Shown: one piece after another, positions 1 through 64,000 of the stretch
How the letters are laid out: each line of letters opens with the position of its first letter
Numbering within the stretch: the first letter of the stretch is position 1
The notes under the pieces: generated by a model
Seen by the model: the letters and a program-made list of their open reading frames with translations, nothing else
Told to the model about the DNA's origin: nothing
Databases searched by the model: none
Source: Oscillatoriophycideae cyanobacterium NC_groundwater_1537_Pr4_S-0.65um_50_18
GTDB taxonomy: Bacteria; Cyanobacteriota; Cyanobacteriia; Elainellales; Elainellaceae
Direction of reading: 5' to 3'
Length of the DNA stretch: 64,000 nucleotides
Assembly (NCBI GenBank): GCA_016208305.1
Contig: JACQYI010000006.1
Location: 620,001 to 684,000, forward strand
Position numbers and translations under genes: made by a program

Positions 1-2
1 CT

Positions 3-1250
3 GTGGAAAACCATATGCCTGAAGTGATTGTGATTGACGAAATTGGTACAGAGCTAGAGGCTTTGGCGGCAAGAACGATCGCCGAGAGAGGCGTACAGCT
101 CGTCGGCACAGCTCACGGCAACCGCATCGAAAACCTGATCAAAAACCCAACGCTTTCTGATTTGGTGGGGGGTATCCAGTCTGTGACGCTGGGTGACGAG
201 GAAGCGCGTCGTCGGGGTAGCCAAAAGAGCGTACTGGAGAGAAAAGCTCCCCCTACCTTCGACATTGCTGTTGAAATGCTGGAACGGCAGCGTTGGGTTG
301 TGCATGAACAGGTAGCAGAAACTGTAGACATCTTGCTGCGGGGACGACAACCCGTGCTGCAAGTGCGCACCGTTGATGAAAACGGCGCAGTCGTCACCAC
401 TCAGGAGACTCCAGTTGCTCCGGCTGCCGCGGCCAAACCCTTTGGAGCTTCACCGTTGAGTGGCTATACACAAACTGCCAGAGGAGGATGGCGATCGTCT
501 GGACAAGTCACTCCCATGTCTTCTTACAAGCGTGGTGATGTAGGACGCAGTGAGATGGGGCGCAGCGATTCTGCACGCAGCGACACGCGTGACCTGGCCT
601 GGGCTGATTTGAGTAATGTCGCTCCCTTAGAGCCACTTTCAGAGCGACAGCAGTTTGATCAGCTCCTAAATGACTCCCTCAGCAACTCCTTCGCCCAGAT
701 GGAGCCGATGGGGGCAGTGCCAACGCCAGGGCCGAATGGAGAAGATCTGCCGCTGCATGTCTATCCTTACGCCATCAGTCGGCACCAGCTTGAGGAAGTG
801 ATTCGGACACTCAACCTACCGATCGTCTTGACCAAAGATATCGACAGTGCCGATGCCGTACTGGCTCTGCGATCGCACATCAAAAACCACTCTAAGCTGC
901 GGCTGTTAGCCAAAAACCGCCAGCTTCCGGTTCATGTCGTCAAGTCGAACAGCTTGCCCCAAATCATTCGAGCCTTGCAGCGAATGTTGCATATCCAAGA
1001 AACAGAGGATGATGAATCGGCCAGCCTGAGCCTGTTTTATAACAGCGCTGATGAAGATGAAATTGAGGCTTTGGAAGAAGCTCGCCTAGCCGTAGAGCAG
1101 ATTGTGCTACCCAAAGGACAACCTGTAGAGCTTTTGCCGCGATCGGCCAAGGTGCGCAAAATGCAGCATGAGCTAGTGGAGCATTATCGGCTCAAATCCT
1201 CTAGCTTTGGTGAAGAACCCAATCGGCGGCTGCGGATTTATCCGGCATAG
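3..1250 (+). CDS. Ycf45-like AAA ATPase with C-terminal R3H domain (5' end outside window)
   Basis: This is the C-terminal part of a cyanobacterial SpoIIIAA/Ycf45-type ATPase. The reading frame is already open at the left edge, so the start lies outside. The first residues carry a Walker B-like strand (VIVIDEIG, residues 8-15), followed by a conserved block with AHGN and [11 protein letters not shown] variable Ser/Arg-rich linker (about 165-205) follows. The region around 250-340 is a second conserved domain. The tail (about 350-415) holds an R3H-type motif ([11 protein letters not shown]) expected to bind single-stranded nucleic acid. The family occurs in cyanobacteria and some plastids and its role is not settled. 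It converges on glyA across a shared terminator. Confidence 0.85.
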
Positions 1251-1270
1251 CGAACAGGCAAGGTTTCAAT

Positions 1271-1306
1271 AAAAAAGGGGCTGGATTCCAGCCCCCTTTT
1301 TTATTC
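1271..1306. terminator. Bidirectional rho-independent terminator
   Basis: A stem GGGGCTGG / CCAGCCCC with loop ATT (1277-1295) is preceded by an A6 run and followed by a T6 run. It can therefore terminate both the Ycf45-like gene and the convergent glyA. Confidence 0.9.
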
Positions 1307-1328
1307 ACGAACGTCTTAGGGCAGCACT

Positions 1329-2612
1329 CTATACCAACGCAGGAACAGATGCCGTTAGGTGAGGATAAAGTGGGAAGCGATCGCACAAACCTGCCACGCG
1401 CTGACGGCAGGCTTGCGCCACAGCCTGATCTTCGGGGTTGAGCAGGCGATCGCTAATGATATTCGCAATCTCGACAAACTCTTCTGTGCCCATACCGCGC
1501 GTCGTCATGGCAGGAGAGCCAAGGCGTAAACCGCTAGTGACAAAGGGCGATTCTGGATCAAACGGCACGGTGTTCTTATTGGCCGTGATATTGACCCCGC
1601 TGACCAACTGATCGGCCTGCTTGCCCGTTAGCCCAATCGAGCGCAAATCCACCAGCATCAAGTGATTGTCTGTGCCGCCCGAAACAGTCTTCAAACCCCT
1701 AGCCTGAAGCTGAGCTGCCATTGCTTTAGCATTCTCAATCACATGTCCACAGTAGGTCTTAAAGCTAGGCTGAAGCGCTTCTCCAAACGCTACAGCTTTG
1801 CCTGCAATCACATGCTCTAGCGGGCCACCCTGACTTCCGGGGAAGACGGCTTTATCGAACTTCTTACCCAGTTCGGCATCGCCCGTGAGAATCAAGCCAC
1901 CGCGAGGCCCCCGTAGCGTTTTGTGAGTAGTCGTGGTGACCACATGACAGTGAGGAATCGGGTTGGGATGATGCCCCGAAGCAACCAACCCAGCGATGTG
2001 GGCAATGTCTGCCAGCAGGTAGGCTCCGACTTCATCAGCGATCGCCCGGAATTTATCAAACTCGATAATGCGAGGATAGGCGGAATAGCCGCAGATCAGC
2101 ATTTTGGGGCGATGTTGCAACGCCAGTTCGCGGATCTGATCATAGTCGAGCTGTTCAGTGGCTTGACTCACGCCATAATGGCAAGCTTTAAACCACTTCC
2201 CCGAAACATTGACCGGAGAGCCGTGGGTGAGATGTCCACCATGCGACAAATCCATGCCCATGATCGTGTCACCGGGTTCTAGCAGCGAGAGGAAAACGGC
2301 AAAGTTTGCCTGTGCGCCTGAGTGCGGCTGTACATTGGCATGGGCGGCACCAAAGAGTTGCTTGGCGCGATCGATGGCAATCTGCTCTACTTCATCAACA
2401 AATTCGCAGCCGCCGTAATAACGCTTTTTGGGCAAGCCTTCAGCATATTTGTTGGTTAGCACCGAGCCTTGCGCCGCCATCACGGCTGCCGAGGTAAAGT
2501 TCTCACTGGCGATCAATTCCAGGTGATCGCGCTGGCGTTGCAGCTCTTGCTGCACCAGTCCTGCAACGAGTGGATCGGTAGTCGCCAGAAAATCTAAGTT
2601 GGTCTGAGTCAC
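1329..2612 (-). CDS. glyA: Serine hydroxymethyltransferase
   Basis: PLP enzyme interconverting serine plus tetrahydrofolate with glycine plus methylene-tetrahydrofolate; cytosolic, central to one-carbon metabolism. About 427 residues, normal for the family. Visible signatures are [11 protein letters not shown] near the N terminus, the [13 protein letters not shown] block, and the PLP-lysine motif [14 protein letters not shown] near residue 230. The frame also opens at a TTG (2618), but GGGAG sits 7 nt before the GTG at 2612 and only 1 nt before the TTG, so I take the GTG. It is monocistronic as far as the sequence shows, with a terminator directly downstream. Confidence 0.96.
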
Positions 2613-2807
2613 AAGCAAACTCCCACTTGAGGTAAAAAACAGATGGAAAGGGATGGCTGCTCACGCTCAGGTTAGTTTGCAGCCGCGATCGACAAGCCTC
2701 GTACAGTCACCACACAGGGTTTTACTGCGCGAAGTGCCGTTGTCCTCCAGCTTATAAATATAACTCGCCAATGGCTGACAGCGTTCGGATGGGATCTAGA
2801 GACCGGG

Positions 2808-2854
2808 TTGACATTTAGGGTAATCGCTCTAAGATATTAGAGTAATTACTCTAA
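2808..2854 (+). promoter_or_regulatory. Promoter overlapping a palindromic operator for the TetR gene
   Basis: TTGACA at 2808-2813 is a consensus -35 box. A -10-like TAAGAT or GATATT lies 16-19 bp downstream. Overlapping this is a perfect 18-bp palindrome TTAGAGTAATTACTCTAA (2837-2854), 10 bp before the ATG. A related 14-mer (GTAATCGCTCTAAG, 2820-2833) repeats as GTAATTACTCTAAG (2842-2855), i.e. at 22-bp spacing, about two helical turns. This is a classic arrangement for autorepression by a TetR dimer pair; the binding itself is inferred. Confidence 0.75.
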
Positions 2855-2864
2855 GCATTTGTTT

Positions 2865-3521
2865 ATGAGTACCCAAGGTACAAAATCTCGGATTATCGAA
2901 ACAGCGATTCAACTGTTTAATCAACAGGGAACAGCGGCTGTTTCAACCAATCACATTGCTGAGTCTCTAAAGATCAGCCCTGGCAATCTCTACTATCACT
3001 TTAGAAATAAACAAGAAATCATCCAAGCCATCTTGGAACAGATGATCCGTGAAATGGACGGTGGCTGGACACCGAAGGTTCAACCCTCCTTACATCATCT
3101 GCATGAAAGATTGAGTCGCGTCTTTTTTCTGTTATGGGAATATCGCTTTTTTTACCGAGAGCAAATCGCTCTACTGCAAGCTGATCCGGAATTGAAAAAG
3201 CGGTATCGCACCATTCATCGACAGCGGCTGGCAGAGATCGAATCCTTTTGCCACGGATTAGTCGAGACGGGCGTTCTCCGTCGTTTCGAGGATGCGACCA
3301 CGTTGCCTGCCCTGATCAAAATTATTTGGCTGATCAATGATGCCTGGCTGCCTTCGCTTGAAATGGAGGACGAGGCTATCAATCCTCAGACCATTCAAGA
3401 AGCCATCAATTTAATGCTGCAAGTCATGCGCCCTTACATGAGCAAAACAGCTCTGGCAGAGTGGCCCAAGCTAACCGCAATGCCTGCTGCGATTTCGACC
3501 CTCACCCTAGAGAAAACTTGA
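2865..3521 (+). CDS. TetR family transcriptional regulator
   Basis: About 218 residues. The N-terminal helix-turn-helix is clear (residues 8-55: IIETAIQLFNQQG, then HIAESLKISPGNLYYHF RNK), the usual TetR recognition helix. The C-terminal ligand-binding half is helical and unassigned. I choose the ATG at 2865 over an in-frame TTG at 2859. Its stop codon overlaps the next ATG (TGATG), so it is translationally coupled to the nitroreductase-family gene, which it presumably controls together with itself through the palindrome upstream. The inducer cannot be read from the sequence. Confidence 0.93.
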   Translation: MSTQGTKSRIIETAIQLFNQQGTAAVSTNHIAESLKISPGNLYYHFRNKQEIIQAILEQMIREMDGGWTPKVQPSLHHLHERLSRVFFLLWEYRFFYREQIALLQADPELKKRYRTIHRQRLAEIESFCHGLVETGVLRRFEDATTLPALIKIIWLINDAWLPSLEMEDEAINPQTIQEAINLMLQVMRPYMSKTALAEWPKLTAMPAAISTLTLEKT

Positions 3522-4741
3522 TGAAAAGACGAAACTTTCTAAAGCTCACGGCAGCCAGTGCTGTGACCGTTGTCGTTGCAGGCGGTGTTTGGCGCTCTTA
3601 TGACCGAGGCGTATGGAGTACGGGCACTGGCCCCGCCTATGAACCCTGGGAAACCTGGCGAACCGATCGCCCGGAAGGGGCTTTAGCCCTAGTGCGATCG
3701 GCAATCTTAGCCGCTAGTCCGCACAATACCCAGCCCTGGATATTTCAAGTCACAAGCTCCCAGCAAAGCGAACAGATCGATGTGTATGCAGATACCCGCC
3801 GCCACCTGGGCGCAATGGATCCATACCTCCGAGAAATGCGGATTGGGCTGGGGTGCGCTATTGAGAACATGCTGCTGGCGGCTCAAGCAGAAGGATATCG
3901 CGCTCAACTTACGCTTGACCCAGGCACCCTTGCCCAACTGACTGCTGATCTTGACCCTCAACGGGTAGCTACGCTGCGCCTATCATCCGGCCAACGTTCT
4001 ACCCCAGAGCTGTATGACGCAATCCCTAATCGACGGACGAATCGTGCGGCTTATGACCTCCAGCGTTCGGTTGCGCCTGAGGCTTTAGCATCATTGGCCA
4101 CCCTGGCTAAAGATCAGGCTGGTCTTCAGGCTGATTTAAAGCTGTTTCTGTTAGTTTCAGACCCAGAGCGCCAGCGCTTTTCTACAGGAACTCTAGCAGC
4201 CACAGAAGCGATCGTGGCAGATCCAACCATGTCTCAGGATGGCGATCGCTGGTTTCGGTCAAGTTGGCAAGACCTGCAAAAGCAGCGGAGCGGTGTGCAT
4301 ATTGATGCTTCTGGCTTGCCCTGGATGATGCGCTCATTGGTCAAGATGCTGCCTTCTGTTTCACCTGAGACTCAGCATCAATCGTGGATAAGCAGTACCA
4401 AAACCGCTTTAGACACCTCGCCTGCGTTTGGCTTAATTGCCGTTCGTGATTTGTATGATCAGCCTCAAGCCTTACAAGCTGGACGGCTCTGGCAACGAAT
4501 TCATCTCTGGGCAACGACACAAGGATTAGCCATGCAACCGCTTAACCAGCTTCCAGAGCGAGTAGATCGAGAACAACAGCTCGGCAAAGCGCCCCAGACA
4601 GCAGAACTTTTAGCCCAGGTGACTCAAGACGCAAGCTGGAAGCCGACATTTGCTTTTCGTCTGGGTTATCCGACATCAGCCGCGCTAGCCAGCGCCCGCC
4701 GTCCCATCGAAGATGTTGTGATGAACGCTAAGCCTACTTAA
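3521..4741 (+). CDS. Acg-type nitroreductase-family protein with Tat-like signal
   Basis: Starts MKRRNFLKLTAASAV, a twin-arginine signal followed by a hydrophobic stretch, so export or membrane anchoring by Tat is likely. The mature part matches the Acg/nitroreductase-like FMN-binding family: SPHNTQPW near residue 66 and a second half-domain around PNRRTNRAAYDL and TQGLAMQPLNQLPER. About 406 residues, about twice a simple nitroreductase, as in Acg proteins, which carry two fused half-sites. The ATG overlaps the TetR stop by 1 nt, indicating one transcript. Likely a redox or flavin-sequestering stress protein; the substrate is unknown. Confidence 0.85.
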   Translation: MKRRNFLKLTAASAVTVVVAGGVWRSYDRGVWSTGTGPAYEPWETWRTDRPEGALALVRSAILAASPHNTQPWIFQVTSSQQSEQIDVYADTRRHLGAMDPYLREMRIGLGCAIENMLLAAQAEGYRAQLTLDPGTLAQLTADLDPQRVATLRLSSGQRSTPELYDAIPNRRTNRAAYDLQRSVAPEALASLATLAKDQAGLQADLKLFLLVSDPERQRFSTGTLAATEAIVADPTMSQDGDRWFRSSWQDLQKQRSGVHIDASGLPWMMRSLVKMLPSVSPETQHQSWISSTKTALDTSPAFGLIAVRDLYDQPQALQAGRLWQRIHLWATTQGLAMQPLNQLPERVDREQQLGKAPQTAELLAQVTQDASWKPTFAFRLGYPTSAALASARRPIEDVVMNAKPT

Positions 4742-5088
4742 TTTGATTGAGCTGCACTTCAAGCCATCTCTAAGTCGCCTTCATAGCTCAGTCAATAGCT
4801 CAGTCAGCGTAGCCCCGCCCTTTTGGATAGATTGGCAATTTTTGCGTAATCCTACCCGCCCTTGGCGACAACTCTTAAGTAAAGCCTTGACTTTAATTCC
4901 TCCATATTCCCTTGGCGATCGCTCAGATTCCCAAGGGATTTTTTTGTCGGGTGCTCAATCCTGCTTCCCGAAGCTTGCTCTATGAGCTTGCTGCATAATC
5001 CACTCAATTCAAACCGATATATAAGCAGTGGGATTACGGATGACGACAGAGCAACAGAAACGACCTGGATGATTTGGAGGTTAGGCAG
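4742..5088. other. Intergenic region
   Basis: No credible gene. Contains a short direct repeat (CAATAGCTCAGTCA-like, about 4785-4806) and the terminator at 4908-4945. An 80-codon frame crosses the terminator and has no coding character. Confidence 0.6.
4908..4945 (+). terminator. Rho-independent terminator
   Basis: Stem TCCCTTGG (4908-4915) / CCAAGGGA (4931-4938) followed by T7. It lies about 165 nt after the nitroreductase stop, so the TetR operon transcript probably has a long 3' tail. Confidence 0.85.
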
Positions 5089-5292
5089 ATGAACATTCAC
5101 TGTAAAAATCTTATTTTCAACGTTACATTCTGGCTAGCCACTGAAATCTTGCTAACAGTGACCGGACTCGACAGCCTAGCAGACTACAGCGAGTTCCTAT
5201 TCAAAGATCATTCAACCATTAAGATGCAGCAGCCGATCGCAGGATACACCCTGCTTCAGACATCTCCTAACAACCCTCTGCAATTCTCCTAG
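5089..5292 (+). CDS. Small hydrophobic protein, 67 aa
   Basis: The ATG is preceded by GGAGG (5076-5080) at 8-nt spacing, a good ribosome-binding site. The N-terminal half (LIFNVTFWLATEILLTV, residues 8-24) is a possible membrane segment and is followed by GLDSLADYSEFLF. I recall short cyanobacterial hypothetical proteins with a similar hydrophobic-then-LADYSEF layout, but cannot name a family. The C-terminal 25 residues look unconstrained. It may be a real small membrane protein. Confidence 0.55.
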   Translation: MNIHCKNLIFNVTFWLATEILLTVTGLDSLADYSEFLFKDHSTIKMQQPIAGYTLLQTSPNNPLQFS

Positions 5293-5335
5293 CCGTTTTT
5301 TGCCCCTGGCCGTTTTTCGCAGAGCGAGTTTTTAC

Positions 5336-5740
5336 CTATTCGATCGCCAATGAAACCCGTTCTCCACCTGTGGCCTTTAATTCAGTGAGCAGTTTCACGA
5401 CATCAGCATAGGGCAGTTGCGGCTCAGCCTTAAGCACCACTGCACCTTTAGGATTTTCCGCCAAATAGGTTTTGACTTGCTGCATGAGAGGAGCCGTTGC
5501 AATGGGCTGAGCGTTGAGGGAAACGCCCTGCAAATCTAGCTCAACAATCATAGGCGGAGGAGGAGGCTGTTGCGGATCGGTAGCTTGCTGGCGAGGTAAT
5601 TGAACTTCTACACCTTGCTCTAGGGCAAGCGTCATCGAAATTAAAATAAAGAATGTCAAGACGGTCATCAACACATCCATCATGGGGATGAGGTTGACTT
5701 CGGGTAGAGAATTAGATCGACGATGACGACTCGATCGCAT
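5336..5740 (-). CDS. exbD: ExbD/TolR family biopolymer transport protein
   Basis: 134 residues, a normal ExbD length. The N terminus has the diagnostic pattern NLIPMMDVLMTVLTFFIL: a short cytoplasmic lead, then one membrane helix with the conserved Asp (D22) that senses the proton gradient. The rest is a periplasmic domain including a short Pro-rich stretch. It works with ExbB as the proton-driven motor energising an outer-membrane process. Lies 62 nt downstream of exbB. No tonB or TonB-dependent receptor gene is nearby. Confidence 0.93.
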   Translation of the reverse strand: MRSSRHRRSNSLPEVNLIPMMDVLMTVLTFFILISMTLALEQGVEVQLPRQQATDPQQPPPPPMIVELDLQGVSLNAQPIATAPLMQQVKTYLAENPKGAVVLKAEPQLPYADVVKLLTELKATGGERVSLAIE

Positions 5741-5802
5741 AGGAAACAGCTGGATAATAGGGCGATGAACCTGGAGAAATCAGGACTATGACTCAAATCT
5801 TA

Positions 5803-6480
5803 CTAGGGGTTACTCATAGCTGAGCGGCGATCGATCGTTTCCGAGTTCTGCGGCTCATACCAGTTTTGTCGATAGATTAGCTCCAGCTCTGAACCCACCT
5901 CAGAGAAGTAATCCATCTGCTGCGATTGAAAGGTGACAAACACCCGAAAGATAACCAGCGCCATGATCGCCACAATCATTCCAGTAGCGGTAGCAATCAG
6001 CGCTTCCCCAATGCCAGCCGCCGCTGCACTCGCCTGTTCGCCAGAGCCACCGCCACCCACATTCAGGTTGCCAAAGGTCGTGATCAAGCCTATTACTGTG
6101 CCGAGTAGTCCCAATAGCGGCGCGATCGCCACTACGGTTTCCAGCAGTTTGTCGCCTTTGCGCATCCTGACAAATTCTTTATCCGCCGCCGCCTCTAGTG
6201 CCAGACGAAAGGTTTCAGGGGTAGGTCGCCTCAGCTTTAAAGCAGCCCATAAAAACCGTCCAATCGGCTGGCTTTGAGACTGTTCTGCGATCGACTGCGC
6301 TTCCTCTAGACTATATTGAGCCGCATCCAAGACCTCGCGCACCACCTGATCTTCTTTGTTGAAAAGCTGATACCAAAACCAGGCTCTTTCGAGTCCGCAA
6401 GCGATCGTCGCAACCGAAAGCCCTAGCAAAGGAGCCATGACTGGCCCCCCTTCACGAGCCAAATCCAGCAGATTAGACAT
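5803..6480 (-). CDS. exbB: ExbB/TolQ/MotA family proton channel protein
   Basis: 225 residues. A first hydrophobic segment lies at about 10-30. The long cytoplasmic section contains KGDKLLETVVAIAPLLGLLGTVIGLI, the ExbB family signature running into helix 2. Helix 3 follows a Gly-rich insert (NVGGGGSGEQ) and the GIGEALIATATGMIVAI motif. Forms the pentameric channel around ExbD. First gene of an exbB-exbD operon on the minus strand. Confidence 0.93.
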   Translation of the reverse strand: MSNLLDLAREGGPVMAPLLGLSVATIACGLERAWFWYQLFNKEDQVVREVLDAAQYSLEEAQSIAEQSQSQPIGRFLWAALKLRRPTPETFRLALEAAADKEFVRMRKGDKLLETVVAIAPLLGLLGTVIGLITTFGNLNVGGGGSGEQASAAAAGIGEALIATATGMIVAIMALVIFRVFVTFQSQQMDYFSEVGSELELIYRQNWYEPQNSETIDRRSAMSNP

Positions 6481-6621
6481 AAAGATTAGTCATAGGTATT
6501 CATAGACCCTTATCCCTGGCTAGAATAGCCGAACGCCAAAGAGGATTAGTTAACGACAGATAATGAAAAATTCAATAGATGATTAAGAGCGGGCAGCATC
6601 CTCAAGATACATCAAGTCTTT

Positions 6622-7419
6622 ATGAAAATTCTTAAATTTACCTCCTGTCAGGCAGAAAATTTCGCACCTTTGTGTAAGGCGATCGTGACTCACATTGGTG
6701 AACAGTTGCAAATGCCGATTGCTTGGGTGGATGATGTCCCCTGGCAAGTGCGAGGGGAAAGGCTGCATCAGGGTGAAATTCAGGTGGGCTGGATTTGCGG
6801 CTTACCCTATGTTTGGCAGGCCGATCAGCCCAACCCAGCGCTGGATTTGCTGGCTGCACCCGTGATCAAGGGCGATCGCTACCAGGGAAAACCCGTTTAC
6901 TTCTCGGATGTGGTGGTGCATCGAGACAGCCCGTTTCGCACCTTTGCCGACTTGCGGGGCTGTACTTGGGCATACAACGAACCACGATCGCACTCTGGTT
7001 ACTGCATCACCCGCTATCACTTGGCAACCTTGGGCGAGGCTCACGGCTTCTTTGGTAAGGCGATCGCATCGGGTGCTCACCAAACCTCTCTGCAATGGAT
7101 TCTGGAAGGCAAGATTGAGGCTTCGGCAATCGATAGCACCGTTTTAGAGCTAGAGCTGCAACGCTATCCAGAAATTGCTGCTCAAATTCGCATTATCGAC
7201 AGTCTGGGAGCCAGCCCGATTCCCCCTTGGGTGATTTCTACTCAGGTGCCACAAGACCTGCGCGATCGCCTCCAGCACGCCTTTCTCACCCTGCATCAAA
7301 CTCCAGCAGGGCAAGCCCTTCTTAATCCAAGCAGCATCAGTCGCTTTGTGGCCGTGAGCGATCGCGATTATGACATCACTCGCCGTATGGCAGAGCAGGC
7401 AGAAACCGTCAGGCTCTGA
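6622..7419 (+). CDS. PhnD-like substrate-binding protein without signal peptide
   Basis: 265 residues resembling periplasmic binding proteins for phosphate, phosphite or phosphonate: early QVGWICGLPYVW, VVHRDSPFRTFADLRG, then SHSGY (about residue 132) and a C-terminal IPPWVIST. It begins MKILKFTSCQAENF and has no hydrophobic leader or lipobox, so it would stay in the cytoplasm unless a longer start exists. No permease or ATPase gene of this type is adjacent. Its ligand is unknown; it could be a soluble sensor rather than a transporter component. Confidence 0.8.
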   Translation: MKILKFTSCQAENFAPLCKAIVTHIGEQLQMPIAWVDDVPWQVRGERLHQGEIQVGWICGLPYVWQADQPNPALDLLAAPVIKGDRYQGKPVYFSDVVVHRDSPFRTFADLRGCTWAYNEPRSHSGYCITRYHLATLGEAHGFFGKAIASGAHQTSLQWILEGKIEASAIDSTVLELELQRYPEIAAQIRIIDSLGASPIPPWVISTQVPQDLRDRLQHAFLTLHQTPAGQALLNPSSISRFVAVSDRDYDITRRMAEQAETVRL

Positions 7420-7510
7420 CGCAATCCGTCTATTGCTCCTCACCCCTGATAGGCTATAGACAGGCTTAGCCTGCACCACCCTTCGATCTGAGAGAGCAAG
7501 AAAGAACACT

Positions 7511-7738
7511 ATGCCCCATACAATTGTCACGAACACTTGCGAAGGCGTTGCCGATTGCGTTGATGCCTGTCCAGTTGCCTGCATCAGCGAAGGCCCAGGG
7601 AAAAACGCCAAAGGCACCGACTGGTACTGGATCGATTTTTCCACCTGTATTGACTGCGGCATTTGTTTTCAGGTTTGCCCTGTGGAAGGGGCGATCGTTC
7701 AAGAAGAGCGTCCAGAGTTACAGAGCACGCCTACCTGA
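7511..7738 (+). CDS. Ferredoxin with two iron-sulfur cluster motifs
   Basis: 75 residues. The second cluster motif is canonical CxxCxxCxxxCP (C43, C46, C49, C53). The first is irregular: C10-x5-C16-x3-C20-P-x2-C24, so the ligand spacing differs from bacterial 8Fe and from Azotobacter-type 7Fe ferredoxins. The Trp/Tyr segment GTDWYWIDFSTC separates them. This form is widespread in cyanobacteria. It could carry a 4Fe-4S or 3Fe-4S cluster at the first site. No obvious operon partner; the next gene starts 164 nt later. Confidence 0.9.
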   Translation: MPHTIVTNTCEGVADCVDACPVACISEGPGKNAKGTDWYWIDFSTCIDCGICFQVCPVEGAIVQEERPELQSTPT

Positions 7739-7902
7739 AGATTTGGGCTTGTTGATTTAGGCTCAAGGGCTGATTGTTCTGTGCTGAATGCTAGTCCTGC
7801 GCAAATGCCAGTCTTGTGCGAACCGCCAGACAATCAGACCTCTCTCAACTGATTCGCAAGGTAGCCTAACCGCAAGATTCTTCACTTAGATTCTTTATTG
7901 AC

Positions 7903-8652
7903 ATGAGCACTTCGCCCCTGCTGCAAGTTGAAGAGGTCTATGCCGGGTATGTCCAAGACCTCGACATTCTTCAAGGCGTTAACTTCAAAATCGATCCGGG
8001 AGAATTTGTAGTCGTGGTTGGGCCTAACGGCGCCGGAAAATCCACTCTGGCAAAGACTATTTTTGGCTTACTAACGCCCCATCGCGGCAAGATTTTGTTT
8101 AAAGACAAGAGCATTGCCGGATTGAAATCTAATCAAATCGTGCCGCTTGGCATGGGCTATGTCCCTCAAATCGCCAATGTGTTTCCTTCGCTGACGGTCG
8201 AAGAGAATTTAGAAATGGGTGCATTTATCCGCCATGACTCGCGCCACAGCTCTCTTCGGGGACTTAGAGATCAAGTGTTTACCCTCTTCCCGGCTTTGGT
8301 GGAGCGGCGGCGACAAAGAGCCGGAACCCTTTCGGGTGGAGAGCGCCAGCAGTTAGCTATGGGTAGAGCGCTGATGCTGCAACCCGAACTCCTGATTTTG
8401 GACGAACCCTCTGCGGCACTATCTCCCCAGATGGTTAACAGCGTTTTTAACCTAATTGAAGAAATTAATCAGAGCGGCACTGCTATTATTTTGGTCGAGC
8501 AAAATGCCCGCAAGGCATTGTCCATTGCCGATCGCGGCTACGTATTAGAGTCGGGACGCGATCGCTTTGAGGGGCGCGGCACAGACCTCCTCAACGATCC
8601 CAAAGTTGCTGAGCTGTATCTAGGCGGCAGCAAAAAGCCCCTGACCCCTTAA
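7903..8652 (+). CDS. natE: LivF/NatE-type ABC transporter ATPase for neutral amino acids
   Basis: 249 residues. Walker A GPNGAGKST (about residue 43), Q-loop MGYVPQIANVFPSLTVEENLEMG, signature LSGGERQQLAMGRAL, Walker B LLILDEPSAALS and switch His replaced by Gln as usual in this family (VEQNARKAL). Closest in my recollection to NatE, one of two ATPases of the cyanobacterial NatABCDE neutral amino-acid importer. The other nat genes are not in this window; scattered nat genes are usual in cyanobacteria. Assignment to NatE rather than another LivF is by resemblance. Confidence 0.88.
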   Translation: MSTSPLLQVEEVYAGYVQDLDILQGVNFKIDPGEFVVVVGPNGAGKSTLAKTIFGLLTPHRGKILFKDKSIAGLKSNQIVPLGMGYVPQIANVFPSLTVEENLEMGAFIRHDSRHSSLRGLRDQVFTLFPALVERRRQRAGTLSGGERQQLAMGRALMLQPELLILDEPSAALSPQMVNSVFNLIEEINQSGTAIILVEQNARKALSIADRGYVLESGRDRFEGRGTDLLNDPKVAELYLGGSKKPLTP

Positions 8653-8680
8653 CCCCATTCTTCACCCCCGATTTCCCTCT

Positions 8681-9328
8681 ATGCCCCCTTTAACTTTAAT
8701 CATTGGCAACAAAAACTACTCTTCCTGGTCACTCCGGGCTTGGCTGGCGCTGAAGCAGACAGGAGCAGAATTTGAGGAAATCCGCATTCCTCTAGACACG
8801 CCTCAAACGCGATCGCAGATTTTACAGCACTCACCCACAGGCAAAGTTCCGGCTTTGCGACATGGCGACCTTTTGCTATGGGAATCGATCGCCATTTGTG
8901 AATACCTTGCTGAGCAGTTTGCCGATCGCCATCTCTGGCCTGCGGATGCCCACAAAAGAGCGATCGCTCGCTGTGTTAGCGCCGAGATGCATGCCGGATT
9001 TGCAGCCCTGCGGCAGAGGCTGCCGATGGATTGCCGCAGTCGCTTTGGCTGGAACGGTACCCTGCCGGAGGTGCAAGCCGATATCGATCGCATTCTTTCT
9101 TTGTGGTTTACCTGTCGGCAGCAGTTTGGCGAGGGAGGTGACTTTTTGTTTGGTCACTTCACGATCGCAGATGCGATGTTTGCGCCTGTTGTTTCGCGCT
9201 TTATCACCTACGGAGTGCCGCTAAATACGATCGCTCAAGCCTATGCAGGAGCCATTTCAGCCCTTCCGGTCATGCAAGAATGGATGGCGGCTGCCGCAGC
9301 AGAAACCGAAGTCTTGGACAATCACTAA
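8681..9328 (+). CDS. Glutathione S-transferase family protein
   Basis: 215 residues with the thioredoxin-like N-terminal domain (LIIGNKNYSSWSLRAWLALK, active-site Ser region about 11-14; SPTGKVPALRHGDLLLWES, the cis-Pro and glutathione-binding part at about 50-68) and an all-helical C-terminal domain. Begins 28 nt after natE on the same strand, so it may share a transcript, without functional logic I can see. Substrate unknown. Confidence 0.9.
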   Translation: MPPLTLIIGNKNYSSWSLRAWLALKQTGAEFEEIRIPLDTPQTRSQILQHSPTGKVPALRHGDLLLWESIAICEYLAEQFADRHLWPADAHKRAIARCVSAEMHAGFAALRQRLPMDCRSRFGWNGTLPEVQADIDRILSLWFTCRQQFGEGGDFLFGHFTIADAMFAPVVSRFITYGVPLNTIAQAYAGAISALPVMQEWMAAAAAETEVLDNH

Positions 9329-9430
9329 TTCAATCACTCATCGATCGCTTGCGGGAATGCTTTTTTGAAGGCGCTGCGCGCAGCCGCACAGCAATCTATG
9401 CCAGAGGTTGAGTTGGCAATGCTGCTGGGC

Positions 9431-10816
9431 TTATCTGAACAGATCCTCTACCAGCCGTACTTCTATGATTTGATTAGGCTCAATCTGGCGGAGACGGCTG
9501 CGACCTAAGAGTCCGAGAAGGCGGCGATTGCCGCGCAGTAAGTCTGACTCAGCGTTTAAGAGCAAACTTTCGTCTTGCCAATTGACTGCCTGAGCGATAA
9601 ATTGACTGCCCCTGTCTCCGGTTTCAAACCGACCAATCACTTCGCTATTCATCGGCACAATGACATTGCCTGAAGCGTCGCGCAGGTCTTGATTTAACAG
9701 CAGCACCTCTTGCTGAGAGCTATCAGACGAGAGGGCGATCGGCTCTCTGCCAGCGTAGCGCAGGCTAAAGACTGTCCCCGCAGGAAGCAGTAGATCGGCA
9801 TCAGATCGACTTACCAAAGGTTGGCCAAACTCAATCACCGTTCTGGGGATGGCAGGCGGCAGGACAGACAGCGAGACAGGTGGAGCTGGCGCTGGCACGT
9901 CTGCGTTGGGTGACGGTGAAGACGGTTGCTCTAGTGGAAGGGGCGATCGCTCCAAGGTCGGCACTTGAATGACGGGTCTTGTCCGATCGGTTGAGGGCGT
10001 GGCAGGCGGTAAGGCTTGCTCAGGGGTGGCTGGAGGTAATTCAGCAGCGGGTGTGGAGGCAGGAGGCGGCACAGAAAGCGCGATCGCGGCTTGGCGTTCT
10101 GTAGGCTGATTCTCTGTGGGTGGTGGGTTGGTGGATGGTGGGTTGGTGAGTTCTGGAGCTACGGGTGCTGCTGGAGGGGCGGCAGCTGTCGAAGGTGTCT
10201 CAACGGGAATCTGTAAAGCCCCAGGCTCTAGAGGCGGCAAGTCGTCGGGTGAGTCGGCAGAGTCAGAGGATGCAGCCGATTCATCAATCGCGCCTGGAAA
10301 TTCCATAGAGGGGGTAGCGATCGTTCTGGGTATGGGAGGGGCAGCCGGACTGGGACTGGCGGCAGGCGAGATGGCTGTCTCTGGCAGAGTTGCGGCTTCA
10401 CCTACTAAGAGCGGCCGCAATACCCAACGATCGCCATTGACGCGCCGCAGTTCCACCTGGCCGGGGGCAAGCACGGTACCTGGTGCGAGTTCCATGACCA
10501 AGCGCGCCTGTCCGGGCTGAAATTGAGCAATGCGGATTTGCCGAATGGCTCCTGTGTTGTAGGTTTGCTGGGTAGCGATCGGGTCAACTTCAGTGTTGGG
10601 TAAGTCTAGAACAATGCGGGCAGGTTCTGCGGCTAAAAAATAGCGAGGCGTACCCCCCGTTACGGTAATTTCTAGCTGCTGTGTGGTGGGGCTGTAGGAC
10701 CAGTTGAGGGTATCTGCCCAGGCAGAAGCGGTTAAAACAAGGGGGGCGATCGCGGCTATGCTCAAGCCAAAAGCCAGACCGCCGAAAGCCAAACCACCAG
10801 AAGATTGTCGTTGCAT
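9431..10816 (-). CDS. AMIN-domain protein with Pro-rich linker
   Basis: 461 residues. Signal peptide at the N terminus (hydrophobic core about 12-33, cleavage near ASAWA). The AMIN domain follows (about 36-130: LNWSYSPTTQQLEITVTGG, RIVLDLPNTEVD, RIAQFQPGQARLVMEL). AMIN domains target cell-wall enzymes or secretin-like complexes to the periplasm. A long Pro/Ala/Ser-rich, low-complexity linker spans about 145-320, then a conserved C-terminal domain (about 330-461: PRTVIEFGQPL, LLLPAGTVFSLRYAG, NSEVIGRFE). No amidase domain is present. Probably periplasmic; role unknown. Confidence 0.85.
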   Translation of the reverse strand: MQRQSSGGLAFGGLAFGLSIAAIAPLVLTASAWADTLNWSYSPTTQQLEITVTGGTPRYFLAAEPARIVLDLPNTEVDPIATQQTYNTGAIRQIRIAQFQPGQARLVMELAPGTVLAPGQVELRRVNGDRWVLRPLLVGEAATLPETAISPAASPSPAAPPIPRTIATPSMEFPGAIDESAASSDSADSPDDLPPLEPGALQIPVETPSTAAAPPAAPVAPELTNPPSTNPPPTENQPTERQAAIALSVPPPASTPAAELPPATPEQALPPATPSTDRTRPVIQVPTLERSPLPLEQPSSPSPNADVPAPAPPVSLSVLPPAIPRTVIEFGQPLVSRSDADLLLPAGTVFSLRYAGREPIALSSDSSQQEVLLLNQDLRDASGNVIVPMNSEVIGRFETGDRGSQFIAQAVNWQDESLLLNAESDLLRGNRRLLGLLGRSRLRQIEPNQIIEVRLVEDLFR

Positions 10817-10917
10817 CGTCTCCTCCGAAGCTGGACTTCACAAAGTCATATTACGCCTTGGAGGGAGATTTGGGCGATCGAGTGGGGATTTTTGTTGCGT
10901 TGATGCGCGCCGAGGTT

Positions 10918-11679
10918 TTAGCTCTGTTTATCATCTTCAGTCGATCGCAAGCTAGGTTCTGGGCTTTCAGCTAGCTTGCCATCTTCCAGGTAAACGATCC
11001 GATCGGCAATATCCAAAATCCGGTTGTCATGCGTCACCATCAAAATAGTGCAGCTCTGTTCTCTCGCGAGTTTCTGCATCAAATTGACCACATCTCGACC
11101 CGATTGGCTGTCTAGAGCAGCCGTCGGCTCGTCGGCTAAGACGACTCTGGGATGGCTGACCAAAGCACGGGCGATCGCCACACGTTGTTTTTGGCCTCCA
11201 GAGAGATCATCTGGGTAATAATGCATTCGTTCTGCTAAACCCACGGCTTGCAGTAGGTCGGCGGCTCTGTTACGGGTTTCTAAAGCAGGGAGGTCATGCA
11301 GTTGCAGAGCCATTTGCACATTTTGCACAGCCGTTAAGCTCTTGAGCAAGTTGTGCGCCTGAAAAATATAGCCAATCTTGCGGCGCACTTGAATCAACTG
11401 CTCTGGGCTGGCTCCCTGAAGTTCCTGTCCTAAAAGCTGGAGGCTACCTTCTTGGGGCGATCGCAAGCCGCAGGTTAGGGTCAACAGCGTTGTTTTTCCA
11501 GAACCCGAAGGCCCGGTCATCAGCACAATTTCTCCTGGGTAAATATCCAGGTTGATGTCGAAGAGCACTTGTTTGCGTAACTGAGCTTGACCGAAGTAGT
11601 GATTGAGATGACGAACGGCAATAACGGGCGTTTTGGCGGCGATCGCTTCTGTTTCGGGAGCGTTTAAAGTATTTTGCAT
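10918..11679 (-). CDS. devA: DevA family ABC exporter ATPase
   Basis: 253 residues. Walker A TGPSGSGKTTLL (about 56-67), Q-loop IGYIFQAHNLLKSLT, signature DLSGGQKQRVAIARAL, Walker B VVLADEPTAALD, switch LMVTHD. It belongs to the MacB/LolD-like DevA group. With DevC (permease) and DevB (adaptor) it forms a tripartite exporter; the model system in Anabaena exports heterocyst glycolipids, but paralogues occur in non-heterocystous strains. Last gene of the minus-strand dev run, 36 nt after the small HTH gene. Confidence 0.93.
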   Translation of the reverse strand: MQNTLNAPETEAIAAKTPVIAVRHLNHYFGQAQLRKQVLFDINLDIYPGEIVLMTGPSGSGKTTLLTLTCGLRSPQEGSLQLLGQELQGASPEQLIQVRRKIGYIFQAHNLLKSLTAVQNVQMALQLHDLPALETRNRAADLLQAVGLAERMHYYPDDLSGGQKQRVAIARALVSHPRVVLADEPTAALDSQSGRDVVNLMQKLAREQSCTILMVTHDNRILDIADRIVYLEDGKLAESPEPSLRSTEDDKQS

Positions 11680-11715
11680 AGTGGCATTTGCGTTGTGAAA
11701 TACTCTTAAATTTGC

Positions 11716-11958
11716 TTAGATTAAGCCCTGCCGCAGTGCAAACACGGCGGCTTGCAGGCGATGCCCCACCCCAAATTTGCTGAGAATATTTCTGACGTGA
11801 GTTTTGACGGTGCCGAGGCTGAGATAGAGCGTTGCTGCAATTTCTGGATTGCTCTGCCCCTCTGCGACTAGCCGCAAGATTTCGAGTTCTCGGGGTGAGA
11901 GTTTAACGGGGGCGATCGCGGTTTCGGAAGGGTACATATGGGTTGTTCGCATGATCAT
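11716..11958 (-). CDS. Stand-alone LuxR/NarL-type HTH regulator
   Basis: 80 residues, essentially only a GerE/LuxR DNA-binding domain: LSPRELEILRLVAEGQSNPEIAATL, then SLGTVKTHVRNILSKFGV. There is no receiver or ligand domain. It sits between devC and devA with 36-nt gaps on each side, so it is almost certainly co-transcribed. Three in-frame ATGs (11958, 11952, 11937) are possible starts; none has a strong ribosome-binding site. It resembles small PedR-like regulators of cyanobacteria. Likely an autoregulator of this export operon; that is inference. Confidence 0.88.
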   Translation of the reverse strand: MIMRTTHMYPSETAIAPVKLSPRELEILRLVAEGQSNPEIAATLYLSLGTVKTHVRNILSKFGVGHRLQAAVFALRQGLI

Positions 11959-11994
11959 TATTTGAGGATCTCTCTGGGTATCTCTGGCGGTAAC

Positions 11995-13149
11995 TTAAAA
12001 AATATCGGCAGGATCGGCTGAACGAAGTTTGCGGGTGGCGATCGCACCTGAAGCAGTACACATTACAAGGGTCAAAACAAAAACGGTGGTTGCCCGTTCT
12101 AGGGTCATAAACAGCGGTAAGTTTGTCGCGCCTCTTGTGAGGGCATAGAGTCCTGTGGCGATCGCTGACCCCGGCAGATAGCCGAGTATGGCTAAGATTA
12201 ATGCTTCTTGAAACACGACCCCTAGCAGGTAAAGATTGCGATAGCCCATAGCTTTGAGCGTGGCATATTCGGCGGTGTGGTCGGCAACGTCATTAGAAAG
12301 AATTTGGTAAACAATCACGATACCGACAATGAAACCGATCGCTGTTCCTAAACTAAAAATGAAGCCGATTGGCGTATTGTTGGCCCAATAGTCTTCTTCG
12401 ACTTTGGCGAATTCGTCGCGGGTTAAGACTCTGACATCGTTGGGAAGGTTAGCGCGTAGGGTGGCGGCCATCTGCTGGGGATCAATGCCGGGTTCGAGTT
12501 TAATCAGTCCGGCGCTGATTTGGGCAGGGTGGCGATTGGGCAGGACGCGCAAAAAGTTGAGGTCACTGGTGATGACGTTACCATCTGCGGCAAAGGAGGC
12601 ACCGGAGAGGAATAGGCCGTTAATCTTGATCTTGCGATCGCCAATTTCAGTTGCAACGGGGTTTCCTTGTTTTAGGGTGGCTAGGGTGGTGGTGTAGTCT
12701 CCGCGTGAGCCGCTATCAAACAGGAAGGTGTCAGGCATTTTGAGTTTGCTGAGGTTCTGTTCGACTTCGGGTAGGCGAAAGGCGGACTGCTGTGGGTTAA
12801 ACCCAAGCATTAAAATGGAGGTTTTGAGGTGGGTTTGGGGATTTTTCCAGTCTACGTAGTCTGCGTAGAGGGGTTCGGCGGAGGCGATGCCGTCATAGCT
12901 GAGGGTTTGGTAGAGCCGTCGTCGGGGAAGGGTGGTGAGATTGGTGATGTTGCGAGCTTGAGGGCTGATTAGGATGAGATCGGCGTTGAGGCTGCGATGG
13001 AGTTGGGTGTTGCTGTCGTAAAGGGCGGTTTTGAAGCCGAGTTGCATGAACATCAGCATGTCGGCGAAGGCGATGCCGGCCATAGCGACGAGGAGCCGAC
13101 TTTTTTCTCGGCTGAGCTGAAGCCATGCGAGGGGGATGGTGCGTTTCAT
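11995..13149 (-). CDS. devC: DevC family ABC exporter permease
   Basis: 384 residues in a MacB/FtsX-like layout: an N-terminal helix (about 18-40) with LLVAMAGIAFADMLMFMQLGF, a long periplasmic domain (about 45-260), then three C-terminal helices (about 262-285, 310-335, 350-372). The start MKRTIPLAWLQLSREKSRLLVA is typical of DevC. It partners devA, despite the small regulator gene between them. Confidence 0.93.
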   Translation of the reverse strand: MKRTIPLAWLQLSREKSRLLVAMAGIAFADMLMFMQLGFKTALYDSNTQLHRSLNADLILISPQARNITNLTTLPRRRLYQTLSYDGIASAEPLYADYVDWKNPQTHLKTSILMLGFNPQQSAFRLPEVEQNLSKLKMPDTFLFDSGSRGDYTTTLATLKQGNPVATEIGDRKIKINGLFLSGASFAADGNVITSDLNFLRVLPNRHPAQISAGLIKLEPGIDPQQMAATLRANLPNDVRVLTRDEFAKVEEDYWANNTPIGFIFSLGTAIGFIVGIVIVYQILSNDVADHTAEYATLKAMGYRNLYLLGVVFQEALILAILGYLPGSAIATGLYALTRGATNLPLFMTLERATTVFVLTLVMCTASGAIATRKLRSADPADIF

Positions 13150-13240
13150 GGGTAAGAATTGGCTGGGTTAATGCGCTTGTTTGTGTTTTGGCGGGTGCGG
13201 TGTGTTTTTCTCAAGCATTATGTTGGGGTATGACTTGGCT

Positions 13241-13299
13241 AAGGCTGAACAGCCTTGGGGGTTTCCCCCAAACCCCCAGCAGGGGACGGGCGCGTCCCC
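13241..13299. repeat. Three adjacent hairpins, REP-like
   Basis: AAGGCTG-AA-CAGCCTT (13241-13256), TTGGGGG-TTT-CCCCCAA (13255-13271) and GGGGACG-GGCG-CGTCCCC (13282-13299) follow one another, all perfect stems. The arrangement of consecutive hairpins parallels the pair at 23594-23665, although the arms differ. Confidence 0.75.
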
Positions 13300-13483
13300 C
13301 ACACCCCCTCCGCATGGCGTTTGGGATGGGGATAAGGAGTCGCTTCGCATTGGCGGGGTGATCGGGCGTTGATTGGATTTGGGGATGCGTTGGAGGGTGA
13401 AGTAGGGGATCGATTGGGGAGAAGCGAAGGTGGGTTGGAAGTCTATTAGGAACGAGAACGAAATGAAACCGATATATCTGTAG

Positions 13484-13547
13484 GGGTTTAGCATTCGGCA
13501 GATGTGCCCTGGGTCGTAGCAAAGAGGGTTGCCTGAATGCTAAACCC
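13484..13547. repeat. Perfect 13-bp inverted repeat with 4-bp extension
   Basis: GGGTTTAGCATTC (13484-13496) pairs with GAATGCTAAACCC (13535-13547). GGCA/TGCC extends the stem across a one-base bulge, leaving a loop of about 29 nt. It could be an RNA structure in the dev transcript or the relic of a small mobile repeat. Confidence 0.65.
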
Positions 13548-13623
13548 TGACGCTTGAGGTTCCGGTGTTATTTAATCCACGAGCCTTAAAGTAGAATTTT
13601 CTGGATGCTTTTTAGGCATCTTT

Positions 13624-14709
13624 TTAGCGGGAGGGGGTGGCGATCGCTACTGTGACTTCTAGGTTGGTAAAGTTGGCGACTTTACGGGTGCTGGCGGGGT
13701 TAAGGCGAATTTTGACTTCGATGACTCTGGCGTCGGCGGCGGCGGTTGGGTCGGTGTCGAGTACGTCGTTTTTACGAATCTGTAAGCCAATTTGCTCGAC
13801 GGTACCTTGGGCTTCTCCGGTGAAGGCGCTGCTGGTGATTGTGGCGGGTTGCCCGATTTGCACGCGTTGAACATCGCTTTCGTAAACTTCGGCAACGGCG
13901 TACATTTGCTCGGTCTGACCGAGTTCGACGATGCCGTCACTGCCGACGATTTCTCCGGCCCAGGTATGAATTTTGAGGATTTGGCCGTTGCGGGGCGATC
14001 GCACATAGGCCAGATCTAGCTCGGCTTGGGCTTGCTGTACGGCGGCGAGGGCGTCGTTAACTTGGGCTTGGGCAGCCTGGATGTCAACGGGGCGAACTTC
14101 GGCAATGCTCTGAAGGGTCTGCTGGGCCTGCTGGACTTGGGCGGCGGCGGTTTCGGCAACTAATCGCTTGCTGTCGAGCGCGGAAATGGCGATCGCGCCT
14201 TCTTGATATAGCTTTTGGTATCGCTGATATTCGGTTTGGGCGTTGTCTAATTCTGCTTTTAGTCGGTCTACGGTGGCGGCTTGGGCGTCAATTTCTCCGG
14301 CTTTGGCTCCGGCTTCAACCTGGGCTAGCTGAGATTGTGCGACGCGCACTTGTTCTTGGGCTTTGAGCAAGGCGGCTTCTAGGCGATCGCGGCTATCTAA
14401 AATGGCAATCACTTGCCCCGTTTTGACTAAATCTCCTTGCTGCACCAAAAGCTGGGCGATTCGACTCCCGCTAGAAACTGCTAAATTGATCACTTCCCCT
14501 TTTGGCTCTAGTCGTCCTAATGCGGTTACAGCATTGGCTGCTGGGGCAGCGATGGGCGCGGCTGAGCCAGGTGCAGGTTGCGATGGGGAGGTAGTATAGA
14601 ACGCTGTGATGGCGATCGCGCCTCCTAAAGCGGCTGTTAAAATCCATTGCTGTGGCGATCGAGGCAGCAGTCTACGCACTAAGCTGGCTTCGGGATTTGC
14701 GGGTTGCAT
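13624..14709 (-). CDS. devB: DevB family membrane-fusion (HlyD-like) adaptor
   Basis: 361 residues. One N-terminal membrane anchor (about 20-42). Biotinyl-lipoyl half-motifs flank a long coiled coil (about 110-215, Ala/Gln-rich), then a beta-barrel section with AYVRSPRNGQILKIHTWAGE and VYESDVQRVQIGQPA. This is the periplasmic adaptor of the DevBCA exporter linking the inner-membrane DevCA to a TolC-like outer-membrane channel. First gene of the dev run, divergent from the PadR gene. Confidence 0.93.
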   Translation of the reverse strand: MQPANPEASLVRRLLPRSPQQWILTAALGGAIAITAFYTTSPSQPAPGSAAPIAAPAANAVTALGRLEPKGEVINLAVSSGSRIAQLLVQQGDLVKTGQVIAILDSRDRLEAALLKAQEQVRVAQSQLAQVEAGAKAGEIDAQAATVDRLKAELDNAQTEYQRYQKLYQEGAIAISALDSKRLVAETAAAQVQQAQQTLQSIAEVRPVDIQAAQAQVNDALAAVQQAQAELDLAYVRSPRNGQILKIHTWAGEIVGSDGIVELGQTEQMYAVAEVYESDVQRVQIGQPATITSSAFTGEAQGTVEQIGLQIRKNDVLDTDPTAAADARVIEVKIRLNPASTRKVANFTNLEVTVAIATPSR

Positions 14710-14810
14710 AAGGGGATCTCGACTGGGTATGGCCTGAGATGGGTGTCATGAGGGCGATCGGTCTGAGAAGCAACAATCCAGAACGGCTACTGTCGGTTTA
14801 AGATGATTAA

Positions 14811-14853
14811 TATGCATATTTATGCATAGGAGTATATATGCAAAAAAATGCAT
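14811..14853. promoter_or_regulatory. ATGCAT-type repeats between devB and padR
   Basis: TATGCATA (14811-14818) recurs at 14821-14828 after a TT spacer, and ATGCA-A6-TGCAT follows at 14838-14853. PadR proteins bind AT-rich dyads of the general form ATG-N-CAT, so these are good candidates for the operator that silences both divergent genes. Binding is inferred. Confidence 0.65.
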
Positions 14854-14872
14854 TAGTCAAGGGTGAGGAGTC

Positions 14873-15412
14873 ATGGCTTTAGCACACGCACTTTTGGCTT
14901 CGCTGTTGGTAGATGGTGCCTGTAGCGGCTACGACTTAGTGAAGCGGTTTGATGAATCGATCAGCTGCTATTGGATGGCTTCCCATCAGCAAATTTATAA
15001 AGAGCTACGGGATCTGGAAAAGCAAGGCTGGGTCAGTTCTGAGACGATCGCACAAACGGGTCGTCCCAACAAAAATCTCTACAGTATTACTGCGTTAGGG
15101 CAAGAGCATTTAGCCCACTGGATCTTGACGCCTAGCGTGCCTACGGTCATCCGAGAGGATTTAATGATCAAGACGTTGGCGGGCTTTTTGGTGCCTAACT
15201 TGGCAATGCTGGATGAGCTAAAACGTCGCCGCCAAATTCATCTCGATAAGCTGGCGGTGCTTAAAGAAATAGAGCGTCAAGAATTCCCGCAGGTTGCTGC
15301 TCTGTCTCGTGAACAAAAGTTTTGCTACCTCTCTATCCGTCGTGGCATCCGCTATGAGGCAGACTGGGTGGCTTGGTGCGAAGAGGCGATCGCTCTACTG
15401 GCAGAAGAGTAA
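14873..15412 (+). CDS. PadR family transcriptional regulator
   Basis: 179 residues. N-terminal winged helix (about 5-85: ALLASLLVDGACSGYDL, HQQIYKELRDLEKQGWV, GRPNKNLYSITALG) followed by the helical C-terminal dimerisation domain usual in PadR subfamily 2 (about 95-179). A strong ribosome-binding site GGTGAGGAG (14862-14870) precedes the ATG. Divergent from devB over 163 nt that contain dyad repeats, so it is the likely repressor of the dev exporter and of itself. Confidence 0.93.
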   Translation: MALAHALLASLLVDGACSGYDLVKRFDESISCYWMASHQQIYKELRDLEKQGWVSSETIAQTGRPNKNLYSITALGQEHLAHWILTPSVPTVIREDLMIKTLAGFLVPNLAMLDELKRRRQIHLDKLAVLKEIERQEFPQVAALSREQKFCYLSIRRGIRYEADWVAWCEEAIALLAEE

Positions 15413-15419
15413 CGGCAGG

Positions 15420-17111
15420 TTAGATGCCGTGGCTTTTACCAATCACCCAATGTCGTCGGAAAAACCTCGATAGGCTAGATTCTTCGAGCTGCAAATAGAT
15501 CGGGCGACCGTGAGGACAGGTTCGCGGATTGCGCGTATTCTGCCACTGATTTAGCAACGCCTGCATCTCCTCTAGGCTGAGCGGCGTACCATTGCGAATG
15601 GCGGTGCGACAGGCCGTAGCCACGATCGCCGTATCTAAATCTCCACCAAAGCTCAGCTCCGTTAGCGCTTCGGCACAGTCGCTCCGCTGCGCCAAAGGTT
15701 CTGGAGCTAGCCGCACAGCCCAAAGGCGATCGCCAAAGGGTTCTACGGCAATACCCAAGCGCTGCAGCTGCTCGATCTGGGTTGGCAAAAGCTGGTTCAA
15801 AATCACGGGTGGCTCTAGCGGCACGAGCTGCCAGCGATCGCTCAACTGTTCATACAGCACCCGCTCATGGGCGATATGCTGCTCAATCAGCCACATGCCT
15901 TCGGGGTGTTCTGCCAAAATATACATCTGGTGAATCTGGGCCAGCGCCTTGAGCGGAATCAGCGGAGCGATCGGTACATCTGGATCAGAACCGTCCTCGC
16001 GATCGGCATCCCCGTAGCTTCCGGCAGCTTCAGCAGCTCGAATCACCTGCCCAATCCGGCTATTGTAGGCAGAGTCTGCGACGCTGCTAGGGTTAAGGCG
16101 CAGGGCTGCATCGATCGCGGCGGCTATCTGCGTTTTCCAGTCTTCTAAATGGTGCAAATAAATTTCAGCTTTTGCGGGGTGGCGGTTCCAGTCAATTTGA
16201 CCGGGCGGCAGATGCAAATGCAGGAAGCAGACGGGATGGCGATCGCGCGGCAAGGTGCGGCGCAACGCAGCAAAAATCACCTGCTCTAGCTCTGGAATTT
16301 TGACAATGCGGCCATTGACCGCCACCTTGACCCAATCGGGACGATGGCGATGACAGCGATCGGGCAAACCCAGCAGCAGGTAAAGCGACGCATCGGGGCT
16401 GCTCCATTCTTGCAAATCGCCCGGCTGCACATCTCGCAAGAGCTGCGGCAAAATTTGCTGAGCCGATGCGCCTGCCCACAAAGTAAACCAGGGGCGCGTT
16501 TCATGCGCCACGGAGGCGATCGCCTCTTGCTCCAGTTGCCAGGTAACCTGGGGATGGCAAAGGGCAAGCTGCTGAATCACCAATTGGATAGCACGGAGCT
16601 GTTGCGCCGCAGACGGCAAACCCTGACGGCGCGGCATCCAGTTGGCAAACAGATACGACACAGTCACAATCGTGCCGGGAGCGATCGCCACGGCCTCCGT
16701 GTAAACAGGTTCACCCTGACTGTTGTAGCGGATGCGCCAGCCTTCATCGGCATGGCTGCGGCTGCAAATCTCTAGATCAGCCAATTGAGCCAAGCTATGC
16801 AGGGCTTCACCCCGAAAGCCTAAGCTATGCACTCGCCACAGGTCAGCGCTGCTGCGAATTTTGCTGGTGCTGTGGGGCAAAGCGGCCTGTTGCAAGTCAT
16901 GGCGCTCCATGCCGCGCCCATTGTCCGCCACCCTGACTCGCCACTGCTCAGCCCAAACCGAGATACTAATTCGGCTGGCTCCAGCATCCAGGGCATTTTC
17001 GGCAAGTTCCCGCACGACAGCTGCCAGAGAGTCAATCACCTCTCCAGCGGCAATCAAATGAACAACCTCTTCAGATAGGGTTTGGATTCCAGAAGGAACG
17101 CTTGTATCCAT
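15420..17111 (-). CDS. mutL: DNA mismatch repair protein MutL
   Basis: 563 residues. The GHKL ATPase N-terminal half is complete: ELAENALDAGA (about 35-45, motif I), DNGRGM (motif II), GFRGEALHSLAQL (motif III). The transducer domain follows with NGRIVK and NRHPAKAEIYLHH. The C-terminal dimerisation domain ends with the CPHGRPIYLQL motif. Ends 8 nt from the convergent padR stop. No mutS is in view. Confidence 0.95.
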   Translation of the reverse strand: MDTSVPSGIQTLSEEVVHLIAAGEVIDSLAAVVRELAENALDAGASRISISVWAEQWRVRVADNGRGMERHDLQQAALPHSTSKIRSSADLWRVHSLGFRGEALHSLAQLADLEICSRSHADEGWRIRYNSQGEPVYTEAVAIAPGTIVTVSYLFANWMPRRQGLPSAAQQLRAIQLVIQQLALCHPQVTWQLEQEAIASVAHETRPWFTLWAGASAQQILPQLLRDVQPGDLQEWSSPDASLYLLLGLPDRCHRHRPDWVKVAVNGRIVKIPELEQVIFAALRRTLPRDRHPVCFLHLHLPPGQIDWNRHPAKAEIYLHHLEDWKTQIAAAIDAALRLNPSSVADSAYNSRIGQVIRAAEAAGSYGDADREDGSDPDVPIAPLIPLKALAQIHQMYILAEHPEGMWLIEQHIAHERVLYEQLSDRWQLVPLEPPVILNQLLPTQIEQLQRLGIAVEPFGDRLWAVRLAPEPLAQRSDCAEALTELSFGGDLDTAIVATACRTAIRNGTPLSLEEMQALLNQWQNTRNPRTCPHGRPIYLQLEESSLSRFFRRHWVIGKSHGI

Positions 17112-17653
17112 ACCCTTCAGTGTAATGAATCTTGTGTGTCATGCATCCTGTAATGAATCTGAGCCGATCGGGCGACATGAATTCACACCTTCGGGCGATC
17201 GCTTTGAGACTTGATCGATCGCCCGACCAGGTACTGCTACAGGGCGAAGTAGGATTTTGTCAAAAACTCTACGCTAAAGGTAGATGTCAATCAGAGATAC
17301 CGCTGTGAGCAAAGAATCAGAACTCTCTTTCCCTGCGGTTGAAGGGGAGATTGCCCCAAACTTATCGGCTGCTCAAGCCTTCATTAAACCGAGCGATCGT
17401 CCCTCCACCCCAGAGGCTTCTGCCCCCAAGCCTCCTATTCTCAACTCTCCAACTCATCTCAGCAGCGCCAACCCCCAAAGATGTCTAGCGCACTGTTGGC
17501 ACACTGACCAAGAGTGGGAGCAAGGGCAACGCTGTTTGGTCGCCTGCTGGCAAAATAGTTGCCTACAGGCTGAAGTTCCTACAGGTTCACTATTTCACCC
17601 CTGCCTTAACGAGAACTGCGGCCAGCCCTCGTTTGGATTGTGTAACCTCAAAA

Positions 17654-17760
17654 TTAGGCAATGGCTTCGGTGGGTGCGTTTAGCGCAGCCCTATCGATTA
17701 CCAGACGATAGCGCACATTGCCCCGCTCTAGCCGTTCAAAACCCTCGCCAACATCTACAG
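17654..17760 (-). pseudogene. C-terminal relic of a zinc-type alcohol dehydrogenase
   Basis: On the minus strand a frame closing with TAA at 17656-17654 reads VDVGEGFERLERG then NVRYRLVIDRAAL. This is the characteristic C-terminal end of NAD(P)-dependent medium-chain alcohol dehydrogenases (AFERL..GxVRYRFVID). The catalytic and cofactor domains are absent; an in-frame stop lies near 17828. The relic lies just downstream of the SDR gene on the same strand, suggesting a former SDR-ADH operon. Confidence 0.7.
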
Positions 17761-17861
17761 CCTTAATAATTTCAGTATCGTTGCCGTTGATTCGGCTTAG
17801 CCGTTCCTGACATTTGCTGTTTTCCTATTTGCAATCAAAGGGGTTACAGAGGTGTCGTTCT

Positions 17862-18596
17862 TTAGAATGCGCTTGCAGTCGGCCGCACAATAATTTCGTT
17901 GACATCGACATTCTCTGGTTGAGATACGGCATACAAAACAGCTCTGGCGATCGCATCTGGCGTGAGAGCTGTCTTGCGAAGTTCTTGTAAAAAATCTTTG
18001 CTTGCCTCATCCGTGATGTCAGAGCCAAGCTCAGTTTTGACTACGCCGGGAGAGATGAGCGTGACTCGGATATTTTTTGATTCCTGACGCAGCCCCTCAG
18101 ATATCGCCCAAACCGCATATTTTGTGGCGGAATAAACAGCACTGGTCGGCCCTACCCAATGGGCCGCGATAGATGCAGTATTGATAAACTGTCCGCTGCC
18201 CTGCGCTTCCATAATGGGCAGTCCTGCCGCAATGCCATTCAATACGCCGTGGATGTTGACAGCAATCATGTTGTCCCACTCCTCGACTTTTAGGGCATTC
18301 ATGAGCGATAGAGGCATTACGCCTGCATTGTTAAAAATCACATCAACACGACCAAATTTATCTTTAGCAAAGTGAATAAATGCTTTCACGTCCTCCCGAT
18401 CTGTGACATCTACTGCTTTAAATTCTGCCGCGTTGCCCTGACTCCGAATTTCCTCAACTATCTTCTCTAATTTCTCCGTCCGCCGTGAACCCAAAACAAC
18501 ATTCGCGCCATTCTCAGCCAGCAATCGAGCGGTTGCTTCACCGATCCCACTACTAGCTCCTGTAATGACTACAACTTTACTGTCAACATTTAGCAT
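17862..18596 (-). CDS. Short-chain dehydrogenase/reductase (classical SDR)
   Basis: 244 residues. Cofactor motif TGASSGIGEAT (about 13-23), NNAG (about 90), active-site Ser in NTASIAAHW and YxxxK as YSATKYA (about 156-162). An Arg pair in GSRRTEK after beta-2 favours NADP. Divergent from an AraC-family regulator across 169 nt; AraC-SDR pairs of this kind are usually inducible detoxification or redox units. Substrate unknown. Confidence 0.92.
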   Translation of the reverse strand: MLNVDSKVVVITGASSGIGEATARLLAENGANVVLGSRRTEKLEKIVEEIRSQGNAAEFKAVDVTDREDVKAFIHFAKDKFGRVDVIFNNAGVMPLSLMNALKVEEWDNMIAVNIHGVLNGIAAGLPIMEAQGSGQFINTASIAAHWVGPTSAVYSATKYAVWAISEGLRQESKNIRVTLISPGVVKTELGSDITDEASKDFLQELRKTALTPDAIARAVLYAVSQPENVDVNEIIVRPTASAF

Positions 18597-18765
18597 GATC
18601 TTTTCTCCTGACTGATGTATTCACCGTATGTATTCACCGTAGAAGTAAAACCTAGAAAGCTAAATACACAGACCTCGCAGTTTATTGCCTAATCCTCCAA
18701 GTTGGAGTTTTATGATGGCTCTATACTGTTGAGTAGAGAACGATTTAACGAATCAAGCAAATAAC

Positions 18766-19701
18766 ATGACACCTAAAATCATCAGCCCTGTCATTCACCA
18801 AGATGAGGTTGCAAATCAATGCAAAGAATTGGCGACGTTCATCACCCGGTACACGGATGGCAAAGGCGACGGGTTTCACAAAACAGCGATAGATGAGCTG
18901 GAATTCCAACGCGAATCGTCTGTTTCTACCCATCTACATGGTGTCTGTTCCCCTACTTTGGCTATCCTCGTTCAGGGCAAAAAAGAAGCCTTACTGGGTG
19001 AAGAAATCTATCGCTATAGTGCGGCTCAATACCTAGTAGTATCGGTAGATTTGCCGCTGAGCGCATTCATTGTTGAGGCAACCCCAGAGCAGCCATATTT
19101 GGGGTTCAAGCTGAATCTCGATCCGCGTCAACTTTGCGACATCATTACGGCACAATCCGGAGCGATCGCGTCCTCCAAAAAGCATTCCACTAGAGGCTTG
19201 TTCGTCAGCACTGCCGATGTTTCCCTACTCGACTGTGCGCTCAGACTAACGAAGCTGTTGCATACGCCTCAAGACATCCCAATGCTGGCACCGCTGATTA
19301 TCCGCGAGATCTACTATCGGCTTTTGATAGGAGAACAAGGCGAAGCGGTACGTCAAATTGCCACATCAGGCAGTAACATGCAGCGCATTGCTGAGGTGCT
19401 AAAACTGATCAAGGCGAGTTTCACTCAGCCGATGCGGGTTGAAGATCTGGCTGAGCAAGCCAAAATGTCGCCTTCGTCGTTTCATCACCATTTCAAAGCG
19501 GTGACATCCATGAGTCCGCTGCAGTACCAGAAGCAGTTGAAACTGTTGGAAGCACGTCGGTTAATGCTTGCTGAAAATGCGGATGCGACCAACGCTGCCT
19601 ATCAGGTGGGTTATGAAAGCCCTTCACAGTTTAGCCGCGAATATTCCCGAATGTTTGGTGCGCCACCGATTCGAGATATTGAGCGGTTGCGCACTGCCTG
19701 A
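18766..19701 (+). CDS. AraC family transcriptional regulator
   Basis: 311 residues. The N-terminal half is the AraC-type cupin-like sensor domain (HLHGVCSPTLAILVQGKKEALLG, SVDLPLSAFI). The C-terminal half has two HTH motifs (about 215-305: MRVEDLAEQAKMSPSSFHHHF and ATNAAYQVGYESPSQFSREYS). Divergent from the SDR gene, which it probably activates. Its 3' end abuts the truncated GNAT relic on the other strand. Confidence 0.92.
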   Translation: MTPKIISPVIHQDEVANQCKELATFITRYTDGKGDGFHKTAIDELEFQRESSVSTHLHGVCSPTLAILVQGKKEALLGEEIYRYSAAQYLVVSVDLPLSAFIVEATPEQPYLGFKLNLDPRQLCDIITAQSGAIASSKKHSTRGLFVSTADVSLLDCALRLTKLLHTPQDIPMLAPLIIREIYYRLLIGEQGEAVRQIATSGSNMQRIAEVLKLIKASFTQPMRVEDLAEQAKMSPSSFHHHFKAVTSMSPLQYQKQLKLLEARRLMLAENADATNAAYQVGYESPSQFSREYSRMFGAPPIRDIERLRTA

Positions 19702-19720
19702 GGGTTGTTGAATGACAGAG

Positions 19721-19906
19721 AAAGACTACCCCGATCAGCAGTCCTATCTCATTCCTGGCAGTAATGTCGATCGATCGCGTCGTCAAGAGCTTCCTGACCC
19801 TTTGCTCAAACCGCTCTTGAGGATACTGACTACCCAGATCGCCCCTTTTCAAAAAGTCGTAATACTCTTCAAAAGACAGATTTTCGTTATTTCGATAGTC
19901 AATCAT
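19721..19906 (-). pseudogene. Truncated N-terminal fragment of a GNAT acetyltransferase
   Basis: From ATG 19906, with GGGAG 7 nt upstream, the frame reads MIDYRNNENLSFEEY, LKRGDLGSQYP, ERFEQRVRKLLTT and ends its family likeness at NEIGLLIGVVF. That matches the first third of small GNAT acetyltransferases. The acetyl-CoA-binding half is missing: the frame continues into sequence antisense to the end of the AraC gene. A deletion fused at about 19720 explains it. Confidence 0.7.
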
Positions 19907-19956
19907 CTTGGTGCTCCCACGAGTTGACGTACTCACATTTGGCCAACCTGGGAGCG

Positions 19957-20382
19957 TCAGGTGTCCTCTAGTTCAAAGGCAGCAATAATGTGATTCACAT
20001 TGATGCTGGCACGAGTCCGCGAGGTGGGGGCAATAATCACCTCTTGCAAAATTGTGTCTCGGCGCAGCAGATTGGTGTCTAGCAGCGTCACATCCATCCA
20101 AATACTGCCATCCGCCGCCTGGTACACCTCGTCAATGCATTGAATTCCCAAAATCTTGTTATTGGTGGTGAGCAAGCCAAAATACCAAGAGTCACTCATC
20201 ATGCGGACAATAAACCATCCGGGCAAGAGCCTTCGGGCGGCTTCAATCCGGGCAAATAGCTCTTGCTCTTCTGGTTCTAGCCCTGGAACAGCCAAATCCT
20301 GATCGACTAGAGATGCTTCTACGCCCTTACTATTCTCCGGGTTGCTGCTCTCCTGATTAGTATTGCCCTGATTAGTATCCAT
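19957..20382 (-). CDS. Conserved-looking protein of unknown function, 141 aa
   Basis: I do not recognise a named family. The first 45 residues are polar and disordered (Asn/Gln/Ser/Glu). The remainder is a compact domain: EEQELFARIEAARRLLPGW, VRMMSDSWYFGLL, IQCIDEVYQAADGSIWMDV, and a C-terminal NVNHIIAAFELED. The frame extends upstream to a TTG at 20457; I choose ATG 20382 because of AAGGT upstream and because the earlier part is unlike the rest. No membrane segment. Divergent from the hydrolase gene. Confidence 0.7.
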   Translation of the reverse strand: MDTNQGNTNQESSNPENSKGVEASLVDQDLAVPGLEPEEQELFARIEAARRLLPGWFIVRMMSDSWYFGLLTTNNKILGIQCIDEVYQAADGSIWMDVTLLDTNLLRRDTILQEVIIAPTSRTRASINVNHIIAAFELEDT

Positions 20383-20565
20383 AGTGACCTTGCATAAATC
20401 CTGAGCCGGATTTGATATTACCATCGGAAGGATGTCTCCCGAACAGCGCTCCAGCAAACCTCTTGCAAATTAGGTCGAGTGAGGGCGTGACCCGGCTCTA
20501 CCTCATCCAAAACTCTAGGTGCAGAGGTCTACTATGATAGAGATAGTTAAGAAACGTGAACAACC

Positions 20566-21468
20566 GTGACCTCTGAGATTTCATCTGCTCTGGAAACATT
20601 GCCTCCGCCCTTAGAAATTCTGACCTGGACTTGGCAAGACCACCGCATTGCCTACACGGTGCAGGGCAGCGGCAGACCTTTGATTTTGATTCACGGATTT
20701 GGTGCATCGATCGGCCATTGGCGGCAAAATATTCCGGTTTTGGCCGCTGCTGGGTACAGAGTCTTTGCCCTCGACTTACTTGGGTTTGGTGCATCCGAAA
20801 AAGCCCTGATTGACTACAGCGTAGAGCTTTGGCAAGCCTTGCTTCAGGATTTTTGGAGCGCTCATGTTCAGGAACCTGCCGTGTTTGTAGGCAACTCAAT
20901 TGGCGGGCTGCTAACGCTAATGATGCTGGCAGACGCTCCGCAAATGGCGGCAGGCGGCATATTGCTGAATCCGGCAGGCGGGCTAAACCACCGCCCAGAA
21001 GAGCTAAATCCTCCCCTGCGGCTGGTTATGGGTGCCTTTACAAAGCTGGTGAGTTCCGATCTGGTTGGAGGATTTTTATTTAATCAGATTCGCCGCAAGC
21101 CCCGTCTGCGGAATACGCTACGCCAGGTCTACCATGACCAGACTGCTATCACTGACGAGCTAATTGATATTCTCTATCAGCCGTCTTGCGATCCGGGCGC
21201 ACAAAAAGTCTTTGCCTCAATCCTCACAGCGCCTCCAGGTCCTAGACCCGAAGATTTGCTGCCGCGCATTACTCAACCCCTGCTGGTGCTGTGGGGCGAA
21301 GCTGATCCCTGGACGCCGATCGCCGGAGCAAAAGCTTATCAAATGGCGGAAGGCCAGCCCTCTATTAAGTTTGTGCCGATTCCTAACACAGGGCACTGCC
21401 CCCATGACGAGCGTCCAACTGTGGTGAATGCAGAAATTTTGCAGTGGCTGCAAGAAACAGGGATCTAA
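20566..21468 (+). CDS. Alpha/beta-fold hydrolase
   Basis: 300 residues starting at GTG. The fold markers are HGFGASIGHW (oxyanion region, about 44-53), nucleophile elbow GNSIGG (Ser near residue 108), acid Asp in LVLWGEADPWTP (about 250) and catalytic His in NTGHCPHDE (about 277). The sequence type is close to the cyanobacterial and plastid hydrolases that include pheophytinase-like enzymes, but substrate cannot be read. Only 8 nt separate it from the next gene, so the two form an operon. Confidence 0.92.
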   Translation: MTSEISSALETLPPPLEILTWTWQDHRIAYTVQGSGRPLILIHGFGASIGHWRQNIPVLAAAGYRVFALDLLGFGASEKALIDYSVELWQALLQDFWSAHVQEPAVFVGNSIGGLLTLMMLADAPQMAAGGILLNPAGGLNHRPEELNPPLRLVMGAFTKLVSSDLVGGFLFNQIRRKPRLRNTLRQVYHDQTAITDELIDILYQPSCDPGAQKVFASILTAPPGPRPEDLLPRITQPLLVLWGEADPWTPIAGAKAYQMAEGQPSIKFVPIPNTGHCPHDERPTVVNAEILQWLQETGI

Positions 21469-21476
21469 AACAACCT

Positions 21477-22172
21477 ATGGGACTACCTGTTGTAATTTTG
21501 CCCGGCTATCTGGCAGGTGCGCGTCCATACCGAGAGATGGAACTAGGGCTAGAGGCACTGGGATTTGCAGCCTACACCGTACCCCTCAAGCGACGCGACT
21601 GGCTGCCAACTTTGGGCGGACGATCGATGGTGCCAATTTTGCAGCAGCTCGATCAAACCGTACAGCGCGTCAGAGCCGAAACTGGGAGCGATCGCATCCA
21701 CTTGGTCGGTCACTCGGCAGGCGGCTGGATTTGCCGAATTTACCTGGGAGAAGCCTCCTATGATGTGCATCCCGGTGATGCCAATAAGGTGCGCCTCTGG
21801 AAAGCCTACTCGCAGGTACAAACCCTAACCACTTTGGGAACGCCCCATGTCAGCCAAGAGCGGTGGACAAAGCGCAACCTCGATTTTGTCAAAAATAGCT
21901 GTACGCTGCATCCTGAAGTCCGCCATATTTGCGTGGCCGGAAAATCAATCTATGGCAAACGGCAGTTAGGAAGCTGGTTTGCCTACAGCAGCTACGAACT
22001 CACCTGCGGTCGGGGCGATTGCTGGGGCGATGGCGTGACGCCAATCGAATCTGCCCATTTGGAAGGCGCAGAAAATCTGACGCTGGAAAACGTATTGCAC
22101 TCCCCGCGATCGGGTAAACTCTGGTACGGATCGCCTGAGCCACTAAAGGTTTGGGCAGCGCATTTAGCCTAA
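21477..22172 (+). CDS. Lipase-like alpha/beta hydrolase
   Basis: 231 residues. It opens GLPVVILPGYLAGARPY and has the nucleophile elbow HLVGHSAGGW (about 78-87), a lipase-type GHSAG. A later block TLGTPHVSQERW and the acidic/His part SAHLEGAENLTL complete a plausible triad. Starts 8 nt after the preceding hydrolase; translational coupling is likely. Cysteine-containing inserts (CTLHPEVRHIC, CGRGDCWGDG) are notable. Possibly acts on membrane or pigment esters together with its neighbour; inference. Confidence 0.87.
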   Translation: MGLPVVILPGYLAGARPYREMELGLEALGFAAYTVPLKRRDWLPTLGGRSMVPILQQLDQTVQRVRAETGSDRIHLVGHSAGGWICRIYLGEASYDVHPGDANKVRLWKAYSQVQTLTTLGTPHVSQERWTKRNLDFVKNSCTLHPEVRHICVAGKSIYGKRQLGSWFAYSSYELTCGRGDCWGDGVTPIESAHLEGAENLTLENVLHSPRSGKLWYGSPEPLKVWAAHLA

Positions 22173-22311
22173 TCTTACTTGTTGAATTCTCAGCCTGATT
22201 TCTCAGCGCTGCTAATTTCATAGTCGGATTCAGCAATGCCGATTTCTCAGAAGCAGGGCGATCGGTTACATTAACACTAACGAAATATCTACTCACCTCC
22301 AGCCGCTGCCC

Positions 22312-22698
22312 ATGCTAATCGAACTCCTGCCCTTTCAATTCAAAATTGACATCACCACATTGGCGGGAATTGGGCTGTGGGCGCTGGCGCTGTACCTGGG
22401 GTTTTCCCCTGTCAGCGAGTGGGTGATTGAGCAATTGGCACGCTGGATGAACTTCATGGAGCGATCGCTCTACCTGTCCACTAAAGAGTATGAAAATGCT
22501 CGCAAAGCCAGTGAATCGCTCAATGCCCTGCTGGCTTCACTGCTCAGCATCATTCCATTTCTCATCGTTGGCGGGTTTTGCAACTGGGGCATTGAAGCGG
22601 GTCTGGGGCATGGCTGGACGATTAGTATGGGAATTATTGCCTGCATTAGCTGTGGTGTCTATGATTTAGGGCGGCGAGATGGACAGTCGGCAGATTAG
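22312..22698 (+). CDS. Small membrane protein of unknown function
   Basis: 128 residues. Three hydrophobic segments are visible: about 15-35 (TLAGIGLWALALYLGF), about 72-92 (LLASLLSIIPFLIVGG) and about 100-118 (ISMGIIACISCGVYDL). The central part (MERSLYLSTKEYENARKASES) is amphipathic and probably cytoplasmic. Same strand as the two hydrolases, 139 nt downstream. I cannot assign a family. Confidence 0.75.
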   Translation: MLIELLPFQFKIDITTLAGIGLWALALYLGFSPVSEWVIEQLARWMNFMERSLYLSTKEYENARKASESLNALLASLLSIIPFLIVGGFCNWGIEAGLGHGWTISMGIIACISCGVYDLGRRDGQSAD

Positions 22699-22728
22699 CG
22701 AGACATATTAGCTCGTTAGCTCGGCCAG

Positions 22729-23511
22729 TTACGATCGCAAATAGCTAGCGCCATTCACATCCACGATGCCGCCCGTCAAAAATTCCGCGCCTTCGGAGGC
22801 CAAAAACAGCACCGTATGGGCAACTTCCTCAGGGCGCGCCACCCGATTCAACGGACTTTGCTGCCGAATGCCCTCTCCCTTGGGGCTGTCTAATATCGCA
22901 CGCGCCATATCAGTTTCGACAAATCCGGGAGCAACGGCAGTGACAAAAATATTGTATGGCGCAAGATGCTGCGCTAAGGATTGGCTGAAGGAATTAAGTC
23001 CGGCTTTGCTCGCTCCATAGGCAAGCGCCAGCGGCTCTCCCCGAAAAGCCCCCCGCGAACTGATGTTAATAATTCGTCCGCCGCTGCCTTGCTCTCTGTA
23101 ACGCTGCATCATATGGTGCGCCACGCAAAAGGCAACGTTGGCAGTGCCCGTGAGATTAGTATCGATCGTTTGTCGCCATGCGATCTGCCAGTCTGCATAG
23201 GTTGTGGCATCCAATGGCTTCTCTCGAAAGATGCCCGCACTGTTGACGAGAATATCAATCGGCCCCAGAGTGGCGATCGCTGCATTCACCATGTGTTCTA
23301 CGGCATCAGCATCCGCAATATCTGCTTGAAAGATAGCGTGGCCTGTACCCATCAGCATGGCTTGGGTCTGCTCAGCCGCTGCCTGACTATGCCCATAATG
23401 AATCCCTACTCTGGCTCCTGCCTGTGCAAAAGCAAGGGCGATCGCTCGACCAATTCCCCGTGATCCTCCAGTTATCAACACCGTTTTATTTTCAAAAGCA
23501 AAACAAGTCAC
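22729..23511 (-). CDS. FabG-like short-chain dehydrogenase/reductase
   Basis: 260 residues, GTG start. TGGSRGIGRAIAL (about 14-26), NSAGI (about 90), Ser in NISSRGAF and catalytic YGASKAG (about 162-168), closing ASEGAEFLTGGIVDVNG, all typical of 3-oxoacyl-ACP reductase-type SDRs. It is a paralogue, not obviously the housekeeping fabG: no fatty-acid genes are adjacent. Convergent with the small membrane protein gene. Confidence 0.9.
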   Translation of the reverse strand: MTCFAFENKTVLITGGSRGIGRAIALAFAQAGARVGIHYGHSQAAAEQTQAMLMGTGHAIFQADIADADAVEHMVNAAIATLGPIDILVNSAGIFREKPLDATTYADWQIAWRQTIDTNLTGTANVAFCVAHHMMQRYREQGSGGRIINISSRGAFRGEPLALAYGASKAGLNSFSQSLAQHLAPYNIFVTAVAPGFVETDMARAILDSPKGEGIRQQSPLNRVARPEEVAHTVLFLASEGAEFLTGGIVDVNGASYLRS

Positions 23512-23593
23512 GCTAGTTTCCCCACGCTTTCATTACTCTGTTCTCTCCATCTCACCTTATCTATAAGGCTCTTTCTGTTTTAGCCTTCTCTTA

Positions 23594-23665
23594 GCGGGTT
23601 TCAGGGGCGCAAAGCGCCCCTGAAACCCGCCCTGTGTGTGGCGCGCTCCGCGCGCCACACACAGG
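23594..23665. repeat. Two tandem perfect palindromes
   Basis: Palindrome 1 has 17-bp perfect arms (23594-23610 / 23614-23630) around AAA. Palindrome 2 has 16-bp perfect arms (23631-23646 / 23650-23665) around TCC, with the centre GCGCGCTCCGCGCGC. They abut directly. The second shares its centre with the palindrome at 50882-50932. They separate two minus-strand genes. Confidence 0.9.
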
Positions 23666-23683
23666 GACAAGATGTGAGTGCTC

Positions 23684-24835
23684 CTAAGATCCAGGCAAAA
23701 CAGCCGACGACTTCAGCGGGTTAAAACTGTAGTCTGGTGCAGGCTGATAGTTATTTGCGTTGAGGCGCTTAATGCGATCGCCAAACACATCATGAAACTG
23801 TTCCAGATAAACACAGAACCACTGATAATACTCAATCCATTGGTCACGATCCTCTAGGTCAATTCCTGCCAAACCGCAGTAGATCAAGCAGCTCTTATTC
23901 TCACCTTGAGCATCCCACGCAAGGGGAATGCCGATCTCAGATTCGACCGCCTGCCGATCTTCCTCAAGCAAATGGAAATGGGGTTTTGCATCTTCTCCCA
24001 AGAGCATCAGCCCTACCGTCAGAGACTGCTCTGGTTCTAGTAGATCAGCTTCATCGCGATCGGGGGCTTCCTGAGCTGGGCTGCAATTAGATTCGAGGCG
24101 GGTATACAGCCGAAAGCCAGCACGACCAATGGCAAAACTTAGGCTGCTTTCCGTTGAAGGCTGACTGGGTTTGATAATGCTGCCCCGACGCTCTAACTGA
24201 TGGCACAACCCTCGCCAAAACTCCAGATTTTGCCGCTGGGCATCAGTTAAGATTTCGGGCGGGGGTTCTGGAGGACTCTCAGGGAGACTAGAGGGCGCAG
24301 ACTCTGGCAGAATCTCGACTGCTTCTGTCAAAGCAATGGCTTCCTGCCGCTGAGGCTGAATCACCAAGTTAAATTTGGGAGCCACCGCCTCGCCAATGCG
24401 CCATAGCTCAATTTCTATGCCAAAAAAGTGAACCTCTGGAGCCGTCATCCGGTTTAGCCAATGCAGGGCAGTCTGATGCTCTGGCGTAAAACTGCTGGCA
24501 ATCCAAATGACGGTATTGGCCTGAAGGTCTGCCATTGCCGTCAACAGCCGCCCCAAGTGGTGATGATCGGTTGGCTCTAGCTGATTTTCAATCAGCACCC
24601 AGCGATCGCTACTATCTTGGCAAAGAATATCGACCTCAGGTAAGCCAGATAGCTCCTGATGCAGCGGCTCCTGAGGCACTCTCAGCTCCATGCCGATCGC
24701 CTCTCCCAGCAGTTTGATGTTGTCTGCTTGCGCCAGCCAAGGTGTAAATTCGGCATCCTCCTCGCACCAGTAGGTGCGCAAGTCAACTTTTTCTAGTCGT
24801 CCCAAAGTTAGCTTTTGCGAAGGCTCAGATGGCAT
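23684..24835 (-). CDS. DUF4268 domain protein (PD-(D/E)XK nuclease-like N terminus)
   Basis: 383 residues. The N-terminal half (about 10-165) has the nuclease-like layout LPEVDILCQD then VLIENQLEPTDHHHLGRL, i.e. an acidic residue, then E-x-Q, followed by VIWIASSFTPEH. A variable Pro/Ser-rich linker (about 185-205) leads to the DUF4268 C-terminal domain (FWRGLCHQLERRG to about 370). Such proteins are found alone or near defence genes; here the next gene, divergent, is an Uma2 nuclease-like protein. Activity unknown. Confidence 0.85.
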   Translation of the reverse strand: MPSEPSQKLTLGRLEKVDLRTYWCEEDAEFTPWLAQADNIKLLGEAIGMELRVPQEPLHQELSGLPEVDILCQDSSDRWVLIENQLEPTDHHHLGRLLTAMADLQANTVIWIASSFTPEHQTALHWLNRMTAPEVHFFGIEIELWRIGEAVAPKFNLVIQPQRQEAIALTEAVEILPESAPSSLPESPPEPPPEILTDAQRQNLEFWRGLCHQLERRGSIIKPSQPSTESSLSFAIGRAGFRLYTRLESNCSPAQEAPDRDEADLLEPEQSLTVGLMLLGEDAKPHFHLLEEDRQAVESEIGIPLAWDAQGENKSCLIYCGLAGIDLEDRDQWIEYYQWFCVYLEQFHDVFGDRIKRLNANNYQPAPDYSFNPLKSSAVLPGS

Positions 24836-24961
24836 GGGTCAGCAGCACGAATGATTTCTCCTTCCATCCTACGCTGCTAGCACAACAACCTCTCAGGCAT
24901 TGAGATATCTGGCATTGCTTAATCCGGCGTAACATAGAAGTCAACGCGCTTGCTAGATGCC

Positions 24962-25687
24962 ATGACCTCAGAGCTTTTAGCCGAAGACCTTGTCATTCCC
25001 GACATTAGCCACCTCGTGACTGAAAGCGACACATCCTTGGTCAATTTTCAGTCCGAGAAGCAGCAACGGCTTCTCGTAGAGCCACTCTACAGCGCTCCGA
25101 CCCTACCCCTGCCCTTTGTAGCGGCTGCAAATGTGGGGCTGTTCTATGGACTCAAGCTTGACCCGATCGTCCCCGATATGTTTCTCAGCCTGGATGTGCA
25201 AATGCCTGAAGACTGGAGCCAAAAGCAAAATCGCTCCTACTTCATCTGGGAATTTGGCAAAGTACCTGATGTGGCGATCGAGATTGTCTCTAACCGGGAA
25301 GGAAAAGAACTCAGCAGCAAAAAGCAGATCTATGCCCAAATTGGCGTACCCTACTATGCCGTATTTGACCCGCTAAAGCAGCTTCAAAAAGCCGATGAAA
25401 TGAACGGAGCCATCCTCAAGGTATGGGCACTAAACGCCAGACGATATGTAGAATTGCCTTTACCATTTTGGCTAGAGGAAGCGGGGCTGGGGCTGACACT
25501 TTGGGAGGGTGAGTTTGAACAGCAGGTAGGAACCTGGTTACGCTGGTGCGACTCAACAGGCACCGTGATCCCGACGGGCAAAGAACGAGCAGCCACATCG
25601 GAAGCCAAAGCTCAGCAGGCCGAGGCTAAAGCCCAACGTTTAGCCAAACGATTACGGGCGCTCGGTGTTGATCCCGAACAGGAGTGA
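24962..25687 (+). CDS. Uma2 family (DUF820) putative endonuclease
   Basis: 241 residues. Uma2 core: NVGLFYGLKLDPIVPDMFLSLDV (the PDM/D motif about 71-77), PDVAIEIVSNREGKEL (the E-I-V-S motif about 98-113) and KKQIYAQIGVPYYAVFDP. These supply the PD-(D/E)XK-like acidic residues. The tail is an Ala/Lys/Gln heptad-like stretch (EAKAQQAEAKAQRLAK). The family is massively expanded in cyanobacteria and its function is unknown. I use the ATG at 24962 rather than the TTG at 24950. Confidence 0.88.
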   Translation: MTSELLAEDLVIPDISHLVTESDTSLVNFQSEKQQRLLVEPLYSAPTLPLPFVAAANVGLFYGLKLDPIVPDMFLSLDVQMPEDWSQKQNRSYFIWEFGKVPDVAIEIVSNREGKELSSKKQIYAQIGVPYYAVFDPLKQLQKADEMNGAILKVWALNARRYVELPLPFWLEEAGLGLTLWEGEFEQQVGTWLRWCDSTGTVIPTGKERAATSEAKAQQAEAKAQRLAKRLRALGVDPEQE

Positions 25688-25800
25688 TTGCATCTTAGGT
25701 GTTTTCAGGACAGAAAAGCTGGCGCAACAAAGCGTTACGATAAACCTCATCGGAATTTGTAGCGATCGCTAATACCGACCTCGAAGCCGAATCTCGACAG

Positions 25801-25935
25801 GTTTATGTCGAGCAGGGGCCTTCGGGTTGCGGCAAATTTACATTGCTTAATCTCATCGTAAGCCTGATCATGGGATTGTCTTTCAACCCTATACCTTCAT
25901 GCCCTAGATGGCACTAGCAGAAAATATTCGGTTTG
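25801..25935 (+). pseudogene. Decayed ABC transporter ATPase gene (possible cynD relic)
   Basis: In one frame 25801 onward reads VEQGPSGCGKFTLLNLI, a Walker A motif with the catalytic-loop Ser changed to Phe. In another frame from 25866 it reads DHGIVFQPYTFMP, a stop, then MALAENIRF, the Q-loop region of nitrate/taurine/cyanate-type ATPases. The roughly 35 residues that should separate the two motifs are deleted. The relic lies directly upstream of cynS. In other cyanobacteria cynABD encode the cyanate transporter ahead of cynS, so this may be the remains of cynD. Confidence 0.75.
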
Positions 25936-26007
25936 TAGTTGAAACTGTTTATTTCCATCTGTCGATCGCTCAGCCGTTTCTCCCTCAAATTTCTAAGGAG
26001 TATGCAA

Positions 26008-26457
26008 ATGTCCGATATTGAAATTCCCGCTATTACCGCAAAGCTGTTGGCAGCCAAAAAAGCGAAAGGGCTGACCTTTGCAGATTTAGAATCCCTGTTA
26101 GGTCGAGATGAAGTTTGGATTGCTGCCGTGTTTTATCGGCAGGCCAGCCCTGACGCCGATGAAGCCAGCAAGCTGCTGCATGCCCTGGAACTCAGCGAAG
26201 ACCTGGTGCCCGAACTGACTGCGTCTTCCTCAAAAGGACTCGGCCCAATCGTCCCAACCGATCCGTTAATCTATCGCTTCTATGAAATCATGCAGGTCTA
26301 TGGGATGCCGATGAAAGAAATCATTCATGAGAAATTTGGCGATGGCATCATGAGTGCGATCGACTTCACGCTAGACATTGAGAAAGAAGCCGATCCCAAA
26401 GGCGATCGCGTCAAGGTGACCATGAACGGCAAATTTTTGCCCTACAAGAAGTGGTAA
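26008..26457 (+). CDS. cynS: Cyanate hydratase (cyanase)
   Basis: Converts cyanate plus bicarbonate to CO2 and carbamate (which yields ammonia). From ATG 26008 it is 149 residues, the family length; AAGGAG at 25995-26000 gives 7-nt spacing, whereas ATG 26002 would be too close and the frame upstream is not conserved. The N-terminal HTH-like domain ([24 protein letters not shown]) and the catalytic C-terminal domain with [20 protein letters not shown] (Arg/Glu of the active site) and [11 protein letters not shown] are intact. A decayed transporter-ATPase sequence precedes it. Confidence 0.95.
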
Positions 26458-26494
26458 CCCAGATGCGAAGGTGTGAGCCAAACCTACCCCAACC

Positions 26495-27439
26495 CTAACG
26501 CCGTCGGCGCAAAGCCTCGACTAGCTTAATAAACTCTGCCGGTAAAGGAGCGATCGCCTCTAGCCATTCGCCACTGACCGGATGCTGAAGCCGCAGTTTT
26601 TGGGCATGCAGCGCCTGACCGTTAAGCTTGACTCCCACCGATCGCCCTGCACCATAGACCGGATCGCCGACCACGGGGTGATTGATATGGGCGCTATGAA
26701 CCCGAATTTGGTGAGTTCGCCCTGTCTCTAACTGAAAACGCATGACGCTATAGTTACCCAGCCGCTCCTCGACTTGCCAATGGGTAACTGCGCGTCTGCC
26801 CCCTTTTTCTTCTGACACGATCGCCATCTTTTTGCGATCAACCGGGTGTCTTCCCACGGGTGCATCAATCGTGCCATGAACAGCAGCGGGCGCACCAAAC
26901 ACCACCGCTAGATATTCTCGGCGGGCGGTTTTGGTTTTGAACTGAGCCTGAAGGTGCTGATGGGCGACATCTGTTTTGGCAATGGCGATCGCCCCACTCG
27001 TATCTTTATCAAGCCGATGCACAATGCCGGGACGCTGCACGCCCCCAATCCCGGCCAGTTGGTCGCCACAGTGAGCCAGCAGCGCATTCACCAACGTGCC
27101 GCCCTCGTGACCTGGGGCGGGATGCACCACCAATCCCATCGGCTTATTGAGAATGATCAGCTGCTCGTCTTCATAGAGAATCTCTAACGGCATGGCTTCG
27201 GGCTGCAAATCGAGCGGTTCCGCATCGGGAACCACAACAGAAATGCGATCGCCCCCCTGCACCGTCACTTTCTTAGACAGACAAATCTGTCCATTAACTT
27301 GAATCTGCCCCTGTTCAATCAGCTTCTGGATGCGCGATCGCGACAAATCGGGCACTTGGTCGGCAAGGTAGCGATCAATTCGCTCTGTTCCCTGCTCCAT
27401 TTGCCCCAGTTCAACATTCACTTCAATCGCGCTACTCAC
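26495..27439 (-). CDS. rluD: RluD-type 23S rRNA pseudouridine synthase
   Basis: 314 residues. N-terminal S4 RNA-binding domain (about 18-70: IDRYLADQVPDLSRSRIQKLIEQGQIQVNG) and catalytic domain with GIVHRLDKDTSG carrying the catalytic Asp (about residue 141), LETGRTHQIRVH and PVVGDPVYG. RluA/RluC/RluD subfamilies are hard to separate by eye; the S4 domain plus this length favours RluD. Convergent with cynS, 37 nt apart. Confidence 0.9.
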   Translation of the reverse strand: MSSAIEVNVELGQMEQGTERIDRYLADQVPDLSRSRIQKLIEQGQIQVNGQICLSKKVTVQGGDRISVVVPDAEPLDLQPEAMPLEILYEDEQLIILNKPMGLVVHPAPGHEGGTLVNALLAHCGDQLAGIGGVQRPGIVHRLDKDTSGAIAIAKTDVAHQHLQAQFKTKTARREYLAVVFGAPAAVHGTIDAPVGRHPVDRKKMAIVSEEKGGRRAVTHWQVEERLGNYSVMRFQLETGRTHQIRVHSAHINHPVVGDPVYGAGRSVGVKLNGQALHAQKLRLQHPVSGEWLEAIAPLPAEFIKLVEALRRRR

Positions 27440-27863
27440 CGATTGCCTACCTCTGCAAAGTCCTAGTCTTGAATCCCCACGCTCTCAAACCCTGTGAAGG
27501 TTTTCATTGTATCGACTTATCGGGCTGTGCCGCTCAGATACGGCGATCGTCCCCCAGATAGACCTCCTGTATCTCGGCAGAGCCACGCCACCCTTCACGC
27601 CTGCACAAACTTCACGCCTGTAAAAACATGCGAGCCAGAAGGCTAAATCTTTTCCTAGAAAATAAAAGAGTTTGTCTGCTGCCCACCCTCTAAACCCACA
27701 GCCCTCTAAACTTAGAGATAAGAACTGCTGGCAACGGCACAACATACTGGTACGAATGCAGCGATTCTGCTATCTTACGCTCAGGTGCTTTGTTGATGCC
27801 CTATCCTCTTTAGGAACCAGGAGTTTAAGCCTTAAACTGCGCTGAGTTCCTTCGATAGAAATT
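27440..27863. other. Intergenic region, nothing recognised
   Basis: Between divergently transcribed rluD-like and DUF3611 genes. I see no gene, strong hairpin or repeat. An 86-codon minus-strand frame here has no family likeness. It probably contains both promoters. Confidence 0.5.
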
Positions 27864-28475
27864 ATGACCCATCAATCAGACTCTTACTCTATTCCTCCTG
27901 CCGTCAAGCGTGTCGCCGGAGCCTTTTGGCTGACGGGCTGGGCAAGCTTTTGGGTGCAAATCGTCTTGGCATTCGTTTCAGCACTTGTCCTGCTGTTTGC
28001 CGCCTCTGGATTGGGCGCAACATCTGCGGCTCAGCCCGGAACTCAAGGCATTCCAGGACAAACGCCGATCGCCAATGCAGAAACAGGAATAGGTCTCCTA
28101 TTAGCAATTCTTGGCTTGCTCTGCCTGTTTGCAGGGGCATTCTGGGCTTTTCGCTACACTCGCCTAGCGCGCAAGCTCAAAACCCCCGATGCCCAGTCTC
28201 GCCCCAAGCGAGGAGATGTCGTTCAGGCTCTGCGGATTGGGCTGTTCGTTAACTTGATCGGCATGGTTCTGACCATCTTTGGTGCCCAAGCGATCGTCGG
28301 TTCATTGGTAGGGAAGTCTTTTTCTCAGGGCTTTGCCGTTTTCTCTGGCAATTCTCTTCGCTTCATTACACCGCTGGATCTTTTTTTGGTGCAGTCCAAT
28401 ACAAATACCATCATGGCGCACTTTGTCGGCCTGGTAGCAACGCTCTGGCTGCTGCAATGCATGAATCGCCAATAG
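27864..28475 (+). CDS. DUF3611 family membrane protein
   Basis: 203 residues. An N-terminal polar stretch SIPPAVKRVAGAFWLTGWASFWVQIVLAF leads into membrane helices at about 24-46, 72-95, 120-142 and 178-200. The SIPPAV-KRVA...LTGWASFWVQ opening and LVQSNTNTIMAHFVGL near the end are diagnostic of this cyanobacterial and plastid family. Role unknown; plastid homologues are predicted inner-envelope or thylakoid proteins. Confidence 0.85.
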   Translation: MTHQSDSYSIPPAVKRVAGAFWLTGWASFWVQIVLAFVSALVLLFAASGLGATSAAQPGTQGIPGQTPIANAETGIGLLLAILGLLCLFAGAFWAFRYTRLARKLKTPDAQSRPKRGDVVQALRIGLFVNLIGMVLTIFGAQAIVGSLVGKSFSQGFAVFSGNSLRFITPLDLFLVQSNTNTIMAHFVGLVATLWLLQCMNRQ

Positions 28476-28502
28476 TCCAGCTTCTAGGTTCAATGTTTGG
28501 GT

Positions 28503-29996
28503 TCAATGTTTAGCGCGGCAGCGATCGCAATGTTGACACCCCTTAACCTGCAAAGCCTCCGCCTCTGACGAAAATCCAAACGCCTCTAACAGAAACCCCC
28601 AGCGGCATGTGCGGCTATTGAGATATTTCACCATTTGCTGCGGAGCTTGGGCTGGGCAAGCCATCTGAGATTTGGCAGCGCGATCGATCTGGTAATGAAA
28701 TGGATCTCGCCATTCCAGTTGTCCGGTGCTATGAAGCAGAGACAAGGCGATCGCGCCCTCTTTAAACTGTCGGGTGACAGCGCTAATTTCACCCTGGTCG
28801 GGAAGCTGCCGCATTAGCTTTTGAGCAGTCTGCTGCTGCTTCTGCATCTGATTCTGGAAGAACTGCTGGCGCTGTTGGTCAGCCGAGTCTAGCCACCCTG
28901 TCGGTTCGCTTACCAGGGTCAACGCTTGCGATCGCTTGCCATCGCGTCCGCCTCTGCCCACCTCCTGCACATATTCAGACAGCAGCAGGGGCGCATGAAA
29001 GTGAGCGACCCAGCGGACATTACTTTTGTCGATCCCCATACCAAAGGCGCTGGTACAAACTACGAACTGTAGGCTGCCCGCAATCCAGTCTGCCTCCATT
29101 TGACGACGTTCTTCTGGGCTGAGTCCGGCGTGATAGGCTGCCGTTTGAAATCCTTGCTGTCTCAGCCAAGTTGCTAGCTCCTCACCATCGCGACGGGTGC
29201 GCACATACACCAGTCCCGCTTGGCGGTCGCCCTGTTGAATAAAGCGCAAAAGCTTTTGCCGTCGATCTCTGGGCGTCCAGGCAATCTGCACAGAAAGGTC
29301 TAGATTGGCGCGATAAGGACTTTGTAGAAAAATTTGCGGCTCTTGCAGCTGTAAGACTTGGCGAATGGTTTGCTGCGCCTGCGGATCGGCCGTAGCCGTA
29401 AAGGCAGCGATCGCCATCGGGCTATTGGGCTTGGCTTGCAGCAGTGCCGATCGCACCATTCCTAACCGCCGATAGGCCGGACGAAACGTATCGCCCCACT
29501 GCACCAGACAATGCGCCTCATCCAAAATTAGCCCATTAATTTGCACCTCTGGGCGCATCAACCGCTCCCAAACGGGTGCGCTCAGAAGCGTCTCTGGCGA
29601 AAGATACAGCAAACGCAGTTTTTGATGCTCGATCGCCCACAACACCTGTTTGCGATCGCGACTGGGCAGTTCGCTATGCAGCAACGCAGCAGGCAAACGG
29701 CGACGCTTTAGATCCTGCACCTGATTCTCCATCAGAGCCACCAGAGGCGAAACAACCAGCGTTAGACCCTGGCGTAAGAGAGCGGGAAGCTGAAAGCAAA
29801 TAGACTTACCGCCACCTGTCGGCATAACGATCAGAGCATCCTGACACGTTAACAGGCTTTGGATGATTTCCCCTTGGGGTGCTCGAAAGTCGTCGTATCC
29901 CCAGATTTCTTTAAATCGATGGCGAACGGTCTGCCAGTCGAGGTGCTGGTTCTTGTCCTGATTTTTGTCCTGGTTTTTGAGAAAGGGCAGATGCAT
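28503..29996 (-). CDS. recQ: RecQ family ATP-dependent DNA helicase, short form
   Basis: About 497 residues from ATG 29996 (the frame extends to a GTG at 30053). Helicase motifs: MPTGGGKS (Walker A), LILDEAHCLVQWG (DEAH box), AFTATADPQAQ, VYVRTRRDGEELA, AYHAGLSPEERR, AFGMGIDKSNVRWVAHF and QEVGRGGRDG (arginine finger). The C terminus keeps a zinc-binding cluster (SRTC..., CQHCDRC) but lacks winged-helix completeness and an HRDC domain, so it is shorter than E. coli RecQ. The N-terminal NQDKNQDKNQ is a small internal repeat. Confidence 0.9.
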   Translation of the reverse strand: MHLPFLKNQDKNQDKNQHLDWQTVRHRFKEIWGYDDFRAPQGEIIQSLLTCQDALIVMPTGGGKSICFQLPALLRQGLTLVVSPLVALMENQVQDLKRRRLPAALLHSELPSRDRKQVLWAIEHQKLRLLYLSPETLLSAPVWERLMRPEVQINGLILDEAHCLVQWGDTFRPAYRRLGMVRSALLQAKPNSPMAIAAFTATADPQAQQTIRQVLQLQEPQIFLQSPYRANLDLSVQIAWTPRDRRQKLLRFIQQGDRQAGLVYVRTRRDGEELATWLRQQGFQTAAYHAGLSPEERRQMEADWIAGSLQFVVCTSAFGMGIDKSNVRWVAHFHAPLLLSEYVQEVGRGGRDGKRSQALTLVSEPTGWLDSADQQRQQFFQNQMQKQQQTAQKLMRQLPDQGEISAVTRQFKEGAIALSLLHSTGQLEWRDPFHYQIDRAAKSQMACPAQAPQQMVKYLNSRTCRWGFLLEAFGFSSEAEALQVKGCQHCDRCRAKH

Positions 29997-30820
29997 CCCT
30001 GATTCATTGCAAAGCACTGCCGTTAGAATGCCCAGCCTTTGATCCTTTTGCACAGATCCAATTCAAGTTTGGCGATCGCACAGCCTCAAGATTGCAAATT
30101 GCATACAGCTGCATAACCCAAGATTGTTTGAGTAAATCCCTGAGGTTCATCCATCCATGATCTTGAGTGGAGTTTCACGAGAAATGTTGCGAAATGTATC
30201 CGGAATTCGGCTCGGCTCACCCGTAGCCTAAAACGGGAGGACATTGTAACGAAGTTTTGCGGAAGTACGATCGCTAACACTCACAGCCATAGCCCAGGTT
30301 TTGTGACTAAAGTTACAGCGATCGCAGCTCTAACATCCTCTCAAACTTAAGCGGTTCAGAGCATTAAGGAATTATCTGCTCTTTATGTTTTGAAATATTG
30401 ACTAAAGAAACAGCAGATTGTCTCAATTAAAGTTAATTTAACTTAACATTGGGGTATGCTTTAAGAGTCAAAGTAAATGAGTACATTTTCCTACTGACAC
30501 GTTCGATACCGATTCAGAGCAGTCTTTGCTCGATCCGTAATTGAGCGCTTTGTGGAATAGGTGCAAAGGTCACGCCTGGTCTCAGGATTTCTAGCCTCAG
30601 GACTCATTGCCCTCAGACTACTACCCGATTAACAGGTTCAGCGGCATTGTACATTGCTCGCATCTTGTTCAAGCCAAGTACGAGAGTGTTCAGCATCTAG
30701 CCTCCCCTTCAAGGTGGGTGCACCTCTTCTACAAATTCGAGCCACAGGTTACTTCACAGGCACCTGAGTTAGAAGCTTGAAACCTCCACATCAACTGAAA
30801 TTTTTGGGTAGGCTCCCATC
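29997..30820. other. Intergenic region upstream of ndhD
   Basis: About 820 nt without a convincing gene. The 65-codon minus-strand frame near 30086-30280 has no family likeness. An AT-rich stretch at 30410-30465 is a candidate promoter region for ndhD, which would give it a leader of several hundred nt. I see no known riboswitch. Confidence 0.5.
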
Positions 30821-32425
30821 ATGACTACACAATTTCCTTGGCTTACAACCCTCATCCTCTTTCCGCTTCTGGCATCGTTAGCGATTCCGTTTTTGCCAGA
30901 TAAGTACGGAAAGACGGTTCGTTCTTATGCGCTAGGCGTGGGTTTGACCGAGTTTACCCTAATTATCTACACCTTCTGGAAACACTACACCCTAGGCGAT
31001 TCAGGGTTCCAACTGGTTGAGAACTATGCCTGGATTCCGCAAATTGGCCTGAACTGGTCTTTGGCCGTTGATGGCCTCTCGATGCCGCTGGTCATTTTGA
31101 CCGGGTTAGTCACAACGCTGGCCATTTTCGCTTCTTGGAAGATCACCTATAGACCTCGCCTGTTCTACTTCCTGATGCTGACCATGTATAGCGCTCAGAT
31201 TGGGGTATTCGTAGCCCAGGATTTGCTGCTGTTCTTCCTCATGTGGGAATTGGAATTGGTGCCAGTCTACCTGCTGATTGCAACTTGGGGCGGGCAGCGT
31301 CGTCAGTATGCTGCCACCAAATTTATTCTGTATACCGCGATCGCCTCAGTCTTCATTCTGGTGGCGGCTCTAGCGATGGCATTCTACGGAGATACAGTCA
31401 CCTTTAACATGCAGGAACTGGGAATGAAAGACTATTCCCTCTCCTTTGAGCTGCTGATGTATGCGGCTTTCCTGATTGCCTTTGGCGTGAAACTACCTAT
31501 CTTTCCACTTCACACTTGGCTGCCCGATGCCCACAGTGAAGCACCGGCACCTGTATCGATGATTTTGGCAGGCGTGCTGCTCAAAATGGCAGGCTATGCG
31601 CTGATTCGTATCAATATTGAAATGTTGTCTAACGCCCATGTCTACTTTGCTCCCGTCCTGGCAGTCTTGGGTGCCGTTAGCGTGGTCTATGCCTCTCTCA
31701 CAGCCTTTGCTCAAACCAATCTGAAGCGACGATTAGCCTACTCTTCGATCGCCCACATGGGCTTTGTGCTAATCGGAATTTCTGCCTTCACAGAGTTAGG
31801 GCTGAGTGGTGCCGTTCTGCAAATGGTGTCGCATGGATTAATTGCCGCAACGCTCTTCTTCTTGGCAGGTGTGGCTTACGATCGCACCCACACCTTGATG
31901 ATGGACGAGATGGGCGGCATGGCTAAGCAAATGCCAACGGTGTTTGCTCTGTTCACGGCAGGGTCGATGGCTTCTCTGGCGCTACCCGGCATGAGTGGTT
32001 TTGTCAGCGAGATTTCAGTGTTCCTCGGTTTTGCCACCAGCGATGCCTATAGCACTCCGTTCAAGGTCGCAATCGTTTCACTGGCGGCGATCGGTGTCAT
32101 TCTCTCTTCTATCTACCTACTTTCAATGCTGCGCACCGTTTTCTACGGCGAAGAAAATGCCGAGCTAGTCTCCCATGTGACTTTAACGGATGCCCAGCCT
32201 CGCGAAGCTTTCATCGCACTCTGCCTGCTAATTCCCATCATTGGCATCGGAGTTTATCCCAAGCTGGCTACGCAAACCTATGATGCTAAGACGGTTGAGG
32301 TCGCCGCTCAAGTCCGCCAGGTTCTGCCTGTGCTGGCAGAGCAGCCCTTAGATCAGTTCAAGCGCTCTGTTATTGCTTCTCCTGCAATTGGAGATTCTAA
32401 GAACTTGATTAGCGCTGCAAACTAA
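30821..32425 (+). CDS. ndhD: NAD(P)H-quinone oxidoreductase subunit 4
   Basis: 534 residues, polytopic thylakoid membrane protein of the photosynthetic NDH-1 complex (antiporter-like proton-pumping subunit). Diagnostic stretches: [18 protein letters not shown] with the conserved glutamates, [46 protein letters not shown] and [13 protein letters not shown]. The sequence resembles the D1/D2 group that works with NdhF1 in respiration and cyclic electron flow, rather than the CO2-uptake D3/D4 types; this is by impression. No ndhF is in view. A CRR6-like gene is convergent with it. Confidence 0.96.
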
Positions 32426-32482
32426 GACTTTGACTAAGCTCTGATTGGCGAGTCGAGTCGAGTTAGTTTGCAAGACAATCGA

Positions 32483-32510
32483 AAGGGGGTGGAGCTATCT
32501 CCACCCCCTT
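32483..32510. terminator. Strong hairpin between convergent ndhD and crr6
   Basis: A 12-bp perfect stem AAGGGGGTGGAG / CTCCACCCCCTT with a CTAT loop. No long T run follows on either strand, but position between convergent genes and stem strength support termination. Confidence 0.75.
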
Positions 32511-32543
32511 CAATGTTAGTGAACTCGCCTAGAGCTAAAGGAG

Positions 32544-33032
32544 CTAAAATCCCACGAGATCAAAAAAGCCGTCGTCGAGTTCATATCCCAACGTTTTTGT
32601 GATGAATTTCATCTTGGTGCGGCTGGCGATGCCCTGCTGCTGCGTCCAGTCCATCAGCACAAAAACTTTTTGCATCACAAAAATCTCTAGAGCTTCCGGG
32701 TTATAGAGAATGCCCTCTAAACCGAACTGATGCGGCACTAGCATGGCGGTATAACGAGACAGCTCACCCTGCCAGTTGAGGACGTAGGGTAGCCAAGGGT
32801 AGCGGGCATCTAACCGCACAAACCACAGCCGAATTTCAGGAATTTCTGACAACTCTCTGGGGTCTGTCGGATCTCGGGGATAGTCAATTTGAAACTGGAT
32901 CTCTTGCTCATGATGGGCGATCGCACCTGGTGAAGATTGTGCTTCTGCGAGCCAACCCTCAATCAGCGTCTGAGCAGGGGCAAGATCGAGGCGATCGAGC
33001 GTTTGAGCGTCAAGGGTGAGGATTGTTGTCAT
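32544..33032 (-). CDS. crr6: CRR6-type NdhI maturation factor
   Basis: 162 residues. The cyanobacterial and plastid CRR6 family is required for maturation of the NdhI peripheral-arm subunit of NDH-1. Recognisable parts are FQIDYPRDPTDPRELSEIPEIRLWFVRLDA, YPWLPYVLNW, ARYTAML-like QLSRYTAMLVPHQF region and the C-terminal TKTLGYELDDGFFDLV. Soluble, no membrane segment. It lies convergent to ndhD, so two genes of one complex are neighbours but not co-transcribed. Confidence 0.85.
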   Translation of the reverse strand: MTTILTLDAQTLDRLDLAPAQTLIEGWLAEAQSSPGAIAHHEQEIQFQIDYPRDPTDPRELSEIPEIRLWFVRLDARYPWLPYVLNWQGELSRYTAMLVPHQFGLEGILYNPEALEIFVMQKVFVLMDWTQQQGIASRTKMKFITKTLGYELDDGFFDLVGF

Positions 33033-33291
33033 GGAGCGATGAAATATCAGGTCAGGCGATTGATAGCCCTAGCGATCATATCGCTTTTAAGTTGTGGCTT
33101 TTAACTTGCGGGATTGCAAGGCACAGCTTGTGACTGAAAACATCTCGTCTGAGCCAACCAATTTTAATCAATAGGTTGCGATCGCCCATAGGCTTTCGGT
33201 ACGATAATAGACTGGCAAGAAAATGACCAAACCATAGCGTCATCGGTTAACGCTATATAAAAGATTTAAGGGTAGACATAGGGGAACGCTC

Positions 33292-33750
33292 ATGGCAAAA
33301 CGGATTCAGTTGGTTTTAAATAAAGACATCGGTAAGCTGGGTCGAGCTGGCGATCTCGTCGAAGTTGCGCCTGGCTATGCTCGCAACTATCTGCTACCTC
33401 AGAAGCTAGCAGTTCACACCACGCCAGGAATTTTGAAGCAGGTCGAGCGCAGACGGGAAGCTGAAAGAAAGCGCTTGGCAGAACTCAAGATTGAAGCTGA
33501 GGCTCAGAAAGCGGCTCTAGAAAAAGCTACTGCTTTGACAATTGCCAAGCAAGAAGGCGAAAAGGAATCCATCTTTGGTACCGTAACCAATCAAGATGTT
33601 GCAGAAGCGATTCAAGCTGCCTTGGGCATTGAAATCGATCGCCGTGATATTACCGTTCCTGAAATCAATAAGCTTGGCAGCTACAACGTAGATATTAAGC
33701 TGCACCCTGAAGTCGTAGCCTCTGTTGCAATTAGCGTGATTGCCAGCTAA
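33292..33750 (+). CDS. rplI: 50S ribosomal protein L9
   Basis: 152 residues. N-terminal rRNA-binding domain ([34 protein letters not shown]), long connecting helix (about 45-75, Glu/Lys/Ala-rich) and C-terminal domain ([13 protein letters not shown]). A terminator follows 37 nt after the stop. It is transcribed alone here; the dnaB that follows rplI in some bacteria is absent. Confidence 0.97.
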
Positions 33751-33786
33751 CAAACTAGCTAATAAACCAGCCATTTTTACAGTCGT

Positions 33787-33829
33787 ATGAAGGATGCTCT
33801 TGATCTCTAGGGCATCCTTCATGCTTTTT
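33787..33829 (+). terminator. Rho-independent terminator of rplI
   Basis: 11-bp perfect stem ATGAAGGATGC (33787-33797) / GCATCCTTCAT (33812-33822), then GC and T5. Confidence 0.88.
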
Positions 33830-33890
33830 ACTGTCTTATGTAGCTTTACATGTAGCTTCACGCAATTCAGGCAGAGCAATATTCTACAGC

Positions 33891-35960
33891 TCAGAACTGA
33901 AGCTGCCAAATTTTGATCGTTTTGTCAGAACTGCCGCTGATCAGCAGCTTGCCATCAGGACTCAGAGCGATCGCATTCACCGTATCCAGATGCTCTTTCC
34001 AGGTGTCTATGACTCGGCCGCTGGTCAAATCCCAGAGTTTAATGGTGGTGTCACTACTGCCGCTAATCAGCGTTCTGCCGTCAGCCGTGATGGCGATCGT
34101 ATTGACATCCCGAGTATGGTCTGTCAAGGTGCGCAGCAGATCGCCCGTTTGCAGGTTCCAAAGCCGAATAGACTTATCTTTGCTGGCAGTTGCTAGAACC
34201 TGTCCGCGTGGGCTAAAGGCAATGCTATGCAAATGACTCATGTGCCCAACAAACGTCTGGAGCGGTTCTCCGGTTTTCAGGCTCCATAAGTTGACTTTGT
34301 TATCTAACCCGCCGCTTGCCAAATAGTTACCATCTGGGCTGAGGGCGATCGACTTAATCATGCCTGAGGCACTACTCAGCACTTTGAGCAGCATACCCGT
34401 GTTGAGATCCCACAGGCGCACCGTTCGGTCTTCGCCACCGCTGACCAAAATTCGGCCATCGGGGCTAATGGCCACTGCGGTTACATCTCTGGAGTGCCCG
34501 GTCAAGGTTTTGAGCAGCGCCCCATTCAGAAAGTTCCAAATTTTGACGGTGTAATCGTCGCTACCGCTGACCAAAAAGCGGCCATTGGGGCTAATGGCGA
34601 TCGTGTTTACGCCACGCGTATGCCCTGACAGGGTCAGCAGTTCATCTCCCGTCGTCAGGTTCCAGATTTTTATCTTGTCATCTAGACTGCTGCTGGCAAA
34701 GGTAGGGGTAGATTGACTAATCGCAATATCTGTCACCCAAGAAGAATGCCCTATCAGCGTTTGAATACAGCGTGATGAGCCAGATCGCAGCGGGGTAGGT
34801 CTAGCCCCAGGCTGCCCCGAAACAGGAGGCTTAGAAACGGGAGGTTGAGAAACAGGAGGCTGAGAGGCCGAAGGCGAGGGAGCTAGAGGCTTAGAAACGG
34901 GAGGTCGAGAAACCGGGGGCTTGGAGACCGGAGGCTTAGAAACTGGGAGCTTAGCTGCCGCAGGTCTAACCGTTGGGAAAGGCGGCGCGGGCTGAGGCGG
35001 CGGCGGCGACCCAGCCGCACTACTAGCCTTCATAGAGTTTGCTACTTTGTCTGGCGGATGAAACGAGTCAGCATTCAGATCTCGCATTACTTCATCGGCA
35101 GATTGATAGCGATCGCCCACCAAATCACGCAGCAGATTATCCAAAATATAGGCAAGCTGATCGCTAACGGGCTTTTTCCCTTGGCTATGGAGATATTCTC
35201 GCCAGATCCAGCGTCCGTTGAGCGGATCATACAAATTGTCAGGACGGGTGGCGGTTAGCAAATGCAGACAGGTTGCCCCTAGACTATAGAGATCGCTGGC
35301 GGGGTAAGCCTTGCCGCCTCGGAACTGTTCTATAGGCGCATAGCCCTCGGTGCCAATCCGGGTACCCGGCTGTTCGGTGCTCGCTTCTTCATCAATTTGT
35401 TTGGCTACACCAAAGTCAATCAAAATCAGGCGATCGTCTGCTTTGCGACGCAGGATGTTGGTAGGCGTAATGTCGCGATGAATGACCTGATGCTTGTGAA
35501 TAAACCGCAGTACAGGCAACACATCGGCTAACACATCTCGGATTTGGCGCTCGTTAAACGCGCCTTGTTGCCGCATTTCTTGGAGCAAACTTTGCCCCTC
35601 AACAAACTGCTGCACCAGATAAAGAAATCCGCCCTGCTCAAAATAGGCCAGCAGGTTAGGAATCTGCGGATGCGCTGCTAGCTCATCCAGACGAACGGCC
35701 TCTTGTGTAAACAGCCGAATCGCCTTCTCCATCGACTTTGTGCCCTGCACCTGCGGCGAAAATTGCTTGATGACGCAGTGGCTATTTAAACGATCTTCGT
35801 CTTGAGCAAGATAAGTTCTGCCAAAACCACCCTGCCCCAGCGGACTCATGGCCCGATAGCGCTCTCTTAGCCGAACCAGCGGTGAACCGCAGCTTTGACA
35901 AATTTTGGCATCATCGGGATTGAGCGGCTTCTGGCATTGGGGATTGATACAGCAAATCAT
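33891..35960 (-). CDS. Serine/threonine protein kinase with WD40 repeats
   Basis: 689 residues from ATG 35960. Order: N-terminal zinc ribbon (CCINPQC...CQSCG, about 3-25); kinase domain (about 38-300) with GQGGFGRTYLA glycine loop, VIKQF lysine, VIHRDITPTNIL catalytic loop, LIDFGVAK metal loop and GTEGYAPIEQ; a low-complexity linker of PPVSK-type repeats (about 330-390); then seven WD40 repeats (about 400-689) forming a full propeller. The catalytic residues are present, so it should be active. This architecture is common in filamentous cyanobacteria. The target is unknown. Confidence 0.92.
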   Translation of the reverse strand: MICCINPQCQKPLNPDDAKICQSCGSPLVRLRERYRAMSPLGQGGFGRTYLAQDEDRLNSHCVIKQFSPQVQGTKSMEKAIRLFTQEAVRLDELAAHPQIPNLLAYFEQGGFLYLVQQFVEGQSLLQEMRQQGAFNERQIRDVLADVLPVLRFIHKHQVIHRDITPTNILRRKADDRLILIDFGVAKQIDEEASTEQPGTRIGTEGYAPIEQFRGGKAYPASDLYSLGATCLHLLTATRPDNLYDPLNGRWIWREYLHSQGKKPVSDQLAYILDNLLRDLVGDRYQSADEVMRDLNADSFHPPDKVANSMKASSAAGSPPPPQPAPPFPTVRPAAAKLPVSKPPVSKPPVSRPPVSKPLAPSPSASQPPVSQPPVSKPPVSGQPGARPTPLRSGSSRCIQTLIGHSSWVTDIAISQSTPTFASSSLDDKIKIWNLTTGDELLTLSGHTRGVNTIAISPNGRFLVSGSDDYTVKIWNFLNGALLKTLTGHSRDVTAVAISPDGRILVSGGEDRTVRLWDLNTGMLLKVLSSASGMIKSIALSPDGNYLASGGLDNKVNLWSLKTGEPLQTFVGHMSHLHSIAFSPRGQVLATASKDKSIRLWNLQTGDLLRTLTDHTRDVNTIAITADGRTLISGSSDTTIKLWDLTSGRVIDTWKEHLDTVNAIALSPDGKLLISGSSDKTIKIWQLQF

Positions 35961-36187
35961 GGCGAGGGTAGCGCACGGGGGGATACTCAAAAACCTGCTT
36001 TTTACTAGAGCCTTTTCACCAAAGTTTCTTTACCAGAATCTCTTGACTAGATTCTGTCTGCCCATCGCAACTCTGGCGGGTCTAACAGTCGATCGTGCCC
36101 TAAACAGGCTGTCTGGATTAGGTAGAAGGCGCTGAACGCCTGCTTCCAACAAAACCAACAGTCATGAGACACAACCTTTCCAGTCAG

Positions 36188-36233
36188 CAAATCTATAGTC
36201 AATTAAATTTATATTCAACAAATCTATATTCAA
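36188..36233. repeat. Three AT-rich direct repeats of about 15 bp
   Basis: CAAATCTATAGTCAA (36188-36202), a diverged TAAATTTATATTCAA (36204-36218) and CAAATCTATATTCAA (36219-36233), just downstream of the DUF3593 gene. Confidence 0.7.
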
Positions 36234-36255
36234 ATCTTAAACGGATTATTTGATA

Positions 36256-36630
36256 TTAGAGATTAGATTCTGATGCAGTCTGGGAGTCATTACTCTTTTG
36301 TCCTGAGATCGAACTCGTTTTTAGCCCAGAACTCAAGCCCTGATCTTTTAACTGAGCGATCGCCTGACGAAATCCCAACACAACCAAAATATTGGCAAGC
36401 GTCAGAAAAGATTCGGCACTGCCATGCAGCCAGTCAATGTTTGCTAAAGACGTTCCGTAATGCACCTTGGCATATAGCCCAGCGGGAATCGTGACCGCAA
36501 CAAAGACCAGCGTCATATAAAAACCAATCAGCGCCAGTCGCGGAGTTTGCTGCGATCGCGTCAAGAACCAAAGAAATCCCAGATAGGGCAATAGGGACAG
36601 GCCAAACAGAGTATTTTGAGACATCATCAT
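36256..36630 (-). CDS. DUF3593 family membrane protein
   Basis: About 124 residues from ATG 36630 (three consecutive ATGs; MSQNTLF at 36624 is the usual family start). Three hydrophobic segments: LFGLSLLPYLGFLWFL, LALIGFYMTLVFVAVTIPAG and SFLTLANILVVLGFR. The block YAKVHYGTSLANIDWLHGSAES is the family signature. The C-terminal 30 residues are polar. Found in cyanobacteria and plants, typically beside DUF2499, as here (42 nt apart). Function unknown. Confidence 0.82.
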   Translation of the reverse strand: MMMSQNTLFGLSLLPYLGFLWFLTRSQQTPRLALIGFYMTLVFVAVTIPAGLYAKVHYGTSLANIDWLHGSAESFLTLANILVVLGFRQAIAQLKDQGLSSGLKTSSISGQKSNDSQTASESNL

Positions 36631-36672
36631 AGGTTTGCTCAAATCATAATTTTGCTTGAATCAGAGCCTGAA

Positions 36673-36984
36673 TCAGGGCTTTAACTTTGGAGTGCGTGAA
36701 CTACGCCAAATCCACCACGCGGCGGCACAGAGGGTGACATTGCCAATCAAGGTTGTGGCAGCCTGCAAGGTCACTAGCCATTCTAGAGATTTGGCATTGT
36801 CAAAAAAATGCCAGGTGCAAGCACACATGGCGCTAATCAGAGCAGGCAGCATGCCAAAGGACAGCGATCGCCATGCCCGGTTCTGGCTGATTTCGCCATA
36901 AGTCCAAATGAGCCAGATGGCGACAATCCATTCAGCGACGCTAGAAATGTGAATCATCCAGGTAGGAATTGAGAGGGCGTGCAT
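36673..36984 (-). CDS. DUF2499 family membrane protein
   Basis: 103 residues with about three membrane segments. The signature is LSIPTWMIHISSVAEWIVAI at the N terminus, with MLPALISAMCACTWHFFDN in the middle and LVTLQAATTLIGN-type helix near the end. First gene of a two-gene unit with DUF3593. The pair is conserved in oxygenic phototrophs and resembles two halves of one small membrane complex; that is inference. Divergent from csaB. Confidence 0.84.
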   Translation of the reverse strand: MHALSIPTWMIHISSVAEWIVAIWLIWTYGEISQNRAWRSLSFGMLPALISAMCACTWHFFDNAKSLEWLVTLQAATTLIGNVTLCAAAWWIWRSSRTPKLKP

Positions 36985-37026
36985 TGGCTCCGGTATTGTA
37001 AAAGACTAGATGCGTTTGGTTTAGCG

Positions 37027-38061
37027 ATGCGGGCAGTGCTGTGTGGTTACTATGGTATGGGAAACGGTGGCGATGAGGCTCTATTGGCAACTTTACTGCA
37101 AATGTTGCCTGCTCATGTCAAGCCGATCGTGTTGTCGGGCAATCCTACCGAAACTTACGAGCGCTACCACGTTGAGACTTGTCCCCGCAAATCTCCTGCA
37201 ATTTTTCAGGCACTCCGGCAGGCCGATGCCTTTATCTGGGGCGGGGGAAGCCTGATGCAAGATAGCACCAGCGCTTTGAGTCCGCTTTACTATGGTGGCC
37301 TGATGGGCTTGGCTCAACAGTTAGGACTCAAGACCATTGCTTGGGCACAAGGCGTTGGCCCTTTGCAGCGATCGCTCACTCAAAAAATCGCTCGATCCGC
37401 TTTTGAGGGGTGTACAGCAGTCAGCGTTAGAGATCGTGGCTCAGCCGCGCTATTGGCAGACTGGCATATTCCCTTTACGCTGGCAGCCGATCCAGTCTGG
37501 GCTTTACAAGCTAGTCCCGTACCCGGACTATGGGATATTCCTGCCCCTAGGGTGGCGGTAGCGCTGCGATCGCACCCTCAGCTCACCCCCCAACGTCTGG
37601 AAATTCTAACGCGGGCGTTAATTGACTTTCAAAAAGCAACCCAAACCAGCCTGCTGCTGATCCCCTTCCAGCCAATACAGGATTTAGCCATCGCCCAAGC
37701 CATTCAGCCGCGCTTGCCAGGGGTAAGTCACATCCTCACCTTGCCCGACCCACAGCAGCTCAAGGGCGTATTTAAGGGCGTAGAGATGGCGATCGCTATG
37801 CGATTTCATGGGCTGATTATGGCAGCCGCCTCCGAATGCCGCTGTTTTGGCATCAGCTATGATCCCAAAGTTTCTCAGTTGATGCAGGATATGGAGTTTC
37901 CAGGCTGGGAGCTGGCGCAAATGCCTACAGATGCGGTGCAGATTGGACGCGAGTGGATTGAGCTGTATGCCAACGGAGATGCCGTGTCGGGCGATCGCAT
38001 TCATGCTTTAATCGACCGGGCTTTAATCCATCAAGAACTTCTCAGTCAAACCCTAAGTTAG
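37027..38061 (+). CDS. csaB: Polysaccharide pyruvyl transferase CsaB
   Basis: 344 residues. Adds ketal-linked pyruvate to cell-wall polysaccharide; in Bacillus this is the anchor for SLH-domain S-layer proteins, and cyanobacteria also use SLH proteins. Motifs: GYYGMGNGGDEALLA at the N terminus, FIWGGGSLMQDSTS (about 74), TIAWAQGVGPL (about 106), SVRDRGSAALL and AMRFHGLIMAAAS (about 258-270). The ATG at 37027 gives the family N terminus; an earlier in-frame start would overlap the divergent gene. Confidence 0.92.
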   Translation: MRAVLCGYYGMGNGGDEALLATLLQMLPAHVKPIVLSGNPTETYERYHVETCPRKSPAIFQALRQADAFIWGGGSLMQDSTSALSPLYYGGLMGLAQQLGLKTIAWAQGVGPLQRSLTQKIARSAFEGCTAVSVRDRGSAALLADWHIPFTLAADPVWALQASPVPGLWDIPAPRVAVALRSHPQLTPQRLEILTRALIDFQKATQTSLLLIPFQPIQDLAIAQAIQPRLPGVSHILTLPDPQQLKGVFKGVEMAIAMRFHGLIMAAASECRCFGISYDPKVSQLMQDMEFPGWELAQMPTDAVQIGREWIELYANGDAVSGDRIHALIDRALIHQELLSQTLS

Positions 38062-38312
38062 ATCTGAATTTAGATCAGACCTTAATTTAAAAATGGAGGA
38101 TGCCAAAAAGAGCGTCCTAAATGTAACGACTTGTAAGATGTCGGCTCCTCAAGTTAGGCAGCAGGTTTCTAAAATTGAGTTTGAGCCGCATTCTGTCTAG
38201 TCATAAGGATTTAATGATAAATAGGGGTCAGCGCAGATAAAGTACGCTATATTAACCTGACATTCGGCGGTAACTGTCGGTAATTTTGTTTTTGTGCTTG
38301 TGAGTGAGAGCT

Positions 38313-40082
38313 ATGAGTGAATCCAACGCCCCATTCCATCATCCCGGTCAACGTCCAGATCAAGCAGAGTCTGCCGATGCCTTGGTAGATTGGGAAAATC
38401 CTTTTGCTGACCTTGCTGAAGGCATTCCTTTTGAGGGCAATGGGTCACTCGAAGACCTATTTTTCGAGGCCAATACAGATGTAGCAGGTGTTCAGACGGA
38501 TGCCAATGAGATTGATATAGATGAGATTGCTCTAGCCGCCGCTGTTCAAGCCGTAGAGTCTTCGCCCACCCCTCACCGATCGCCCTCGACTGATCCCATA
38601 GCCGCGATCGCCGCTTGGTCAGAAAATGCCGCCACTGAACCTGCCGAAGTCGATGTTACAGACCTGATTAGCCTGATTCAAGAACTCAATCAGTGCAACA
38701 GTATTTTGCTCGATCGCGTTTCGCAGCTTGAAGAAGCTTTAGAAAGCAGCCAGGTTGCGCTTCAGGCAGAGGTGGGGCGATCGCAAGACAGCGTGGCTGA
38801 GCCACCGTCAATTAGCTCTAGCGCTTTACCGGCTGCCCCCGATGCCATTGTCAGCCTGTTTAACCAGCTTGAATTTGCCCATCAGGCCAATCAGCGACAG
38901 CAAATTTTGATCGAAACCTTGACAGGGCAGCTAGAAAGCAGCCAAGAGCGGGTAGCCGAGTTAGAGCGAGAATCAGCCCTGATTCAGCAGCGCTGTAACG
39001 AGCAGGTGCAGCTTTTGGCTCAGACAGAAGGCTCAAACCGCGACTTGCAGGCTCGTCTACATCGCCAACAGCGCTACACGCTGCAATTCAAGGCAGCATT
39101 GGAAAAATGCCTGGAAGTGCCTACCCCTCAATATGATATGGGCACAGAAGCAATGGCAGAAGCCATCATGGGAGACAATCCTTTCCTGCTCAAGACTCAA
39201 AAGATTCAGCCTTGGTCAGCTCAGGCAGAAGCAGCAACAGCCCAGTTTCCTTGGATGAAGCTCTATCCCGTTGGATTATCGGAGCCGGATGAAGTAGGCG
39301 AAACTTTGGAGCCGGAAGCAGAGGCAACACCAGAAATCTCGGTTCCATCGCCCACCCTGCCGATCGCCTCAGAAGCAGCCTCTGAAACAGCCTCTGAAAC
39401 AGTCGATAACCCGTCTAAGCTAAAGCTGCCTCTAGAGCTTGATGAATCTTCAATCCCCAACCCGACGCTGGCAGAGATGGCTCCGCCAATTAGTTTCGAC
39501 TCTAACCCTCAGCCCCAAAGCGGCGATGTTAGTTCAGATTTAGCTCACCCTGACCCTGTAGTCGCCATCCCCTCAGTTCCTCCTGCTACTTCCTTCAAAC
39601 TAGAGGCTGAGGCGCAAAGCAGACTGCCTGGGGATTTGCCTGAAGGCGGAATTTCAGATGCGATCGAGGGAGAAGATGCCCTCTGGCAAGACTTGGCGCG
39701 GTTAATTGAAGTTTCTACCGAAGATATGGTGAGAGCCAGTCTTTCAGGAGACTTTTCTGCTTTTGAAGCCATCAATTTTGATGCCTTACCCGCTGACCAG
39801 TCGCTGGCTCACGCATCTACAGTTCCGCCAGTCACTCCAGAACCCCAGCCAGCCTCCAGCCCTCAAAGTATGTCTCAAAGCATGTCAGAAAGCATGCCAG
39901 TCCAAGAGCCTACCGTAGAGGAAGAAACACCTGAACTAGATGAGAGCTTTATTCCAGCGTTGTCTCAGCCTAGCTGGCCTTCTCCCGTCGTTTATCCCCT
40001 ACGCTCTACCAAGAAGCAGCGACCCGCCGGAGTTGATTTGCCCTCCTTCCTGCGCCCTGGCACCGACCCTTTACCCACTTAA
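38313..40082 (+). CDS. Long acidic coiled-coil protein of unknown function
   Basis: 589 residues. I do not recognise it as a named family. The first 110 residues are acidic and disordered (DWENPFADLAEG, NEIDIDEIALAAAVQA). A coiled coil spans about 110-265 (LISLIQELNQCNSILLDRV, RQQILIETLTGQLES, ERVAELERESALIQQR), followed by a conserved-looking YTLQFKAALEKCLEVPTPQYD. The C-terminal 270 residues are Pro/Glu/Ser-rich except EDALWQDLARLIEVSTEDMVRASLSG. No signal or membrane segment. Possibly a scaffold or cytoskeletal-type protein. Confidence 0.8.
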   Translation: MSESNAPFHHPGQRPDQAESADALVDWENPFADLAEGIPFEGNGSLEDLFFEANTDVAGVQTDANEIDIDEIALAAAVQAVESSPTPHRSPSTDPIAAIAAWSENAATEPAEVDVTDLISLIQELNQCNSILLDRVSQLEEALESSQVALQAEVGRSQDSVAEPPSISSSALPAAPDAIVSLFNQLEFAHQANQRQQILIETLTGQLESSQERVAELERESALIQQRCNEQVQLLAQTEGSNRDLQARLHRQQRYTLQFKAALEKCLEVPTPQYDMGTEAMAEAIMGDNPFLLKTQKIQPWSAQAEAATAQFPWMKLYPVGLSEPDEVGETLEPEAEATPEISVPSPTLPIASEAASETASETVDNPSKLKLPLELDESSIPNPTLAEMAPPISFDSNPQPQSGDVSSDLAHPDPVVAIPSVPPATSFKLEAEAQSRLPGDLPEGGISDAIEGEDALWQDLARLIEVSTEDMVRASLSGDFSAFEAINFDALPADQSLAHASTVPPVTPEPQPASSPQSMSQSMSESMPVQEPTVEEETPELDESFIPALSQPSWPSPVVYPLRSTKKQRPAGVDLPSFLRPGTDPLPT

Positions 40083-40859
40083 ATTTTGCCTACTTGAATT
40101 AGGTAGTGCTTGCTGGATAAAGCTCTGAATTGTTTTTGTCACTTGCAAGGGGGCGATCGCATTTGCTCCCTTAGGTTTTCAGCCTCTGCTGAATCTGCAC
40201 AGGCAACCCGATATAAACGCCTTCAGTCTATCGTTGCGGGATGCAGCCGCACAACAATGGACACTTTCAAGCATTTGAGATATTCATGCATGAATCAATA
40301 CTCCCGCCTCTAGAGCGAGTGAGATTCTTGGCTCTACGAATGACCTTAAAATTCACTCTTCTTATCCCACGGCGGCAGCCCGTTGGCGAAGTCTGCTATG
40401 AGGCTTATGGTTTTGCGGGTTCCTGAAACCTCCCGTCCCTATAAGCCAGAGCCACAAGTGTTGGAGTAGAGAGATCGTTTTGGAGAGAAGCTTACCCACA
40501 GAAATGACCTGAGCATCATGGCCACAGCTATATGAAATGAGAAGTTTCAGCCCTGCTATTGAAATTGGCTGCTTAAATGAGAGCTTTCTCATCCTGAGAA
40601 TTGTTGGAACATGTTAGACTAGCCGACTCAAGGCAACCTCTTACAAGCCTGAACTTTTGAGCCGCAAATCACCAATTTTAGGGTGATTAATCGCAATCAA
40701 TGCGTTTTTCCACACAGGAGAAACTGCACACTTTTTGCTACAAATTAACTTTCGCAGTGGGGTTGTTGATCGTCAGTAGGTTCTTAATTAAGAGCGGGCG
40801 AAACCATCTGCCTATCTATGATTTTCTACGGGGCGTTAAATCATTTCAAGGAATTTACG
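40083..40859. other. Intergenic region with a possible IS-end relic
   Basis: About 780 nt. No convincing gene. Contains a palindrome plus hairpin at 40282-40332 (separate entry), an imperfect hairpin at 40403-40446 closed by GGCTTAT/ATAAGCC, and scattered short frames without family likeness. Confidence 0.5.
40282..40332 (-). mobile_element. Possible IS200/IS605-type right-end relic
   Basis: Read on the minus strand, AGCCAAGAATCTCACTCGC, then a CTCTAGAG-centred imperfect hairpin and GGGAGTATTGA follow the layout I know from the right ends of cyanobacterial IS200/IS605 elements (AGCAAGAATC, hairpin, GGGAGTGTCAA). A perfect 14-bp palindrome ATTCATGCATGAAT lies immediately outside. No tnpA or tnpB gene can be read beside it, so only an end would remain. 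Confidence 0.35.
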
Positions 40860-41534
40860 ATGAAAACCGTATTCGCACGGCGGCTATTCATTACCTTTCT
40901 TCCAGCGGTATTTGTCCTTACGGCAATTGCGGCAGTTAGTGTAACTTATCAAGTCCAGATACCCCTGATGACCCGCGATGTCACAGCCATTGCGGATATT
41001 CATCCTCTTTCAGGCATTCTTTCCAATCTTGGGATTCTGCTGTGGTGTGCGGCCACATCAATCTGTTTATTTTCTGCCTTGACGCTTTGGAGAGTGAAGT
41101 CAAAGAGAATATTTTGGTTTCTTCTTTCTTCAGCTCTCTTATCAATGTATCTTTTGTTCGATGACTTCTTCTTATTTCATGAAGTGCTGATTGCCAGATA
41201 TTTAGGCTTGAGCGAAAAAATCGTTTATGGGGTTTTGGGAATTGCTATATCCAGTTATCTCATCGTGTTTCGACGAGTGATACTACGCACAGACTATGTT
41301 TACTTGTTATTAGCATTAGGGCTGCTTACAAGCTCTGTTTTCATAGACGCAGCTCTTGAGCGATGGATATGGCAGCTTGATCAATGGATGTTTCTTCTTG
41401 AAGATGGCATCAAGTGGCTGGGAATCGCGAGCTGGTGTAGCTACTATGTGCAAACTTCTTTTCAGCTATTTGGCAGTAGCTTAGTGCTGTCTACGGTTGT
41501 CGTCCAGCCAGACGTGAGTGCCTCCCGCCGATAA
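40860..41534 (+). CDS. Multi-spanning membrane protein of unknown function
   Basis: 224 residues from ATG 40860, with AAGG about 9 nt upstream. Six hydrophobic segments are visible: about 9-28, 52-74, 82-102, 112-132, 141-158 and 176-200. The loop with DDFFLFHEVLIARYLG is acidic/aromatic and the end is polar. AT-richer and with a different codon feel from its neighbours, so it may be an acquired gene. No family recognised. Confidence 0.7.
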   Translation: MKTVFARRLFITFLPAVFVLTAIAAVSVTYQVQIPLMTRDVTAIADIHPLSGILSNLGILLWCAATSICLFSALTLWRVKSKRIFWFLLSSALLSMYLLFDDFFLFHEVLIARYLGLSEKIVYGVLGIAISSYLIVFRRVILRTDYVYLLLALGLLTSSVFIDAALERWIWQLDQWMFLLEDGIKWLGIASWCSYYVQTSFQLFGSSLVLSTVVVQPDVSASRR

Positions 41535-41651
41535 CAGCTAGCGTTGTGGCTGTAAAAAAACTCTAGCGGCGATCGCATCAATACCCAGTGTCTATAAACT
41601 TAGATTCAAAAACAGTTGGATTCAGAAATTCTAAATTCAAAATAATCACCC

Positions 41652-41684
41652 AAAAAAGAGAAAGGGTCAGAAATCTGCCCTTTC
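41652..41684 (-). terminator. Terminator of tkt
   Basis: Stem GAAAGGG / CCCTTTC (41660-41666 and 41678-41684) with an 11-nt loop. On the minus strand it is followed by TCTTTTTTG, a good T tract, about 95 nt after the tkt stop. Confidence 0.8.
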
Positions 41685-41779
41685 CCCTCATCTTGACTCT
41701 AAGTTCGTGATTCTAAGCTCGTGACTCAATGGTCGTGCTCTAGGTTTCTGGCCTAAGACCAGCTATTTCTAGCGTAAAC

Positions 41780-43792
41780 CTAGCTTAGCAGCGCTTTCGC
41801 CTTAGCCAGTACGTTGTCTACCGTAAAGCCAAACTTCTCTAAGCACACGCCACCCGGAGCCGATGCTCCAAAGCGATCGATGCTCACACAGTCGCCTTCG
41901 GTGCCAACATACTTTGCCCAGCCAAAGCTGCTTCCGGCTTCTACAGACAATCGCTTGGTGACGGCTTTAGGCAGTACAGACTCCCGGTAAGCTGCATCCT
42001 GCTCTTCAAATAGCTCCCAAGAGGGCATCGAGACAACCCGAACCTTTTTGCCTTCGCTGGCGAGGGTTTCGGCAGCCTTGACGCAGAGGCTTAGCTCTGA
42101 GCCTGTACCGATCAGGATAATGTCAGGCGTGCCATCAGCATCGACAACAATATAAGCGCCCTTGGCCACACCTTCAATCGAGGTCGTGGAATAGTTAGGC
42201 AAGTTTTGCCGAGAGAAAGCCATCAGCGTCGGGCGTGCCTGGTTGGCATATTCGATCGCCACCTTGTAGGCTCCCGAACACTCTGTGCCATCTGCCGGAC
42301 GAATAACCGTCAGGTTGGGGATAGCGCGCAGAGAAGCGATCGTCTCAATGGGCTGGTGAGTAGGGCCATCTTCACCTTGACCAATAGAGTCATGGGTCAT
42401 GACCCACACGCTGCCCGCCTGAGACAGAGCCGAGAGGCGGATGGCGGCACGCATATAGTCGGTGAAGATGAGAAAGGTTGCCCCATAGGGAATCAGACCC
42501 GAACCATGCAGAGCGATGCCGTTACAGATTGCGCCCATGCCATGCTCCCGCACACCAAAGTGGATGTTGCGGTTTTGATATTGCCCCTTCTGGAAGTCAC
42601 CAAAACCTTTGATTTCCGTCAGGTTAGAGTGGGTGAGGTCAGCCGAACCACCGATCAGTTCAGGTAGCACCGGAGCCAGCTTATTCAAGCAGGTTTCCGA
42701 ATGCTTGCGAGTCGGTAGTGCCTTGTCTTCAGCCGTGTAGGTAGGCAACACTTTGTCCCAACCTTCCGGTAATTTACCTGAGATCAACCGCTCAAATTCA
42801 GCGGCATCTTCAGGATATTGGGTCTTGTATTTTGCCCAAATTGCTTCCCACTCTGCTTCAGCGCTAGCGCCCCGTTCGATCGCCTTACGCATGTGGCTGA
42901 TCACATCATCAGGAATCTCAAAAGGCTCATGGTTCCAGCCCAAGTTCTCGCGAGTGAGCTTAATTTCATCGCCCCCCAAAGCTGCCCCGTGAACCCCAGC
43001 CGTGTTGGCCTTGTTAGGAGAGCCATAACCAATGGTTGTCGTCACTTTGATCATGGTTGGCTTGTCGGTGACCGCCTTGGCTGATTCGATCGCCTGAGCA
43101 ATAGCATCTAAGTCAGTGTTGCCGTTTTCGACATGCAGCACATGCCAGCCGTAGGCTTCAAACCGCTTAGACACATCTTCGGTAAAGGCAACATCCGTGG
43201 AGCCATCAATAGAAATATGGTTGTCGTCGTAGAGGGCAATCAGCTTACCCAAACCCCAATGTCCAGCGATGGAGCAGGCTTCGCCCGAAACACCCTCCAT
43301 ATTGCAACCATCGCCCAAAATGACGTAGGTGTAGTGATCGACCAAGGTAATATCGGGCTTGTTAAAGCGAGCTGCCAAATGAGCTTCGGCAACAGCCAAA
43401 CCTACACCATTCGCAATGCCTTGCCCCAAAGGCCCCGTCGTCACTTCCACACCAGGAGTTTCAAAGTTTTCCGGATGTCCGGGTGTTCTTGATCCCCATT
43501 GGCGGAATTGCTTAATTTCTTCGATCGGCACACTGTCGTAGCCTGTTAGATGCAGCAAGGCGTACTGCAACATGCAGCCATGACCTGCCGACAAAACGAA
43601 GCGATCGCGGTTAAACCACTTGGGATTTTTGGGATTGAACCGCATGAACTTGTCCCATAGGACATAGGCCATCGGTGCAGCGCCCATCGGCAAGCCGGGG
43701 TGTCCCGACTTTGCTTTTTCAACGGCATCGATCGCTAAAAAACGAATCGAATTAATACAGAGCTCTTCGAGGGATTGGGTCGCAACAGCCAT
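41780..43792 (-). CDS. tkt: Transketolase
   Basis: 670 residues, the full family length. Calvin-Benson and pentose-phosphate enzyme transferring two-carbon units with thiamine diphosphate. Motifs: [20 protein letters not shown] at the N terminus, [15 protein letters not shown], the TPP motif [13 protein letters not shown] (about 155-167), [15 protein letters not shown] and the C-terminal [11 protein letters not shown]. It follows acpP and fabF on the minus strand, a block conserved in many cyanobacteria. A terminator closes the block. Confidence 0.97.
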
Positions 43793-44093
43793 GACTTCCT
43801 CTAATCTAACGATGGTTTAATGCTGGGGTGTAACGGGGAGACAAACTCAAATAGTAGGCAAGTATACCTACTGCATATTGTTATTAGTCTATAACTTAAG
43901 CTGCGGCGGATCTATACTTCTGCTACCTAAATTTTCCGAATCTTTCGATACATTTTTGTCAAACAGCTTTGCCAAGGCACCCCAAATCAGACTTGGCAGC
44001 AGAAACAGAGGCAGCCAGCTTCATCTATAAAGCGTACAGCGTAGAGGTGACGCTTAGCAAAAGCGATAGCCCATAAGATAGGAACCCGCTTTT
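43793..44093. other. Intergenic region between fabF and tkt
   Basis: 301 nt, long for a within-operon gap. No gene or strong hairpin. It is AT-rich around 43860-43950 and probably contains a separate promoter for tkt. Confidence 0.5.
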
Positions 44094-45347
44094 TTAAGGT
44101 CTATATTTTCTAAAAGCCAGCGTTACATTGTGTCCGCCAAAGCCAAAGGAATTAGATAGCGCCACTTCTACAGCGTGAGATCGGCTTTGATTCGGCACAT
44201 AGTCTAAATCACAGGCCGGATCTGGGTTTTGCAGATTGATGGTAGGAGGCAATTGGTCATTCGCAACTGCCATCACCGCTGCAACACCTTCAATACCGCC
44301 AGATCCGCCTAACAGATGCCCGGTCATAGACTTTGTAGAGCTAATGGCAACCCGACGCGCATGTTCGCCCAAAACGGTTTTGATAGCAGCCGTTTCATTG
44401 GGATCGTTAACAGGGGTACTGGTACCGTGAGCATTGATGTAGCTCACCTGATCCGGCGTCAGGTCGGCATCTTTCAAGCACAGCGACATCGCTCGAGCTG
44501 CACCCTCACCCTGAGGGGCAATGTTGGTCATGTGGTAGGCATCACAGGTCATACCATAGCCCACCATTTCAGCGTAAATTTTAGCGCCTCGGCTGAGGGC
44601 ATGCTCTAGCTCTTCCAGAATCAGCACTCCGGCTCCTTCGCCCATGACAAAACCATCGCGATCGCGATCAAAGGGGCGAGACGCATGGAGCGGATCATCG
44701 TTGCGCGTAGACATAGCCCGACAAGAGGTAAAGCCAGCAAACGACAAAGGCGTAACGGCTGCTTCTGTCCCCCCGCAAATCATCGCCTGGGCATAGCCGC
44801 GCTGCACCAGTCTAAACGCATCGCCGATCGCGTTAGAACCCGCAGCACAGGCCGTTACCGTACAGACATTTGGGCCTTTCGCGCCCGTCTGAATTGCCGT
44901 CAGACCTGCCGCCATGTTGGCAATCATCATCGGCACCATGAAAGGACTACAGCGATTTGGCCCCCGATCGAGGTAAATCGTTTGTTGTTCTTCCATGACC
45001 TTCAATCCGCCGATGCCCGTGCCCAAAATCACGCCCACCTGCTCGGCATTCAAGTCATTGATGACAAATTTTGCATCTGCCAACGCCTGCTTGCTAGCAC
45101 AAACGCCAAACTGAGAAAAGCGATCCATTCGCTTTGCCTCTTTGCGATCGAGATAGTCGTGAGGATCAAACCCTTTCACCTCTCCTGCCATCCGGCAGTC
45201 ATGCTGAGAAGCATCAAACAGCGTAATCGGCGCAATCCCATTGCGCCCGCTCACCAACCCTTCCCAGTATTCTGCCAGGGTGTTACCGATCGGCGTAATT
45301 GCGCCCAAGCCCGTAACCACAACCCGCTTCAATTCAAAACTTCTCAT
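44094..45347 (-). CDS. fabF: 3-oxoacyl-ACP synthase II
   Basis: 417 residues from ATG 45347, which gives the standard start (KRVVVTGLGAITPIGNTL). Elongating condensing enzyme of type II fatty-acid synthesis. The Cys-His-His triad is present: nucleophile in VTACAAGSNAIGDA (about residue 167), His in INAHGTSTPVND (about 307) and His in SMTGHLLGGSGG (about 344). FGFGGHN near the end is the oxyanion-loop signature. Lies 247 nt downstream of acpP, its acyl carrier. Confidence 0.96.
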   Translation of the reverse strand: MRSFELKRVVVTGLGAITPIGNTLAEYWEGLVSGRNGIAPITLFDASQHDCRMAGEVKGFDPHDYLDRKEAKRMDRFSQFGVCASKQALADAKFVINDLNAEQVGVILGTGIGGLKVMEEQQTIYLDRGPNRCSPFMVPMMIANMAAGLTAIQTGAKGPNVCTVTACAAGSNAIGDAFRLVQRGYAQAMICGGTEAAVTPLSFAGFTSCRAMSTRNDDPLHASRPFDRDRDGFVMGEGAGVLILEELEHALSRGAKIYAEMVGYGMTCDAYHMTNIAPQGEGAARAMSLCLKDADLTPDQVSYINAHGTSTPVNDPNETAAIKTVLGEHARRVAISSTKSMTGHLLGGSGGIEGVAAVMAVANDQLPPTINLQNPDPACDLDYVPNQSRSHAVEVALSNSFGFGGHNVTLAFRKYRP

Positions 45348-45594
45348 GACAGCAGCTTCAATGGGGATAAACACCCAAAATTCACAATACTAGCGCCCGA
45401 TCATTCAGGCGCTAAGGATATTAAGTCTGACCGTGGCACTCGTGTTGTGGCACCCGCTTTCAGTTGGCAGGCTAACCAGGCAGATCTACCGAAAGGCTTT
45501 TACCCCTGCGACTCAAATTCGCCAGACTTGGGTCTAGACATTTCAATCTGGTGTATTTGAGTCTTGGCTCCGCCTCACAGCGCTAAAGAGGAAA

Positions 45595-45840
45595 CTAGGC
45601 AGCAGCTTTTTCTTGAATGTAGTTAACTGCGGCTTGCACCGTCGCAATGCCTTCAGCGGCTTCATCTGGAATTTCGATATCAAACTCTTCTTCTAGAGCC
45701 ATAACCAGCTCAACGGTGTCGAGAGAATCAGCGCCGAGATCGTTCGCAAAACTAGCTTCGGGTGTTACTTCACCTGGGTCAACACTGAGTTGATCCGTCA
45801 CGATTTTTTTAACCCGCTGAAAAATTTCTTCCTGGCTCAT
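45595..45840 (-). CDS. acpP: Acyl carrier protein
   Basis: 81 residues, acidic. The phosphopantetheine attachment Ser is in [19 protein letters not shown] (Ser about residue 40). Typical four-helix ACP length. Upstream of fabF on the same strand. Confidence 0.97.
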
Positions 45841-46030
45841 ACTGAATTCTTTCCTTCCTGGACGCAGTAGCTATTAAAGACCATTTCACCCCATAGCGGC
45901 TTTGGCTTACGGACAGTCTCAGCTTTGTCACGCCGGAACTTGACTGAAAACCCGATCGCTATTTGGGCATCCCTTCATATTATCTGAAAGGGGAACAGGT
46001 TTGAAATTGTGAAGCCTGAGAGTCTAGAGA

Positions 46031-47227
46031 TTACTCTAAATTGATCTGGGTGCCCCGCCGATCTTGCGCTACAAACGATCGATCCATTGGAATGGCAGCC
46101 ACAGGTTCCGTTAGAGTAAATTGTCCGGCCTCAATCCACTGCTTTAGCTCTTGAGCCACCTGCCGCGATAGATAAATACTGGCCAATGGAGCCACCCGCA
46201 CCGCCTTGCCGTCGATCGCAATCTTGCCAGATTTGAGCTGCGCATAAGTCACCAAACCAAACGTAGGGCGTACCCGACGCGGAATTGAGAAATCCATGAC
46301 CGGAGCCACTAGATCCTGATCCTGTACGGCACAATGCGCCACCACCTCTTCTTGCAAAACGGGAAACGGTACACCTACCCCTAGCATTAGAGAAGACCCA
46401 TAGTTTTTGAAGTAGCAGCCTCGCACCCAGCGAGATTGCATCTGCTTGGCATCGCCAATCAGGGCTAGGGTGGCTGCCGGACCAATGGGTGTATGGTTGG
46501 GCAAGCGCTTTTGCAGAGGAAAGTGTTGAGTGCCTTCCCAGGCAACATAGCCGATGCCGCCCCCCAGAAAGATACGCGTCCCAATGCCGACCAGCTGAAG
46601 ATCCGGATCGTTCATCAAGGGTGAAATGGCACCCGGATTGGAATAAACAGCATTGCCAAGCTGCGGTTGAAGTGGCCCCAGGTAGGTAAAGAGAGGTCGA
46701 TCGCCCCCATTCACCCCCACAATGAAATTTTGGTAGAGATTGCGGGGATTAAACAGATAAAACTGGTTGATGGTGTCGCAGCTGATCGTCGTTTCAAACG
46801 AGGCTCTAGAATAGCAGTCGGTAACTTGCCCGATCGCCCGCAAATGGACAGGTTTTCCGGCAACTAAATCGGCAATCACATGCCCGCCGCCGCGATCGCG
46901 CAGGTCTTGCCCCTCGCTATCGCCCACACCCGCATAATCCACCATCTGCGTTGCCCCCAGATAGAGATCAACGGCTCCAAAGCCAGAGTAGGCCGGAACG
47001 CCATCGAGCCAGCACTGGCGAATTTTGATCGGCGGATCGGTATGTCCAATATTGAGAATGGCTCCCGAAGACTCCATCGGTTCAAAGGTGCCTGTGGTGA
47101 TCACATCCACCTGCTTGGCTGCTTGGGTGATGCCGATCTCCTGAACTTTGGCCTTTAGCTCTTCAACCGTCCAAACCACTGCCTGCTGGCGCAGAATTTT
47201 GTCATTAATTTCGGCGATCGATCGCAT
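46031..47227 (-). CDS. Homocysteine biosynthesis protein (DUF39)
   Basis: 398 residues from ATG 47227, the family start (MRSIAEINDKI); a longer frame to 47284 would overlap the HAD gene. DUF39 proteins, studied in archaea, take part in making homocysteine from aspartate semialdehyde and a sulfide donor. Conserved features: TTGTFEPMESSGAILN, GDGQDL-like GDSEGQDLRDRGGGHVI, CDTINQFYLFNPRN and the Cys of VRGCYFKNYGSSLM. The usual C-terminal CBS or ferredoxin extensions are absent. Cytosolic. Lies 38 nt after the HAD gene, so probably co-transcribed. Confidence 0.85.
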   Translation of the reverse strand: MRSIAEINDKILRQQAVVWTVEELKAKVQEIGITQAAKQVDVITTGTFEPMESSGAILNIGHTDPPIKIRQCWLDGVPAYSGFGAVDLYLGATQMVDYAGVGDSEGQDLRDRGGGHVIADLVAGKPVHLRAIGQVTDCYSRASFETTISCDTINQFYLFNPRNLYQNFIVGVNGGDRPLFTYLGPLQPQLGNAVYSNPGAISPLMNDPDLQLVGIGTRIFLGGGIGYVAWEGTQHFPLQKRLPNHTPIGPAATLALIGDAKQMQSRWVRGCYFKNYGSSLMLGVGVPFPVLQEEVVAHCAVQDQDLVAPVMDFSIPRRVRPTFGLVTYAQLKSGKIAIDGKAVRVAPLASIYLSRQVAQELKQWIEAGQFTLTEPVAAIPMDRSFVAQDRRGTQINLE

Positions 47228-47265
47228 GGTAGGGTGCAAAAGTGAGGGGCTGAGCGCAGGGCTGG

Positions 47266-47937
47266 CTAATCTCGTTTTAGCCAAATGGCCTGAATACCGA
47301 CGGCTTTCGCGCCTTCGTAGTCTTCTTTCAAGCTATCGCCAATGTGCCAGACTCGTTCTGGCACACAGCCCTGTTTAGCTAAAGCAGCCTTAAAAATCTC
47401 AGGATGAGGCTTGGCCGCTCCAACTTCAGTAGAGATAGTGACAGAAGCAAAGAAATCAGCGAGTTCTAAGGCAGACAGTACCGGATAGAGGCGGGTGTCA
47501 AAATTGGACAATACGCCTAGCGGTATCCCTTGGCTCTGCCAATATTTCAACGCAGGAAAAACATCAGGATAAACCACCCAGGGCTGAGCCGTAGCAAAGT
47601 GGGCATAAAGTGCCGCAAAAAAAGCTGAGAAATTGGAGAAGCGATCGCGCATGGCTGCCGCTTGAAAAGTGCGATGTGCCAGATGCTCCCACCAGTCATA
47701 TTCCTTCTGGGGAATGTCAGCAGGGTTAGCGCCTGGAAAAGCCATAGGTGTCTCAGCCGCTTTAAAGCTCTGGTAGAAGGCTTTGTTGAGCAGGGCAGCA
47801 TCTACCTCAACGCCAAATTGTTGAGCTACCTCTTGGTAGACTGCGCCAACGCTGCCTTTGACCCCAAACAATGTGCCCACGGCATCCAAGAAAATGGCTT
47901 GCGGGCGATTCTGCTCAACGTTGATAATTAGACTCAC
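47266..47937 (-). CDS. HAD superfamily hydrolase-like protein (REG-2-like)
   Basis: 223 residues, GTG start. HAD fold: motif I FLDAVGTLFG, motif II VLSNFD (about 143), motif III Lys in GAAKPHPEIF (about 177) and motif IV HIGDSLKEDYEGAKAVG (about 195). In motif I the second Asp of DxD (acid/base residue) is Val, as in plant and cyanobacterial REG-2-like members, so ordinary phosphatase chemistry may be impaired. Same strand as the DUF39 gene. Confidence 0.9.
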   Translation of the reverse strand: MSLIINVEQNRPQAIFLDAVGTLFGVKGSVGAVYQEVAQQFGVEVDAALLNKAFYQSFKAAETPMAFPGANPADIPQKEYDWWEHLAHRTFQAAAMRDRFSNFSAFFAALYAHFATAQPWVVYPDVFPALKYWQSQGIPLGVLSNFDTRLYPVLSALELADFFASVTISTEVGAAKPHPEIFKAALAKQGCVPERVWHIGDSLKEDYEGAKAVGIQAIWLKRD

Positions 47938-47943
47938 TCAGCA

Positions 47944-48699
47944 CTAGTTCTCCTCTAGCTTGGCGCGCAGTTGCTCTAGCTCATCGTCGATCGCAGCTCG
48001 TTTTTCTGGCGTTGTCGGAGGCAGGCTAGGGGCATCTCCAGCCGTTAGCTTAGCCTTGAGCGCTGCCAACTCGTCATCGACATTGCCACCGCTTTCTAGA
48101 GCTTTAAACTGCTTCTCAATCGAGTCACCCGTGCTCAGTTCAGCGATCGCCTCAGACTGAGCCTCAAGCTGCAAGACGCGCTCTTCCATACGCTCGAAGG
48201 CTGCCATAGCGTTGTTAGTACCAACGCGATCGAGCATTTCATTGAGCTGCTGCGAAGCTTTGGCAGAGCGGGCGCGAGCAATATACATATCTTTCTTGGT
48301 TCTGGCTTCCGAGAGTTTGCCCTCTAGCGCCACCATATTTTGCTTTAACTTGCCCACAACGACGCTCTGCTGCTCAATTTGCGACTTGAGAGCGGTGGCC
48401 GTGTCTTGATAAGACTGGCGACGAGTCAGAGCTTCACGGGCAATACTTTCGTCACCTTTTTGCAAAGCAAGCTGCGCCCGTCTGTACCATTCTTCGGCAG
48501 TCGCTTGAGATTGGGAGGCCTGTCGCTCGGTGCGCTTTTGAGTGGCGATCGCTTGAGCAACAGCTTGTCGAACCTGAATCAGGTCATTTTGCATGTCTAG
48601 CACTGCCTGCTCCAGGATCTTCTCTGGATCTTCTGACTGGCTGACCAGACTATTGAGATTGGCGCGAACGACCCGTCCAATTCGGTCAAATAATCCCAT
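47944..48699 (-). CDS. vipp1: Vipp1/IM30, PspA family ESCRT-III-like membrane remodelling protein
   Basis: 251 residues from ATG 48699 (MGLFDRIGRVVRANLNSLV, the amphipathic helix 0). Nearly all helical: hairpin helices with EDPEKILEQAVLDMQNDL, EAQ/KR-rich coiled coil to about residue 180, then a short linker (about 205-230) and a C-terminal helix DDELEQLRAKLEEN. That extra C-terminal helix separates Vipp1 from bacterial PspA. Needed for thylakoid biogenesis and membrane protection. Ends 7 nt from the HAD start. Confidence 0.92.
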   Translation of the reverse strand: MGLFDRIGRVVRANLNSLVSQSEDPEKILEQAVLDMQNDLIQVRQAVAQAIATQKRTERQASQSQATAEEWYRRAQLALQKGDESIAREALTRRQSYQDTATALKSQIEQQSVVVGKLKQNMVALEGKLSEARTKKDMYIARARSAKASQQLNEMLDRVGTNNAMAAFERMEERVLQLEAQSEAIAELSTGDSIEKQFKALESGGNVDDELAALKAKLTAGDAPSLPPTTPEKRAAIDDELEQLRAKLEEN

Positions 48700-48999
48700 C
48701 CTGAGACTCCGTTGATGCTTAAGGCAGGGCATTGACTCTATCGTATCGTACCTTTTTCAAGGGAGCCGTGCCTGATCGGGCACTTCAATCTTGAGTGCTA
48801 GCGCAGTGTTTGAGCGCTGGCGCCGTAAAGGATCTTGTGAAAGTGTGAAAGATCTCGTGAAAGATAGTGTCAACTTCCAGCGTGCCTTCGTTCATTTTGC
48901 GTGGGGTTCAATATAATAGTTCGTCATAATACTGAATTTCGTAACGTTCTGGCGCTTCAAGATCGGCGCGAATCTCACTGCAAACAAGGCTGACTGAAC

Positions 49000-50859
49000 A
49001 TGACAAACCATTGGGCGATCGCCATCGGTATCAATCAATATCGCCATTTCCAGCCTTTGAGCTATGCCGAGCGAGATGCCCAAAGCTTTCGAGATTTTTT
49101 GGTCAGAGAAGCAGGATTTTCTCCTAAACATTGCCTCCTGCTGACAGACAGCTCTCCCGCCATTGAGCAAACGGCCACCTATCCCAGCCGCGACATTATT
49201 CAGGCTTACATTGCTCAGCTCTGCCAAAAGCGACTTCAGCCAGGAGATTTTCTCTGGTGCTTTTTTAGCGGCTATGGCGTTCGGTTTGAGGGCAAAGACT
49301 ATCTCATGCCTGCCGAAGGCAAACCGGATGCGATCGCGGAGACAGGCATTCCTATCGAGGCTTTGTTGGACACGTTTGCCGCTGCCCCGACCCCCAACAT
49401 TTTATTGACTCTAGATGTAAACCGGAGCCAGAGCGTTCTGGCTGGAGAAGGGGTCGGCGACCAGACCATAGCGTTGGCAAAAAATCAGGGGCTAGCCGCT
49501 ATTTTGTCTGCTCAGCCAGATCAGTTTTCCCATGAAACTCTAGCTTTGCGGCAGGGGCTGTTTACGGCTGCCGTGATTGAAGGAATGCGCTATCGGGGCT
49601 GTCTGTCGCTGGAATCTTTAGTGCAGTATTTGGGCGATCGCCTACCTGAACTGAGCGAGCACCACTGGCGACCCCGGCAAGATCCCTTTGCGGTAATTCC
49701 GGCTGAGAGAAAGCATCAGCTGCTTGTACCTGAGGCAGCGGCCACCACGTTAGGACGTGATTCGCTAGAGAATCGTTTGATTGGCGCAGCGACTCAAACT
49801 GTTTCCTCAGGTTTCGCGGCTCCTATGAGTTCGGCTTCCCCTTTAAGCCCGGTAGCGCACCCCCCTGATCCCTACACAGCTGCTTCCGATGCAGCGCTGC
49901 TAGAGCGATCGCTGGCGGCTCCTTTTCCGGGAGATCCGGGCGTGCCCTTACCCGCCACGATTCTGATGCCACAGCTCAAACGAGAGATAGCCCCGCCTGC
50001 TCAGGCGAGCCGTGAACTGGCTCAAGAGCCGATCGCTCCAGCAGCCAACCTCTCAGACTCTGAACGTGCGATCGATCCAGCCATTGATGCTAGATTCTGG
50101 CGACGGCTGGTGACTTGGGGCGGGGCGATCGCGGCATTGCTGCTGCTCTCGGTTGTGCTGCGCAACTGGCGACAGCTCACAGATGTCCCGGCTAATCCAG
50201 GTGCTGCATTAGAGGTGTCTCCTAATTCAGGCCAGCCTAGTGCTGCGATCGATTCCGCCTCTCCCTTGAGATCGGTGCAAATAGCCCTTGAGTCTGGACA
50301 GTACGAAGATGCCCGACAACAGCTTGAAGCCATGCCGCCAGAGGCGCAAGATGCCGCCTACTTAGATCTCTTAAAGCAGGCAAATCGCGGCATTTTGAGC
50401 GAAGCCCGCACCATTCTGAGCCGTTCTAGAGAGGCTTCTGCCGAAAACCAAGCCTCTGATTTTGCCGACGCGATCGCCAAAGCCCGCCAAATTAAGCTGG
50501 GTCAACCGCTGTTTGAAGAAGCGCATATGGATATCGATCGCTGGAGCATCGTCATGCTAGACATGGCGCAAGGAAGAGCCGATCGCCGAAACGGTAGCTC
50601 TACCCCCCTCGCAGCCAGCAACTACGGGGCTGCCATTGCCTCCGCTCAACTCGTTCCTAACGATAATCCGCAGATTTATGCCCAAGCCCAACAGGCGATC
50701 GCCCAATGGAGTCAGCTCATTTTAGATTTGGCCAACGAACGCGCTACCGAGGGAAACTATGATTTAGCGATCAAGGCAGCACAGCTAATTCCTGAAAACA
50801 CCCCTAGCTATGAGGCCGCTCAAGAGGCCATTGCCCAGTGGAGCACGCAACTCTATTAG
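49000..50859 (+). CDS. Caspase-fold pseudo-orthocaspase with C-terminal extension
   Basis: 619 residues. N-terminal caspase-like domain (about 1-240): WAIAIGINQYRHFQPLSYAERDA, the strand-loop DFLWCFFSGYGVR and NILLTLDVNRSQ. The catalytic His of FxGHG is Tyr92 and the catalytic Cys of DCC is Asn141 (Val140 before it), so it should not be a peptidase. A linker leads to one membrane helix (about 370-388, GGAIAALLLLSVVL) and a helical repeat region (about 420-619) containing two SAQLVPND / AAQLIPEN-type repeats. Likely a membrane-anchored scaffold or regulator. Confidence 0.9.
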   Translation: MTNHWAIAIGINQYRHFQPLSYAERDAQSFRDFLVREAGFSPKHCLLLTDSSPAIEQTATYPSRDIIQAYIAQLCQKRLQPGDFLWCFFSGYGVRFEGKDYLMPAEGKPDAIAETGIPIEALLDTFAAAPTPNILLTLDVNRSQSVLAGEGVGDQTIALAKNQGLAAILSAQPDQFSHETLALRQGLFTAAVIEGMRYRGCLSLESLVQYLGDRLPELSEHHWRPRQDPFAVIPAERKHQLLVPEAAATTLGRDSLENRLIGAATQTVSSGFAAPMSSASPLSPVAHPPDPYTAASDAALLERSLAAPFPGDPGVPLPATILMPQLKREIAPPAQASRELAQEPIAPAANLSDSERAIDPAIDARFWRRLVTWGGAIAALLLLSVVLRNWRQLTDVPANPGAALEVSPNSGQPSAAIDSASPLRSVQIALESGQYEDARQQLEAMPPEAQDAAYLDLLKQANRGILSEARTILSRSREASAENQASDFADAIAKARQIKLGQPLFEEAHMDIDRWSIVMLDMAQGRADRRNGSSTPLAASNYGAAIASAQLVPNDNPQIYAQAQQAIAQWSQLILDLANERATEGNYDLAIKAAQLIPENTPSYEAAQEAIAQWSTQLY

Positions 50860-50881
50860 GATCGCGGATTAATTAGCCTGT

Positions 50882-50932
50882 AATAGTTTTTTGGAAGTGC
50901 CGCGCTCCGCGCGGCACTTCCAAAAAACTATT
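50882..50932. repeat. Perfect palindrome, 24-bp arms
   Basis: Arms 50882-50905 and 50909-50932 are perfectly complementary around TCC, with the centre GCGCTCCGCGC and ends AATAGTTTTTTGG / CCAAAAAACTATT. The outer arm recurs at 52322-52360. The T6 tracts on both strands would also allow bidirectional termination after the caspase-fold gene. Confidence 0.92.
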
Positions 50933-51054
50933 GGACTTTAATTTGATCCATGAGCTTTAGCATGAGAAATCTATCAATTCTAGAAAAGCATTCCCTATTC
51001 TTCAGGTCAGCCGTTAACATAGTAAGACTGTGAAAAATTTCGGTACTTTCAGTC

Positions 51055-51228
51055 ATGGCTACTCCTAAGAAGAAAACCTCTAGCTCCAAGCGGGACAAGC
51101 GCAAGGCAACCTGGAAGCATAAGGCGGCCGTTGCAGCTCAAAAGGCGCTCTCCCTTGGCAAATCTGTCCTCACGAATCGTTCGACTGGCTTTGTTTACCC
51201 TCAACCTGAGGTAGAAGAAGAAGAGTAG
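51055..51228 (+). CDS. rpmF: 50S ribosomal protein L32
   Basis: 57 residues: [20 protein letters not shown], then a helical middle and [12 protein letters not shown]. Length, the basic N terminus and the ATPKKK-S-S-R-RR-W pattern identify L32; the zinc Cys pairs seen in some bacteria are absent, as usual in cyanobacteria. A strong terminator follows 67 nt after the stop. Confidence 0.95.
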
Positions 51229-51294
51229 AGGTTTCCTAACGCTGTAGGCTGAACTCGCTCAACATTTAGGTATCTTGCGACAAGCTTGTCAAAG

Positions 51295-51320
51295 GCGCAG
51301 AGAAAAGGTTTTCTCTGCGC
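51295..51320 (+). terminator. Rho-independent terminator of rpmF
   Basis: 12-bp perfect stem GCGCAGAGAAAA / TTTTCTCTGCGC with a GG centre, followed by TTTAAG. Confidence 0.82.
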
Positions 51321-51416
51321 TTTAAGTGTTGAGTTCTTTAAGGATTGAAGTATTGTAAAGCAGTACGAAACCCTAGACACTACAGCTATAGTTGCAAGTA
51401 TTTGATTTAAGCCATT

Positions 51417-51445
51417 TTTGTGGACGTGCTCCGTGTGCCTACAAA
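51417..51445. repeat. Degenerate palindrome, probable decayed family copy
   Basis: TTTGTGGACGTG-CTC-CGTGTGCCTACAAA pairs with several wobble or mismatch positions. Its centre GTGCTCCGTG resembles the GCGCTCCGCG centre of the palindromes at 50882 and 23631. Confidence 0.5.
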
Positions 51446-51675
51446 TGTGAATACCGACTGTCCTAACAGTAATGGCGCTGCTAGGAAAATAAAGAAAATT
51501 GGGCGATCGATTCAGGTGAAGCAGCAGCTATGTAGAAATATCGCCAGTATTATTTCAGTAGGTTATCAGTATGGGTAAAGCCGTATCGCAGCTTTGCCAG
51601 TTCACACGTGTCCACTTTGCAGACTTGTTCTTCTGACAGACCTGTTTATCTTCTACACCTAACCGAGATCAACTT

Positions 51676-52272
51676 ATGCTGGGCAAGTTCTTTCATAAAC
51701 CCGACCCTGAGCTTCAACATCGTGTTCCACCAGGACAACACCTGACTCAAGGATTTCCCGTTCTCACCTATGGCGATACACCTACGGTTGCACCTGAAAC
51801 CTGGGAGTTGAAGGTCTGGGGGTTGGCACAGCCCAAGACTTTTACATGGGCAGACTTCATGGCCATGCCGCAAAAAAATTTCACGGCAGACTTTCACTGC
51901 GTTACCACTTGGTCAAAGTTAGACGTGGAGTGGACGGGTGTAACGGTGACTGACTTTATGAAATATGTTGAGGTTGATCCCAAGGCCGTTCACATTATGG
52001 AGCATGCTTACGGCGGCTACACCACAAACATTGCCCTAGAGGATTTTTTGCGCGAAGAGAATTTCTTTGCTCACACCTTGTTTGGCGAACCTTTACCTGC
52101 CGATCACGGTGGGCCAATGCGCCTAATTGTGCCCCATCTTTACGCCTGGAAGGGTGCAAAATGGCTCAATGGCCTAGAGTTTCTTGAGCAGCCCGATCTT
52201 GGGTTTTGGGAGCGCAACGGCTACCACAAGCGAGGCGAACCTTGGGCAGAAGAGCGCTACAGCTCCCGATAA
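51676..52272 (+). CDS. Sulfite-oxidase-like molybdopterin oxidoreductase
   Basis: 198 residues. A soluble SUOX-fold domain with the molybdenum-ligating Cys in FTADFHCVTTWSKLD (about residue 75), WTGVTV, the MEHAYGGYTTN block, ALEDFL, LPADHGGPMRLIVPHLYAWKGAKW and a final GFWERNGYHKRG. No signal peptide, so cytoplasmic. Related to YedY/MsrP-like catalytic subunits but without the Tat leader or a membrane partner. It lies between two copies of the palindromic repeat. Substrate unknown. Confidence 0.9.
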   Translation: MLGKFFHKPDPELQHRVPPGQHLTQGFPVLTYGDTPTVAPETWELKVWGLAQPKTFTWADFMAMPQKNFTADFHCVTTWSKLDVEWTGVTVTDFMKYVEVDPKAVHIMEHAYGGYTTNIALEDFLREENFFAHTLFGEPLPADHGGPMRLIVPHLYAWKGAKWLNGLEFLEQPDLGFWERNGYHKRGEPWAEERYSSR

Positions 52273-52321
52273 TTCAATTCTCGATCGTTCGATAGTGAGT
52301 CCTTAGATTCAATAAACACCC

Positions 52322-52360
52322 AATAGTTTTTTGGAGGCGCGGCGCTTCCAAAAAACTATT
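52322..52360. repeat. Shortened copy of the AATAGTTTTTTGG palindrome
   Basis: AATAGTTTTTTGGAGGCGC / GCGCTTCCAAAAAACTATT, 39 bp, with one G-T pair. The outer 14 bp match the palindrome at 50882-50932, but the centre is shorter by 12 bp. Confidence 0.88.
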
Positions 52361-52404
52361 ACAGATTAATTAATTTGTAATTTCTAGCAAGCCTTTAAAA
52401 CACG

Positions 52405-52600
52405 AGAGGTCTGGTCGCTGTGACCAGACCCTAAGAGGTTAGTTAATCGCACTCGGTATTGAAGAATAAGGTGGACAACGTAACCCACAGCACCCCTATC
52501 ACTTAGGGAGATAATCCTTGCCTCTTTAGAAGGCCGCAGCTTTGGTGATTAGCGTTTCAGTCTCTCGGGAGATACAAGCTAGAGACTAGACCAAACGCTA
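52405..52600. ncRNA. Candidate structured RNA, family unknown
   Basis: Within about 195 nt there are: a perfect 9-bp hairpin GGTCTGGTC-GCTGT-GACCAGACC (52408-52430); GTGG/CCAC and GGTG/CACC pairs near 52471-52495; CCCTA-TCACT-TAGGG (about 52493-52507); and a long hairpin AGCGTTT..AGTCTCT / AGAGACT..AAACGCT (52551-52599). No coding frame explains it. Strand cannot be fixed. It does not match the RNase P, tmRNA or SRP sequence cores I know. Confidence 0.4.
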
Positions 52601-52862
52601 CTTCACTTACAAGATGATCAACATGATCAGGAAATATCTTGCCGCGATCGAATGCTGTGCTCGAACTAAGCGGGAGGCACAAGGCTTAAGTCGAGGAATG
52701 ATTGGGTTTCAGAGACTATGTTGTGTGCCTGAATTAAAGTTATCATCCCCATCTGGCAAATTGGCTCTCTGTTTGCCAAAGTTAGCAATAGTTGGCAAAT
52801 CTTTATCTTTATCTAGAGAAAAGAAGTAACCCTTCAGCCAGAGGCGCTGGGGCAAAAGGTCT

Positions 52863-53819
52863 TTACTCACGCAAGAGCGCCATCCATGTCTCTGGGCCGA
52901 CTATGCCATCTGGCTCTAAGCTGAGATTGCGTTGCGCTGTTTTAACAGCTTCTTGAGTTTCTGCCCCAAAGACACCATCGATCGCACCCTTGAAAGCGCC
53001 GATCGCCTTCAGGCGTTCCTGTAGAGCATTCACAGCCGAGCCTCGCATTCCCATTCGCAAGATGGGTAACTCGACCTGCGCTGACGTGGGGGAGGCTGAG
53101 TCTGAGGGTTGGGGTGTTGCGGTCTGAGGGGCAGGGGTTTGAGGGGCGGGAGTCTGAGACGCAGGGGTCTGAGGGGCAGGGGTTTGAGGGGCGGGAGTCT
53201 GCGGCGTTGAAGAGGGCGCAGGAGTCTGCGGTGTTGAAGAGGGCGCAGGTGCTTGAGCAGTACCCGAAGCAGGCGATGCTGTAGGAGAAGGGAATGAGCT
53301 ATTTGCTGATGCGGTGGGCGTAGGGAAAGGGTTACTCGCCGCAGGTCGGGGCGTAGAGACTGCGGTCGAAGTGGCGATCGCCCCATTGACAGACGAAGCC
53401 GCGCTAGGATTAGCAGCAGGCGGAGCGTTATTGGCAGCACTGACTTCAGGCGAAGACGGCAGTAGCTTAGCCCAAGTTTCGGAGCCAACGATCCCATCGG
53501 CCTGTAGGCCAGCCGCCTGCTGAAAAGCAGCGACAGCCCCCGCAGTGCTGTCTCGATAAAGGCCGTCGATCGCGCCTGTATAGAACCCTAGAAGTTTCAG
53601 CAAAGCCTGTAGATCAGAAACAGAATCGCCTTGGCTGCCCTGCTTCAAAATCGTGCGGTTTCCCGGAGAAGGCGCTGAGGCGGGTGCAGAAGTTTGATTT
53701 TCTCCAGTCTGCCCTGGGCCTTGAGCAAAGGCAGGACTCAGCCCAACTGATAGGAGCAAGGTCAGAGAGGCGATCGAGCCTGTGCGCACTAACTGAGTAC
53801 ATCCAAACTGAGAGCGCAT
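52863..53819 (-). CDS. Secreted protein with two peptidoglycan-binding domains
   Basis: 318 residues from ATG 53819, which gives a clean signal peptide (hydrophobic core SIASLTLLLSVGLSPAFA). Two PG_binding_1 domains: about 55-115 (ILKQGSQGDSVSDLQALLKLLGFYTG, IVGSETWAKLL) and about 255-318 (LRMGMRGSAVNALQERLKAIGAFKG, IVGPETWMALL). A Pro/Thr/Ser/Gln-rich repeat linker with PQTPA units (about 195-245) joins them. No catalytic domain, so a periplasmic wall-binding protein. An upstream in-frame start at 53867 is possible. Confidence 0.9.
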   Translation of the reverse strand: MRSQFGCTQLVRTGSIASLTLLLSVGLSPAFAQGPGQTGENQTSAPASAPSPGNRTILKQGSQGDSVSDLQALLKLLGFYTGAIDGLYRDSTAGAVAAFQQAAGLQADGIVGSETWAKLLPSSPEVSAANNAPPAANPSAASSVNGAIATSTAVSTPRPAASNPFPTPTASANSSFPSPTASPASGTAQAPAPSSTPQTPAPSSTPQTPAPQTPAPQTPASQTPAPQTPAPQTATPQPSDSASPTSAQVELPILRMGMRGSAVNALQERLKAIGAFKGAIDGVFGAETQEAVKTAQRNLSLEPDGIVGPETWMALLRE

Positions 53820-54351
53820 AGCCTGAAAATGACCTGAAAAGAAGGGAAGCAATACCTGAGATATCATACGAAAAACTCGTGGGATGGGCTTGGGAGCGAG
53901 GTTCTAATCCGGGTGTGAAGGAAGACGGTTGATGCTAGTCGAGGGACGAGAAGAGTGATGCAGTGTTGCTGATTGTAGCCATGAATTCCATTTTGGCAAC
54001 AGAGAAAGTGCGCTTGCCAAGATAAATTTCTGAGCTAAACAAAGCAATGCTCTATAGGCTCACAAACTATAGCTCACTGTTATTGTTTTGCAATAACTTC
54101 TTGTTTTGTAAGGCTTGTAACCCTGAAGCGTGTGTAGATTTTATTCAACGTTTGTCTCTGTAGAGACTTTACTTTTATAGAGGTTATGGATGGAGGCCAC
54201 AAAAACTAACAGCGACTCAAGCCACTGCACCTCCATTACTTCAGGGTTTCTAGCGATTCACAGGCAATTTAGAGCTACTTATGTGCGATCGTCAATCTTT
54301 CCCAATGACTATCCGGATCATTTTTCGATTCCTTAAGGCTAATTCCTGATT
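53820..54351. other. Intergenic region upstream of the ADP-ribosylglycohydrolase-like gene
   Basis: About 530 nt between divergent genes. No gene; the structured element at 54117-54249 is listed separately. AT-rich stretches at about 54060-54110 could hold promoters. Confidence 0.5.
54117..54249. ncRNA. Candidate structured RNA with nested stems
   Basis: A closing stem AACCCTGAAG (54119-54128) / CTTCAGGGTT (54239-54248) encloses a hairpin GTCTC-TGTA-GAGAC (54154-54167) and a second stem ATGGAGG (54190-54196) / CCTCCAT (54230-54236). All three are perfect and properly nested, leaving a multibranch fold of about 130 nt. It could be a leader element of the plus-strand gene at 54352 or a free small RNA. 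Family not recognised; strand uncertain. Confidence 0.45.
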
Positions 54352-55383
54352 ATGCGCTACACATTGCTAAGCCGATTTCAAGGCAGTTTTCTGGGCGCAG
54401 CCCTTGGGGAAGTTTTTGCTGCTGATCGAGACGCTTCAGATCTTCAAAGTTCGGCTCGCCCTAGCTGGGGCAAAGTCGCGATCGCCCAAATGGATGCTTT
54501 AACAAACGGTCATGCTTCTCCATCCCCTGAGCTGACTCAGCAGCTACCACAGCCCATTTCGGCGGCAGGGGTGGCAATCGCGCTGTTGCCCTTAGCCCTT
54601 TTCTATCATGAAGATGCTGAGCAGTTTAGCCAGCAAGCGCAGCAGCGGCTTGTCCAGTGGCAATTGCCAATTGAGACAGGTATGGGCGGACTTGTGCTTG
54701 GACAATCAATAGGGGTAATCTTGCGAGAACAATGTCAGCCCCTTGAACTCATTCCTCGCCTTTTGGCAAGCTTAGATCAGCACCCGCAGCCATCTGTTTT
54801 GGCAAGACAGTTAACTCAGGTACAGGAATGGCTGACTGAGGATGCGATCGCCAGCCGATTTTCAGTCCATAAACTTTTTGCAGATGCCATTGCCAACCCT
54901 AGAGAGCTAGCCTTGATGGAGACAGCACCAATTGCGCTGGCACTCTATGCCTTTCTCAGCACGCCAGAAGCGTTTAGCCTGTCTCTGCTGCGCGTGGCTC
55001 AGCTTTTTCACGGATTCGACACTCACGGACTTAACAGCCATCATTTGGGTATCTGGCCACTGGCAGCTTGCCTGACTGGCGCATTGTCGGGTGCATACAA
55101 TGGAAGAGCAGGTCTACCTCAAGACTGGCGCAATAGGCTTCGATCTGAGCCAGAGCCTCCTGACTCAAAAAATCCCGCTTCAGAACATCTTGTTTTAGAA
55201 AATCGCTCGTATCTCACCCTTCTGTGGGAGGTGGAATCTGAGACGGAGCTTCTAGAGTATGTCCACAGGTTCATAGCAGCCTGGTCAGGAATGCATAACC
55301 CGATACAGCACTCTTTACCCCCCAAAACCTTAGTCACCCTTGCAGCTCCTCAGATCATTCGACCCGGATCAAGGCTGGGTTAG
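54352..55383 (+). CDS. ADP-ribosylglycohydrolase-fold protein, probably inactive
   Basis: 343 residues. The fold is suggested by the opening LLSRFQGSFLGAALGEVF, the middle SAAGVAIALLPLALFYHED and the closing PLAACLTGALSGAYNGRAGLPQDWRNRL, which match positions of G-D-A-x-G, helix and GALLGAYYG motifs of the family. The paired Asp residues that bind the two metals (TDDT and GGDxDT motifs) are not present. So it is a degenerate family member, perhaps a binding protein. Cytosolic. Confidence 0.75.
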   Translation: MRYTLLSRFQGSFLGAALGEVFAADRDASDLQSSARPSWGKVAIAQMDALTNGHASPSPELTQQLPQPISAAGVAIALLPLALFYHEDAEQFSQQAQQRLVQWQLPIETGMGGLVLGQSIGVILREQCQPLELIPRLLASLDQHPQPSVLARQLTQVQEWLTEDAIASRFSVHKLFADAIANPRELALMETAPIALALYAFLSTPEAFSLSLLRVAQLFHGFDTHGLNSHHLGIWPLAACLTGALSGAYNGRAGLPQDWRNRLRSEPEPPDSKNPASEHLVLENRSYLTLLWEVESETELLEYVHRFIAAWSGMHNPIQHSLPPKTLVTLAAPQIIRPGSRLG

Positions 55384-55668
55384 ACCATTGATCCTATAGG
55401 AAGACAGCTCCATTACACTAAGACAGAGAAATAATAAGGCAGAGAAACAGCTGATGCTCAGCTTTTTAACCCATCCTCCATCCGCAATGGGGCTTTAAGA
55501 AAGCATGCCTCCAAGGGAGATGACCTTAAGCGGGGACATCTATAGCCAAAGCAATATAGCCAAAACAATGCGGCTAGTAGAATGCTCTAAAGCGTTCCTT
55601 TGTCAGGTTTTTCGACAGGCTGGGGGTTCCCGGTGGTTAACTTCGGTATTGCAACTTAGTGCAGCTTA

Positions 55669-58233
55669 ATGAAATCCTTTCGATCGTTAACCCAGCGGAT
55701 TAGGCAATTGCGGCAGAGAAATCTCTCCTCAGAAAATTTTGCTGAACCTACACCGTTTAATCACTTGACGATTAATCAATTAACCATTAGCCAACTCCTT
55801 AAACGTCTCGTCAAACAGGCATTGCACTATGGAGAGAAAGCTCAAAGCTATCTGCATCGAGACTTTTTAGCCTCTGCACTGCGACCCAACCCGCATCGTC
55901 GTAAAATGCGCCCCAACGAACGGGTGCGATCGCGGGTCTTGCTCCTCATTGCCATCCTTTCTCTCACAAGCGCGATCGGCTATCAGCTCTATAACGAGCC
56001 GCAGCTTGATGTCGGCACGATCGCTCCCCAAACTCTCAGAGCTACAGCTTCCGTCAGGGTTGTAGATACCAAGACAACCGATGCAAACCGAAAGGCCGCG
56101 CGGGTTGCAGCTATTCCAGTGCTGGCGCTTGATCAAGGGGTTAATCAAGACATTTATCGATCGCTGCAACGAACGCTAGATCGAGGCAATGAACTGCGCC
56201 AAACCGCAGGCCCTTTCCCCTTTTTAGAAACTTCGGTGCTGTCTACAACAACGCAGCGTTTTTTGCGCAAAGCAGAAGAATGGGATTGGCGATCGGCAAC
56301 TGCTGCCGTTGAGGAAGCGGCTTCTATTTCTATGAAGCAACCCACAGCCTCTGCAACCAGTGCCCAAACTCCGCCTAAAGCAGCCAATCCATCTTTACAA
56401 ATTGCCATCATTGAACTTCAGAACTATCGACGCGTTTCCTCTTTAGAGGATTTTTCTGTCTTGAGAGAGGCGGTAAATCGAGCACGTCGCCGCTACGACA
56501 GTGCAGTCGCCAATCTCTTAGCCGACCCCGTCAACAAAGCTGATGCGCTCTATGATGCCAGCCTGCTGAATTTGACAGACGATGAATGGGTAAATATGCA
56601 GACTTCTACCCGCACCGTATTAGAAAGAATTTTGCGGCAGGGTGTAGCGGCAGGATTGCCCAAATCTTTATTGAAAGGGGCAGTGAAAGCTCAGATGGAA
56701 GAAATTATGCCGCCTGATACTGCAAATCTGGCGGTTCGCATTCTGATGGGGGTACTCAGACCCAACCTGGTTCAAGATCCAGAGCAAACGAAGCGACTCG
56801 CCGAACAGGCCGCGCAAGCGGTGCAGGATGTAGTGGTTGAGATTCGTCAGGGTGAGGTGATTGTGGAGGCGGGGCAGCCCATTACCCAAGAGAATTTTGT
56901 CCTGCTGGACTACTTTCATATGAGTCGTCGCCGCATCAATGGCGTTGGGTTATTGGGGTTTGGCAGTCTGGTCAGCGGAGCCGTATGGATCTTCTTATGG
57001 GTAGAGCGGCGATTTCATCCGGGGTTGCGCCATCGAGATCACCTTTTGGTGTTGCTATTGACGTTGAGTGCCCCTCTGGCAATGGCTCTCAATGTTCCGG
57101 TGATTAATCTGCCCGCAGTGGGTTTGCTCGTAGGAAGCTTTTATGGCTCGGCTCTAGGGGGCATTACAGTCCTACTGCTCAGCATCATTTTGCCGATCGG
57201 TATGGAGGTTTCTTGGACAAGCTTTATTGCCAGTACGGTGGGGGGTCTGCTGGGTGCCGTCATTGCTGGGCGATCGCGCTCTAGGGAAGAACTGGCAATC
57301 CTGGGGGTATTCATTGGCATTACGCAAGGAGCAGTCTATCTAGTTCTGACGCTAATGCTGAGCACCACAAGCACTCCCGTTTGGTACATTGTGCTGACGA
57401 CGACTGCTTTGCAAAGCCTTATGGCGATCGCTTGGAGTGTAGTTGCCTTGGGCATTAGCCCCTACCTAGAGCACCTATTTGACCTGATTACACCCATGCG
57501 GCTGGCCGAACTTTCTAGCCCTAATCGTCCGCTCCTCAAGCGATTGGCCGCAGAAGCCCCTGGCACCTTTCAGCACACGCTGTTTGTGGCAACCTTGGCT
57601 GAAGCAGCCGCCCGTGCCCTGGGCTGCAATGTAGAACTGGTGCGAACGGGGACGCTATATCATGACATCGGCAAAATGCATGACCCCCAAGGCTTTATCG
57701 AAAACCAGATGGGTGGTGTGAATAAGCATGATGAAATTGACAATCCTTGGGAGAGCACAGCACTGATCAAAAAGCATGTGAGCGAAGGCATTGTGATGGC
57801 TCGCAAATACCGATTGCCCAAAGCCATTGAGGCTTTTATTCCTGAGCATCAAGGCACAATGTCGATCGCTTATTTTCATCACCAAGCCCAACAGCTTGCC
57901 CAGGCCGACCCCACGATCGTTTTGGATGAGGCTTACTTTCGCTACAAAGGCCCCATTCCCCAGAGTCGGGAAACTGCGATCGTGATGCTGGCTGATTCTT
58001 GTGAGGCTGCTTTGCGCACATTAAAGGATGCCAGTTCTGAAGATGCTTTGGCTATGGTCAACCGCATTCTTCGGGCACGCTGGCAAGATGATCAGCTCGT
58101 GGATTCTGGGCTGTCGCGAGCAGATATGACTCGGATTGCTGAGATCTTTGTTCAAGTGTGGCTTCAGTTTAACCACCAACGCATTCCTTACCCCAAGGCA
58201 ATGCTGCCTGCACCCGCAGCGCCCTCTTCATAA
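55669..58233 (+). CDS. 7TM-HD (PgpH-like) HD-family phosphohydrolase
   Basis: 854 residues. One N-terminal membrane helix (about 92-112), an extracytoplasmic 7TM-7TMR-HD domain (about 115-400), seven membrane segments (about 425-615) and a cytoplasmic HD domain (about 630-835). HD motifs: HTLFVATLAEAAARALG, GTLYHDIGKMHDP (HD pair), HVSEGIVMARKY and FIPEHQGT. Homologues such as PgpH hydrolyse cyclic di-AMP, the most likely activity here. The first 90 residues are a basic cytoplasmic lead, longer than usual. Confidence 0.9.
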   Translation: MKSFRSLTQRIRQLRQRNLSSENFAEPTPFNHLTINQLTISQLLKRLVKQALHYGEKAQSYLHRDFLASALRPNPHRRKMRPNERVRSRVLLLIAILSLTSAIGYQLYNEPQLDVGTIAPQTLRATASVRVVDTKTTDANRKAARVAAIPVLALDQGVNQDIYRSLQRTLDRGNELRQTAGPFPFLETSVLSTTTQRFLRKAEEWDWRSATAAVEEAASISMKQPTASATSAQTPPKAANPSLQIAIIELQNYRRVSSLEDFSVLREAVNRARRRYDSAVANLLADPVNKADALYDASLLNLTDDEWVNMQTSTRTVLERILRQGVAAGLPKSLLKGAVKAQMEEIMPPDTANLAVRILMGVLRPNLVQDPEQTKRLAEQAAQAVQDVVVEIRQGEVIVEAGQPITQENFVLLDYFHMSRRRINGVGLLGFGSLVSGAVWIFLWVERRFHPGLRHRDHLLVLLLTLSAPLAMALNVPVINLPAVGLLVGSFYGSALGGITVLLLSIILPIGMEVSWTSFIASTVGGLLGAVIAGRSRSREELAILGVFIGITQGAVYLVLTLMLSTTSTPVWYIVLTTTALQSLMAIAWSVVALGISPYLEHLFDLITPMRLAELSSPNRPLLKRLAAEAPGTFQHTLFVATLAEAAARALGCNVELVRTGTLYHDIGKMHDPQGFIENQMGGVNKHDEIDNPWESTALIKKHVSEGIVMARKYRLPKAIEAFIPEHQGTMSIAYFHHQAQQLAQADPTIVLDEAYFRYKGPIPQSRETAIVMLADSCEAALRTLKDASSEDALAMVNRILRARWQDDQLVDSGLSRADMTRIAEIFVQVWLQFNHQRIPYPKAMLPAPAAPSS

Positions 58234-58266
58234 AAACCTCATCCTAGATTTGCGGCCAGTCTAGTT

Positions 58267-59001
58267 TTACCTAGTGGCTCTGCGCAAATGCTGGCGAGTG
58301 CCATTCTGAGGCCCAGCCCAAATGCTGTTGACCATCCGCCCAAAGGTCAGGGGACGATCGCCCGTTGCTAAAAGCGTTTGACCCGCATTATCAACTGCGT
58401 AAAGCGGCCAATTGCCATCCCCCATCATGCCCGCTTGAAACAGCACGCGATCGGGATAGCTTTGGCTCCAGCCCAACAAAATGGCATTGCTATAACTCAC
58501 CTCTGAGGGGGTAAGCGTGTGAACCTGATTCGATCGCTGCTCCCAAACCACGCCAAAATCTGAGGCAATATCACTACCAAAGAAAGACTCAAATTCGCGT
58601 GCCAGCAGGCGATCGCCCGTTTCTGACCAAGCCACCGGAATCAGCATTGCAATCATGCCAGGTTGGTCGGTTTCGGTAATCTCCTCAGCCCAGGGGCAAT
58701 GGGCAAAGGGATTATCGGCAAAAGGCGACGAGGCCGCAACATTTTGTAGGCTGCCCGTCTTCAAGTTTTCTACAAAGAGAATGCTGCTAATTCGGCTCCG
58801 CGTAGAGTCGCTCGAAAGCTTCATTTGAATACGGCTATAGGCAGCATATTGACCATCGGGAGACAAAAGCGACTGACTGCGGTAGAAGCGAGTCAGTGGC
58901 GTAGAAACCGATCGCCCTTCCGATAGCATTGACATCACCCATCCCCAAGGCACAGGATGCGGGCTACCCAGTGGATCGCGTTGAGCAGGCTGAGAAATCA
59001 T
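58267..59001 (-). CDS. Protein of unknown function with beta-propeller-like strands
   Basis: 244 residues, not recognised. Repeated strand patterns (SLLSPDGQYAAYSRIQM, SSILFVENLKTGSLQNV, PVAWSETGDRLLAREFES, ATGDRPLTFGRMV) suggest a WD/PD40-like half propeller. No signal peptide or membrane helix. Convergent with the 7TM-HD gene, 33 nt apart. I regard it as a real gene because the frame is long and rich in these patterns. Confidence 0.75.
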   Translation of the reverse strand: MISQPAQRDPLGSPHPVPWGWVMSMLSEGRSVSTPLTRFYRSQSLLSPDGQYAAYSRIQMKLSSDSTRSRISSILFVENLKTGSLQNVAASSPFADNPFAHCPWAEEITETDQPGMIAMLIPVAWSETGDRLLAREFESFFGSDIASDFGVVWEQRSNQVHTLTPSEVSYSNAILLGWSQSYPDRVLFQAGMMGDGNWPLYAVDNAGQTLLATGDRPLTFGRMVNSIWAGPQNGTRQHLRRATR

Positions 59002-59086
59002 AGTGCAGGCACAATAAGCGAGAGATTAATAGCGATAGAAAATACAAAAAACTTTCTCAATCAACGGCTTAAGCAGAGGGGCGATC

Positions 59087-59142
59087 GCCCAGGCCATCTA
59101 GCCCAGGCCATCTAGCCCAGGCCATCTAGCTCAGGACATTTA
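59087..59142. repeat. 14-bp tandem repeat, three perfect units plus one diverged
   Basis: GCCCAGGCCATCTA occurs at 59087-59100, 59101-59114 and 59115-59128, followed by GCTCAGGACATTTA (59129-59142) with three changes. A HIP1 octamer overlaps the first unit. Confidence 0.92.
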
Positions 59143-59345
59143 ACCAGTACGCTGCAAACCGTGATGATGCACCTCAAGTCACTTCAGCCGATGCCACACC
59201 TGACTTATCTACATCCAACTCATCACGATGTCTGACTTTATCTAGATATAGCAATTAGCAAAACCGATAAAGCACCATCCGAAGAGAGAACTTGAACAAG
59301 GGCTAATCAAACCTCGACGTTGCTTAATCCGGGCTGAATCCAGCT

Positions 59346-59390
59346 AATTTATTTTGAGAGCTACGCAGAACGCACATCTCAAAATAAATT
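59346..59390. repeat. AT-rich inverted repeat, 14-bp perfect arms
   Basis: AATTTATTTTGAGA (59346-59359) and TCTCAAAATAAATT (59377-59390) separated by 17 nt. No gene ends close by, so it is not an obvious terminator; it may be a regulator site or a small mobile-repeat end pair. Confidence 0.8.
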
Positions 59391-59610
59391 TCACAGATCA
59401 GACAGCAGCGCCCAAGGCCCTGTCGATTGCTATCTTGGCTTAAAAGCTAAGCCTAAAAGCGCATGAGGCTCCAGGATTAATTAGCGGAATTGACCTAATG
59501 GTGTATCACAGAACCCAGCGATCGTTTCAATAATTTCTGCTGACTTCGCTAATCTTAATTAAGACGGTCAGATTTTGTGGCAAGCTAACATGGCATCTGG
59601 AGGTAAGCAT

Positions 59611-60567
59611 ATGACCCCATCTCTAACGCCCCAACCCTCAACTTCTCCCAAGCAGAAATCGCCTCGGTCTTCTGGCTGGGGCTTTCTGGTCTTCATTTTT
59701 CGCCTGCTGCTGCTGGGGGTAGGCGGCAGCTTTGCGGCTCTGGCCGGGGTAGCAATCGCGCAATTTTATCCTGCCGCCAAAACGCAAGAGCCGCCGCTCG
59801 TGGAGAAAGTGGTTCAAAGCTCTCGCACGCTTTGGACAGAGCTACAGCAGGTGCCAACCACATTGGGTTTAGCTCCGCCAACAGTTTCACCGAGCGCTCT
59901 GCCCGCCAGTCCTGCTGCCAGCCCAACATTAAATGCAGCACCCCAGTTAGCCGAAGCCGATAAACAGCGGCTTCAGGCAGAGGTAACTCAGCTCCAGGCA
60001 GAATTGGCTCAGCTCCGCGATCGCCCTCAGATGGCAGAAGATGAACGCGCCAAGCAGGCTGCCGCATTAGAAGAGCGCATTCGTACCCTTCAGCAACAGC
60101 TCGATCCGGCTGCGTTTACTGTGCCTATGGTGGCACCCAATGCCGGACAGACTGGAGGACAGACCGGAGTACCGCCTGCTACTAGCCGGGTTTCGGGCAG
60201 AGATACGCTCATGGTGACTTTGCCGACGGGTGCTTTGTTTGGGGATGCGCCAGCGGGCGAACAAACAGTGCTTCAGCCCAACTCACAGGTGATTTTAGAC
60301 AGCATTTTGACTGATCTTCAGCGCTATCCCGGTGCGACGATTCGCGTGGCCGCCCATAGCGACAATCAAGGCTCTGAAGCAGGCGATCGCGCCCGTACCT
60401 TTGAGCAAGCCACTGCTGTTGAGCAATATCTATCCAGTAAGCTTGGGAAAGACTACTACTGGACAGTGACAGGATACGGCCATAGCAAACCCCTCGTAGA
60501 TGACAGCACCGATGTGGGTCGTCAGCGCAACCGTCGCGTTGAGGTCATTATTGAACCCCGTCGCTAA
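59611..60567 (+). CDS. OmpA-family protein with N-terminal membrane anchor
   Basis: 318 residues from ATG 59611; GGAGGT (59599-59604) with 6-nt spacing decides the start against earlier frames. A cytoplasmic lead is followed by one membrane helix (about 24-46, FLVFIFRLLLLGVGG). A coiled coil (about 118-165) follows: LQAEVTQLQAELAQLRDRP. The C-terminal OmpA/MotB-like peptidoglycan-binding domain (about 195-318) has DSILTDLQRYPGATIRVAAHSDN, ARTFEQATAVEQYL and RQRNRRVEVIIEP. Likely anchors the inner membrane to the wall. Confidence 0.9.
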   Translation: MTPSLTPQPSTSPKQKSPRSSGWGFLVFIFRLLLLGVGGSFAALAGVAIAQFYPAAKTQEPPLVEKVVQSSRTLWTELQQVPTTLGLAPPTVSPSALPASPAASPTLNAAPQLAEADKQRLQAEVTQLQAELAQLRDRPQMAEDERAKQAAALEERIRTLQQQLDPAAFTVPMVAPNAGQTGGQTGVPPATSRVSGRDTLMVTLPTGALFGDAPAGEQTVLQPNSQVILDSILTDLQRYPGATIRVAAHSDNQGSEAGDRARTFEQATAVEQYLSSKLGKDYYWTVTGYGHSKPLVDDSTDVGRQRNRRVEVIIEPRR

Positions 60568-60676
60568 CGTTTTGTCAGGTTTTGCTGGGGGGAGGCTCTA
60601 GCCACAAAGCTTTTAATGGAACCCTTTTTGACAGGTCACAACCCGATCGCTTGCCTTTGCCAAGGAAAATCACCCG

Positions 60677-61672
60677 ATGAAAATTGTTTTTCTGGGAACC
60701 CCTCAGTTTGCTGTGCCTAGCTTGGAACGTTTGATCCGGCAGGAGGATTTTGAGGTGGTTGCTGTGGTGACGCAGCCTGACAAACGGAGAGGGCGAGGCA
60801 GTGAACTCATGCCTTCTGCGGTCAAAAGTGCTGCCCTCCTTCATGATTTGCCCGTGTGGCAGCCCCGACGCATCAAAAAAGATGTGGAAGTGCTGGCTCA
60901 ACTGCGTGCCGCTCAAGCCGATGCCTTTGTGGTGGTGGCCTACGGCCAGATTCTTTCGCAGGAAATTCTGGACATGCCCCGTCTGGGCTGCATCAATGCT
61001 CATGGCTCTCTGTTGCCCCAATACCGAGGAGCCGCACCGATTCAGTGGAGCCTGTATCATGGCGAATTGCAGACGGGCATTACCACCATGCTGATGGATG
61101 CAGGCATGGACACAGGCGCGATGCTACTGAAATCAACCATCCCGATCGCCCTATTGGACAATGCGCTTGATCTGGCAAAAACCCTATCGGTAGCCGCTGC
61201 TGATCTCTTGGTGGAGACGCTGCTGGGCTTGCAGCAAGGCCGCTTGCAGCCGATACCGCAAGACAATACCCAGGCAACTTACGCACCCCTCATCCAAAAA
61301 GCCGACTATCTACTAGATTGGGCCAAACCTGCGATCGCACTTCACAATCAAATTCGCGGCTTTTATCCAAACTGCTTCACAACTCTCCGCGCTCAGTCGC
61401 TCAAAGTGACCGCAACCATTCCTCTCGGACATCCGGTGGCAGTTTCTGGATCAAGCGAACCAGAACGATCGGCTATGCCAGAGATTTTGCCCATAGAGCA
61501 GCAGAAACCTGGAACAGTCATCGGTTTGCTCAAAGGGCAAGGAGCCGTAATTCAGACGGGCGACGGACAGCTCTTGTTAAAAGAAGCTCAGTTGGCTGGA
61601 AAGCGATCGCAATCTGGCTGGGATTTTGCCAATGGCGCTCGGCTGCAAGTGGGGGAAGTTTTGGGTGAGTAG
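60677..61672 (+). CDS. fmt: Methionyl-tRNA formyltransferase
   Basis: 331 residues. Formylates initiator Met-t[22 protein letters not shown] start, [11 protein letters not shown] loop, then the 10-formyl-THF active-site region [21 protein letters not shown] (Asn-His-Asp type; about 108-128) and [17 protein letters not shown]. The C-terminal OB-fold domain (about 208-331) contains [13 protein letters not shown]. No def gene is adjacent. Confidence 0.96.
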
Positions 61673-61809
61673 AAAGCTGGCAGATAATGTTCTGGGCGTA
61701 CAGTACTCTTTTCAAAAAGTAAATACCCTATTCGTGATTCCCCGATTGGCTGTAGGTTAGAGCATAGTCCCGTCGGACTGACGCCCCCTTCTTTCATCGC
61801 TTTTCCTAC

Positions 61810-62688
61810 ATGGACACGATCGCATCGCCTCTGATTCAAGAGTCTTCATTTCAGCAAGCCAAAAAACGCTTCCTTAAGTCGATTTCAGGCAGGGTTGGGC
61901 TGGTACTAACGATCGCTATTGTCCTTTTAGCGCTGCTGGCTCCCGTTTTGCGGCCTTTCGATCCAGCAACGGCTCGCGATTTTGCGGCGCGGCTACAGCC
62001 GCCCAGTCTGGGTCATTGGTTTGGCACCGATGGGCTGGGGCGCGACATGCTGAGTTTGGTGTGGTATGGAATTCGGGTATCGCTGTTGGTCAGCCTTGTA
62101 TCGGTCATCCTGGGACTGCTGATCGGCACGTTTTTCGGCCTCATTGCCGGGTATTTCAGGGGCTGGCTGGAGCGTGTGATTGGCTGGATGACTGATATTT
62201 TGCTGGCTTTTCCTTCTATTTTGCTGGCGATCGCCATCGCTACCGTGATTGGAGCCAGCCTGCAAAGCGTCATGATTGCCGTGGGGGTGGTAGAAATTCC
62301 CAAATTCATTCGTCTGACCCGCAGCATGGTGCTGTCTTTGCGAGAGCAGGGCTTTGTTCAGACGGTGCGTGCCTTTGGCGCTAAGCCGGGACGAATTATT
62401 TTTAACCATATTCTGCCCTCTAGCCTCGCGCCGATCGTAGTGCAGTCTACTTTATCGATCGGGACGGCCACCCTTGAGGCGGCAGGGCTAGGATTCTTAG
62501 GGCTAGGGGCAAAACCGCCCACGCCTGAGCTAGGCACAATGTTGTCCGATTCTTTCACCAACGGCTATGCGCTCTCAGCACCTTGGACTATTTTGATGCC
62601 AGGTTTAATGATCACGCTGATTGTGCTGGCCTTTAACCTTCTGGGAGATGGACTGCGCGATAGTCTTGACCCCAGAGGCAATCGTTGA
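61810..62688 (+). CDS. OppC/DppC-type ABC transporter permease
   Basis: 292 residues, six predicted membrane helices (about 27-48, 92-115, 128-150, 155-175, 205-228, 255-278). Peptide/nickel-type features: HWFGTDGLGRDMLSLVWYGIRVSL and the EAA loop RSMVLSLREQGFVQTVRAFGAKPGRIIFNHILP. It is an orphan here, with no OppB, ATPase or binding protein beside it; scattered opp/dpp genes are usual in cyanobacteria. Confidence 0.92.
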   Translation: MDTIASPLIQESSFQQAKKRFLKSISGRVGLVLTIAIVLLALLAPVLRPFDPATARDFAARLQPPSLGHWFGTDGLGRDMLSLVWYGIRVSLLVSLVSVILGLLIGTFFGLIAGYFRGWLERVIGWMTDILLAFPSILLAIAIATVIGASLQSVMIAVGVVEIPKFIRLTRSMVLSLREQGFVQTVRAFGAKPGRIIFNHILPSSLAPIVVQSTLSIGTATLEAAGLGFLGLGAKPPTPELGTMLSDSFTNGYALSAPWTILMPGLMITLIVLAFNLLGDGLRDSLDPRGNR

Positions 62689-63352
62689 CTCAGAAATAGA
62701 CGCTTGCCCAAGACCCTTTGCCCGAATGAAGCATTGAGGGTCAAACGGGCTGAAATATGTCTCATCTGTGACATCAGAGAGGCCATTGGCTACGGAATCT
62801 CTCGCTGTTTGTCTATGCGATCGATAGGAAGTCTAGAGGATTTCGAAGACTTTATAAACAAACGTCAAGATTCCTTTTAATTTATAAATCTTTGCAGAGA
62901 TTGTCCCTGTTTTAGGGGGGTAACGATCAGGGACATCAAATATGTCAATTTGTAAAAATTATTCAATACTGTCCATTTTATTTGCTGATAGATGAGCGTG
63001 AAAAGCAGACGGATAAAGGATTTGCATTTTGAATTATTGTAAACCTGGGTGAAATTCGATCGGATTCCAGCCCTATAATGCTCGTCAGTACCTCCCCAAG
63101 TCGTTAACGTTGTTCTGAACATTCTTAGAGTTAATCTGAGGCTGTGAAGAGGCGGCTAACCGCAAATCGTTTTTTCGAGAGCTAGGGTAGGCTTCAGACT
63201 GATCGACGCTCCCCCCTGAGTCTGAAGCTTGCTTGGTCAATCGCTATCATCTGATGCGCTATTTAGAAAAACGCTGCGGGCTCAGACGCTAAAACTAGGC
63301 AACTTGGGTATGGAATTTATCTCGTCCTTGTCTAGAGAGAGGAGAGTCTCGA
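62689..63352 (+). promoter_or_regulatory. psaA upstream and long leader region
   Basis: 664 nt without a gene. A consensus -10 box TATAAT (63074-63079) lacks a matching -35, as is common for activator-dependent photosystem I promoters; it implies a leader of about 265 nt. In that leader a hairpin with perfect 10-bp arms GCTTCAGACT (63191-63200) / AGTCTGAAGC (63219-63228) is present. Upstream, TGTCCCTG/CAGGGACA (62902-62909 and 62928-62935) forms another stem. GAGAGAGGAGAG (about 63335-63346) is the ribosome-binding site of psaA. Confidence 0.65.
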
Positions 63353-64000
63353 ATGACAACTACCCCACGGGGGCAGTCGGAAAAGGTAAAAGTTGTGGTT
63401 GATAGAGATCCGGTACCTACTTCTTTTGAGAAGTGGTCACAGCCCGGACATTTCGATCGCACGCTAGCTAAAGGTCCGAAAACAACGACCTGGATCTGGA
63501 ACCTTCACGCTGATGCCCACGATTTTGATAGCCATACCAGTGATCTAGAAGACATATCCCGTAAGATTTTCAGCGCTCACTTTGGTCATTTGGCCGTTGT
63601 GTTTGTCTGGCTCAGCGGCATGTATTTTCATGGCGCTAAATTTTCAAACTATGAATCTTGGCTGGCTGACCCCCTGAGCATTAAACCTAGTGCTCAAGTG
63701 GTTTGGCCGATCGTTGGTCAAGAAATTTTGAATGCAGATGTAGGCGGCGGCTTCCACGGAATTCAGATTACTTCTGGGTTGTTTCAACTGTGGCGGGCTT
63801 CCGGGTTCACCAATACTTATCAGCTTTACTGCACCGCAATTGGCGGTCTAGTGATGGCAGGTTTGATGCTGTTTGCTGGCTGGTTCCACTACCACAAGGC
63901 TGCTCCAAAACTGGAGTGGTTCCAGAACGTGGAATCGATGATGAACCACCACCTGGCTGGATTGCTAGGTCTGGGTTGTCTCGGTTGGGCAGGGCACCAA
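63353..64000 (+). CDS. psaA: Photosystem I P700 apoprotein A1 (3' end outside window)
   Basis: The first 216 residues of about 750. Opens [19 protein letters not shown], then [21 protein letters not shown] and [57 protein letters not shown], then [18 protein letters not shown] and [20 protein letters not shown]. Histidines that ligate chlorophyll a in the first helices are in place. It encodes half of the PSI reaction-centre heterodimer, in the thylakoid; psaB is expected to follow. Confidence 0.98.

Follow-up and report, generated by a model that had tools for sequence, protein, structure and literature searches.

A stand-alone LuxR/GerE-type HTH gene inside a cyanobacterial devBCA exporter operon, and its relatives in other exporter operons

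In the window (the whole stretch of 64,000 nucleotides analysed here), an intact gene for an 80-residue protein consisting only of a LuxR/GerE-type helix-turn-helix (HTH) domain lies between devC and devA of a DevBCA exporter operon. The arrangement is true, modestly unusual and not unique. The protein is most likely an accessory GerE-like regulator recently gained in this species, and probably a small add-on regulator, not a one-off accident. HTH-only LuxR regulators, devBCA exporters and regulators encoded inside operons are each already known; our search of the open-licence literature on devBCA with LuxR, TetR or PadR, or on stand-alone cyanobacterial LuxR-type regulators, returned no description of HTH genes within devBCA.

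The exporter operon and its small HTH protein

The genes devB, devC and devA lie on the same strand, each above its family cut-off, and form a DevBCA exporter operon. The features of the locus are as follows.

14873-15412, plus strand: padR, PadR-family regulator divergent from devB (PF03551, 2.9e-13; PF10400, 1.1e-20)
14831-14860, minus strand: sigma-70-like promoter TTGACT-18-TATACT before devB (consensus match alone, 10/12)
14811-14828: perfect 7-4-7 palindrome TATGCATAAATATGCATA upstream of devB (position derived from its offset)
13624-14709, minus strand: devB, membrane fusion protein (TIGR02971, 346 bits)
13446-13589: dispersed repeat in the devB-devC gap
13237-13370: second dispersed repeat in the devB-devC gap
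11995-13149, minus strand: devC, permease (TIGR01185, 528 bits)
11959-11994, minus strand: devC-HTH gap, 36 nt
11716-11958, minus strand: HTH ORF of 80 codons, stand-alone LuxR/GerE-type protein without cysteine
11680-11715, minus strand: HTH-devA gap, 36 nt
10918-11679, minus strand: devA, ATPase (TIGR02982, 369 bits)

The HTH protein matched Pfam GerE (PF00196) over residues 19-74 with an E-value of 8.8e-20 (70.5 bits against a gathering cut-off of 23.5), and this is its sole domain. The ORF is not a chance one, given this score, relatives of up to 76% identity over the HTH core and a GC content of 0.535 compared to 0.526 for devC. Moreover, the protein carries all 16 invariant positions of a 25-row family alignment. 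An AlphaFold2 model (24 sequences; mean pLDDT 86.4, residue blocks within 21-80 at 92-98) predicted helices at residues 22-32, 37-44, 48-62 and 67-76, that is, the four-helix fold including the C-terminal helix, with the first 20 residues poorly defined. A Foldseek comparison with solved structures placed the DNA-binding domains of LiaR and VraR on top (rmsd mostly about 1.0), the best PDB match being that of LiaR (4wt0). NarL and GerE were also matched, several of the matched structures were solved with DNA, and a sequence search against the PDB agreed with this fold assignment. The window genome (G000) holds 30 matches to the HTH protein, most of them in frames longer than 180 aa, and there is no second match inside the 64-kb window.

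An HTH-only regulator is no oddity in itself, as GerE and PedR are known. GerE of Bacillus (PDB 1fse, 74 aa in the entry) is, like the window protein, HTH-only with the same four-helix fold, at 39-40% identity in the fold alignment; it plays a role in sporulation, and its gene is not known to lie inside an exporter operon. Among solved structures, the LiaR and VraR domains come closest (most fold alignments show 52-56% identity, a TVKTHV stretch being common to LiaR and the window protein), but these are C-terminal parts of response regulators, whereas the window protein stands alone. No receiver domain was matched in its 80 aa (open frame 92 aa), so it is not a NarL-type response regulator. 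The Pfam scan gave HTH-type models only, plus DUF742 below the cut-off, and with no autoinducer-binding domain among them the protein is neither a quorum-sensing LuxR nor a LuxR solo.

PedR (Ssl0564) of Synechocystis is described, in the accessible part of PMC13421787, as a small LuxR-type regulator acting on its own operon, whose redox switch works through Cys80 and an inter-subunit disulfide. In contrast, the window protein has no cysteine, which excludes a PedR-type thiol switch. We rejected its identification as PedR (NF052366) on this ground, on a score of 47.8 bits where the cut-off is 120, and because the true PedR of this genome (157.4 bits) is encoded elsewhere, at L018 (G000:C26:280432). 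That pedR gene is flanked by a histidyl-tRNA synthetase gene and by the gene of an ABC ATPase with 39% identity to DevA.

An earlier note on this DNA had described the HTH-only gene between devC and devA, the padR gene divergent from devB and the equal gaps around the HTH ORF, and all three agree exactly with the coordinates. The equality of the gaps looks coincidental, since the corresponding gaps differ in two other operons of the same gene order (L120 and L216). No terminator-like site occurs inside either gap. What did not stand is the claim that the gene must share its mRNA with the exporter genes, which is too strong; the intact HTH-only protein in the operon and the two regulator families were borne out. 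The note had overlooked a gap of 474 nt between devB and devC (13150-13623), where a search against the own genome recognised the two dispersed repeats. The first has 15 further genome places of at least 100 bases, 13 of them at 91-97% identity, and the second has 19 further partial matches at 76-94% identity. This gap measures -4 to 247 nt in near relatives (L079-L088) and up to 718 nt in other devBCA lineages of our census. Co-transcription of devC, the HTH gene and devA with devB is thus plausible but not certain.

Upstream of devB, the palindrome TATGCATAAATATGCATA is possibly a PadR operator, judging from its position. Sigma-70-like sites, such as the one before devB, number four in the region compared to 3.6 expected, which is no better than chance.

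The exporter itself resembles known systems. DevBCA of Anabaena and its paralogues belong to the same three exporter families; the accessible text of PMC8277102 assigns the paralogues Alr4280/1/2 and Alr3647/8/9 to drug resistance and describes devB, devC and devA as one operon, with no HTH gene mentioned there as lying within it. On plasmid pSYLA of Synechocystis PCC 6714, a PadR gene is divergent from the membrane-fusion gene, devC and devA, as in the window, but the operon has no annotated HTH gene and its devC-devA gap is 23 nt.

HTH genes in other devBCA operons

To count such arrangements, we ran a census guided by devC: a search of 388 genomes of the class gave devC matches at E ≤ 1e-110 in 265 of them. 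We read 103 distinct places among the roughly 155 devC matches listed (devA in view at 89 and not at 14); the searches scored at most four candidates per genome, so that paralogues are undercounted. An HTH gene lay between devC and devA at four of the 103 loci, namely the window (L078) and L215, L216 and L217, which represent three genomes of one other genus (g44). In those gaps of the census that were examined, a profile search detected no further HTH. The order devB-devC-HTH-devA was also found in G050 (L120), which figures among the listed devC matches too but was read separately and left out of the count. As for the earlier proposal to count devBCA loci with an HTH gene in this position, the layout does recur; on the other side, the gene is missing from the window's nearest relatives and broken in one of the eight related cassettes.

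Searches guided by the HTH revealed a further slot, between devB and devC, at L115 (G012), L117 and L118/L139 (G003, of the same genus as the window genome), L129 (Nostoc sp. FACHB-892) and L145. This devB-HTH-devC clade was selected via its HTH, and when the DevC of L117 was searched in the 388 genomes, half of its relatives had none: among 16 places in 14 genomes, the HTH lay between devB and devC in seven, between devC and devA in one (L294, G028) and was absent from eight.

Six of these loci (L304-L308 and L129) share a cassette of the order TMEM175-devB-HTH-devC-devA, and five of them also encode SfLAP between devC and devA. All six carry, divergent from the exporter operon, genes for a histidine kinase and a NarL-type response regulator (domains checked for the L129 pair). 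The same kind of kinase and regulator occurs at L309, but there the HTH lies between devC and devA; at L117, a P450 gene takes the place of the pair upstream. The HTHs of L117, L118, L129 and L304-L307 share a conserved cysteine in their N-terminal part (position 16 or the corresponding residue), which the window protein lacks; one of them contains a further cysteine.

The operons that bear an HTH gene thus adjoin different regulators: PadR in the window, TetR at L120, L215-L217, L115 and L145, and the NarL-type pair in the cassettes. That a single exporter has regulators from two families, as the earlier note had pointed out for PadR and the HTH protein, is a theme that recurs with TetR.

We then asked how often HTH genes of this kind would fall beside devC by chance. 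With the window HTH as sole query in 60 relatives, 24 matches had an open frame of at most 130 aa, and 4 of the 23 other than the window's own were at a dev operon (G050, G012 and two near-identical copies in G003). For a random gene the expectation is about 1-2% (10-20 devC copies per 6 Mb), giving P values from 8e-5 to 1e-3; with the G003 near-copies counted once (3/22), P is 0.001 to 0.01. In a control against response regulators from the same survey, 4 of 23 short frames compared to 0 of 16 long frames gave p 0.11 (16 of the 23 long rows were read). Among 80 loci retrieved with an alignment of dev-linked HTHs (A1), 3 of 7 short and 0 of 73 long frames were within 2.5 kb of devC (p 4e-4). 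Without L139, itself a row of A1, the figures are 2/6 and 0/73 (p 0.005), and the query still leans to dev-linked HTHs. The HTH-devC link is real as anatomy, and a preference of such HTH genes for the neighbourhood of devC is moderately supported.

Stand-alone HTH genes were also seen in other surroundings. Closely similar ones at L109, L111, L112, L125, L126 and L128 are away from dev, each near a SnoaL-like gene, and some genomes have several short HTH genes. DUF2834 genes (L114, L124, L313, L314) lie beside stand-alone HTH genes and also between devB and devC in HTH-less operons. The N-terminus of the stand-alone HTH frame at L037 looks, by eye, like that of a short-chain dehydrogenase, as though the frame were a fusion or had been given a wrong start.

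Gain, spread and selection

In a midpoint-rooted DevC tree (FastTree, 109 sequences, L294 absent), HTH-bearing operons occupied three places. The window operon was nested among HTH-less relatives; G050 and the three g44 genomes fell in one clade (0.98), which also has HTH-less members; the devB-HTH-devC group formed the third place. In the devBCA operons closest to that of the window, padR is retained but the HTH gene is missing, which makes the latter look recently added here: padR is divergent from devB in the HTH-less G508, G181, G032, G498 and G570, and in the near relative G150 the sequence ends 274 nt past devC, with devA out of view. These comparisons, together with pSYLA, suggest that padR-devBCA is the older arrangement and that the HTH gene joined the window operon later.

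The HTH domains themselves were compared in a tree of 76 domains, where 21 of the 23 stand-alone HTHs away from dev and all 13 dev-linked rows clustered together, separate from the 39 long-frame HTHs (support 89/91, on 62 columns only and with the bootstrap not settled). A single clade of all HTHs lying between devC and devA gave a p-AU of 0.48 on these 62 columns.

The cassettes point to horizontal transfer of a mobile unit, as their DevC proteins are 89-96% identical to that of L117 in other genomes of four families, and the copy in G584 lies on a 1.2-Mb plasmid record of Kovacikia minuta CCNUW1. In the G550 cassette (L308, 5065-5277), internal stops disrupt the HTH gene, whereas matches to the surrounding exporter genes still extend over their length, so that the HTH gene appears not to be needed for the pump. 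This is the only broken copy among eight cassettes (seven from the L117-DevC search, plus L129).

To estimate constraint, dN/dS was calculated by the Nei-Gojobori method for seven cassette HTH copies (two from G003, the broken one excluded). The mean was about 0.29 over 21 pairs, every pair being below 0.5. The other cassette genes gave 0.13 for devB, 0.09 for devC, 0.12 for devA and 0.21 for SfLAP (six copies), and the HTH in the cassettes was constrained two- to threefold less than the exporter genes. In the three g44 genomes, values were 0.18-0.40 for the HTH compared to 0.04-0.07 for devB and devC. Purifying selection thus acts on the HTH in two related groups, the cassettes and g44, the window copy itself having no close orthologue. 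These values indicate that related HTH proteins remain under functional constraint, though a looser one than that on the pump.

Candidate function and alternatives

Given that the HTH gene occurs beside three kinds of local regulator and in two slots, its function is likely independent of any one partner. The HTH alone is the common part of these operons, which favours an autonomous DNA-binding role with the dose set by operon transcription. We therefore lean, at slightly under an even chance, to a sensorless GerE-like DNA-binding protein whose amount follows operon transcription and which feeds back on devBCA or a related promoter. The protein would be complete, presumably a dimer through its C-terminal helix, and lacks a sensor domain. 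Made from inside the operon, its amount would track operon transcription, assuming co-transcription; the earlier suggestion that it reports operon expression is in this sense plausible. It would most likely act as a feedback regulator, either amplifier or brake, on devBCA or a related stress or efflux promoter, while PadR, or elsewhere TetR or a NarL-type two-component system, would supply the signal input. The intact domain, seen in sequence and predicted fold, the repeated presence in devBCA operons, more frequent than for a random gene, and the purifying selection in two related groups are the evidence for this explanation; PedR provides a cyanobacterial precedent of a small LuxR-type protein that regulates the operon encoding it. 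Counted against it are the nearest relatives without the gene, the broken G550 copy, the weaker selection, the p of 0.11 in the response-regulator control and the binding site: a shared operator was not detected in the dev operons that carry the HTH, nor was any site for the HTH protein.

This last result also speaks for a real transcription factor with targets elsewhere, to which the dev operon would give just a co-expression signal. We consider such a role unlikely, yet deserving serious weight, as 19 of the 24 relatives with frames of at most 130 aa lie away from dev (some contexts covering 1.5 kb per side), several of them near TetR, DUF2834, TMEM175 or SnoaL-like genes. It fits less well with the HTH recurring at two positions of a single type of exporter operon, more often than expected of a random gene.

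The one shared element that we did find, an ATGACA-nn-TGTCAT palindrome, lies upstream in each of the six cassettes, and L309 has one like it. Together with the divergent NarL-type regulator and kinase at these seven loci, and with the window genome's matches lying mostly in frames above 180 aa, it would suit a protein that acts with or against a full-length NarL/LuxR response regulator, through mixed dimers or competition for operators. The element is absent at L117 despite the HTH there (one strand scanned), which makes it more likely a response-regulator site, and in the window its five matches with at most two mismatches do not exceed chance (6.9 expected); both points weigh against the feedback explanation. 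Against the partnership, the window has no other HTH match of its genome, the stretches examined at L117, L120, L215-L217 and L115 gave no full-length NarL-type match, and the recognition helices differ (VKTHV and VRNYI). We regard such a partnership as improbable, slightly more so than a neutral origin, in which the gene would be a recent insertion from a dispersed mini-HTH family, so far without effect. The HTH-less closest relatives, the two dispersed repeats that also entered this operon and the broken relative in G550 speak for neutrality, to which we nevertheless give a small probability, given the intact ORF with its invariant positions kept and the purifying selection on related copies. 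The 65% identity to the HTH of a response regulator in its own genome might suggest a leftover C-terminal end of such a protein. This origin is disfavoured and very improbable, since the 36 nt between the HTH ORF and devC leave no room for a receiver remnant, and the tree separates 34 stand-alone HTHs from the 39 with long frames, on a short alignment and with an unsettled bootstrap.

Beyond the window, we tentatively propose, as a rather doubtful generalisation, that cyanobacteria may possess a family of exchangeable HTH-only mini-regulators of about 71-80 aa, repeatedly recruited to exporter operons in different slots and under different primary regulators, which would convert expression into a DNA-binding signal. 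If true, the repeated association of a sensorless HTH with a single type of exporter, regardless of which sensor regulator controls the promoter, would be a compact natural test case of sensor-free feedback in efflux control, the HTH gene being a plug-in feedback part with expression as its only input.
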